Below, piece after piece: positions 1 to 40,906 of a stretch of 40,906 bases of DNA; the first letter of the stretch is position 1; each line of letters opens with the position of its first letter. Under the pieces are notes generated by a model. The model saw nothing but the letters and a program-made list of their open reading frames with translations. It was not told where the DNA came from and did no database searches. Both the position numbers and the translations under genes were made by a program. Source of the DNA: Aquificales bacterium (GTDB taxonomy: Bacteria; Aquificota; Aquificia; Aquificales; Aquificaceae); the NCBI GenBank assembly GCA_027078675.1, contig JALWWX010000212.1, positions 1-40,906 on the forward strand, given 5' to 3'.

Positions 1-721
1 CCGCAACCTCAGAGACCGCATCTTCTAACTTCTTCCTATCCACCTTTATATCGCACAAGGATATGATCCCAAAGCTGTCATTTGTACTCATGCATCCGTC
101 AACGGTTATGGAATTAAAGGTTACATCACCCACCCTCCTTGTAAGTTCCTTTATATACTCGGGATCCATATCCGCATTGGTAAAAATGAATGCAAGCATG
201 GTAGCCATATTAGGATGTATCATGCCTGCACCCTTCGCAAAGCCGAATACTTCAAGTTTATCGTATTTGACAAAATCATATTTCGGAAAGCTGTCGGTGG
301 TTGATATAACCTCTGAAGCCCTTTTAAGATCAAGGGGTTCCAATATTTTACAAGCATCATCCACAGCACTTTTAACTCTTTCAACGGGCAGAGGTTCCCC
401 TATTATGCCGGTGGAAAATATAAGAACATATTCCCTTCTTATATCAAACTTTTCACCAATATAAGAAGCGATCTCCTCCGCTGTTCCCACAGTGTCCCCC
501 GCCATACAATTGGCATTTCCGCTGTTTATCAATATAGCCCTCACATAGCCCCCCGACTCCTCAAGAGCCTTCTGCGAATATTCAACCGAGCCGGATTTAA
601 TACGATTTTTGGTAAATATAAAGTGGGTCGGAAGTTCTGTGGGAAAATAAAGGAGTAGCACATCCGGGTTCCCAGAAGGCTTTAAACCCGCGGTACCTAT
701 CCCCATCAATATTTCTTTCAT
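1..721 (-). CDS. argJ: Glutamate N-acetyltransferase / amino-acid acetyltransferase ArgJ, 3' end cut by window
   Basis: ArgJ transfers acetyl from N-acetylornithine to glutamate, recycling acetyl groups in arginine biosynthesis (cytoplasm). About 240 of the usual ~385-400 residues are present; the reading frame is open through base 1, so the C-terminal part is outside the window. The translation begins MKEILMGIGTAGLKPSG and shows the family hallmarks NSGNAN, STGIIGEPLP and KGAGMIHPNMATMLAF. The Thr in PNMATM is the known autoprocessing nucleophile, and the alpha/beta cleavage would fall just before it. The ATG at 721 lies 18 bp from the divergent rlpA start with no Shine-Dalgarno, only an AT-rich -10-like sequence, so the message may be leaderless. 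Identification is from motif recognition and is secure. Confidence 0.93.
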   Translation of the reverse strand, partial: MKEILMGIGTAGLKPSGNPDVLLLYFPTELPTHFIFTKNRIKSGSVEYSQKALEESGGYVRAILINSGNANCMAGDTVGTAEEIASYIGEKFDIRREYVLIFSTGIIGEPLPVERVKSAVDDACKILEPLDLKRASEVISTTDSFPKYDFVKYDKLEVFGFAKGAGMIHPNMATMLAFIFTNADMDPEYIKELTRRVGDVTFNSITVDGCMSTNDSFGIISLCDIKVDRKKLEDAVSEVA

Positions 722-739
722 AATATTATTTTAAGTTTA

Positions 740-1387
740 ATGCGAATTAAATTTCTGCTTATTGCACTGCTGGTAGGTCTATCCTCCTGTGTACTGCCGA
801 GGAACAACATATATTACGGTGGTTCTGTTGAGGCAAAATGTAATGTCAAAGGTTACATAGAGGTAAGCTTCTGCCCTACCTCCTATTTCCTCACACCCCT
901 CATACAACCCTTCAGCAGGGTGAAGATAACGGACACATATACGGGTAAGAGTGTAATTCTTTCAACGAGAAAAGGAGACGAAAACTGCATACCTCTGAAG
1001 TATAAGAAGCTCTTCGGGAACAGGGAAAATATAGAGGCAAAGGTTGAAATAAAAAGGTGCGGGAAAACAGGAGTAAAACACTGTCCGAGATTTATAAGGG
1101 GATATGCATCATGGTACGGAGCGGATTTCCACGGAAAAAAGACCGCTTCCGGTAAACCTTTTGATATGTATGGAATGTACGCGGCACATAGAACCTTGCC
1201 CTTGGGTACAGTCCTTGAAGTAAGAAATCTGGAAAATGGAAAGAGGGTAATAGTAAAGGTTATAGATAGGGGACCATTCATAAGGGGAAGGAATCTTGAT
1301 CTTTCTTACGGAGCAGCTAAAAAGCTTGGAATGATAAAAAAGGGTGTTATTCCTTATGAAGCAAAAGTTTTAAGGTGCGGTGAATAA
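740..1387 (+). CDS. rlpA: RlpA-family septal ring lipoprotein (double-psi beta-barrel)
   Basis: 215 residues. A lipoprotein signal peptide ends in the lipobox LSSC, with Cys17 as the lipidation site. The C-terminal part (about residues 122-212) is the RlpA double-psi beta-barrel: GYASWYG, the TASGKPFDMYGMYAAHRTLP stretch and DRGPFIRGRNLDLSYGAA, including the acidic DRGP motif used by lytic transglycosylases of this family. Residues 20-120 form a Cys-containing extension not typical of the E. coli protein (C34, C45, C83, C107, C114). RlpA proteins cleave or bind denuded peptidoglycan at septa; that activity is inferred from the family. No SPOR domain is present. It ends one base before the convergent rlmI stop. 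Confidence 0.85.
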   Translation: MRIKFLLIALLVGLSSCVLPRNNIYYGGSVEAKCNVKGYIEVSFCPTSYFLTPLIQPFSRVKITDTYTGKSVILSTRKGDENCIPLKYKKLFGNRENIEAKVEIKRCGKTGVKHCPRFIRGYASWYGADFHGKKTASGKPFDMYGMYAAHRTLPLGTVLEVRNLENGKRVIVKVIDRGPFIRGRNLDLSYGAAKKLGMIKKGVIPYEAKVLRCGE

Positions 1388-1388
1388 A

Positions 1389-2564
1389 TTATATAACCTC
1401 TACCCATATACCTTTAAGATACAGGGTGTTGGGCATCTGAAGTATCCAGGGATGATCAAGATCCTGGAAAGTTTTTGCTACCACCCTTACCTGTCTTCTA
1501 ACATCGTAGGAAGCTTCCGTTAAAACCTCCATAAGATGGTTCTCCGTTATATGGAATGAGCAGGAAAATATAACAAGATAACCGCCGGGTTTCGTTAGCT
1601 TAAGACCTCTGACACAGAGTTCCTTATAACCCCTCAATGCGTTGGGTACGGATGCCCTGTTTTTGGCAAAGGAAGGCGGATCTATCACTATAACATCAAA
1701 CATCTCCCCCTGTTTATATAAGCTTTTAAGGAAGTCAAAAGCATTCTCTTTTACCCAAATTATCCCATCGAGTCCGTTAAGCTCAGCATTTTCTTTACCA
1801 ACCCTCAGGGCTTGCTCCGATATATCTATGGCTATAACCTCTTTTGCACCCGCTTTTATCATATTAAGGGCGAAACCTCCCGTATGACAAAAAACATCAA
1901 GACATCTATCACCTTCTTCAACAAAGTTTCTTATAAGTTTCCGCGTGTTTCTCTGATCAAGGAAGAAACCGGTTTTTTGACCTTCCGGGATATTTACCTT
2001 GTATTTTAAATCATGCTCCCATATGATAATCTCTTCTGGAACTTCACCGTACAATACCCTCTCCTCCGCCTCAATACCCTCTATTCTATTTGCAAAGTCA
2101 TTTACCTTTTCATATATACCTTTGGGTTTTAAAAGATCAACAAGGGCATCCAATATAACATCCCTGAACATATTCATACCGTAAGTTGTAAATTCAACAA
2201 CCAAATAATCATCGTATTTATCCACAACAAGACCAGGCAGTAAATCCCCCTCCGAATGGACGATCCTCATAGCGTTACTTTCTATATTCAATCTCATCCT
2301 ATAGCTGTAAGCATCCCTTATCCTTTTCCTTATAAGGTCATCATTTACCTTCTCTTCCTTGTCAAATGAAAGTATTCTTACCGCTATACTTACTTCCGGA
2401 TTTATATATCCATAGCCGAGGAATTTACCTCCGTAATCCCGTACTGTAACTATGTCTCCCTTTTTGGGTTTACGTGAATATGATGCAATCTCCGGCTTAT
2501 ATATCCAAGGGAAGTAGCCCCTTATTCTGTCCTCTATACCCGGTTTAACCCTTATCTGTAGCAT
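1389..2564 (-). CDS. rlmI: Class I SAM-dependent rRNA (cytosine-C5) methyltransferase, RlmI-type
   Basis: 391 residues. An N-terminal PUA-like RNA-binding domain (residues ~1-75, with GYFPWIYKPEI and GKFLGYGYINP) is followed by a Rossmann methyltransferase domain. Motif I-like VFCHTGGFALN contains a Cys, and the catalytic/target motif is VIDPPSFAKNR. This is the arrangement of RlmI/RlmK-N family enzymes that make m5C1962 in 23S rRNA. The gene is last in a minus-strand run: its ATG at 2564 is 3 bp after the DJ-1 gene stop. The exact modified base is inferred from E. coli RlmI. Confidence 0.85.
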   Translation of the reverse strand: MLQIRVKPGIEDRIRGYFPWIYKPEIASYSRKPKKGDIVTVRDYGGKFLGYGYINPEVSIAVRILSFDKEEKVNDDLIRKRIRDAYSYRMRLNIESNAMRIVHSEGDLLPGLVVDKYDDYLVVEFTTYGMNMFRDVILDALVDLLKPKGIYEKVNDFANRIEGIEAEERVLYGEVPEEIIIWEHDLKYKVNIPEGQKTGFFLDQRNTRKLIRNFVEEGDRCLDVFCHTGGFALNMIKAGAKEVIAIDISEQALRVGKENAELNGLDGIIWVKENAFDFLKSLYKQGEMFDVIVIDPPSFAKNRASVPNALRGYKELCVRGLKLTKPGGYLVIFSCSFHITENHLMEVLTEASYDVRRQVRVVAKTFQDLDHPWILQMPNTLYLKGIWVEVI

Positions 2565-2567
2565 AAT

Positions 2568-3116
2568 TTAATATTCAACAAGTAATCTATCCGCCACCTC
2601 CTTAGCCTTTTCGTAACCGAGAAGGATCTCAACGAGCTTAAGTCCAAAATCTATAGCTGTACCAGGACCTTGACTCGTAATGATACCCTCATCTACCACA
2701 ACCTTCTCATCCACATAGGTAGCGGTACCTAAATTATCTTTTAAGCTCGGGTACACGGTAGCCTTTTTATCACCGAGCACACCGTATGCTACAAGGGCGG
2801 TGGGTGCAGCACATATAGCTGCGATCTTCTTGTTCTTCTCCATCATTGAATTGATAAGTCTTTTAACCCTCTCATCCTTTTTAAGATTTTCAACACCTCC
2901 TGCTCCCCCGGGTAGTATAACGAGGTCTAACTCGTCCGGATTTAGGGAATCAACAGTAACATCAGGGACTATTTTGACATTCCTTGCACTGGGAACGGGT
3001 TCACCAGTCAAACCCGCTATAATAACCTCAACACCAGCCCTTCTTAAAATGTCAATAGGAGCCACAGCCTCAATCTCCTCAAAGCCTGGAGCCAAAATAA
3101 TTGCAACCCTTTTCAT
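2568..3116 (-). CDS. DJ-1/PfpI family protein
   Basis: 182 residues, the length of single-domain DJ-1/YajL proteins. It shows the fold markers ILAPGFEEIEAVAPID at the N-terminus, VILPGGAGG in the middle and the nucleophile elbow AAICAAP with its conserved Cys. The Glu in GFEEIE is the usual partner of that Cys. Family members are protein/nucleotide deglycases, chaperones or glyoxalases; the substrate cannot be read from sequence. The start ATG overlaps the stop of the upstream permease gene by 4 bp (ATGA), indicating translational coupling. Confidence 0.85.
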   Translation of the reverse strand: MKRVAIILAPGFEEIEAVAPIDILRRAGVEVIIAGLTGEPVPSARNVKIVPDVTVDSLNPDELDLVILPGGAGGVENLKKDERVKRLINSMMEKNKKIAAICAAPTALVAYGVLGDKKATVYPSLKDNLGTATYVDEKVVVDEGIITSQGPGTAIDFGLKLVEILLGYEKAKEVADRLLVEY

Positions 3117-4087
3117 GCCATAACCTCCCTTTCTCTTACCCTTGGGTCTATCAGGGAAAGCATAATATCAGCAAACAGGTTACCCACAATCAGCATTATA
3201 GTACCTATATATAAGCTTCCCATCACAAGAAACAGATCCTGGGACAGGACAGCGTCAAGTATAAGCATACCCATTCCGGGCCAACCCACTATGATTTCAA
3301 TTAGTGCAGCACCTGATATAAGAGAGGCTATCTCGTAACCGAGTAGAGTAATAAATGGGTTCATGGCATTTTTTATAACATGCTTTATGATAACCCTATC
3401 TGGAACTCCCTTAGCCTTAAGCATAACCATCATAGGGCTGTCAAGCACCTCAAGAACCGCACTTCTTACCAACCTGGTAAGCCCCGCTAAGGAAACAAGG
3501 GCAAGGGTAAGTGCGGGAACAGTAAGGTGTAATATTATATCCCATATCTTACCTAAGAGTGAAAGACTTTCATAATCGGGACTCCTTGCACCACCCGTAG
3601 GTAAAAGACCAGTCTCAGCGGAAAACCACAGAAGCAAAAAGGCGAGAAAGAAGCTTGGAAGAGACATAAAGGTGTAAGAGAAGACCCTTATAAATCTATC
3701 TATTAAAGTGTTCTCCTTAATAGCGGCTAATATACCGAGGGGAACAGCAATAAACCAAGAGAGCAAAGCGGAGCTTACGGAAAGAAGAAGGGTGTTCGGT
3801 ATCCTTTCCCATATAAGTTGTGTTACGGGAGCATGATACTGGAAGGAATAACCGAGATCAAAAAATATAGCGGATTTAAGCCATTTCAGGTACTGGATAA
3901 GAAGGGGTTCATCAAGTCCGTACAGCTTTCTCAACCTCTCTATGGTTTCGGGAGAGATTTGGGGATTCATTTTCAGCTGGTCAAGATAATCACCAGGTGC
4001 GAGTTTTATTATAAGAAAAGATATAAAGGTAACACCTATGATGGTAGGTATCGCATGAATAAGTCTTCTCAGTATATATAAAAGCAT
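3113..4087 (-). CDS. ABC transporter permease, DppB/OppB family
   Basis: 324 residues. It has the standard DppB topology of about six membrane segments: the first near residues 9-30, then a periplasmic loop (LKMNPQISPETIERLRKLYGLDEPLLIQYLKW), then five more. The cytoplasmic EAA loop reads VLDSPMMVMLKAKGVPDRVI, followed by the family-typical GWPGMGMLILDAVLSQD. These permeases import peptides, nickel or other small solutes with a second permease, two ATPases and a binding protein. None of those partners is encoded in this window, so it is an orphan here. It starts 1 bp after the YkvA-like gene stop and overlaps the DJ-1 start by 4 bp. Confidence 0.88.
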   Translation of the reverse strand: MLLYILRRLIHAIPTIIGVTFISFLIIKLAPGDYLDQLKMNPQISPETIERLRKLYGLDEPLLIQYLKWLKSAIFFDLGYSFQYHAPVTQLIWERIPNTLLLSVSSALLSWFIAVPLGILAAIKENTLIDRFIRVFSYTFMSLPSFFLAFLLLWFSAETGLLPTGGARSPDYESLSLLGKIWDIILHLTVPALTLALVSLAGLTRLVRSAVLEVLDSPMMVMLKAKGVPDRVIIKHVIKNAMNPFITLLGYEIASLISGAALIEIIVGWPGMGMLILDAVLSQDLFLVMGSLYIGTIMLIVGNLFADIMLSLIDPRVREREVMA

Positions 4088-4088
4088 A

Positions 4089-4469
4089 TTAGATGTAGTT
4101 TGTTATAAATTGCCTATTTTTACTTCTAAGGTAGGCTTCTATTTCTTCTTTGTGCTTATTCTTAACATACTTTACGATCTTTGAATCGTCAATATAACCT
4201 ATGAGGGGTATCCAGTCAGGTATAGTATCTTCGTCTTCCAGAAAATAATTAATGGCGGAAAGTATATCCCTCCGTGCCTCAGGAGAAAGATTGCTTTCGG
4301 GATCTGTAATCATCCTGTAGAAAAGCCTTATATCAAGTATAAGGTTCCTGAGATATTCCATTGTAGGAGGAACTTCCCTCAACTTACGTTCAAGCTCATT
4401 AACAAGTAACTGAGGATCTATCTCATCTATTCTGTACTTTTTCAATATCTCCTCCTTCTTCCAAGGCAT
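4089..4469 (-). CDS. YkvA-like DUF1232 protein, function unknown
   Basis: 126 residues, no signal peptide. Residues ~48-100 carry the DUF1232 pattern: LFYRMITDPE, then ILSAINYFLEDEDTIPDWIPLIGYIDDSKIV, where D-x-IPD-x-IP-x-IGY-DD is the family signature. The flanks are charged and helical. DUF1232 proteins are widespread, often annotated as membrane-associated, and have no settled function. The gene sits between a small cytochrome c and an orphan ABC permease with 16-bp and 1-bp gaps, so it is probably co-transcribed; that does not reveal a role. Confidence 0.75.
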   Translation of the reverse strand: MPWKKEEILKKYRIDEIDPQLLVNELERKLREVPPTMEYLRNLILDIRLFYRMITDPESNLSPEARRDILSAINYFLEDEDTIPDWIPLIGYIDDSKIVKYVKNKHKEEIEAYLRSKNRQFITNYI

Positions 4470-4485
4470 GGGGAAACATATTATA

Positions 4486-4749
4486 TCACTTCATACCTGC
4501 AAGCCACTTTGATATTATGTCAATCTCCTTGTCAGAAAGACCCCTTGCCCACGGACATCTCTTAGCCAGCTCCTTTATTTCATCCGGCTTACCCTTATAT
4601 TCCCTTTTAAGATAAGAAAGGGGTTTTCTACTGTTTTCCCCATGGCATTTTAAACAATTTTTCTCAAACAGGACTTGACCTTCAGGCTTTGAAAATCCTA
4701 AGTTAATAAAAGAAAATATTAGTGTAATTAAACACAAATATTTAACCAT
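4486..4749 (-). CDS. Small monoheme c-type cytochrome, candidate His/Cys axial ligation
   Basis: 87 residues. A signal peptide (residues 1-20, LINLGFS-like end) gives a ~67-residue periplasmic protein with one heme site, C32-L-K-C35-H36. The C-terminal half follows the class I pattern (LSDKEIDIISKWL), but the motif before it, where MP with the axial Met normally sits, reads R-C65-P-W. The only Met residues are M1 and M86, and the only His is H36. Cys65 is therefore the best candidate sixth ligand, which is known in some sulfur-metabolism cytochromes such as SoxA and TsdA. The start is supported by a GGAGGTAGGAAA Shine-Dalgarno just upstream. It is first in the run leading to the permease, DJ-1 and rlmI. 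Confidence 0.85.
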   Translation of the reverse strand: MVKYLCLITLIFSFINLGFSKPEGQVLFEKNCLKCHGENSRKPLSYLKREYKGKPDEIKELAKRCPWARGLSDKEIDIISKWLAGMK

Positions 4750-4773
4750 TTTCCTACCTCCATGTTAAATTAA

Positions 4774-4779
4774 ATTATA
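4774..4779 (-). promoter_or_regulatory. -10 box for the small cytochrome c gene
   Basis: A perfect TATAAT on the minus strand lies 24 bp upstream of the ATG at 4749, leaving room for the GGAGG ribosome site. No convincing -35 is visible 17 bp further upstream. Confidence 0.45.
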
Positions 4780-4813
4780 TGCTGACGATGATAGTATTAT
4801 GGAGGGAGCTGTA

Positions 4814-5929
4814 ATGAGAACCGTAATCTTGTGCCTATTATTATCCTTTTCTCTTACCGTGTTCGGAAAAGGGTATAACTTCAGGGTTACCCAAGGTATT
4901 GATGAAGCTCAAAAGGCAGTCAAAAAAGCTTATGACATTGAGGCTGATGAAAAGGCTCCTTACCTTTATTCAAAGGCGCGATCGTATAAGCTCATATCCG
5001 CGGAGCTTGCCGCGGAAGTTGATGATATAGGTTCTAAGATATTCGCCATAAGGACGATGAACCTTGCCTCCCTTGCTATAAGTGCTGTTTACGAAGGTGA
5101 GGAGAAGCTAACTCCCATTGACATGAGAAGCCAAGAAGAATTCAGCGAGCTTGTAAAGAAAGCAAAAGAGCTGAATGTGGATCTTTACAATTTGACTCAG
5201 AGAATAAATTTTGCTCGCAAAAACAAGGGAGAGAAATGCGCACCGGTAGAGCTTGGAAAGGCGGAAGCCTTCTACGATGCACTCATATATGAAATAAGCC
5301 TTGAAAATCCCAATCCCGCTTTGGTACTTAAATTTTTCAATGAAGCAAATACGGAAAGTCTCAAAGCGGAAGGTAAAGTTAAAATAGCTATAGAGAACCG
5401 CCTTGAATGTTATACAGGAAAGACTCCTACAGTGGAAGTGCCTGAGTCAATTAAGAAGAAGAGGGAAGCGGATAAAAAGGAAACAGAAGAAATAAAGGTA
5501 ACACAAAGGGAAATAAAGGTAGAGCCTCCCGCCCCTGTCAAGGAAGAGGTAAGGAAAAAAGAACCTATTGAAGAACCCCTCAAGATAATTGCAAGGATAC
5601 ACTTTGATTTTGACAAGTACAATATAAAGCGTGAATACATACCTATACTTAATGAGGTTGTAAAAACAATAAAGCAGAATCCTTATTTCAGGATAAGAAT
5701 AGAAGGATTCACCGATAACATAGGTCCTAAGGAGTACAATGTTAGACTTGCTTATAAAAGGGCTGAGAGTGTTAAAAGGTACCTCGTCAGCAAAGGAGTG
5801 CCGGAGGACAAAATAGAAATAGTAGGCTTTGGTAAAGAGAGATATATAGAAACAAATGATAATCCCATAGGCAGGTTGACCAACAGGAGGGTTGAGTTTA
5901 TAGTTATAAAAGTACCTCAATCACCTTGA
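4814..5929 (+). CDS. OmpA-family outer-membrane/peptidoglycan-binding protein
   Basis: 371 residues from the ATG at 4814. This start is preferred over the in-frame ATG at 4799 because it begins a clean signal peptide (MRTVILCLLLSFSLTVFGKG) and has GAGGGAG just upstream. Residues ~25-210 are helical, starting AQKAVKKAYDIEADEKAPYL, and resemble DUF4398-like repeats found in envelope proteins. A charged linker rich in Lys, Glu and Pro (~215-255) leads to an OmpA C-terminal domain (~260-368): IHFDFDKYNI, RIEGFTDNIG, YNVRLAYKRAESVKRYL and a terminal LTNRRVEF. The conserved Asp and Arg of this domain bind diaminopimelate of peptidoglycan. It likely links outer membrane to wall. The radical SAM gene begins in its stop codon (TGATG). 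Confidence 0.88.
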   Translation: MRTVILCLLLSFSLTVFGKGYNFRVTQGIDEAQKAVKKAYDIEADEKAPYLYSKARSYKLISAELAAEVDDIGSKIFAIRTMNLASLAISAVYEGEEKLTPIDMRSQEEFSELVKKAKELNVDLYNLTQRINFARKNKGEKCAPVELGKAEAFYDALIYEISLENPNPALVLKFFNEANTESLKAEGKVKIAIENRLECYTGKTPTVEVPESIKKKREADKKETEEIKVTQREIKVEPPAPVKEEVRKKEPIEEPLKIIARIHFDFDKYNIKREYIPILNEVVKTIKQNPYFRIRIEGFTDNIGPKEYNVRLAYKRAESVKRYLVSKGVPEDKIEIVGFGKERYIETNDNPIGRLTNRRVEFIVIKVPQSP

Positions 5930-6831
5930 TGTTTAAACTTCCCTCCTACGTAGATCTTTACGAATCGGGTGTACTTAAGGAGAGGGTGGATAAAGCCCTC
6001 TCCATGCTTGAAGAGTGTAGAGTATGTCCTCACGAATGCAGGGTTAACAGACTTAAGGGTGAAAAGGGAAAGTGTAAGACTGGCAGATATGCAATAGTTT
6101 CCTCCTTCTTTCCTCATCTGGGTGAAGAGTTTCCCATAAGGGGTTTTAGGGGAAGTGGAACCATATTTTTCTCCTACTGTAACATGAAGTGTGTTTACTG
6201 TCAAAACTATACGATAAGCCAGCTTGGAGAGGGTGAGGAAAAATCACCGGAAGAGCTTGCACATATTATGCTCTATCTTCAAGAGGCGGGTTGCCACAAC
6301 ATAAATCTTGTTACACCCTCCCACGTTGTGCCTCAGATTCTTGAAGCACTCCTTATCGCAGTAGAAAAGGGGTTAAAAATACCCATAGTTTATAACACTT
6401 CTTCTTACGATTCCCTTGAAACCTTAAAACTACTGGAAGGAATAGTTGACATATACCTTGCGGATTTTAAATACTGGAAAGAAAAAGAAGGAGAAACATA
6501 CTCAAAGGTAAAGGACTATCCGTCCGTTGCAAAAGAGGCCATTAAAGAGATGTACAGACAGGTGGGCGACTTGAAAACGGATGAGAGGGGTATAGCTTAT
6601 AAGGGTCTCTTAATCAGACATCTTATACTTCCCGAAATGGATGAATCAACGGAAAAGATACTTGATTTCCTCAAAGATCTATCCCCCAACACCGCCGTTA
6701 ACATCATGGATCAGTACAGACCCTTCTACAAGGCATACAAATATAAGGAGATAAACAGAAGGATAAGATATGATGAATACGAAAGGGCTGTACTGATAGC
6801 GAAGCAGAAGGGACTTACACTTATCTCTTAA
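5929..6831 (+). CDS. PflX-type radical SAM protein (COG1313-like)
   Basis: 300 residues from the ATG at 5929, which overlaps the OmpA stop as TGATG. A TTG three bases earlier is less likely. The radical SAM cluster motif is C-NMK-C-VY-C, and an N-terminal Cys cluster (C30-x2-C33-x3-C37 and C49 in GKGKC-like context) probably binds a second iron-sulfur centre. The strand after the first cluster reads GSGTIFFSYCNMKCVYCQN, and later NLVTPSHVVPQI and VDIYLADFKYW match proteins annotated as PflA-like activases. There is no glycyl-radical enzyme nearby, so the substrate is unknown. Convergent with the Rieske gene, with adjoining stops. Confidence 0.85.
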   Translation: MFKLPSYVDLYESGVLKERVDKALSMLEECRVCPHECRVNRLKGEKGKCKTGRYAIVSSFFPHLGEEFPIRGFRGSGTIFFSYCNMKCVYCQNYTISQLGEGEEKSPEELAHIMLYLQEAGCHNINLVTPSHVVPQILEALLIAVEKGLKIPIVYNTSSYDSLETLKLLEGIVDIYLADFKYWKEKEGETYSKVKDYPSVAKEAIKEMYRQVGDLKTDERGIAYKGLLIRHLILPEMDESTEKILDFLKDLSPNTAVNIMDQYRPFYKAYKYKEINRRIRYDEYERAVLIAKQKGLTLIS

Positions 6832-7488
6832 TCAACATTTTATCTCTTCTTTCGTATAATCCTTAAGCTTTATAACCCTACTTTCTTTCACTATTTCCTT
6901 AGCCCTTTTAAGTGAACCGTATAGTCTTTTCAGTGTAGAGTGGTTAGCTTGAAAGAATTCCTGAAACTGATCTTTACCCTTCACTCCTACAGCATAAAGG
7001 TTTCCCTCCCTATCGGTATCAAGCAAAATCCTTGCAAGGGGATTATCAGCAGGTCCATCAATAACCTCTCCGCCCTTCAAAGGATCAAAAACGGACATGT
7101 GTACACAACACTGAATTACGTTACCCCTATCAACCAAGGAAGTCTCATCGGGACCGTAATAGGTTATAAAGGTCTCCGAAGGAGTAGGAAAAGTCCACTG
7201 ATGTGAACAGATAAGGGAAAAGGAGACTATACTGTTACCCTTACCTATACCCCCTTCCGCCCTATTACCCACATCAACGAGGATACAGGGTGTGGAGACA
7301 TAAGGATAAAAGAAGATATAAGGTTCATATTTTTCCACATCTTTAATATTAAAGGGTCTTCCGTCTTCCTTCTTTAAAGGAACGCTTCCTCTGAAACTTA
7401 TTTCGGATGGGAAACGGGAAAAGGCTATTTTACCCTCTATTAATAAACCTACTAAACCGCAAGTTTTTAAGAAATCCCTCCTGTTCAT
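6832..7488 (-). CDS. TAT-exported Rieske 2Fe-2S protein
   Basis: 218 residues from the ATG at 7488, chosen because it overlaps the upstream stop as ATGA and begins a twin-arginine signal (MNRRDFLKTCGLVGLL). The Rieske ligands are visible: C94-S-H96 in box I and C127-C-V-H130 in box II, followed by SVFDPLKGGEVIDGPADNPL, the usual loop after box II. Box I lacks the second Cys (the C of CTHLGC) that forms the stabilising disulfide in bc1 Rieske proteins. It is coupled to a flavocytochrome-c-like flavoprotein, so it may be that protein's electron acceptor or donor in the periplasm. That partnership is inferred from gene order only. No cytochrome b is nearby, so it is not part of a bc1 complex here. 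Confidence 0.87.
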   Translation of the reverse strand: MNRRDFLKTCGLVGLLIEGKIAFSRFPSEISFRGSVPLKKEDGRPFNIKDVEKYEPYIFFYPYVSTPCILVDVGNRAEGGIGKGNSIVSFSLICSHQWTFPTPSETFITYYGPDETSLVDRGNVIQCCVHMSVFDPLKGGEVIDGPADNPLARILLDTDREGNLYAVGVKGKDQFQEFFQANHSTLKRLYGSLKRAKEIVKESRVIKLKDYTKEEIKC

Positions 7489-8771
7489 AAATCCACAGCA
7501 AGCATATCCTTGTAATGGGCTTTGGCCCATGCCATATAGGCCTTAAAGTTCTTTTGGGAAGGTTTCTCATCCGTTTTTACACTTGCAAAACTGAATTGCC
7601 CATTTTCATATTTATATGTCAACCTTACCCAAACCGCTTTATCCTCATCAACCGCTGAGTAACAGAGAGTCATTGGAGGCTTATAAGGTATATCTTTACC
7701 CTCTATTGAGGCCAGGACTCTCCTTGCTACATACTTCGCCTCCGTTACAGCGGTATTACCGCTTTTTGAAAAAGGCTGATTCCTTGCATCTCCAGAAACA
7801 AAAACACGCTCATCTCCTATAAGGTTGTACCTTAGTGGATCTATATTAGCCCACCTTTCTCCTTTCTTCACACCCCCTATTTTATAAACAATATCAGCCA
7901 CCCTACAAGGCGGATATATATTGGCGTCTGTAAAGTCTATATCTCCGTAAACTTCCGTCTTCACTTTTCTGTTAATAACATCAACATAACTTATGTCTGC
8001 GTTTGGATAGTAATCAATATAACCGTTAACAATCTTCTCCCATGCATAATGGAAACCTTTTGCCTTAACGGGAGGATCAGAGTGAGGATCCACAAGTATA
8101 ACTTTGCCTTTAACCTTGTTCTTCTTAAAGAACCATGCTATAAGGGTAGCCCTCTCATAAGGACCCGGTATGCACCTATAATCAAGACCCGGCGGAACGG
8201 TTACTACAAACTCTCCACCCTCAAAATTGTGTATTTTCCTCTTAAGATAAATATGCTCCGATCCGGGTATAAAAGCGGGCGGATATTTTGTTCTTGCTAT
8301 CTCAAGCTCCTGAGGATCCTTTATATTCCATCTTTCATAATCGTAGTCTATACCAGGAGCAAGGACAAGGAAATCATAATCAATAACACCTTTGTCTGTA
8401 TAAACTTTTCTCTTGTTTCTATCTATATCAATTACGGTAGCCTGTAAAAAGTGGTAGCCGTAGGTGTCCGCAGCTTTAAGATAGCTGTGAACAAGCATCT
8501 CAAGGGGCACTATGTCAACAAGCCACAGGTTGCTCATTGGACAGGAGAAGAAATGAGATCTTTTGTCAATAAGAACAACATCTACGGAAGGGTTTTCCTT
8601 CTTAATATACTTTGAAACTGTAAGTCCCGACCATCCCGCCCCTATAACTACAACCCTCGGAGATTTGGGAGAAGGCTTTGGAAGATTTATTGAACCCTTA
8701 CCGAAGGAAACACCACCTATAAACAAGCCTGCCGAAATGCCTACAAATTTTAGAAAACCCCTCCTGTCCAT
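7485..8771 (-). CDS. FccB/SoxF-like FAD-dependent sulfide dehydrogenase flavoprotein
   Basis: 428 residues. It has a twin-arginine signal (MDRRGFLKFVGISAG), an FAD-binding Rossmann motif at ~39-56 (VVVIGAGWSGL), a second FAD motif (FLVLAPGIDYDY) and a C-terminal FVSGDAR motif. Cys200 lies in YRCIPGPYERA, which matches the region of the redox-active Cys in flavocytochrome c sulfide dehydrogenase, and Cys289 (YPPCRVAD) may be its partner. Family members oxidise sulfide to polysulfide/sulfur in the periplasm. The usual cytochrome subunit FccA is absent; a Rieske gene follows, overlapping by 4 bp. A GGAGGG ribosome site precedes the ATG. Substrate is inferred from the family; other FAD oxidoreductase activities cannot be excluded. 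Confidence 0.85.
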   Translation of the reverse strand: MDRRGFLKFVGISAGLFIGGVSFGKGSINLPKPSPKSPRVVVIGAGWSGLTVSKYIKKENPSVDVVLIDKRSHFFSCPMSNLWLVDIVPLEMLVHSYLKAADTYGYHFLQATVIDIDRNKRKVYTDKGVIDYDFLVLAPGIDYDYERWNIKDPQELEIARTKYPPAFIPGSEHIYLKRKIHNFEGGEFVVTVPPGLDYRCIPGPYERATLIAWFFKKNKVKGKVILVDPHSDPPVKAKGFHYAWEKIVNGYIDYYPNADISYVDVINRKVKTEVYGDIDFTDANIYPPCRVADIVYKIGGVKKGERWANIDPLRYNLIGDERVFVSGDARNQPFSKSGNTAVTEAKYVARRVLASIEGKDIPYKPPMTLCYSAVDEDKAVWVRLTYKYENGQFSFASVKTDEKPSQKNFKAYMAWAKAHYKDMLAVDL

Positions 8772-8790
8772 CCCACGCCCTCCGTCTTTT

Positions 8791-9723
8791 TTAACTTAAG
8801 AAGTCCTTCAAGTGCCTTTTCATTGCAAGGCTTCTGAGCTTTCTCAAAGCCCTTGTTTCAAGCTGTCTTACCCTCTCCCGCGAAACCCCCATAATTTCAC
8901 CTATTTCTCTAAGCGTCTTTGGTTCCCCTCCTTTAAGCCCAAATCTTAATTCTATAACCTTTCTCTCCTTTTCAGGTAACTTCTCAAGTATATCGTATAT
9001 TTCCTTACTCATAGCCTCCCTAACTATGGTCTCTTCTACTTCTGCGGTTCCGTGTTTTGTAAGGAAATCAATAAAGAATGTATCCTCATTCTCTCCCACT
9101 GGCACATCAAGGGAAAGAGGTATCCTGCAAACCTGTAAACACTTTTCAACCTCTTGGGGAGAGATCTTATAACCTTGCTTTTTAAAAGCCTCCTCAACTT
9201 CCGTTTCCGTAGGTTCTCTTCCCAGCTCCTTAGAAAGTTCTTTGGCTATAATATCCTTGCTCAGTCTTTCCGCTACCTCTTCTGGCGTGGGTTCCCTTTC
9301 AAGCTGACGTACAAGCTCGTTGTAAACATTACTTACCCTGCTTATAAGATGAGACTGTTTTAAGGGAATTCTTACAGCCCCTGTCTGCTGAGATAGAGCC
9401 TGCATAATTGCCTGTCTTATCCACCAAACAGCATAAGAGATAAACTTGACATCCCTGTCCGGATCAAACCTCTTGACAGCTTCAAGAAGACCCAGGTTAC
9501 CCGCAGCTATAAGTTCGGAAAGGGGTAGCCCGTAACCTATATACTGCTTTGCAACACTTATAACAAATCTTAAATTTGATTCAACAAGCTTCTGCAGGGC
9601 TTCCTTATCACCCTTTCTTGCCCTGTATGCAAGCTCCTTCTCCTCCTCCGGCGTAAGCAGAGGAATTTTAGCAATCTTTTTTAAATACTGATTAATAAGT
9701 TCCTGTTCTGTATCTGAAAGCAT
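8791..9723 (-). CDS. Sigma-70 family RNA polymerase sigma factor (group 1/2) with duplicated region-3 segment
   Basis: 310 residues, lacking region 1.1. Region 1.2 is at ~6-35, region 2 is conserved (LRFVISVAKQY, AAGNLGLLEAVKRFDP, YAVWWIRQAIMQAL), region 3 is at ~120-200, and region 4 is the C-terminal helix-turn-helix (LREIGEIMGVSRERVRQLETRALRKLR). The short N-terminus suggests either a compact housekeeping factor or an RpoS-like group 2 factor; these cannot be told apart here. Region 3 contains two copies of an ELxREPTxxEV helix (residues ~141-150 and ~167-176), where standard factors have one. It lies 4 bp downstream of htrA and 19 bp upstream of the flavoprotein gene. Confidence 0.88.
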   Translation of the reverse strand: MLSDTEQELINQYLKKIAKIPLLTPEEEKELAYRARKGDKEALQKLVESNLRFVISVAKQYIGYGLPLSELIAAGNLGLLEAVKRFDPDRDVKFISYAVWWIRQAIMQALSQQTGAVRIPLKQSHLISRVSNVYNELVRQLEREPTPEEVAERLSKDIIAKELSKELGREPTETEVEEAFKKQGYKISPQEVEKCLQVCRIPLSLDVPVGENEDTFFIDFLTKHGTAEVEETIVREAMSKEIYDILEKLPEKERKVIELRFGLKGGEPKTLREIGEIMGVSRERVRQLETRALRKLRSLAMKRHLKDFLS

Positions 9724-9727
9724 GACA

Positions 9728-11197
9728 TCACCTCAACCTTAAAACAAGATATATATTAGTTTCTCCCCTCCTTACAAGTAAAAGGGCTCTACTGCGACCT
9801 GCATCCTTCAGATCCTCTATCATAGATATAAATTCGTCAACATCTTCAATGAATTTATTGTTGACTGATATAATAATGTCACCCGGTCTGAGACCGCTGT
9901 AGTATGCAAGACTACCCGGTGCCACCGCTATTACCCTTACACCCCCTTCAAGTCCATATCTTGCTTTTTCTTCAGGTGTCAAGTTTCTTATATTAATACC
10001 GAGATCCTTACCTTGCTCCTTATCATAAACCCTTACCTTTCTCTCCGGCAACCTACCAACCTTAACTTTTATAACCTTTTTCTTACCCTTCCTCAGAATG
10101 GTAAGGCTTACCTCCGTACCTGGCGGAGTTTTCATTATCTTAAGTTGCAAATCCCTGACACTATCTATCTTTTTACCGTTAAGTTCAATTATTATATCTC
10201 CTACCTTCAAACCCGCCTTCTCCGCAGGGCTGTCTTTCATAACCTGGGCTATAAGGATACCCTCCTTAACATTTATTGCTTCCGCAATCTCCGGTGTTAT
10301 CTCTTGAATTACAACGCCAAGCCATCCTCTTACAACTTCACCCTTTTCTATAAGTTGTTCCATAACCCACTTGGCAAGGTTGATAGGTATAGCAAAACCA
10401 AGACCCTGTCCCTCAGCTACTATAGCTGTATTTATACCTATTACCTCTCCCCTTATATTAATAAGTGGACCCCCGGAATTGCCCGGATTTATAGGAGCAT
10501 CCGTCTGTATAAAGTTTTCATACTGGGTTATACCTATACTCCTTCTAAGGGCGGAAACAACACCTACCGTAACAGTCCTCTCAAGTCCGTATGGGTTGCC
10601 TATCGCTATTACTATCTGACCCACCCTCACCTTGTCCGAATTTCCCAACTTAGCTATTCTACTTTTAGGATTACTTATTCCCTCAGCATCAACTTCAATA
10701 ACAGCTATATCCGTTTTGGGATCCCTTCCTACAAGCTTTCCCCTCTTCTCAGTGTGTCTATCAAAACTAACCCTGATAACATCCGCATTTTGTACAACAT
10801 GGTTGTTCGTAAGTATATAAAATATATTTTTATCTTCATCGTATTTAACTATTACACCTGACCCTAAGGACCTTCTTCTGCGCGGAACATCAAAAGGAAA
10901 AGGGAAGGGAAAATCAAAGTCATCAAAGAATCCGTCCCTTGCTTCCTGAGTTGCAAATATGGTAACTACAGAAGGTGAAACCTTTTTCACAATTTCGGTC
11001 AACTCTTTTTCAAAACGTGCAAGTACTGAATTCCCCGTAATTACCGTTTCTTCTACAGACTCCTCCTTTTCCTCACTTTCTTGTAATATCTCCCCCTCAA
11101 CCTTACCATTGGCAGGATTTGCTGTACAACTATAAAACCCTAAGAAGAGAACAGCTATAACGGAGAAAACAAGTGACATATATATTTTCCTCCTCAT
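9728..11197 (-). CDS. htrA: HtrA/DegP-type periplasmic serine protease (Do family)
   Basis: 489 residues. An N-terminal hydrophobic segment ends in FYSC24, a possible but non-canonical lipobox, so the protein is either anchored or cleaved. After an acidic linker (~35-52) comes a trypsin-like domain with the triad His133 (LTNNHVV), Asp163 (KTDIAV) and Ser241 (GNSGGPL). Two PDZ domains follow (~290-375, with GWLGVVIQEI; ~395-485, with PGSLAYYSGLRPGDI). Known role: degradation and refolding of damaged envelope proteins. The start overlaps the bioC stop by 4 bp (ATGA). Placement beside a sigma factor may be stress-related, but this is inference. Confidence 0.92.
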   Translation of the reverse strand: MRRKIYMSLVFSVIAVLFLGFYSCTANPANGKVEGEILQESEEKEESVEETVITGNSVLARFEKELTEIVKKVSPSVVTIFATQEARDGFFDDFDFPFPFPFDVPRRRRSLGSGVIVKYDEDKNIFYILTNNHVVQNADVIRVSFDRHTEKRGKLVGRDPKTDIAVIEVDAEGISNPKSRIAKLGNSDKVRVGQIVIAIGNPYGLERTVTVGVVSALRRSIGITQYENFIQTDAPINPGNSGGPLINIRGEVIGINTAIVAEGQGLGFAIPINLAKWVMEQLIEKGEVVRGWLGVVIQEITPEIAEAINVKEGILIAQVMKDSPAEKAGLKVGDIIIELNGKKIDSVRDLQLKIMKTPPGTEVSLTILRKGKKKVIKVKVGRLPERKVRVYDKEQGKDLGINIRNLTPEEKARYGLEGGVRVIAVAPGSLAYYSGLRPGDIIISVNNKFIEDVDEFISMIEDLKDAGRSRALLLVRRGETNIYLVLRLR

Positions 11198-11862
11198 GAT
11201 TTAATTTTACACAAAAAGAAAAGCACCCTAAAATATAAACTCGTCATATTCCTTATTTTCTCTTCAAGCTTGCGTCTTGAAAATGTAACAAGACCCTTAG
11301 GATTGTAGGAAGTTCCTGTATAATGGAAAAATCTAAGTACATCCCAACCCTTGTAAGGTACATCAATGTCCTTTACAAACCATACGTCTATTATGCATCC
11401 GTAAGAATCAAGTATTCTAAGTACTTTTTCTTCAGTCGGAAACGGAAAACCGAAAACTTCCACACTCCCTCCGATAGGAAGGGCAACACCAATACCCTCT
11501 TTTGAAACCCTTATCATCTCGCCTATAGATTTACTCACGTCAGTCCAGTGTAGGACGAAGTTACTAACAGCCCAGTTAAAGCTTTTGTCCTTAAAAGGGA
11601 GATATTCACAATCACCAACAACAGCCTTTCCAAACCTCTCTTTGAAATACACCGACATAGGAAAGGATATATCAACACCAACAACATCGGAAGACTCAAG
11701 ATTTTCAGTCACAAATCCCGTACCGCACCCTACATCAAGAATCCTACCTTTTATTCCTGTAAGAAGGGAAGATAGAACAAGGGCGGATTCCCTCTGGGGT
11801 AATGCCCACTTATTGTATGTATAGACAGCCTTAGAAAACCGCACAGATAAGATCTTTTTCAT
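11194..11862 (-). CDS. bioC: BioC-like malonyl-ACP O-methyltransferase
   Basis: 222 residues. The opening RFSKAVYTYNKWALPQRESA matches the BioC N-terminal signature (FxxAAxxYxxxAxLQ). The SAM-binding motif I is ILDVGCGTGFVTE, followed by VVGVDIS and the BioC-typical VSNFVLHWTD. BioC methylates the free carboxyl of malonyl-ACP so it can be elongated to pimeloyl-ACP for biotin synthesis. The assignment is strengthened by the overlapping upstream alpha/beta hydrolase gene, which would be the BioH-type esterase removing that methyl. The start is fixed by the N-terminal motif and overlaps that gene by 32 bp. The alternative is a general class I methyltransferase. Confidence 0.75.
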   Translation of the reverse strand: MKKILSVRFSKAVYTYNKWALPQRESALVLSSLLTGIKGRILDVGCGTGFVTENLESSDVVGVDISFPMSVYFKERFGKAVVGDCEYLPFKDKSFNWAVSNFVLHWTDVSKSIGEMIRVSKEGIGVALPIGGSVEVFGFPFPTEEKVLRILDSYGCIIDVWFVKDIDVPYKGWDVLRFFHYTGTSYNPKGLVTFSRRKLEEKIRNMTSLYFRVLFFLCKIKS

Positions 11863-12457
11863 CTCTTAAAGGGAAATGACCTCCAGGCAGAATTCTTAAT
11901 TTAGAGATTTTCAATAGGTTAGCAAGCTTGAAGGCTTCTTTAACAGGAACTATAGGATCACCTACGCCGTGTACAATAATAACCTCCTTATGAATGTGTG
12001 GAATAACATGAGAAAGGTCTATTTCAATGAAATCCTTCAACAACTTATAAGATCCCTTAATATCCATACTGTCTTTGAACGGCTTACCCAAGGCGGTCAT
12101 ACGGAAGTTTTCAATTAAGTCCTCTCTGCCTGCACTGATCCCTTTTAAAAAAGCTTTTATTCTTGATTCCCTCCACGCCTTAGAAAAGCAAGCTGTTGCT
12201 CCTATTAATATTAACCTGTTAACCTTTGAGGGAAATAAAAAAGCTATTAACAAAGATAGGGAGGCTCCCATGGACCAACCTATAACATCGTGCCTTAATG
12301 GTAAACTCAAACCGATTGCTTTAGCGAGGGAAAAGAGATCCTTATAGTGTAGTATGGATCTACCGTGAAAGGGCAGATCTATTTTAATACCCGAAAATTC
12401 CTTAAAGATCTTTGATGAGAAAGCATAACCATGAATATAAACGGGATTCTTGAACAT
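11831..12457 (-). CDS. bioH: BioH-like alpha/beta hydrolase (pimeloyl-ACP methyl ester esterase)
   Basis: 208 residues, somewhat shorter than E. coli BioH (~256) and probably with a reduced lid. The oxyanion region is VYIHGYAFSS; the nucleophile elbow is GWSMGAS with Ser62; the acid is Asp in HGVGDPIVP; the catalytic His is in GGHFPL near the C-terminus. It overlaps bioC by 32 bp, and together they supply the BioC/BioH pair of the pimeloyl-ACP pathway. The function is inferred from that pairing; the fold is secure. The gene starts 22 bp from the divergent lptB and has no Shine-Dalgarno. Confidence 0.7.
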   Translation of the reverse strand: MFKNPVYIHGYAFSSKIFKEFSGIKIDLPFHGRSILHYKDLFSLAKAIGLSLPLRHDVIGWSMGASLSLLIAFLFPSKVNRLILIGATACFSKAWRESRIKAFLKGISAGREDLIENFRMTALGKPFKDSMDIKGSYKLLKDFIEIDLSHVIPHIHKEVIIVHGVGDPIVPVKEAFKLANLLKISKLRILPGGHFPLRDEKDLICAVF

Positions 12458-12462
12458 AGAGC

Positions 12463-12476
12463 TTTATAATTATAAA
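12463..12476. promoter_or_regulatory. Palindromic bidirectional -10 region between bioH and lptB
   Basis: TTTATAATTATAAA is a perfect 14-bp palindrome in a 22-bp gap. It contains TATAAT on the plus strand (12465-12470), 9 bp before the lptB ATG, and TATAAT on the minus strand (12469-12474), 11 bp before the bioH ATG. The two boxes share two bases, so polymerase could occupy only one at a time. The short distances leave little or no 5' leader. Confidence 0.5.
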
Positions 12477-12479
12477 ACA

Positions 12480-13196
12480 ATGCTGAATATAAACAATATT
12501 AAAAAGTCTGTTAAAGGAAGGTACATCCTTAAAGGTATATCTATGTATGTTAAAAGAGGTGAGGTTGTGGGTCTGCTTGGACCTAACGGAGCTGGAAAAA
12601 CAACCCTCTTCAATTCAATAATAGGATTTACAAAAATTGATGAGGGAAGTATAACCTTAGACGGAGAGGACATAACCCATTTACCACCATTCCAAAGGGC
12701 AAGGAAAGGCATATCCTTCTTACCCCAAGAACATACACTTTTTGAAGATCTGACAGTAATGGAAAATTTAGTTATATTCCTTGAATTTTTTGAAAAGAGT
12801 CGTGAAGAACTAATAGCAAAAGCGGAAACACTACTTGAAGATTTCGGTATATCACGCCTAAGGGACCAAAGGGCAGGAAGCCTATCGGGTGGACAAAAGA
12901 GAAGACTGGAGATAGCAAGAAGTCTTATATCCAATCCACGGTTTCTCTTCCTTGATGAACCCTTTGCGGGTCTTGATCCTATAGTTGTTCAGGAAATAAG
13001 AACACTTATAACGGATCTTAAGCACCAGAATATAGGAGTTCTTATAACAGATCACAATGTGAGGGAGACAATAAAGTTGGTAGACAGAGTTTATATAATC
13101 TCAGAAGGCAAAATAATAGCGGAAGGTCCCCCACCCGAGGTTGTAAAAAATGAAGAGGTGAAGAAAACTTACCTGGGCGCAGATTTTACCCTTTAA
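12480..13196 (+). CDS. lptB: LPS export ABC transporter ATPase LptB
   Basis: 238 residues from the ATG at 12480, preferred over a TTG at 12450 that would overlap bioH and its promoter. It has Walker A GPNGAGKT, Q-loop FLPQEHTLF, signature LSGGQKRRLEIARSL, Walker B FLFLDEPFAGLDP and H-loop ITDHNVRET. The order and spacing, the GISFLPQE context and the C-terminal extension after the switch His match LptB, which powers lipopolysaccharide extraction with LptFG. LptFG and LptC are not in the window. Its stop shares TTAA with the convergent metallohydrolase gene. Confidence 0.9.
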   Translation: MLNINNIKKSVKGRYILKGISMYVKRGEVVGLLGPNGAGKTTLFNSIIGFTKIDEGSITLDGEDITHLPPFQRARKGISFLPQEHTLFEDLTVMENLVIFLEFFEKSREELIAKAETLLEDFGISRLRDQRAGSLSGGQKRRLEIARSLISNPRFLFLDEPFAGLDPIVVQEIRTLITDLKHQNIGVLITDHNVRETIKLVDRVYIISEGKIIAEGPPPEVVKNEEVKKTYLGADFTL

Positions 13197-13951
13197 GAGG
13201 GTACTTTATAGTTTGCTTCTCCGAGGAGATCAACTCCACATTCAAGATTCTCAATCCAATTTATAAATTTCTCAACCATCTCCTTGCCTCTAAAGATAGC
13301 TCCGTGCTGAGGAGCTATAATGTCTATATCAAGACTCCTTACCATCCTCGCCCACAGCTTACAAACCTTTCCAGAAGCTATATATCTTCTATGGAAAAAC
13401 TCCATATACTTTTTATGGGATTCAAAATCAGACACCTCGTAATAATCAATACCCAAAGAAGCACCCAAATCTCCCGAGAATAAAACCTTACCAACGGGAT
13501 CATAAATTTGGAAGTTACCCGGTGAGTGAAGGAAATGGGCGGGAAGTATATAAAGTGTACAACCGTTAAGGTCAAAGACAGTCCCCTTATCATCAATGGG
13601 GTGTAGCCTACCCTCCAACTGACTGTCCAAACCGAAATGAGGCAAGAATCTCATCCACAGCTTTGAAATAAAAGCATCCGCACCAGTGGTCATAAGCCAA
13701 CCGTTAAGTGATGCAACTATATCAGGATCCTGATGAGAGAGAAATATGTACTTAACATTACTGGGAGGTATATAACTTGATATGTCAGAAAGCAACTTTG
13801 CAAATACCTTGTGGCCTCCGGGGTCAAGCAATACACCCTCTCCCTTGTGAACTATAAGGAACTGATTTGACTGAACAGCACTGGCAGGCGTAAGCTCGTC
13901 AAACATATAAACCTTATGCTCGGGAGAGTCAAAGAGAACTTTCCCCGGCAT
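13193..13951 (-). CDS. Flavodiiron-type (ODP) metallo-beta-lactamase-fold protein
   Basis: 252 residues from the ATG at 13951, preceded by GGAGG at good spacing; an in-frame GTG six bases upstream is less likely. Putative metal ligands are His73-Q-Asp75-P-Asp77 (in LSHQDPD), His in LPAHFLHSPG, Asp in LFSGDLGAS and His in APQHGAIF. This is the ligand set of flavodiiron oxygen/NO reductases (H-x-E-x-D...H...D...H), with the Glu replaced by Asp. There is no flavodoxin domain, so electrons would have to come from a separate protein. A role in oxygen or NO handling, or oxygen sensing, is inferred. Confidence 0.8.
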   Translation of the reverse strand: MPGKVLFDSPEHKVYMFDELTPASAVQSNQFLIVHKGEGVLLDPGGHKVFAKLLSDISSYIPPSNVKYIFLSHQDPDIVASLNGWLMTTGADAFISKLWMRFLPHFGLDSQLEGRLHPIDDKGTVFDLNGCTLYILPAHFLHSPGNFQIYDPVGKVLFSGDLGASLGIDYYEVSDFESHKKYMEFFHRRYIASGKVCKLWARMVRSLDIDIIAPQHGAIFRGKEMVEKFINWIENLECGVDLLGEANYKVPS

Positions 13952-14015
13952 GTCCACCTCCTATATTGATAATTCTAATCTAATAAATAGGCAATAATCA
14001 TCAGAAATTTAGGAA

Positions 14016-14021
14016 TATAAT
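14016..14021 (+). promoter_or_regulatory. -10 box of gpsA, likely leaderless start
   Basis: Perfect TATAAT ending 7 bp before the gpsA ATG at 14029. Transcription would begin at or within a base or two of the start codon. No Shine-Dalgarno is present between them. Confidence 0.5.
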
Positions 14022-14028
14022 TTTCAGC

Positions 14029-15000
14029 ATGAGATACACCGTATTGGGCGGTGGAAGATGGGGAACAGCCCTTGCCCTTCACCTTTCAAAAAAAGGTGCA
14101 AAAGTTCTTGTATATGACATAAATAAAAATGCTATAGAAAGAATAAACAAAGGACTGCACCCCTATATTGAAAATTTCAAACTTTCTGAAAACATAAAGG
14201 GTACAACGGATATAAAAGAAGCGGAAGCTTTTTCAGAAAGGATAATATGTGCATTACCCACTCAGGTTATAGAAGAATCGGTGAAAAATATGGACCTTAA
14301 TAACAAGGATGTGATAATAGCATCTAAGGGGATTGATGTAAAAACTAAGAAACTTATTTCGGATATAATAAGGGACCTTTTTAAAAGTGCAAGAGTATAT
14401 GCGCTGTCAGGTCCCTCTTTCGCAATAGAAGTCTTGAAAGGTCTACCAACAGCCCTCGTACTTGCCTCGGAAGATGAAGAAAGGGGAAAGATAATACAGA
14501 AGGAACTTAATGCGGAAACCTTCAGAGTATACAGGAGCAAAGACCTAAAAGGGGTAGAGCTTGGCGGAGCACTCAAAAATGTTATAGCCATAGCATGCGG
14601 TATATCCGACGGTCTGGAATTAGGAAACAATGCAAGGGCATCTCTTATAACAAGGGGTCTGAAAGAGATGGCAAGGATAGGGGTCTCTTTGGGTGCGGAA
14701 GAAAAAACATTTTACGGTCTTTCAGGGGCAGGTGATCTTTTCCTTACCGCTTCCTCTGATCTTTCCAGAAACAGAACCTTCGGGTTCATGCTCGCAAGGG
14801 GAAAGAAAAAGGAAGAGATACTTAGGGAACTCAATCAGACAGTTGAAGGTATTGAAACAGTCAAAGCGGTATATTCTATAGTAAAGGAAAAAAATATCTA
14901 CGCCCCGGTTAGCGAAGCGGTTTACAAGGTGGTAGTGGAAGGTGAAGATTTACACAAGGTTATAAGGGAAATGCTTTTAAGGGAACCGGGAGAGGAATAA
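14029..15000 (+). CDS. gpsA: NAD(P)H-dependent glycerol-3-phosphate dehydrogenase
   Basis: 323 residues, normal length. The N-terminal nucleotide-binding motif is VLGGGRWGTALA. CALPTQVIE and VIIASKGI follow. GPSFAIEV, GGALKNVIAIACGISDG with the catalytic Lys, and GLSGAGDLFLTASSDLSRN complete the GpsA pattern. It reduces dihydroxyacetone phosphate to sn-glycerol-3-phosphate for phospholipid synthesis (cytoplasm). The stop codon directly abuts the 3' CCA end of a convergent tRNA gene. Confidence 0.95.
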   Translation: MRYTVLGGGRWGTALALHLSKKGAKVLVYDINKNAIERINKGLHPYIENFKLSENIKGTTDIKEAEAFSERIICALPTQVIEESVKNMDLNNKDVIIASKGIDVKTKKLISDIIRDLFKSARVYALSGPSFAIEVLKGLPTALVLASEDEERGKIIQKELNAETFRVYRSKDLKGVELGGALKNVIAIACGISDGLELGNNARASLITRGLKEMARIGVSLGAEEKTFYGLSGAGDLFLTASSDLSRNRTFGFMLARGKKKEEILRELNQTVEGIETVKAVYSIVKEKNIYAPVSEAVYKVVVEGEDLHKVIREMLLREPGEE

Positions 15001-15077
15001 TGGCGTCCCCGGGCGGACTCGAACCGCCGACCTCGAGATTAGGAATCTCGCGCTCTATCCTGCTGAGCTACGGGGAC
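15001..15077 (-). tRNA. tRNA-Arg(CCU)
   Basis: Read on the minus strand it folds as a standard cloverleaf. The acceptor stem is GTCCCCG/CGGGGAC, the D arm GCTC-AGCAGGAT-AGAGC, the anticodon stem CGAGA/TCTCG around loop TTCCTAA (anticodon CCT), and the T arm GGCGG-TTCGAGT-CCGCC. The discriminator is G, and CCA is encoded. It reads AGG codons, which are frequent in the genes here. The CCA end abuts the gpsA stop codon. Confidence 0.96.
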
Positions 15078-15085
15078 TACCAAAT

Positions 15086-15091
15086 ATTATA
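15086..15091 (-). promoter_or_regulatory. -10 box of tRNA-Arg
   Basis: TATAAT on the minus strand ends 8 bp from the first base of the mature tRNA, so the primary transcript would have almost no 5' leader for RNase P to remove. From established knowledge, Aquifex lacks a canonical rnpB RNA and uses the protein enzyme HARP. The -35 is not obvious. Confidence 0.5.
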
Positions 15092-15160
15092 ACATTTTGG
15101 TACAATTACCTTTGCCCATTGGAGAATTGGGTATATTTTATTATACCGAGGGGTAAGGAA

Positions 15161-15622
15161 ATGAATCTTGTAGAAAGGCTTTATGAGGAACACAATGGAA
15201 TAAATGCGAAGATAGAAAGACTTTATAATGCGGTTGAAACACTTAAGGACAGCAACGTTGATATACTTAAAAAATTGTTTGAAGAACTAAAAAGAGAAAT
15301 ACTTATACATCTTAGAGAGGAAGAGGAACTCCTATTTCCTGAACTTGTTAAAAAGATGGGTACATCCGCTACATCACTGCAACTTATACTTAAGGAACAC
15401 GAAGAGATAAAAAATCTTCTCAAAGAAATAAATAATCTTATACTTGAGGGAAATAAACCCAAAATATTTTCCGCTGTTCACAGTTTAAACAACAAACTTG
15501 AGGATCATTTGAAAAAGGAAAATAACCTGCTATATTCAATAGCCCACGAATTTATAGATCCGGAAACGCTTAAAGAAAAGAGCAGGCTTGCTGTAAAGAT
15601 AAGGCAAAGTACAAATATTTAA
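15161..15622 (+). CDS. Hemerythrin-like (HHE) cation-binding protein
   Basis: 153 residues from the ATG at 15161, chosen for the AAGGA just upstream and because the first helix of the domain begins there (MNLVERLYEEHNGI). An in-frame start at 15119 would add 14 residues of unlikely sequence. A four-helix HHE pattern is visible: His in EEHNGI, His/Glu in IHLREEEELLFPEL, His/Glu in LKEHEEI, and His/Glu in DHLKKENNLLY. Such proteins bind a diiron centre and handle oxygen, NO or iron; the exact role is not evident. It is convergent with glnE, sharing TTAA stops. Confidence 0.85.
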   Translation: MNLVERLYEEHNGINAKIERLYNAVETLKDSNVDILKKLFEELKREILIHLREEEELLFPELVKKMGTSATSLQLILKEHEEIKNLLKEINNLILEGNKPKIFSAVHSLNNKLEDHLKKENNLLYSIAHEFIDPETLKEKSRLAVKIRQSTNI

Positions 15623-18420
15623 TTGAAGAGGGAAGTAAACATCTCCCGCAAGGTTTTCATCTTTTCACCTAATAGATTTAAAAATTCTTCCTCATCTATA
15701 CCCAATGAAGATGCTATAACAGCTTTATCAGCGGGTGACATAACAGATGTGCCTCTCTCCTTTGATAGTCTTAATTTAGTTTCCACCAATCTTAAGAACA
15801 TATATATATCTTTAAGATCCTCTACAAATGAATACTTTTCCTTCAACACATCCATAGCCTTGATAATAGAAGGTTCCCTTATCTTTTCCTTCAAAACAAG
15901 GTATTGAACGATAAATTCCGCATCCATAAGTCCACCTTTTCCAGCCTTTAAATCTATGAACCCCTTCTTCCTGAAAGCATTCTCCTCAAGCTTCATTCTG
16001 ATGTCATACATCTCTTTTAGCTCAGCTCTTCCCACTGGTTTGCCGAAAAGAAAATCTTGAAGGATTGATTCAAATTCTTCGTAAAGATTTTCATCGCCTG
16101 CTATATATCTTGCCCTTGTCCAAGCGAATCTCTCCCACACACGTGCCTGATTTTTAAAGTACACCTTATAAAAATTAAGGGAAGGTGATATTTCACCCTT
16201 TGAACCCATGGGTCTCAACCTCACATCCACATCGTAAAGGTAACCTTCAGATGTATGACGTGTAATAAACCTTATTATGTTCTGGACATTAGAACTTATG
16301 TTTTCCCTATCTCCCTTATCACCCGCTACGAAAACCAAGTCAAGATCTGAACCGAAGTTAAGCTCCCTGCTACCGTACTTGCCTAAGGATAGCATTAGGG
16401 TGGGCATCTTCTCCATTTCATGAAGCCTCCAAACTTCCTCCATAACAACATCCGCAAGCAGGGTCAGGGATTCAAAAAATCTTATAAGCTTTCTGTACTC
16501 TTCCTCCGCCTTCATCAAATAAACAAGTCCTATCCTTACCTCCCATACCCTTTTAAGCCTTCTGAGAACATCCTCCGAGGAAAGACCCAAAGAAATCTTA
16601 TATTTTTCAAGTTCAGAAACTATGTCTTCCTTTGAGGGGAAATCCTGGTAGAGGGTTAGAACATCCTCAAGCAGGTCAGGGTATCTGCCTATGATTGTTG
16701 ACAGATAAGAAGATAAAGAAAACACATCCGCAAGGAAATTTATCAGGTCTTTATATTTATCCGAATTAATTATGTATTTTCCGTTATAACTTGACATCAG
16801 CTTATCAAGATTGGCAAGGGCTTCATCTGGATTAGCCTTTGAAGACAGAGCGTCAACGATAAAAGGTATCCTGTACATAAGCTTCCTTCTTTCTTCTTCA
16901 GAAAGCCTTAAACCAGGCTTGCCGTGAATGTAGGAACAGAGAAGAGTAAAGGCACGAGAAGGATTTTTAAACCCTTTCTCTCTAAGCAATCCTTCTCCTA
17001 CAACCCTATCCATACTAAGTATGGCTTCACTTAAGGGGTCGTGGTCTTCCTCCCTCTTTGCGGATAAGACACCTTTGAATATTTCAAATACACCGCTCCT
17101 GTACCTGTCCAATTTTTCTGTGAATTCCTCCTTATTAATACCCATAGCCTTTGCAATGGTTTCTATATCTTTAGCAGGAAGTCTCTGAGTCTGTATGCAT
17201 CCCAAAAGTTGAATCCTGTGTTCAAGCTTCCTCAAGAAGGTATAAGCTTCTTCCAAGAAAGCAACCTCTTCAGAGGAAAACACACCCTTCTGGTGCAGTT
17301 TCCATATAGCCCTGAAGGTGTTCCCCTCCTTTAAAAAGGGAAATCTGCCCCCTAAAAGAAGAACAAGTGTCTGAACCGCAAACTCAAGTTCCCTTATACC
17401 TCCCCTTCCCTTTTTAACATCAAAATCCTTTAATACCCTTCCCTTTGCCTCAGCATCTATCCTTGACTTTATAAACCTTATCTCCTCTATAACACTGTAA
17501 TCAACTGATTTTCTGTAAACAAATGGATCAACTACACCCTTCATAAATTTACTCCCAAGTTCCTCGTCTCCCGCCACAGGTCTTGCCCTAAGAAGGGCAA
17601 ATCTCTCCCACGTCCTGCCGTAAGATTCATAATAAAGCTCCGCCGTTCTCAGCGAAACCGCTATGGCACCCATTTTTCCAAAGGGTCTGAGGTCAAGATC
17701 AATCTTGTAAGGTACACCCTCCCTCGTATTTGTGGTTAAGAGTCTAACAACATATTCAAACACCTTTGAGAAAAACTCAGGAAGAGATAGATTGCCCGCC
17801 TTCCCCTTATCCGATGAATATATAAACATAATATCAATGTCGGAGTAATAGTTAAGCTCTTCGCTTCCGAGTTTGCCAAGGCCTATAATGGCTCCTTTAG
17901 CCTCTCTGCCCTTTTCATCTAAGGGTGTACCGTACCGTGATCTTGCCTTATCAATAGCTATCAAATATGCAAATTCAAGAAGGGCATCCGCGAGGTAGGA
18001 ATATTCCCTAAGTATATCTTCAAGAGGCATAACATTCAGTATTTCTTTTGAAAAGATCCTCATCAGTTCTCTGTGTCTGTAATAGGCAAGCTTTTCGGAA
18101 ATGATTGCATCCTCTCTGTTATCCCCGACAATCTCCTTTATCTCTCTTAGATACTCTTCTTTGCTCTTAATCCTGTACCAAAGTCTGTCTATGGTAGGCT
18201 CAAAGTCTTCAGGGTGAGACAGAAGAAATCTACTTATACACGCGGACTTATCCAGAAGATCAAGAAGTAGCATAAACCTCCTCTTGTTAAGATAAGATGA
18301 GATCCTCTCCTTATTTGGATGCTTTTCTATAAATTGGAAGAATTTTCTGCGGGTGTATTCCCAATCAATGAGTCTGTTTTTTACCTCAGGCAGTCTTAAC
18401 CATTCTTCAAATTTTTCCAT
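15619..18420 (-). CDS. glnE: Bifunctional glutamine synthetase adenylyltransferase / adenylyl-removing enzyme
   Basis: 933 residues from the ATG at 18420, which overlaps the upstream stop as TGATG; a TTG one codon earlier is less likely. Two nucleotidyltransferase domains are clear, each with the G-S-x9-D-x-D pattern: GKLGSEELNYYSDIDIMF near residue 190 and GKYGSRELNFGSDLDLVF near residue 680. Downstream RPFGKMG and RPMGSKGE are matching substrate loops. The N-terminal copy is the de-adenylylating half and the C-terminal copy the adenylylating half. The enzyme tunes glutamine synthetase to nitrogen status, signalled by PII. No glnA or glnB is in this window. Confidence 0.94.
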   Translation of the reverse strand: MEKFEEWLRLPEVKNRLIDWEYTRRKFFQFIEKHPNKERISSYLNKRRFMLLLDLLDKSACISRFLLSHPEDFEPTIDRLWYRIKSKEEYLREIKEIVGDNREDAIISEKLAYYRHRELMRIFSKEILNVMPLEDILREYSYLADALLEFAYLIAIDKARSRYGTPLDEKGREAKGAIIGLGKLGSEELNYYSDIDIMFIYSSDKGKAGNLSLPEFFSKVFEYVVRLLTTNTREGVPYKIDLDLRPFGKMGAIAVSLRTAELYYESYGRTWERFALLRARPVAGDEELGSKFMKGVVDPFVYRKSVDYSVIEEIRFIKSRIDAEAKGRVLKDFDVKKGRGGIRELEFAVQTLVLLLGGRFPFLKEGNTFRAIWKLHQKGVFSSEEVAFLEEAYTFLRKLEHRIQLLGCIQTQRLPAKDIETIAKAMGINKEEFTEKLDRYRSGVFEIFKGVLSAKREEDHDPLSEAILSMDRVVGEGLLREKGFKNPSRAFTLLCSYIHGKPGLRLSEEERRKLMYRIPFIVDALSSKANPDEALANLDKLMSSYNGKYIINSDKYKDLINFLADVFSLSSYLSTIIGRYPDLLEDVLTLYQDFPSKEDIVSELEKYKISLGLSSEDVLRRLKRVWEVRIGLVYLMKAEEEYRKLIRFFESLTLLADVVMEEVWRLHEMEKMPTLMLSLGKYGSRELNFGSDLDLVFVAGDKGDRENISSNVQNIIRFITRHTSEGYLYDVDVRLRPMGSKGEISPSLNFYKVYFKNQARVWERFAWTRARYIAGDENLYEEFESILQDFLFGKPVGRAELKEMYDIRMKLEENAFRKKGFIDLKAGKGGLMDAEFIVQYLVLKEKIREPSIIKAMDVLKEKYSFVEDLKDIYMFLRLVETKLRLSKERGTSVMSPADKAVIASSLGIDEEEFLNLLGEKMKTLREMFTSLFN

Positions 18421-19451
18421 CAACTTACCTTCAATACGATCTTCCCGAAATGCTTTGACTCCTCAAGATACTTATGTGCATGTCTTACATCTCTGAGATC
18501 AAATATTCTATCAATAACTGGTTTAAACTTACCCGCGGAGAACAATTCGGTTATTGTAAAAAGATCCGATCTTCTGCCCATATAAACACCCTTTAAACTT
18601 ATCTGCCTCACAAAAGCATACCTTAAGCTGAACTCTCCCCTATCTCCTGTTGTGGTTCCGAGAAAGGAAAGAACCCCACCCTTCCTGATGATTGATACAC
18701 TCCTGTCAAAGGTCTTTTCACCTACATGATCAACAACAACATCCACTCCATCTGGGAAAAGGGACAAAACCTCCTTTACAACATCCTGAGTGTAATGATT
18801 AAAAACATAATCAGCCCCTATTTCTTTACATTTGTTCATCTTTTCCTCAGTACCTGCGGTTGTTATAACGGTAGCACCCAAAAGTTTACCTATCTGTATG
18901 GAAGCCACACCTATGCCAGAGGATCCCGCCCATACGAATAATGTTTGTCCCGCCTTCAATCCTCCCTTTGTAACTACTGCATTCCACGAGGTTAAGAATG
19001 TAAGGGGATAGCTTGAAGCCTCCTCAAAGGAAAGGTTTGAAGGCTTTTTTATTATATTTCTTGCAGGCACACTTATAAATTCCGCATATCCGCCCTTACT
19101 TCTCAAACCGATAATATCATAGGATTTGCAAAGATTATCATCACCCTTTTGACACTCATAACACCTTCCGCAAGACAGGGAAGGGATAATAATAACCTCC
19201 TCCCCTTCCTGTATTCCCTCAACTCCCTCTCCTACCTTTTCTACAATACCGCTTATATCCGAGCCGAGGATGTGCGGAAGCTCTGGTTTTATGCTTAAAG
19301 CACCCATCCTCACCCAAAGGTCAAGGTGATTAAGGGCAACCGCTTTTACCCTTACGAGTACATACCCAGGCTTTAAAGATGGTTCCTTTATATCCTCCCT
19401 GTACTCAAGCTTTTCCGTCCCTCCGAAGCCTGTCAGTATAATACCTTTCAT
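18420..19451 (-). CDS. Zinc-type medium-chain dehydrogenase/reductase (quinone-oxidoreductase-like)
   Basis: 343 residues, normal for MDR enzymes. GroES-like domain at ~25-135, with the structural zinc lobe CGRCYECQKGDDNLC (four Cys). The NAD(P) Rossmann domain starts at WAGSSGIGVASIQIGKLLGA. The catalytic-zinc Cys near position 40 is replaced (ALNHLDLW has Asn where Cys is usual), so it resembles quinone-oxidoreductase or crotonyl-CoA-reductase-like members rather than alcohol dehydrogenases. Substrate is unknown. It is coupled to glnE by a TGATG overlap, with no obvious functional link. Confidence 0.82.
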   Translation of the reverse strand: MKGIILTGFGGTEKLEYREDIKEPSLKPGYVLVRVKAVALNHLDLWVRMGALSIKPELPHILGSDISGIVEKVGEGVEGIQEGEEVIIIPSLSCGRCYECQKGDDNLCKSYDIIGLRSKGGYAEFISVPARNIIKKPSNLSFEEASSYPLTFLTSWNAVVTKGGLKAGQTLFVWAGSSGIGVASIQIGKLLGATVITTAGTEEKMNKCKEIGADYVFNHYTQDVVKEVLSLFPDGVDVVVDHVGEKTFDRSVSIIRKGGVLSFLGTTTGDRGEFSLRYAFVRQISLKGVYMGRRSDLFTITELFSAGKFKPVIDRIFDLRDVRHAHKYLEESKHFGKIVLKVS

Positions 19452-19458
19452 AATTCCC

Positions 19459-19465
19459 TATAATA
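19459..19465. promoter_or_regulatory. Overlapping divergent -10 boxes between the MDR gene and der
   Basis: In a 22-bp gap, TATAAT (plus, 19459-19464) lies 9 bp before the der ATG, and TATTAT (minus, 19460-19465) lies 8 bp before the MDR ATG. No ribosome site is seen in either direction. The -35 elements would lie inside the opposite coding region. Confidence 0.45.
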
Positions 19466-19473
19466 CAATAAAC

Positions 19474-20775
19474 ATGGAATCAAACAGGGTAGTTATAGTA
19501 GGAAAACCCAATGTGGGGAAATCAACCCTTTTTAATAAAATCTCTGGGAAAAGGAAAAGTATAGTACACAACCTTCCCGGAGTTACAAGGGATGTTATAG
19601 AGGAAGAGGCGGAATGGAAAAACAAGAGATTCATCGTAGTAGATACGGGAGGTATAGTACCAGAAGAAAAAGATTGGTTTCTGCAAAAGATAAGGGAAAA
19701 GGTTATTAAAGAACTTGACAGGGCTGGAGTAATACTTTTTATGGTTGACGGAAGGGAGGGAATAACTTCCACAGATGAGGAGATTTCAAAATTGCTTCAA
19801 AGATACAGGGAGAAGGTAATACTTGTTGTAAATAAGATAGACCGCGATCCTGACTATAAAGTATTGTCAGAGTACTACAGACTTGGGTTTGAACCCCTCA
19901 TACCTATTTCCGCCCAGCACGGTAAGGGTGTTGCGGAACTGCTGGATATAATAACGGGGAGGATAGGAACAGAAAAAAGTGAAGAAAAGGAATATATAAA
20001 GATGTCCTTCGTAGGAAGACCTAACACGGGTAAGTCCTCCCTGATTAATGCACTTCTTAAAGAAGAAAGGGTTATCGTATCACCGGAAGCGGGTACAACG
20101 AGGGATGCGGTAGATATACCCTTTAATTGGAAGGATAAGGATTTTATACTCGTTGATACCGCAGGAATAAGAAGACCCTCAAGGGTTGAGTACGGCGTTG
20201 AATTTTTTGCAGTAGGCAGAGCCATTGATTCTATAGAAAAGTCAGATATAATATGCCTCGTCATAGACTGTACAGAAGGTGTAACTAAGCAAGACAAAAG
20301 GCTTGCAGGACTTATAGAAAGAAGAAAGAAAGGGCTTATAATAGTTGTAAATAAAAAGGATCTTTGCAACGGCTCCTATGAAGAACTTACAAAATATATA
20401 AGAAAAGAACTTTTCTTTGTTGAATATGCTCCCATTGTGTATGTGAGCGCTCTAAAAGGTGAAAATGTGGAAAATATACTTACCAGCGCTGTGGAAGTTT
20501 ACAATGATTTTACAAAAAAGCTTAAAACATCTGCGGTAAACAATGCCATAAGAAAAATACTGAGAGAAAAGAAGCCTCCCATGTATAAAAATAAGGAGGT
20601 TAAAGTATTCTTTGCCTTCCAAAAGGCAGTAAAACCACCCACCTTTGTGCTTATAACAAATTACAGGGAAGGATGGAAGCAGAACTACCTTAAATTCTTT
20701 GAACGAAAATTTCGGGAGTACACAAAAATTTTAAACTCTCCATTAAAATTTATAATTGAAGAAAGAAGAAGTTAA
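19474..20775 (+). CDS. der: Ribosome-assembly GTPase Der (EngA)
   Basis: 433 residues, normal length. Two tandem GTPase domains: the first with [13 protein letters not shown] and NKID; the second with [16 protein letters not shown] and NKKD. A C-terminal KH-like domain (from about residue 350; [17 protein letters not shown]) follows. Der is essential for 50S ribosomal subunit maturation. The stop shares TTAA with the convergent pstB stop. Confidence 0.96.
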
Positions 20776-21587
20776 CCGAATCTGCCAGTTATGTAATCCT
20801 CTGTAAGTTTATTTTCAGGTTTCGTAAATATCTTCTCCGTTGAACCGAACTCTATAAGCTCGCCCATATACATAAAACTTGTGTAGTCGGAAACCCTTGC
20901 AGCCTGTTGCATATTATGGGTTACTATAATGATGGTCACCCTCTTTTTCAACTCAACAACAAGTTCTTCTATCTTTGCGGTAGATATGGGATCAAGGGCG
21001 GATGTAGGCTCGTCAAAAAGCAATACTTCCGGTTCTGGAGCAATTGCCCTTGCTATACACAGCCTCTGCTGTTGCCCTCCAGACAGGGAATAGGCATTAT
21101 CGTTCAACCTGTCCTTTACCTCGTCCCACAAGGCGGAAGCTTCCAAGGCATCCTTTACCTTTTCATATATAACATCCTTGTCTTTTATACCTTTAAGTCT
21201 GAGGCCGTAGGCCACATTTTCAAATATGCTCTTGGGAAAGGGATTGGGCTTCTGGAAAACCATACCTATCCTCATCCTTATCCTTATAGGATCTATATTT
21301 TTACCTATGATGTTTATGCCGTCTGGATAAAGAATGATCTCGCCCTCATACCTGTTGCCCGGATAGAGATCATGCATCCTGTTAAAACACCTTAGCAATG
21401 TAGTTTTACCGCAACCGGAAGGTCCTATAATTGCTGTAATCTTCTTCTCATGAATATCCATACTTATATCCTTCAACACATGATTGGTGCCGTAATAGAA
21501 ATTCAGATTCCTGACACTTATCTTTATACCCTTATTTTCTACAGGAGCTTCCGCTTCCTTCTTCTTTATAAAATTCTTCAAAGCCAT
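20772..21587 (-). CDS. pstB: Phosphate ABC transporter ATPase PstB
   Basis: 271 residues. Walker [10 protein letters not shown], the PstB-specific [12 protein letters not shown]-loop [12 protein letters not shown], signature [14 protein letters not shown], Walker [14 protein letters not shown] and H-loop VTHNMQQA. These are diagnostic of PstB, the energising subunit of the high-affinity phosphate importer. pstS, pstC, pstA and phoU are not in this window. The gene sits 13 bp behind the DUF420 oxidase-assembly gene at the end of the heme A/oxidase assembly run, an unusual location. A short disordered N-terminal extension (~20 residues) precedes the domain. Confidence 0.93.
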
Positions 21588-21600
21588 TTTATAAAGCTCC

Positions 21601-22005
21601 CTATGTTATCAGATTGAACAGATAAATTAGCCATCCGGTAACTGCAACATATATCCATACAAGTGCTGTCACGGGTGCAATTTTTTTGTGTTTTTCAAAA
21701 TTTTCCTTAAAGGCGTACCTTACAGTAACTACAGCGAGAGGGAAGTTAATTATTGCAAGAATAGTGTGTGACCATAAAATAAAAGAGAACAACCCTTTCA
21801 TCGGACCTTCATAGGGCTTTGTAGGTATTATCATGGTTCTTATAAGGTAAAGCACAACAAATATTATTGCAAATATACATGCGCTTATCATTGCCCTATG
21901 ATGCCATTGTTTTTTCCTGAGGAGAATAAATATGATGCCCGCAATTATAGATAAACCACTTATAGCTATGGTTATTAAACTGAGATATATAAGTATTTCT
22001 TTCAT
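21601..22005 (-). CDS. ctaM: DUF420 membrane protein, CtaM-like oxidase assembly factor
   Basis: 134 residues, four predicted membrane segments (~5-28, 41-61, 76-96, 110-131). Conserved polar positions match DUF420: WHHRAMISA between segments 1 and 2, LWSHTILA in segment 3 and FEKHKKIAP before segment 4. The Staphylococcus DUF420 protein CtaM is required for heme A oxidase assembly, and here the gene follows ctaA and ctaB, which supports the same role. The exact step (copper delivery or heme insertion) is not known. Assignment to the family is by motif recognition. Confidence 0.8.
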
Positions 22006-22020
22006 CCGCTTAATTATAAC

Positions 22021-22140
22021 TTATTCTCCTGAAAAATTCCTAAGAACAAATGATACAAGGAAAGTAACGAAAAAAGATATAAGAACAAACAAGACAATAG
22101 CCACAGCTATTGCTATGGCAACATCATCCCGCTTTTTCAT
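22021..22140 (-). CDS. 39-aa single-pass membrane microprotein
   Basis: ATG at 22140, TAA at 22021-22023. The peptide starts MKKRDDVAIAIAVAIV, runs through a strongly hydrophobic helix of ~24 residues (about 8-32) and ends LRNFSGE. The N-terminus carries KKR and DD. It overlaps the 3' end of the oxidase-like gene by 17 bp and lies 15 bp before ctaM in the same direction, so it is well placed to be translated from the operon. Its size and topology resemble accessory subunits of heme-copper oxidases (CcoQ, subunit IIa), but no homology is claimed. A chance ORF is possible, although the hydrophobicity and placement argue against it. Confidence 0.6.
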   Translation of the reverse strand: MKKRDDVAIAIAVAIVLFVLISFFVTFLVSFVLRNFSGE

Positions 22141-23422
22141 TTACACCTACCCTCTCCCGCGATATAAGAGAACTCAGCATATAAACAACAAACATTATAC
22201 CTCCCAAAACAGCCAGTATAGTACCTATACCCATCATGGTCAATGATATTATAACGGACGGATCATCTGTAAAATCAACACCGTATGTCTTACGCGGAGC
22301 ACCGCCCTTACCCGCCCAGTAAAGGCTCAGTACAAAAAGTATCATGCCTATACCATAAAAATAGGGCTGTATTTTAGGAATTTTACCTATAACCCTTCTA
22401 TAACCGTATTCCTTTAAAAGGTTATAGGATATAGCCATGAGGGCTATGGTTATACTTGTAACCGCTCCGTGATAGTGGGCGGGTACTCTAAGATCATTGC
22501 TAAGACCTAAGTATGCTATCAGAATGCCAAGGTAATAAAGGGAGAAGGAAAAAATAAGTGAAACGGAAAAGACACTAAGGGAAGGTTTGAAGTTTATGAG
22601 TACACTCAGGGTATGTATAAATATAGGAACACCCAAACCTATAGCGTAAGATATCTCCGCCCATAGTTTTGCATCTTTACTTATGGGATCTTCAAAAACA
22701 AAGAGCAGAGAGAAAGTTATTAACGAAAAAATGATAAATACAGTATTTATGTATCTCAAAACATTTAACTCCACCCTTTTACCTTCCAATGAGATCAAAT
22801 AATACCAAGCCATAAGGAGTAGAGAACCGTTCAAAAATTGTTGGATATGCCCAGGGATCCAGAAAAACCTTTCAAAATAAAGAAGGGGTTCCGAAGGAGA
22901 ACCTGCCTTAAAGAAGGAGAAAATGTAAGAAACTATCATAAAAAGGGATATAAAAATACCGGCGGATGCGCAGTTAATTAGTGGGTCAGAACTAAATACA
23001 CCCCTTAAAGCCTTAGATAAATAAAGAAAAGTTTTAAATGAGAAGGAAAGAATAAATAACCCTATACCCAAGAAAAATAAAGGATGAACTATAACGGGAA
23101 CATAATTGTTGGGAATTGGTTCACCCAAGGCAAAAAAGCAAGACAGAGCTATAAAAACATATCCGAGATATGCCATAAAAAGGAGTACTTTTTCGTATAT
23201 AACTTCTCCGAAAAGTTTTGTCCACAACAGAAGAGTAAAAGACATAAGCCACATAACTATGGCAAGATCTACATGACCCACAAGGGCGTGATAAAAATAA
23301 TCCTCGGGGAATATACTGTGACCAAAAGGGGTTCTGCTCATAGCAACAAGAAAGGCGAAAAATCCCCCTGTCCCTATGGAAATTATGGAAAGGATAAACC
23401 AGTATCTTTCCATACCGCTCAT
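22124..23422 (-). CDS. Heme-copper oxidase subunit I-like protein lacking the CuB histidine pair
   Basis: 432 residues with 12 predicted membrane helices, the oxidase subunit I fold. His50 (VGHVDLAIVMW, helix 2), His192 (WIPGHIQQFLN, helix 6) and His316/His318 (VPAHYHGAV, helix 10) align by position with the low-spin heme ligand, one CuB ligand and the two heme ligands of true oxidases. The adjacent HH pair that binds CuB (helix 7) and the cross-linked Tyr after GH in helix 6 are missing; His270 in helix 8 is isolated. It is therefore unlikely to reduce oxygen as canonical enzymes do. It lies between ctaB and ctaM, so an assembly, heme-handling or sensing role is possible. Coupled to ctaB by ATGA. 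Database names such as cbb3-like subunit I would be misleading. Confidence 0.8.
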   Translation of the reverse strand: MSGMERYWFILSIISIGTGGFFAFLVAMSRTPFGHSIFPEDYFYHALVGHVDLAIVMWLMSFTLLLWTKLFGEVIYEKVLLFMAYLGYVFIALSCFFALGEPIPNNYVPVIVHPLFFLGIGLFILSFSFKTFLYLSKALRGVFSSDPLINCASAGIFISLFMIVSYIFSFFKAGSPSEPLLYFERFFWIPGHIQQFLNGSLLLMAWYYLISLEGKRVELNVLRYINTVFIIFSLITFSLLFVFEDPISKDAKLWAEISYAIGLGVPIFIHTLSVLINFKPSLSVFSVSLIFSFSLYYLGILIAYLGLSNDLRVPAHYHGAVTSITIALMAISYNLLKEYGYRRVIGKIPKIQPYFYGIGMILFVLSLYWAGKGGAPRKTYGVDFTDDPSVIISLTMMGIGTILAVLGGIMFVVYMLSSLISRERVGVNEKAG

Positions 23423-24303
23423 TGCCTTACCATATCAATGACCATCAAGGTAAATATGCTTGCAAGGTAAAAGATGGAGTAGAAAAACAGCTTCATATCC
23501 ACCTCTTTTCTTGAAAGGACAAATTTTATTGTCATCGCTATATAGATGATGTTCAAAACTATGGCACCGTATAAGTAAATGGTGCCAGCCATATTCATAT
23601 AATAGGGAAGGAGTGTTACGGGAAGCAGGAGCAGTGTATAAAACAAAGTTCTAAGCTTCGTTTCCCTAACTCCCCTTGATACGGGAAGGGTGGCAACACC
23701 CGCCCTTCTGTAATCTTCCTTATACTTAAGGGCAAGCACCCAAAAGTGGGGCGGTTGCCATATAAACATTATCAAAAAGAGGACGAGTGCCTCAAGGTTT
23801 ATATTACCGGATACAGCTGTGTATCCTATAACAGGGGGTAATGCTCCCGTTATACCGCCTATCTCAGTTGCGTACTCTGTTCTGCGCTTTGTAACGATGG
23901 TATAGGGTACAACATATACAAAGGCAGCGAGGAAGGCAAGAAAAGCGGATATAAGGTTTACATAGTAAGATAATATGAAAAGAGATAATAAAATAAACGA
24001 AAAACCCATAAACAAAGCAATCCAAGGATTTACCGTTCCCTGGGCAGTAGGTCTTGACATCGTCCTTTCCATCAACCTATCTATATCCCTATCAATGAAG
24101 TTATTTAAAACAGCAGAACCTGCTGCAGCAAAACCAGTACCTATAAGGGTCCAGAAAACCAAAAAGGGATCTGGCAATCCCCTGTTGGCAAGGTATATAC
24201 CTGTCAAGGTAGTAACGAGGACAAGGGCTACAATACCAGGCTTTGTTAAAACAACATGATCCTTTAGCGTGTTCTTATAATACGCCACTTTATGAAGGCT
24301 CAT
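23419..24303 (-). CDS. ctaB: Protoheme IX farnesyltransferase (heme O synthase)
   Basis: 294 residues, about nine membrane segments. The prenyltransferase Asp-rich motif is NNFIDRDIDRLMERTMSRP, the second conserved region is YKEDYRRAGVATLPV, and the opening VVLTKPGIVALVLVT is typical of CtaB/CyoE. It adds a farnesyl group to heme B, forming heme O, the substrate of CtaA encoded just upstream. Overlaps both neighbours by 4 bp (ATGA), showing tight coupling. Confidence 0.96.
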   Translation of the reverse strand: MSLHKVAYYKNTLKDHVVLTKPGIVALVLVTTLTGIYLANRGLPDPFLVFWTLIGTGFAAAGSAVLNNFIDRDIDRLMERTMSRPTAQGTVNPWIALFMGFSFILLSLFILSYYVNLISAFLAFLAAFVYVVPYTIVTKRRTEYATEIGGITGALPPVIGYTAVSGNINLEALVLFLIMFIWQPPHFWVLALKYKEDYRRAGVATLPVSRGVRETKLRTLFYTLLLLPVTLLPYYMNMAGTIYLYGAIVLNIIYIAMTIKFVLSRKEVDMKLFFYSIFYLASIFTLMVIDMVRQ

Positions 24304-25166
24304 GCCCTCACTTCCCCTTGAACCCCCTTAGGGAATAGATAGGGTGCAGTTATGAAGGAGACCCATGCCAAAAGGAAGAATCCCAAAAGTATGTGGTGAA
24401 ACACTATCGGAAGGAATAAACCAGAGAATACACTCATTATCCCGAACAGCATCTGTGCAACTACGAGGGTAAAGGTTATCCCCGTTCGTGGGTTCAATTC
24501 CTTAAACATTAAGTAACCGGTAAAGATAACCAAAGCATAAGCTACCACCCTATGAAGGAAGTGGATAAACACATTGAAATTATCAAAGGGAGGTATTATA
24601 TGACCTAAACATGTGGGCCAATCGGGACATGCAAGCCCCGACTGTGTATACCTTACTATTATCCCTATTATTATTTGCATGTAAACAAAAATGAAAAGGG
24701 GAACAGCATAAGGTACATGCATAGGTACGCCTTTCTCGTGAGCTATAAGGGATAAAGTAAAGGATATGAAAGCAAGTATAATTGTGGACACTATTATATG
24801 AGAAGAGGTAAGAACCATATGTTCAACTTCGCTAAGCAGAGGTGCCTCCCTTAATACCACAACTCCACCAAGGATAACTTCTACTATAAGCATTATAAGG
24901 GCTACGCTTATTGTAAATCGCGGTAGCCCCCTGTAATTTCTCCAGACGCTTATAAAGGACAAAAGTATAAATAAACCCGCATTAGCCCCTAACAGTCTAT
25001 GACCCCACTCTATCCATGCATCCATCTTTGGAGGAGGGTTAAAGGTACCGTAACATAAAGGCCAATCAGGACATCCAAGTCCAGAACCGGTAGATGTAAC
25101 TATACCGCCGAAAACCATCAGGACATAGGTTGAGATAAGAGCTATGAAAAGTATTATCTTTGTCAT
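24300..25166 (-). CDS. ctaA: Heme A synthase
   Basis: 288 residues from the ATG at 25166, preferred over the in-frame ATG at 25205. The inner start overlaps the upstream 42-aa gene as ATGA, follows a GAGGAGAGG ribosome site, and begins the first helix (MTKIILFIALIST). Eight membrane helices in two repeats. The extracellular Cys pairs are GCPDWPLC and ACPDWPTC. Heme-ligand His residues are in EWGHRLLG, VEHMVL...SSHII, HFLHRVVA and FHHILLG. It oxidises the heme O methyl to formyl, giving heme A for the CoxA oxidase encoded upstream. CtaB follows, overlapping by 4 bp. Confidence 0.95.
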   Translation of the reverse strand: MTKIILFIALISTYVLMVFGGIVTSTGSGLGCPDWPLCYGTFNPPPKMDAWIEWGHRLLGANAGLFILLSFISVWRNYRGLPRFTISVALIMLIVEVILGGVVVLREAPLLSEVEHMVLTSSHIIVSTIILAFISFTLSLIAHEKGVPMHVPYAVPLFIFVYMQIIIGIIVRYTQSGLACPDWPTCLGHIIPPFDNFNVFIHFLHRVVAYALVIFTGYLMFKELNPRTGITFTLVVAQMLFGIMSVFSGLFLPIVFHHILLGFFLLAWVSFITAPYLFPKGVQGEVRA

Positions 25167-25291
25167 AACATTCCTCTCCTCTTCAGATAGGTGGTTATTA
25201 TCCATAGTATATAAGAAAGGAATACAAACATCAACAGGGAGTAACCTATCAGTTTTGTGATCCTATCAGCTTTCTGTTTATCTTTGTCCAT
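25163..25291 (-). CDS. 42-aa membrane microprotein at the head of the ctaA operon
   Basis: ATG at 25291, TGA at 25163-25165 overlapping the ctaA ATG (ATGA). The peptide has a charged N-terminus (MDKDKQKADR), one hydrophobic helix (~14-35, IGYSLLMFVFLSYILWIITT) and a basic tail (LKRRGML). A strong ribosome site, GGGGGTGA, stands 6 bp before the ATG, immediately after the terminator hairpin of the cox operon. Start, ribosome site and coupling to ctaA make this a very likely real gene. It may be a small oxidase subunit or an assembly factor; no family is recognised with certainty. Confidence 0.78.
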   Translation of the reverse strand: MDKDKQKADRITKLIGYSLLMFVFLSYILWIITTYLKRRGML

Positions 25292-25311
25292 TTCAAATCA
25301 CCCCCTTTAAA

Positions 25312-25340
25312 TAAAAAAACCGCCCCTTAAAGGGGCGGTT
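25312..25340 (-). terminator. Rho-independent terminator after coxA
   Basis: On the minus strand AACCGCCCC-TTTA-AGGGGCGGTT forms a near-perfect GC-rich hairpin followed by seven T residues, 24 bp past the coxA stop. It separates the coxC-sco-coxB-coxA unit from the ctaA unit, although some read-through may feed the latter. Confidence 0.9.
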
Positions 25341-25363
25341 ACGTTTGCATATTTAATTTTTCC

Positions 25364-26974
25364 TTAAGCCTTCTTGTAGTTGTAGGGGTGCCATTCCTCA
25401 TCCACTTCGGGTAGCTTGTCAAAGTTATGGGGTGCAGGTGGTGAAGCAGTCCACCACTCCAGAGAAGGTGAACCCCAAGGATTAGCATCAGCCTTTTCAC
25501 CTTTCACCATACCCAGGATGAGGTTTATGAAGGTTATAAGTACTCCAAGAGCGAATATAAACGCACCAACTGTCATCCAGTGATGGGCAGTTATAAGCTC
25601 GGGAATGGGGGGATAATCAACATATCTTCTGGGCATACCATGAAGACCAGCTATAAGTTGCATTCCAAATATAAGCATAGCACCCATAAACATTACGAAG
25701 AAGCCCAGGCTTCCAAGTCCATCTGAGTAGGCAAGTCTTCCTGTGAATTTGGGGAACCAGTAGTAAAGACCTGCAAATATACCAAAGGTTATTATCATTG
25801 CAAGAACAAAGTGGAAGTGACCTGCAATCCAGTAGGAGTCAGAAAGACCGTAATCTATACCAAGCATACCGTTAGGTATTCCTGTCAAACCTCCTGGAAG
25901 AATCATAAATATGGTTCCAAGGGCAAACCATGTTGCTGTATTGAACTTCAAAGCACCCTTAAAGAGGGTTAAGGTTGATGCAAGAACTATAATTCCGACG
26001 GGTACAGTTATCATCATTGTGGTTATGGACTGGATTATCTTCAACCAATCAGCGGTAGCGGTAACGAACATATGGTGTGTCCATACTATGAATCCCAATA
26101 CAACAACTCCCCACTGAGCTATTACATACGCTTTATATCCGAAGAACCTGTTTTTAGCCATTGCGGATATGACTTCACCGGCAATAGCAACCGGTGGTAG
26201 CAACATTACATAAACTGCTGGGTGTGAGTAGAACCAGAATACGTGCTGATAAAGAAGCGGATCACCACCCCTTGCGGGATCAAAGAAGGCTGTACCAAGA
26301 TACTTGTCAAAAAGGTCCATTGTAACTGCGCCCGCAAGTGAAGGAACACCAAGGATCTGTATGACGTTGGCGGTTATTATTGAATGAACAAATATAGGCA
26401 ACTTCCAATATGACAAGCCCTTGGCCCTCATTCTAATAACGGTTGTGAGGAAGTTAACAGCACCTGCTATGGAAGATACTCCAAGAAGATGAATTATGAA
26501 AACATAAAGGGCAAGATTTCCTGCATCGTTGTTGAGGGCATAGGGAGGATATCCCGTCCACATCATCTTTATGTGGTTACCGGGTATTAGGGTTATAAGA
26601 ACAAGAACACTTGCACCGAAGTATGCCCACCAGCTAAGGGCATTTAATCTGGGGAAGGCAACATCCCTTGCACCTATCATCAAGGGGAGCAAGAAGTTAC
26701 CGAATCCTCCAGTGGGTGCACCTATAGCCCACCATAGGAGCATTATTGCACCGTGTCCAGTAAGGAGATAGTTGTAAAACTCCGGACTCCAGAATTGCAG
26801 ACCCGGATTTGTCAACTCAAGCCTCATTCCAAGGGCAAAGAGTCCACCCACCACAAAAAACAGGATGCTGGTAACGAGATATAAAATGCCGATCTTTTTA
26901 TGATCCGTCGTAAATATCCACTCTTTCAGGGAGGCTCCGAAATATGGCACCCCTGTAGGGATAGCTTCCCTCAT
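25364..26974 (-). CDS. coxA: Cytochrome c oxidase subunit I, A2-type
   Basis: 536 residues, 12 membrane helices. Low-spin heme ligand in TGHGAIMLLWWAIGAP; helix 6 reads WFYSHPAVYV, with the CuB His and cross-linked Tyr; helix 7 has WTHHMFVTA; helix 10 has AGHFHFVLA with both heme ligands. The YSHPxVY form, in place of GHPEVY, places it in the A2 subclass of heme-copper oxidases, in which the D-channel Glu is replaced by the Tyr-Ser pair. It reduces O2 to water and pumps protons. A GGAGGTG ribosome site precedes the ATG. Last gene of the cox unit; terminator follows. Confidence 0.97.
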   Translation of the reverse strand: MREAIPTGVPYFGASLKEWIFTTDHKKIGILYLVTSILFFVVGGLFALGMRLELTNPGLQFWSPEFYNYLLTGHGAIMLLWWAIGAPTGGFGNFLLPLMIGARDVAFPRLNALSWWAYFGASVLVLITLIPGNHIKMMWTGYPPYALNNDAGNLALYVFIIHLLGVSSIAGAVNFLTTVIRMRAKGLSYWKLPIFVHSIITANVIQILGVPSLAGAVTMDLFDKYLGTAFFDPARGGDPLLYQHVFWFYSHPAVYVMLLPPVAIAGEVISAMAKNRFFGYKAYVIAQWGVVVLGFIVWTHHMFVTATADWLKIIQSITTMMITVPVGIIVLASTLTLFKGALKFNTATWFALGTIFMILPGGLTGIPNGMLGIDYGLSDSYWIAGHFHFVLAMIITFGIFAGLYYWFPKFTGRLAYSDGLGSLGFFVMFMGAMLIFGMQLIAGLHGMPRRYVDYPPIPELITAHHWMTVGAFIFALGVLITFINLILGMVKGEKADANPWGSPSLEWWTASPPAPHNFDKLPEVDEEWHPYNYKKA

Positions 26975-26988
26975 GATACTACACCTCC

Positions 26989-27846
26989 TTAATTATTTAC
27001 CTTAGCTAATTCTATATTACCACCCTTAGCTTGCTTTGTATACCACTTCTTAGTTGAATACTTGTTTATAAGATCAGCATCAGCAATTTGACCGTTATAC
27101 CACTGTTCAAATTCTTCCTTGGGAACTACCCATATCTTGGCCAGCATATAGGCATGGTTGGTACCACAATATTCCCTACATGATACGAGATACTCTCCAG
27201 GTGCATCCACTTTAAACCATTGGTAGGTTACTCTTCCGGGATAAAGATCCTGTAGCTTGTTAATAGGTGGCCATAGGTAGAAAGCATGTATAACATCAGT
27301 TGACTTCATAGAAAGCTTTATCGGAACACCAGCAGGTACTATAAAGCCACCCTTAAACTCTTCAAACTTATCAGTTGCAGGGTTATAGAAGGAGAAAAGG
27401 GTTTTACCGTTAGGATATTTAAACTGCCACATCCACATTGAACCAGTAACTTCTATCTCCATAGCATTTTCAGGTATTTTCTTTTGATATTCAAACACAG
27501 ATTCAGAAACGAAATCCAGGAATATGTCTCCCGCAAACACTGCAACTCCCCAAGCTATGAGAAGACCGTTTTCTATAGGTCCCCACGGTTTAGAAGCATG
27601 CTCACCTTCTTCCCTTTCACCCTTCTTATACTGGTAAATCAGTGTGAATACAACAAAAGGTATAGCTATTACAAAGAAGTATAGCATTACCACATAAAAG
27701 ACATTCTTGAATCCCCAATACCATTGAAGACCCGGTTCCGCACCAGTAGCTTTTGCGACTTCATAACCCTCAAGTATGGGTTGATGCCCTACTATCATGA
27801 CCAGCGTAGTAACCGCAAAATAAACTATTACCAATATGGCTACCAT
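26989..27846 (-). CDS. coxB: Cytochrome c oxidase subunit II
   Basis: 285 residues. Three hydrophobic stretches are visible: an N-terminal one (~1-20) and two helices (~48-70 and ~90-112). A cupredoxin domain then carries the binuclear CuA site: His in STDVIHAFYLW, then CREYCGTNHAYM with two Cys, Glu, His and Met. The aromatic electron-entry patch is MWMWQFKYP. No C-terminal heme c domain, so an external cytochrome c must donate; the nearby c552-like protein is the obvious candidate. GGAGGTG ribosome site at correct spacing. Sits between sco and coxA. Confidence 0.95.
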   Translation of the reverse strand: MVAILVIVYFAVTTLVMIVGHQPILEGYEVAKATGAEPGLQWYWGFKNVFYVVMLYFFVIAIPFVVFTLIYQYKKGEREEGEHASKPWGPIENGLLIAWGVAVFAGDIFLDFVSESVFEYQKKIPENAMEIEVTGSMWMWQFKYPNGKTLFSFYNPATDKFEEFKGGFIVPAGVPIKLSMKSTDVIHAFYLWPPINKLQDLYPGRVTYQWFKVDAPGEYLVSCREYCGTNHAYMLAKIWVVPKEEFEQWYNGQIADADLINKYSTKKWYTKQAKGGNIELAKVNN

Positions 27847-27849
27847 TGT

Positions 27850-28644
27850 TCACACCTCCTTCCTTCCATAAAGTTTACCATAAAAAACGCTAAGCAATAA
27901 AGTTGAACCCAAAAGTATGAAGCCAACACCTCCCAATATCATAACAGGATTTAACATATAAGATCCCTTCTTGGCGTTGTAGCTGAAACATGCGAGATAT
28001 ACAAGATCTACAACCTCATTTATTTTAAGTTCTCCTGTATTTGCCTCCGCAAGGGCAATTCTCACCGCCTTAGGATCGGGCTTAACCCCATATATATACC
28101 TCACTATCCTTTTGTCGGGAGATATGAATATTAGCACATTGGGATGTACAAAAGCCCTGTCCTTAACAGAATAGAAAAATCTAAATCCAGTGGCTTCGGT
28201 GATGCGTCTTATATCCTGTTTTGAAAGCAATCCGAACACCCAATTATCAGGTATATATTTCAGTTTCTCCTTAAAGGATTTCATTGTTTCCAAAGTATCC
28301 TTTTCGTCAAAGGAAAGGGTTATAAAAGTGAAGTCCCTATCTTTGATAGACTCCAAGGCTTTGGATATATTGCCAGCCAGAACAGGGCAAGAGGCATCGC
28401 ATGTGTAGTATGCAAATACTATAATGGCGGGTTCCTCACCAATTATCTCCCAGAGCTTTTTAGTTTGCCCATTTTCAAGAACAACATCAACATTGGGAAT
28501 TTCCCTTCCCAAATGTTCACCCTCATTTATACGAAGGATAGAAACATCAAAACTGCTATCTTCATCATAGGGAACACCAAGAGGGGTGTTAACCGACCAA
28601 CCAAGGGATAAAACAGTAAGCAGAAGAAGAAACACCCCTCTCAT
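27850..28644 (-). CDS. sco: SCO1/SenC copper chaperone for CuA assembly
   Basis: 264 residues from the ATG at 28644; an in-frame TTG two codons earlier is less likely. Signal peptide (~1-19), then a thioredoxin fold with the copper motif CDASC and the distal His in FVHPNVLIF. A single C-terminal membrane helix (~235-258, VMILGGVGFILLGSTLLLSV) is unusual among Sco proteins, which are mostly N-terminally anchored, but is seen in some thermophiles. Delivers copper to the CuA site of CoxB, encoded next. A GGG-rich ribosome site is near the ATG. Confidence 0.92.
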   Translation of the reverse strand: MRGVFLLLLTVLSLGWSVNTPLGVPYDEDSSFDVSILRINEGEHLGREIPNVDVVLENGQTKKLWEIIGEEPAIIVFAYYTCDASCPVLAGNISKALESIKDRDFTFITLSFDEKDTLETMKSFKEKLKYIPDNWVFGLLSKQDIRRITEATGFRFFYSVKDRAFVHPNVLIFISPDKRIVRYIYGVKPDPKAVRIALAEANTGELKINEVVDLVYLACFSYNAKKGSYMLNPVMILGGVGFILLGSTLLLSVFYGKLYGRKEV

Positions 28645-28662
28645 GGCCAAACCCTTAAATTA

Positions 28663-29454
28663 TTAATGTCCTCCTGACAACGCAGGTATAGATCCTACAA
28701 AGTATGCATTTGTAGCAACGAACATCCATACAACGTCAACGAAATGCCAGTAAAATCCAGTTGCTACAACTGCAGTTGTTTTGGTTTCGTCAATCTTACC
28801 GCTCAAACCTATCCAGAGAAGATAAAGCATAGCAATCAATCCTACAAGAACGTGTGATGTGTGAAAACCTGTAAGCATATAAAATGCGGTACCGTACATA
28901 TTAGATGATAGGGTAAAACCGGACTCCCAAAGATGTATCCATTCCATAACGTGCAAGATTACGAACAATGCACCCAATATTATTGTGATGAGAAGCCATT
29001 TGTTATAGGCGCCCACATTTCCATGTTCTATAGCCCTTTCCGCTAAGACTATAGCTCCACTTGATGCCCAAAGTATCAGGGTCAGTATAACTGGCATCAG
29101 CAGATTCATCTCTTGAGGCACCCAATTTGCCCATTCATGAGAGTTAAATACCCATGCCCTCCAAAATGCTGCAAACATTGTTCCGAATACTATTACCTCG
29201 GAAGCAACGAAGAAAACTATGGCTATCTTTCCATGCTTCTCATCATGCCCCGTTGTGAAGAATTCATTTACCCAACCTGCAAGTCCTCCGAGTAAGCAAA
29301 CAACAGTTAAACCTGCAAAGATAACCGCTAAAAAGGGCATCTGCCATTGAAAAAAGGCGGTAAAAGCTAAAACAGCAAACAATGCACCAAGCCCTACTCC
29401 AACGGGCCACACACTAACTTCATGGTGACCGTGGTGGACTTCTTCATGCGCCAT
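28663..29454 (-). CDS. coxC: Cytochrome c oxidase subunit III
   Basis: 263 residues, seven predicted membrane helices. Recognisable motifs are FFVASEVIVFGTMFAAFWRAW, LTGFHTSHVLVGL with the conserved His, and the C-terminal FYWHFVDVVWMFVA. Subunit III stabilises subunit I and its proton uptake. First gene of the cox unit, preceded by a promoter at 29497-29502 and an AAGGAGGG ribosome site. The N-terminus is His-rich (HEEVHHGHHEV). Confidence 0.95.
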   Translation of the reverse strand: MAHEEVHHGHHEVSVWPVGVGLGALFAVLAFTAFFQWQMPFLAVIFAGLTVVCLLGGLAGWVNEFFTTGHDEKHGKIAIVFFVASEVIVFGTMFAAFWRAWVFNSHEWANWVPQEMNLLMPVILTLILWASSGAIVLAERAIEHGNVGAYNKWLLITIILGALFVILHVMEWIHLWESGFTLSSNMYGTAFYMLTGFHTSHVLVGLIAMLYLLWIGLSGKIDETKTTAVVATGFYWHFVDVVWMFVATNAYFVGSIPALSGGH

Positions 29455-29496
29455 AGCTCATCCCTCCTTAAAAATTTAAATCCAACCTGAGAAACT

Positions 29497-29502
29497 ATTA
29501 TA
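29497..29502 (-). promoter_or_regulatory. -10 box of the cox operon
   Basis: TATAAT on the minus strand, directly preceded by TTG, 42 bp upstream of the coxC ATG, leaving a ~35-base leader with AAGGAGGG. Possible -35 elements (TTGACG at a 14-bp or TTGCAT at a 19-bp spacer) are off the ideal distance. Confidence 0.5.
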
Positions 29503-29518
29503 CAAGATAAAAAATTCG

Positions 29519-30022
29519 TCAATGCAAGCTTAAAAGTTTTTTTAAATCCTCTTCAAGAGAGAAATAGGCACCGATCTTCCTCTTAATCAATTTACCGTTT
29601 CTATCATATAGGAAAGACATAGGCAAGTAAGAAACACCGTACATATCCGATAAACCTTCTTTATCCATAGCAACGGGAAAAGATACACCGTATTCTTTTA
29701 CAAAATCCCTAACGAAGTTTTCATTTACATCCACACTTATAGCGACTATAGTAAATCCTTTGTTTTTGTATTTCTTATAGATATTTTCAAAGTAAGGCAT
29801 CTCCTCCCTACAGGGAGGACACCATGTAGCCCAAAAATTTATAAGTACGACTTTGCCTTTTAGATCATCAGTGTTTAATTTTTGCCCGGTTATAGTTTCA
29901 ATTTCAAAAGCAGGAATTTCACTTATATCTGAGGATGCTGATGATCTATCGGAAGAAAAGTACAAGTAAGAAAGAATGCCTATGGCAAGAACTAACAGGA
30001 TATAAGGTATAAACTTACCCAC
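29519..30022 (-). CDS. TlpA/ResA-like membrane-anchored thioredoxin
   Basis: 167 residues. N-terminal membrane anchor (~4-24), then a thioredoxin domain with active site WCPPC (in NFWATWCPPCREEMPYF) and cis-Pro region VSYLPMSFLYD. Such proteins reduce disulfides in apocytochromes or the CuA/Sco copper sites in the periplasm. The position between the c552-like gene and the cox operon fits either. The start is a GTG at 30022; a TATAAT box ends 7 bp before it and no Shine-Dalgarno is present, so the message is probably leaderless. Confidence 0.85.
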   Translation of the reverse strand: MGKFIPYILLVLAIGILSYLYFSSDRSSASSDISEIPAFEIETITGQKLNTDDLKGKVVLINFWATWCPPCREEMPYFENIYKKYKNKGFTIVAISVDVNENFVRDFVKEYGVSFPVAMDKEGLSDMYGVSYLPMSFLYDRNGKLIKRKIGAYFSLEEDLKKLLSLH

Positions 30023-30029
30023 ATTTTAG

Positions 30030-30035
30030 ATTATA
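30030..30035 (-). promoter_or_regulatory. -10 box of the TlpA-like gene
   Basis: TATAAT on the minus strand immediately downstream of the T-tract of the preceding terminator and 7 bp before the GTG start. Terminator and promoter are nearly fused. Confidence 0.5.
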
Positions 30036-30059
30036 CAAAACCCCGCCACGGGCGGGGCA
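30036..30059 (-). terminator. Rho-independent terminator after the c552-like gene
   Basis: Minus strand: CCCCGCC-CGT-GGCGGGG hairpin followed by TTTT, 16 bp past the stop. It ends the act/c552 transcript. Confidence 0.85.
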
Positions 30060-30074
30060 GGATTTACAAACAAA

Positions 30075-30389
30075 TCAGAGGTTATTGAGGATCCACTCAA
30101 TAAATGCCCTTTCCTGATCTGCGGGTACAGCCTGAGGAGGCATAGGTGTAGATCCCCATACACCTGCACCACCTTTCTTTACTTTTTCTACAAGTTTGTC
30201 AACAGCACCCGCTTGACCCTTATATTTCGCAGCTATGTCCTTAAAGGAAGGCCCGATCTTTTTCACATTGAAATCATGGCACGCCACGCATCCGTTCTTC
30301 TTCATAAATGCTTCAGCCTCCGCCTTGGAAGATATGGCAAAGGACATACCCGCAAAGCCGATTAAAGCAAGCAGAGCAACTTTCTTCAT
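30075..30389 (-). CDS. Class I cytochrome c, c552-like (electron carrier)
   Basis: 104 residues from the ATG at 30389, chosen for the AAAGGAGGTG ribosome site; an in-frame GTG three codons earlier overlaps that site. Signal peptide (~1-19), one heme motif CVACH, and the axial Met in GVWGSTPMPPQAV. The mature sequence, including KKIGPSF and KKGGAGVWG, closely recalls Hydrogenobacter cytochrome c552 from memory. It lies between the act and cox operons and is the natural soluble link between ActABCDF and CoxB. It could also stand in for the missing ActE. Confidence 0.93.
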   Translation of the reverse strand: MKKVALLALIGFAGMSFAISSKAEAEAFMKKNGCVACHDFNVKKIGPSFKDIAAKYKGQAGAVDKLVEKVKKGGAGVWGSTPMPPQAVPADQERAFIEWILNNL

Positions 30390-30424
30390 ACTACCCACCT
30401 CCTTTGGGATATTGAATATTCAAA

Positions 30425-30433
30425 ATTATAGCA
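30425..30433 (-). promoter_or_regulatory. Extended -10 promoter of the c552-like gene
   Basis: TGCTATAAT on the minus strand fits an extended -10 (TGnTATAAT), located 35 bp upstream of the ATG. The -35 is weak, as common with extended -10 promoters. It would allow c552 to be made independently of the act operon. Confidence 0.6.
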
Positions 30434-30443
30434 CATTGAAATC

Positions 30444-31463
30444 TTAACTGCTTGTCGCAACAGCACCCCTCCTGTTTTTTATTGTAAAGTATATCACAAA
30501 CCAGACGAGGATAAGCTCTATAACCGCCACAAATATGTTTACATGCGCTACGGAACCAACTATTACTATCCTCTCAAGGAAAAGCCCAAAGAGAACTATA
30601 CCCGCCACGATAACCATTAAATAGGGTGAGAGTTTAACCTTTCTGAAAAGAAGGCTAAGCCATGGAATAGCTAAAAGTAAAACGGGTATAAGATAGGTAG
30701 CTACTGGGAAGTGCTCAAGTCTTTTTAGGAAGTAATGGAACTCTTCATAAAGGTTTCCGTACCATATTATAAGTACCTGTGAATATAAGAAGTACCCCCA
30801 GAGGAAGCTAAATCCGAACATAATGGTAGAAGAGTCCCACTGGGTCTTCTTAAATATTTCTGGGAATTTTCCTCCGTTCTTTATGTATATGATAAACCTG
30901 ATAACAGCTATCAGTGCAAGGGCGGAATATACAGCCTCAAGGGTTATATAGGCATCAAAGAGAGAGCTGTACCAAGGGTAGTCAAGGGGCATAAACCAGT
31001 CGTAACCTATATTTGCTTGAAATGCAACAAAGGCAAATAGATATACAACAGCCCAGAAGTACTTCTTATCACTTTCTTTAAGAGATTCGGTAGCATATTT
31101 CCACGCAGCAAGGCATATAGCTTCATAAAGGAACAGATTTCTTAAAACATAAAATCCTTTGTTGAGCCATAGACCCTGATGTTTTGCCCAAGGATATATA
31201 TCAAGCTGGAACATAAATATAAGGAACAAAGTGGCGGAGAATATCACTGCAGGATAAAGGGAAAGGAGATATTCCTTAACAGGCTTTATCCACCCACCCC
31301 TAACCGTTTCCGCAATGGCAACTATAGCTATAGCACCCTGAGTTATAGCGGAAAGGTAAGATAGACTTACTAAGAGCGTACCGTCAACACCCTTTATTAT
31401 CTCAATTATAAGAAATATAAACCATACTACACCGAACCCTATCCAAAGAGACTTGCTTCCCAT
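30444..31463 (-). CDS. actF: Alternative complex III subunit ActF (quinone-site membrane subunit)
   Basis: 339 residues, about ten membrane helices, no cofactor motif. It is a NrfD-like paralogue shorter than ActC, with the ActF-type pattern YPWYSSLFDAYITLEAVYSAL and SFLWGYFLYSQVLIIWYGNLYEE. In solved ACIII structures ActC and ActF form the two membrane halves. Start overlaps the actD stop as TAATG. Confidence 0.9.
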   Translation of the reverse strand: MGSKSLWIGFGVVWFIFLIIEIIKGVDGTLLVSLSYLSAITQGAIAIVAIAETVRGGWIKPVKEYLLSLYPAVIFSATLFLIFMFQLDIYPWAKHQGLWLNKGFYVLRNLFLYEAICLAAWKYATESLKESDKKYFWAVVYLFAFVAFQANIGYDWFMPLDYPWYSSLFDAYITLEAVYSALALIAVIRFIIYIKNGGKFPEIFKKTQWDSSTIMFGFSFLWGYFLYSQVLIIWYGNLYEEFHYFLKRLEHFPVATYLIPVLLLAIPWLSLLFRKVKLSPYLMVIVAGIVLFGLFLERIVIVGSVAHVNIFVAVIELILVWFVIYFTIKNRRGAVATSS

Positions 31464-31954
31464 TACGCTTCCTCCTTAGCCTTCAAAAGTGACTCTATCT
31501 CCTCAACACTTTCACCTTTCACCTGTATGACAAACTTATTTCCGTAATCCTCAGGAGATATAATCCTCTTAATGCTTGGAAGACCAGATAGAATTAGCAA
31601 ACCTATAAAGGTAGCTATTCCTCCAAACAGTATGGTCAGCTCATAGGCTATAACAAAAAAGGGTAGAACACCTACAAGAGGCTTACCTCCCACTATAAGG
31701 GGTGGGTCCTCCCAACTTAAATGTGTATACGTGGTCAAGGCATACCCTGTTATGAAACCTGTAAGGGCTCCAACGAGGGTAAAGTACTTAATCTTACTCT
31801 TATGGGGATGTGTACCGAGTATTTCATCCACCTCATGAACGGGAACAGGCGTTATAACCCTTATATCTTTGGGACTAATACCTGCATCCACAAGCTCCTT
31901 AAGTTTTGCCAGAAAATCTTCCTTTTCATCAAAAACAAACTCTACCTTTTTCAT
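31463..31954 (-). CDS. actD: Alternative complex III subunit ActD (DUF3341)
   Basis: 163 residues. N-terminal cytoplasmic domain (~1-60, with VDAGISPKDIRVITPVPVHEVDEILG) followed by two membrane helices (~63-80 and ~95-125) and a short C-terminal ferredoxin-like segment. This is the DUF3341 arrangement of ActD. Overlaps actC by 4 bp (ATGA). Confidence 0.9.
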   Translation of the reverse strand: MKKVEFVFDEKEDFLAKLKELVDAGISPKDIRVITPVPVHEVDEILGTHPHKSKIKYFTLVGALTGFITGYALTTYTHLSWEDPPLIVGGKPLVGVLPFFVIAYELTILFGGIATFIGLLILSGLPSIKRIISPEDYGNKFVIQVKGESVEEIESLLKAKEEA

Positions 31955-33270
31955 TTTCCTTCCTCCCTGACTCTCTCTTCCTTAACTTCAAATATGGAAA
32001 CGACAGGTATAGCCCTTGTAAAGAGAAGGAACCACATAAAGAACCATGCAAAGCTACCTATGGTTATAAGTATTTCAACAATGCTCGGATGATAAAGTCC
32101 CCAAGAGTAAGGTTCATATTCATGAGCCAGAGAGATGACAACGATAACAAATCTTTCAAGCCACATACCTATGTTGATAAATATGGAAACTACGAAGAGA
32201 ACAAGTAGATTTCTTCTCATACTCTTTATAAAGAGTATAAGTGGGACAACGGAGTTGCAGAATATCATAGCCCATGAGTACCACTTGTAATCTCCAAAAG
32301 CCCTGTAAATGAATTGATCCCTTTCAAATACATTTTCACCATAAAGAGGTAATGTAAACTCTGTTATGTAAGCGTAAGTAACTATAAGACCTGTGAAAAG
32401 GGTAAGTTTGGCCAGATTTTCAAAGTGATCTATGGTTATATACTCTTCCAATTTAAATATCTTTCTCATGGGTATAACAAGGGTAAATACCATTGCACAT
32501 CCGGAGAATATAGCACCTGCTACAAAGAAAGGAGGGAATATGGTTGCATGCCAACCAGGAACTATGGACACTGCAAAGTCAAAGGATACTACCGAGTGGA
32601 CTGATGCAACAAGGGGGGTAGCAAAGGCTGCAAGGAACAGGGATGCCCTTACATAATGCATCCACTGTGGAACGGTACCTGTCCATCCCAAGGAGAACAG
32701 CCTGTAGAAAAATCCTCTTACTCCTCCAAAGAATCTCCTTGCTATGGCAAGATCTGGTACCATACCGAGGTACCAGAATATTAGACTTATGGTAAAGTAA
32801 GTTGACACCGCAAAAACGTCCCATTCAAGAGGAGAAAAGAAGTTAGGCCATATCTCCCTCTGGGTGGGATAAGGGAAGAGCCAATATATCTTCCAAGGTC
32901 TTCCTGCGTGAATAATGGGGAATAACCCCGCTGTCATAACAGCGAATATTGTCATAGCTTCAGCGGATCTGTTGAATGCACTCCTGAAGTTTGCTCTAAA
33001 CAGCAATAAGACAGCGGATATTAGGGTTCCTGAGTGTGCTATACCTACCCAGAAGACAAAGTTGATAATGTAGAATCCCCACATACCAGGGTGCCTTATA
33101 CCCGCAGCTCCGAGACCAGTTTTCAGCTGATAGATCCACGCACCTATGGCGACAAGGACAAAGAATACACAGAGTCCAAGAGCTATCCAATAGGCCTTAC
33201 CGGGTTTTACCATGGGCATAAGGATATCTCTGTCTATCTTGTCAAGCCTTTCAGAAAGTTTGGTTGCCAT
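31951..33270 (-). CDS. actC: Alternative complex III subunit ActC (NrfD/PsrC-like)
   Basis: 439 residues with ten predicted membrane helices, NrfD family. Landmarks: FWVGIAHSGTLISAVLLLFRANFRSAFNRSAEAMT near helix 2, then WPNFFSPLEWDVFAVSTYF and FNSVVPL-like later segments. ActC holds a quinol site and is proposed to move protons. AGGAGGG ribosome site upstream. Separated from actB by one base. Confidence 0.94.
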   Translation of the reverse strand: MATKLSERLDKIDRDILMPMVKPGKAYWIALGLCVFFVLVAIGAWIYQLKTGLGAAGIRHPGMWGFYIINFVFWVGIAHSGTLISAVLLLFRANFRSAFNRSAEAMTIFAVMTAGLFPIIHAGRPWKIYWLFPYPTQREIWPNFFSPLEWDVFAVSTYFTISLIFWYLGMVPDLAIARRFFGGVRGFFYRLFSLGWTGTVPQWMHYVRASLFLAAFATPLVASVHSVVSFDFAVSIVPGWHATIFPPFFVAGAIFSGCAMVFTLVIPMRKIFKLEEYITIDHFENLAKLTLFTGLIVTYAYITEFTLPLYGENVFERDQFIYRAFGDYKWYSWAMIFCNSVVPLILFIKSMRRNLLVLFVVSIFINIGMWLERFVIVVISLAHEYEPYSWGLYHPSIVEILITIGSFAWFFMWFLLFTRAIPVVSIFEVKEERVREEGK

Positions 33271-33271
33271 A

Positions 33272-36200
33272 TTAAACCCTCCTTCTCACCTTTGGAAGGT
33301 AGTAAACCTTGGGTTCTGTCCCAAGGAGATCAAAGATTCTGTATGAATCCTTATCCTTAGACATCTTGTAAACCTGCGAGTTTTCATCCAGGAAGTTGCC
33401 GAAAACTATGGCACCGCTCGGACATGTCTGGGCACATGCGGGCAGAAGCTCACCCTCCTTAATCATCCTATGCTCATCCTTAGCGAGATCCCTTGCCTTC
33501 CTTATTCTGTGGAAGCAGAAGGTACATTTTTCCATAACCCCCTTACCCCTTACCGCAAGATCGGGATTAAGCATCCTATCAAGGGGTGACTCCCATTTGT
33601 AATCAAACCAGTTAAATCTCCTTACCTTGTAAGGACAGTTGTTTGAACAGTATCTTGTACCCACACACCTGTTCCACACCTGTACATTCAACCCTTCGTC
33701 ATTGTGATAGGTTGCCTTTGCAGGACAGACAGGTTCACAGGTAGCATTTTCACACTGCTGACACATCATTAATACAAAGTTGACTTCACCATTTTCCTCA
33801 TAGTAAGGCTCTATCCTTATCCAGGACATCTCCCTCCCCTTTAGATGTTCAGACGGGCCTGCTATGGGAACATTATTCTCTATATAACACGCAGCTATAC
33901 AGGCGGAACATCCCACACATTTATCAAGATCAACCGCCATAGCCCAAAGATAGGTCTTATGAACATGACTGTGATCGGGATAGGGCAGTTGGGCAAAAGG
34001 ATGCTTTGCATAGGGGTATTTAAACTTACCGGGAGGTGCCTCGTGACCCCATGCGTGCATATCCTCCTCTCCCATGTGTTCCTTTTTAGCCTCCTTATAA
34101 GGAATAGGGACAACTCCCCTATCGTGATCCGAATATGAACCAGAAAGTATCGGGATGTTCCTAACCTTACCCGTTTTCTTTATGCTAACAATCTCTATAA
34201 AAGGTATTAACTCCCCAGTCCTGCCGTCCACATTGAATTTTTCCGGTGTAATTGTACCCATGTATGCAACTATAATCCCATCCGCCAAGCCTTTCTGGAT
34301 ATGAGCGAGTGTGGTTTTATTAACTCCTTTACCGGATACAACAACCTCTTCCCTTAACAGTTTCTTATTAGGTATATTCCTTATCCTAAATCTCTTAGCT
34401 ATACCTTCAGAAACCAACATATAATCGCCATACGATATTGCGGTTATAGGATCAGGAATCTCATTTAAAAGCAGATTATTTTTACCTCTACCGTCATACC
34501 ATCTTATGGAAGGTGCAAGAACAAGTGCAGGTTTCTTAATCTCATTTTCATACCTTATGTTCCTGATCAAAGACCTTACTATATTAGTTCTCAAATTTAG
34601 ATTGACCTTGGGCAGTTCTTTTATGTGATATGGTAGTTTCTCAGGCGGTATATTGAAAGCGGGCCATTCATAGGGACCAGCATTAAAGAGCCTGTCCGCA
34701 ACCTCCTTGCCGTAATCCCTTTCTATCCTTTTATAGACATACTCTTTAAAGTCCTTAGCAATGCTCTTGCCTTTGTATCTCCTTAGTATTGTAATAAGGA
34801 TATCTCCCTCCGGAAGTGTGTTAAACAAAGGCCTGTTATTAGAAGGATCGCTTTCGGGAGGAATGAGAATCTCAAGGGCGGGCTTGTAAACGGAAAGCAT
34901 ACCTTTTCTGGGTTCAGAATCACCCCAGCTCTCTATAGGATGGGAAAGGGGAAGTATTAGATCACATTCCTGAGCGGTTTCATTAGGCAAATCATATAAG
35001 CCAACAACAAAGTGGGCATTCTTCAAAAGATTTTTAAATTTTTTACCCTCAAAGGAAGCGGGATCAACCTTTGATAGGAAAGCCACCCCTATCTTCCTTA
35101 TACTTAGTTCAGACATAAAGTTTCTGAGATCTATGAAATTTCCAACTCTTTCATAGTTTTCTGAATATGTAAAGTCTATAAGATCATCCGTCATGCCCAT
35201 AGCCCACTGTATAAGCCCTCCCAAGACAGCAACATCAAGACCAGTATCATGAGCGGTTGATACACCACCTACTATAAGCAGAGGTTTCCTCGCTCTTGAC
35301 ATTTTCGCGAGAAGCCTATCAATGTTCTCCGCCTTTATACCAGTTCTTTCCGCAACCTCCCACAAGGAGTAACGTGGTACATATTGAATTATCTCCTCAG
35401 GAACTTCCCTTACAGCCACACCGCTTTCTACTATCCATCTCAGTATAAAGGAGAGGAGAAAATGCTCCGTACCTGGTTCTACGGAAAATCTTTCATCCGC
35501 GTTAAGGCCTGTAAGTGTAAGATGGGGTTCTATATGTATCCATTTAAAGTTTTTATTATCACGTGCCTTCGCAAAGGCTGATTGGTAATATACGGGATTA
35601 CCGAAGGATTCAAGTATATCAGCACCTACGGTTAATAGAAAATCAGATTTCTCAACCTTATAAACTGGCAGTTCATTTATCCCGAATAGTACCTCATATC
35701 CCTTCCTGACAGCGGAGTGGTTTATGGGTTCAAATTCTGGCAATCTCTCAATACCTGCCTCTCTACAAAACTCATCTATAAGATGGGAAAGTGAACCCGT
35801 AGTCCTTGAAGAAAGGTAAACACTCTTAAGGCCTTTCTTCTCCGCTTCCTTTAATCTATCAACAACAAGATCTATGGCCTCTCTCCATGTTATCTCCCTC
35901 CAGTTGCCATTCGTATCTTTAATGAGAGGATTCTTATACCTTTCGGGGCTATAAATCCTGTATAAAGATGCCTGCCCTCTTATGCAAAGAACACCAGCGT
36001 TAAAAGGTTCTTTAAAAGCACCTGATGTTATGGGATGATTAGGCATACCCTCAAGTTTGGTGGGATATTTACCATGTACCCTGTCATAAACCTTATCCCT
36101 TACAAAGGCAAGGGCGGGACACCCAGAAGGACATTCAGCACATACCGTAGGGAAGTATAAACCCTCTCCTCCACCCCCCGCATCGGGAGGTATCCTATCG

Positions 36201-36334
36201 GGGGGAGGTGAAACAAAAGGAATTATTTCATCAGTTCTAAAGTAATGATTTTTATTGAGATGTCCTGTACAAGAGGATAGGGCTGCACTTCCTGATATAA
36301 ACCCTATGAATTTTATAAAGTCCCTTCTTTTCAT
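33272..36334 (-). CDS. actB: Alternative complex III subunit ActB (molybdopterin-like plus iron-sulfur)
   Basis: 1020 residues. TAT signal MKRRDFIKFIG with a following LSSC22 that may be lipidated. Residues ~55-720 form a molybdopterin-oxidoreductase-like domain, which in ACIII binds no molybdenum cofactor. It still has C65-x2-C68-x3-C72 and C117, the pattern of an N-terminal [4Fe-4S] site. The C-terminal part (~780-1010) is a PsrB-like ferredoxin: CVGCSACIAAC, CQQCENATCEPVC, a Cys cluster in RCVGTRYCSNNC and EKCTFCFHR...CAQTC. These carry electrons from quinol to ActA hemes. AGGAGGG ribosome site precedes the ATG. Confidence 0.95.
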   Translation of the reverse strand: MKRRDFIKFIGFISGSAALSSCTGHLNKNHYFRTDEIIPFVSPPPDRIPPDAGGGGEGLYFPTVCAECPSGCPALAFVRDKVYDRVHGKYPTKLEGMPNHPITSGAFKEPFNAGVLCIRGQASLYRIYSPERYKNPLIKDTNGNWREITWREAIDLVVDRLKEAEKKGLKSVYLSSRTTGSLSHLIDEFCREAGIERLPEFEPINHSAVRKGYEVLFGINELPVYKVEKSDFLLTVGADILESFGNPVYYQSAFAKARDNKNFKWIHIEPHLTLTGLNADERFSVEPGTEHFLLSFILRWIVESGVAVREVPEEIIQYVPRYSLWEVAERTGIKAENIDRLLAKMSRARKPLLIVGGVSTAHDTGLDVAVLGGLIQWAMGMTDDLIDFTYSENYERVGNFIDLRNFMSELSIRKIGVAFLSKVDPASFEGKKFKNLLKNAHFVVGLYDLPNETAQECDLILPLSHPIESWGDSEPRKGMLSVYKPALEILIPPESDPSNNRPLFNTLPEGDILITILRRYKGKSIAKDFKEYVYKRIERDYGKEVADRLFNAGPYEWPAFNIPPEKLPYHIKELPKVNLNLRTNIVRSLIRNIRYENEIKKPALVLAPSIRWYDGRGKNNLLLNEIPDPITAISYGDYMLVSEGIAKRFRIRNIPNKKLLREEVVVSGKGVNKTTLAHIQKGLADGIIVAYMGTITPEKFNVDGRTGELIPFIEIVSIKKTGKVRNIPILSGSYSDHDRGVVPIPYKEAKKEHMGEEDMHAWGHEAPPGKFKYPYAKHPFAQLPYPDHSHVHKTYLWAMAVDLDKCVGCSACIAACYIENNVPIAGPSEHLKGREMSWIRIEPYYEENGEVNFVLMMCQQCENATCEPVCPAKATYHNDEGLNVQVWNRCVGTRYCSNNCPYKVRRFNWFDYKWESPLDRMLNPDLAVRGKGVMEKCTFCFHRIRKARDLAKDEHRMIKEGELLPACAQTCPSGAIVFGNFLDENSQVYKMSKDKDSYRIFDLLGTEPKVYYLPKVRRRV

Positions 36335-36346
36335 ATTAAAGCCCTC

Positions 36347-36943
36347 CTATTTATGACAAGTCCAACAGTCGGTTGGAGCCCTGTCCACCTTTGCTGGAGG
36401 CAATCCATGAGCCTTAAGGTAACCGTTAACATCCTTATGACATTCAAGGCACCATCCCATCTTTAAAGGTTTTACTCTCTGGGCTACCGTCATGGTACTG
36501 AGATCACCGTGACATGCTTTACAATCAACACCCGCCTTTACATGCCTTTTGTGAGTGAAAAAGACAAAATCCGGGAGTTTATTAACATGCTTCCAAGGAA
36601 CTGGTTCCTTCTTGTTCCAATACTCAGTCAACTTTTTAATTTCAGGTTTGTCCGTTGCTATAACCGAATGGCAACCCATACAAACTTCCAAGGGAGGAAT
36701 ACCTGGACTTACCGCCTTATCCGCATATGCATGACAGTATGTACACTGCAGTCCTACATCCTTTACATGCTTGTAATGGGGAAACTCTATAGGCTGTTCG
36801 GGAGTCTCAATCCTGTAAACAACAAAGGCATCACCCAAAGGTTCTATCTTAACACCGAGAGATTTAAACAAATAGATTAAGGCTCCACCCACCACAAAAA
36901 CAACTACACCGAGTACAGCAAGAACACCAAGGCCCTTCCTCAT
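36347..36943 (-). CDS. actA: Alternative complex III subunit ActA (pentaheme cytochrome c)
   Basis: 198 residues. One N-terminal membrane helix (~5-28) and five CxxCH motifs in a periplasmic domain: CTYCH, CMGCH, CKACH, CLECH and CWTCH. Additional His residues (HYKH, HVKAG, KHV) can serve as distal ligands. This is the pentaheme ActA of ACIII, receiving electrons from ActB. AGGAGG ribosome site at 36948-36953. First gene of the operon and directly downstream of a sigma-54 promoter. Confidence 0.95.
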   Translation of the reverse strand: MRKGLGVLAVLGVVVFVVGGALIYLFKSLGVKIEPLGDAFVVYRIETPEQPIEFPHYKHVKDVGLQCTYCHAYADKAVSPGIPPLEVCMGCHSVIATDKPEIKKLTEYWNKKEPVPWKHVNKLPDFVFFTHKRHVKAGVDCKACHGDLSTMTVAQRVKPLKMGWCLECHKDVNGYLKAHGLPPAKVDRAPTDCWTCHK

Positions 36944-36964
36944 AATAGCCTCCTATATTCTATT

Positions 36965-36980
36965 AGCAAGGGGTGTGCCA
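36965..36980 (-). promoter_or_regulatory. Sigma-54 promoter of the act operon
   Basis: Minus strand TGGCAC-ACCCC-TTGCT matches the sigma-54 consensus TGGCAC-N5-TTGCW exactly, with GG and GC at the required -24/-12 spacing. Expected start is about 12 bp on, near 36955, leaving a ~12-base leader that just includes the AGGAGG of actA. A gene for a sigma-54-dependent activator is divergently encoded 145 bp away behind its kinase. rpoN itself is outside the window. Confidence 0.82.
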
Positions 36981-36989
36981 AAATGTCCT

Positions 36990-37006
36990 TGGAAATTTAT
37001 ACTCCA
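36990..37006. promoter_or_regulatory. 17-bp dyad, candidate activator site 1
   Basis: TTGGA-N9-TCCAA inverted repeat core TGGA(N9)TCCA. Same architecture as the dyad at 37077-37093. Its centre is ~43 bp upstream of the predicted sigma-54 start, closer than usual for an enhancer site. Confidence 0.4.
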
Positions 37007-37076
37007 AAAATTAAAAACTTAAATAAACGATACGATTTTTTAAATGAAAGTAAGGTGGTAAATTTTTTGTTGTGAC

Positions 37077-37093
37077 TGGTAAAAACTTGACCA
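37077..37093. promoter_or_regulatory. 17-bp dyad, candidate activator site 2
   Basis: TGGT-N9-ACCA, centred ~130 bp upstream of the predicted act start, the normal range for NtrC-type enhancers. Its right half overlaps TTGACC at 37087-37092, the best -35 for the kinase gene. An extra TGGT half-site at 37056-37059 lies 21 bp (two helical turns) to the left. Confidence 0.45.
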
Positions 37094-37119
37094 TCCGTCC
37101 AAAGTACGCAAAATAATAT
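37087..37119 (+). promoter_or_regulatory. Possible promoter of the sensor kinase gene
   Basis: TTGACC at 37087-37092 and an AT-rich TAATAT at 37114-37119, spacer 21 bp (or AATAAT at a 19-bp spacer), both longer than ideal. TAATAT ends 5 bp before the GTG start, which has no Shine-Dalgarno, consistent with a leaderless message. Confidence 0.3.
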
Positions 37120-37124
37120 GTACT

Positions 37125-38823
37125 GTGAACTGGCTTAAAAATATTCTCCATTTAAGCATAGGCATAAAGTTAGCTGTAACCTTTTTCACCGTTATTCTTC
37201 TTTCATCTTTACCCCTTACGGTTGTTATGGTAAACTTTGGGGAAAATATATTATTTGAAACAACTGAAGAAGCAATAAAGAACTTCCTTGAGATTGAAGA
37301 AAGCATAATTTCTGAATTTCTTATAAAAAAGGACGAAGAGAAACTTAAAGATATAAGCAAAACAATAATAGCTCAGAGGTTTATAAATGAAGTAGCCTTT
37401 CTTGATGAAAAAGGGTACGCTCTGACGTACACAAGTAAGGACGAGATACCCTTCGGTCTAACACGTCTTTTGGAAGATCAAAGATATACGGTTAAACACA
37501 AAGTAACCGACAAAGAAGGCAACCCAGTAGGATTTGTTGTTATAAGGCTTGATAAGAAAGAAATAACAAGGCAGTTTTCTTATATAAAATACAGCGTTTT
37601 GGGTATATCTTCGGGTTTCGGATTGATGGGTATTTTGCTAAGTCTCATAATATCCTATAGGATAAATTCAAGATTGAGGAGGATCCTAAAGGAAGCGGAG
37701 AAGGTAAGAAAGGGACATATAGAGGAAGTAAATAAAATAGACTTCCCTGAAAAGGATGAGATTCAAGACCTTGCAGATGTGGTTTATGAAGCCTTCAAAA
37801 ATGTTAATACATTCCTTAATAACATAAGATTTGCCCAAGACTTTTATGCGGAGATAGTAAACAATGTGTATGACATAGTACTCATCCTTGACAGAGAAAT
37901 GAGGATATTCTTTACAAATCACAGGATTGAAACCCTCGGATTTAACTATCACCAACTTCTCGGCAGGAAATTTTCCGTTTTAATAAAGGATCCAAGGGAC
38001 AGAACCATACTGAGGAATACGCTGAACAACAAGCTTCCCTTTACCTATGAAACGGAGATAAGAAAAAGGAAAGGGGGAAGTATTCCGTCCTTGCTAAGTA
38101 TAATGCCCGCCAAAGAGTGGTACATTGTAACCATAGCGGATATTTCAAAGATAAAAGAGCTTGAAAATAAAATGAAAAGGATTGAAGCCCTTTCTTTTCT
38201 GGGAGAGATGTCCGCCAATCTCGCCCATGAGTTAAAAAACGCCCTTTTACCGGTTAAACTCCTTACCTCTATGGATGAATGCGATAAAAAGGATATAGAG
38301 ATAATTAAAAAATCCATATCGCGAATTGACAGTATAGTTAATGAGTTTTTGACCTTCGCAAAAATAGGAGGAGGAAACTGGAGCTTACTTAATATAAGCG
38401 AGGTAATAAAGGAGAACATATCCCTGCTTCTCCCGAGGATCAAAGAAAAAAATATAGAACTTAAAACTTTTTTTGAAGATATACACATATATTCAAACAG
38501 AGAAGCTTTAAATGTAATACTTACAAACCTTTTAAACAATGCAATTGAAGCCATTGACGGCAAAGGCTTCATACATGTATCCGCTGTAAGAAAAAATATG
38601 GAAGTGCATATAACCATATCCGATTCGGGTAAGGGGATACCAAAAGAAAATATGGACAAAATATTCTCACCCTTCTTTACAACTAAAAAGGGAGGGACAG
38701 GTCTTGGCTTACCCATAGTGATGAGATACACCCATCTTTTGGGAGGTACACTTGATATACAATCCCAGGTCGGGAAGGGAACGACAATTACAGTTACAAT
38801 ACCTTATATAAATAATAAAAGCC

Positions 38824-38852
<29 letters not shown>
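37125..38852 (+). CDS. NtrB-like membrane sensor histidine kinase
   Basis: 575 residues, GTG start at 37125 (no in-frame ATG fits). Membrane helix 1 (~13-35), an extracytoplasmic sensor loop of ~120 residues (~36-155), membrane helix 2 (~156-180), HAMP linker (~180-230) and a PAS domain (~245-345; VYDIVLILDREMRIFFTN). HisKA phosphoacceptor His368 is in NLAHELKNALLPVK, and the ATPase domain has NLLNNAIEAI, DSGKGIP and GGTGLGLPI. The signal is unknown; the loop and PAS have no Cys cluster or heme motif. The response-regulator gene overlaps its 3' end by 29 bp, so they act as a pair. Confidence 0.92.
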
Positions 38853-40885
<2,033 letters not shown>

Positions 40886-40906
40886 CAATATTCCTTATAA
40901 GCTCAA

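Follow-up and report, generated by a model that had tools for sequence, protein, structure and literature searches.

An AioR-type sigma-54 activator very probably controls the alternative complex III operon of an Aquificaceae bacterium through a tandem enhancer

Comparative analysis indicated that the act operon of an Aquificaceae bacterium, which encodes alternative complex III, is very probably driven by an AioR-type sigma-54 activator from a tandem enhancer. Neither AioA nor AioX was detected in the bacteria concerned. The analysis centered on a 40,906-nucleotide stretch of DNA, hereafter the window, from a 1.85 Mb genome estimated to be 99.98% complete. Sequence comparison establishes the enhancer sites with their spacing and conservation, the agreement of their motif with aioBA promoters, and the regulator's kinship. 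A preliminary description of this DNA had proposed that the neighboring NtrC-type regulator activates a sigma-54 act promoter from a dyad at enhancer distance, and the comparative evidence supports this proposal well. Our findings suggest that, in this thermophilic bacterium from a vent, a core respiratory complex is under the control of a regulator whose usual link is to arsenite oxidation.

The predicted control region is a 181-bp gap (36944-37124) between actA on the minus strand and a histidine kinase gene on the plus strand. ActA (36347-36943, minus strand), encoded by the first gene of the controlled operon, is a multihaem cytochrome c of alternative complex III, as indicated by Pfam cytochrome c7/c3 matches and the adjoining ActD. 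It is followed on the same strand by actB (33272-36334), with molybdopterin-like and 4Fe-4S domains in Pfam and QrcB/QrcC-like matches below cut-off, actC (31951-33270; NrfD family, PF03916), actD (31463-31954; PF11821) and a gene for a probable actF-like membrane protein (30444-31463), assigned from its operon position only and without a Pfam match. The cytochrome c oxidase genes COX3, SCO, COX2 and COX1 (25364-29454, minus strand; Pfam) come after act. The order actA-B-C-D followed by cytochrome oxidase genes resembles that of other alternative complex III operons. On the plus strand, the kinase gene (37125-38852) begins with GTG and encodes an AioS-like histidine kinase with two transmembrane segments and PAS, HisKA and HATPase domains (Pfam). 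The regulator gene (38824-40206, plus strand) follows it and encodes a 460-residue NtrC-type protein with a receiver domain (PF00072), a sigma-54 AAA+ activation domain (PF00158) and a Fis-type helix-turn-helix domain (PF02954). This act/kinase/regulator arrangement is retained in all three comparison species (G002, G012 and G020), which are sisters in the window's genus deposited as uncultured Aquificales genomes.

The act operon is preceded by a -24/-12 promoter, TGGCACACCCCTTGCT (36965-36980, minus strand), which matches the sigma-54 consensus TGGCAC-N5-TTGCW perfectly. It precedes the actA start codon by 21 bp, and its GG and GC elements are preserved in the sisters. Seven perfect consensus matches, this one included, are found in the window genome. 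Upstream of other perfect matches (L057, L060 and L061) are TGTAAA/TTTACA-type sequences, which may be the sites of a different activator.

Two 17-bp sites on the minus strand are located farther upstream. The promoter-distal site, TGGTCAAGTTTTTACCA (37077-37093), is where the AioR-type regulator is predicted to bind. The promoter-proximal site, CAACAAAAAATTTACCA (37056-37072), is degenerate and offset from it by 21 bp, as in aioBA promoters. The distal and proximal sites are 106 and 85 bp, respectively, from the -24 GG. The gap thus carries the tandem enhancer typical of Aquificaceae aio promoters, in which two TGNTCA-N5-TGANCA-type 17-bp sites offset by 21-22 bp lie upstream of a sigma-54 box. 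By itself the proximal site is weak, ranking about 45th in the window, and it is weaker still in G020. The preliminary description had noted an extra TGGT 21 bp to the left of the distal site. It is present and starts at 37056, but it is no lone half-site; it opens the in-register proximal site.

Alignment of the gap across the four species showed 122 of 181 columns to be invariant. All 17 columns of the distal site and 13 of 17 in the proximal site are invariant, as is a 23-bp block (37101-37123, plus strand) directly before the kinase start codon. When columns were shuffled, 2% of the shuffles produced an invariant run of at least 19. Since the four species are close relatives, this conservation taken alone is evidence of moderate strength.

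Motif analysis with promoters from other genera also singled out the pair. A first position weight matrix (PWM) was trained on eight aio/CISM promoters of other genera, with training sites picked after the window site had been seen. Among 40,890 window positions it placed the distal site at the top, and the pair also led, with 22.5 bits compared to 6.3 for the runner-up. In shuffled gaps, the single-site score was reached in 1 of 3000 and the pair score in none of 3000. Because the training sites had been chosen with the window in view, we repeated motif discovery blind, by a palindromic EM search of the 160-bp upstream regions of the same eight promoters, with window and G007 sequence excluded. 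The resulting motif, TGnTCAAAnTTTGAnCA, again put the distal site ahead of all others among the 40,890, and the pair scored highest as well (20.9 bits, against 1.4 for the next). The eight regions were chosen by the analyst, and in G052 just one of the two listed sites was recovered.

A combined pattern, consisting of a strong site followed after 70-100 bp by a sigma-54 box, has five matches in 61 family genomes, three at act promoters and two at aioBA promoters. Its reversed control has none in the same genomes. Within the window genome, no other locus among the 136 kb examined, which included most sigma-54-like sites, attained these PWM scores, so that no further regulon member emerged there. 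A search with the right-half tandem pattern gave three matches in the genome; of those checked, only the act-kinase gap is intergenic and beside a sigma-54 box. Copies of the distal site with 3 mismatches occur at seven places genome-wide, no excess over the reversed control.

The same architecture is found at the arsenite oxidase promoters of relatives. In the aioBA promoters of G005, G008, G047, G055, G017, G036 and G018, the sigma-54 box is preceded by two 17-bp palindromes, TGNTCAAANTTTGANCA, offset by 21 bp (22 in G018). The distal and proximal centres are 108 and 87 bp from the -24 GG in G005, G008, G047 and G055; spacings of about 83 and 62 bp also occur. Like the act promoter, these promoters have tandem 17-bp sites upstream of a sigma-54 box. 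Unlike it, they drive arsenite oxidase, and the proximal act site is usually weaker than either of theirs.

The regulator belongs by descent with the AioR-type regulators of Aquificaceae. Related regulators in other genera of the family share 49-58% identity with it and are encoded in aioX-aioS-aioR loci, mostly near arsenite oxidase (aioBA) genes; the AioA and AioB proteins of G005 exceed curated arsenite-oxidase cut-offs. A maximum-likelihood tree built by a quick method placed the regulators of the window's genus, G007 and the aio loci in one clade of 17 rows (SH-aLRT 100), separate from other Aquificaceae regulators and from outside regulators. The recognition helix SRNTL is conserved in this clade. 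Proteobacterial regulators from the contig scan were rejected as AioR references, with no AioA, AioB, AioX or Act genes nearby.

The adjoining kinase is 33-37% identical to kinases in the aioS position (tblastn). Compared with the aio-locus kinases, its identity is 40-46% over the catalytic part and only 10-25% over the predicted periplasmic part. The periplasmic part is also the variable part among the aio-locus kinases themselves, so its low identity alone does not show a changed signal. Searches of the four genus members (G000, G002, G012 and G020) and of G007 found no match to AioA at E <= 1e-20 and none to AioX at E <= 1e-5. Since these two defining parts, the aioBA target and AioX, were sought and not found, the act-linked system is not an arsenite-oxidation system.

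Additional genera extend the comparison. G007, of genus g7, carries an AioR-like regulator gene and an act operon, the two being on different contigs. In its act promoter the sigma-54 box, TGGCACGGAGCTTGC, is perfect, and a 31-bit pair with an offset of 22 lies upstream of actA. The pair is closer to the promoter than in the window: its sites start 45 and 67 bp before the box. No kinase for the regulator was found on the stretch examined around it; the regulator gene there (L041, 9412-11735) is preceded by a gene for a 334-residue predicted lipoprotein instead of a kinase gene. In G052 (L198, 1494-6914) and G060 (L043), a regulator of the AioR clade is located immediately upstream of a TtrBCA-like molybdoenzyme operon. 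As at the act locus, an AioR-clade regulator is accompanied by a sigma-54-like box with palindromic sites of a related kind ahead of it, forming a further predicted target switch. Unlike act, the operon encodes a molybdoenzyme whose scores stay under the tetrathionate reductase cut-offs, and the second site in G052 is weak and was missed by the blind motif. Regulator and site appear to have been kept together while the controlled redox operon differs between genera.

We infer that a signal, phosphorylation, regulator binding and act activation are connected in the following way. The AioS-like kinase would phosphorylate the AioR-type regulator. Regulator dimers would bind the strong distal site and then, cooperatively, the weak proximal one at a distance of two helical turns. 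The AAA+ hexamer would assemble on this enhancer and loop to sigma-54 polymerase about 85-106 bp away. Looping from distally bound dimers to sigma-54 polymerase is the general mode of action of bacterial enhancer-binding proteins. Opening of the act promoter would turn on the genes for alternative complex III and perhaps also those for the cytochrome oxidase farther downstream.

Less certainly, the distal site may double as an operator through which the bound regulator represses its own kinase-regulator operon, because the site covers a candidate -35 element of the kinase gene. This negative autoregulation is plausible, and we lean only slightly against it. A weak candidate sigma-70-type promoter (37087-37117, plus strand) comprises TTGACC (37087-37092) and AATAAT (37112-37117) with a spacing of 19. 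The preliminary description was correct, as a matter of sequence, in placing TTGACC within the distal site. The right half-site, TTGACCA, holds this element, and the bound regulator should occlude polymerase. However, the kinase promoter is only predicted, and although its hexamers are the best pair in the gap and fall in two invariant blocks, they are tied with another candidate. In the aio relatives, moreover, the pair does not overlap a kinase promoter. The candidate promoter would put the start of transcription near the GTG, which fits the 23-bp invariant block and the lack of a Shine-Dalgarno sequence in it. It is possible that the kinase transcript is leaderless.

The enhancer could instead serve another sigma-54 activator of the cell, which we consider unlikely. 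The window genome encodes five related sigma-54 regulators, and assigning an enhancer by proximity is indirect. However, the pair tracks the AioR-type clade, being found at promoters beside aioR or in genomes carrying aioR, and the enhancer motif is absent from the genome's other perfect sigma-54 promoters. The pair is also absent from G057, of a third genus, which has act and in which no AioR-clade regulator was among the matches, an absence that is not certain in a genome 89% complete. Neither a high-scoring enhancer site nor a sigma-54 box is found upstream of actA in G057, and a sigma-70-like TTGACA/TATAAT is visible there by eye. Short repeats, GTTGAAATGCCCTAAA...GGAGGGATTG, are also found upstream of actA in this genome (L056/L199) and look like a CRISPR array adjoining act.

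It is slightly less probable still that the invariant sequence at 37077-37123 is just the sigma-70-type core promoter of the kinase operon, with the palindrome incidental to its -35. TTGACC and AATAAT do lie in the invariant blocks directly before the kinase start. This explanation does not account for a motif derived from promoters of other genera that have no overlapping kinase promoter, or for the pair at the act promoter of g7, where there is no divergent kinase. It also leaves the second site at exactly 21 bp unexplained.

The preliminary description had paired the distal site, TGGTAAAAACTTGACCA as read on the forward strand, with another dyad, TGGAAATTTATACTCCA (36990-37006). The letters, the coordinates and the 87 bp between centres were confirmed, and the pairing was not: the other dyad fails the tests of conservation and motif score, and the real partner is the site at 37056-37072. 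Two equivalent dyads, TGGA-N9-TCCA and TGGT-N9-ACCA, bound 87 bp apart by one regulator are very improbable: two TGGW-N9-WCCA copies in the gap are unusual, but the first dyad is broken in the sisters and scores far below the background leaders, none of the examined aioBA promoters has a site at its position, and the conserved partner is 21 bp away. In dinucleotide shuffles of the gap, two copies arose in 0 of 3000 and at least one in 32 of 3000. Comparison of the gap across the four species upheld the distal dyad and not the other, in which only 8 of 17 columns are invariant and the half-sites are broken in each of the three sisters. It scores -1.3 bits (rank 491) with the first PWM and -7.5 bits (rank 1390) with the blind motif. 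We therefore rejected it as a regulator site and judge it a chance match outside the system. The bare TGGW-N9-WCCA pattern was likewise rejected as a genome-wide motif, having 60 sites in 1.85 Mb, five of them inside the window, compared to 112 for the reversed control. Background frequency, which had been named as evidence against the proposed sites, holds for this loose pattern and not for the refined motif combined with a sigma-54 box.

The preferred explanation, an AioR-type activator acting on act from the tandem sites, can be compared to known systems. In Proteobacteria, AioXSR is established as the sigma-54-dependent control system of aioBA (PMC2848651, PMC7533571). Like AioXSR of Herminiimonas, Agrobacterium and Rhizobium NT-26, the window system has an NtrC-type regulator in tandem with a kinase, a perfect -24/-12 promoter and a palindromic upstream site. 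Unlike AioXSR, it is predicted to control act instead of aioBA, and no AioA or AioX was detected in the genus. The binding site also differs. In Proteobacteria the site of AioR is GTT-N10-AAC, for which the footprinted sequence is GTTCGGATTTCCGAAC (PMC5335332); this motif has no match in the gap at 36944-37124. In a literature search largely outside subscription journals, we found no report joining AioR with alternative complex III and nothing directly relevant on act regulation. In the literature searched, it is unusual for a core respiratory complex to be controlled through sigma-54.

With somewhat more doubt than belief, we suggest that an AioR/AioS module freed from arsenite sensing has become a dedicated switch of alternative complex III and its associated oxidase. 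The enhancer grammar would have been kept while the redox operon, whether aioBA, TtrBCA-like or act, was exchanged; the tree even permits act control to be older than aioBA control. The locus would then be a case of an enhancer and its regulator staying joined while the regulated operon changed, and it raises the question of the kinase's signal without AioX. A specific regulator, predicted binding site and promoter can now be named for testing, and the site motif for Aquificaceae AioR-type regulators makes target prediction possible. The second-ranking single match to the enhancer motif in the window, TGCTCAGATTTTTGGAA (39557-39573), is located inside the regulator gene; it has no tandem partner and is probably due to chance.
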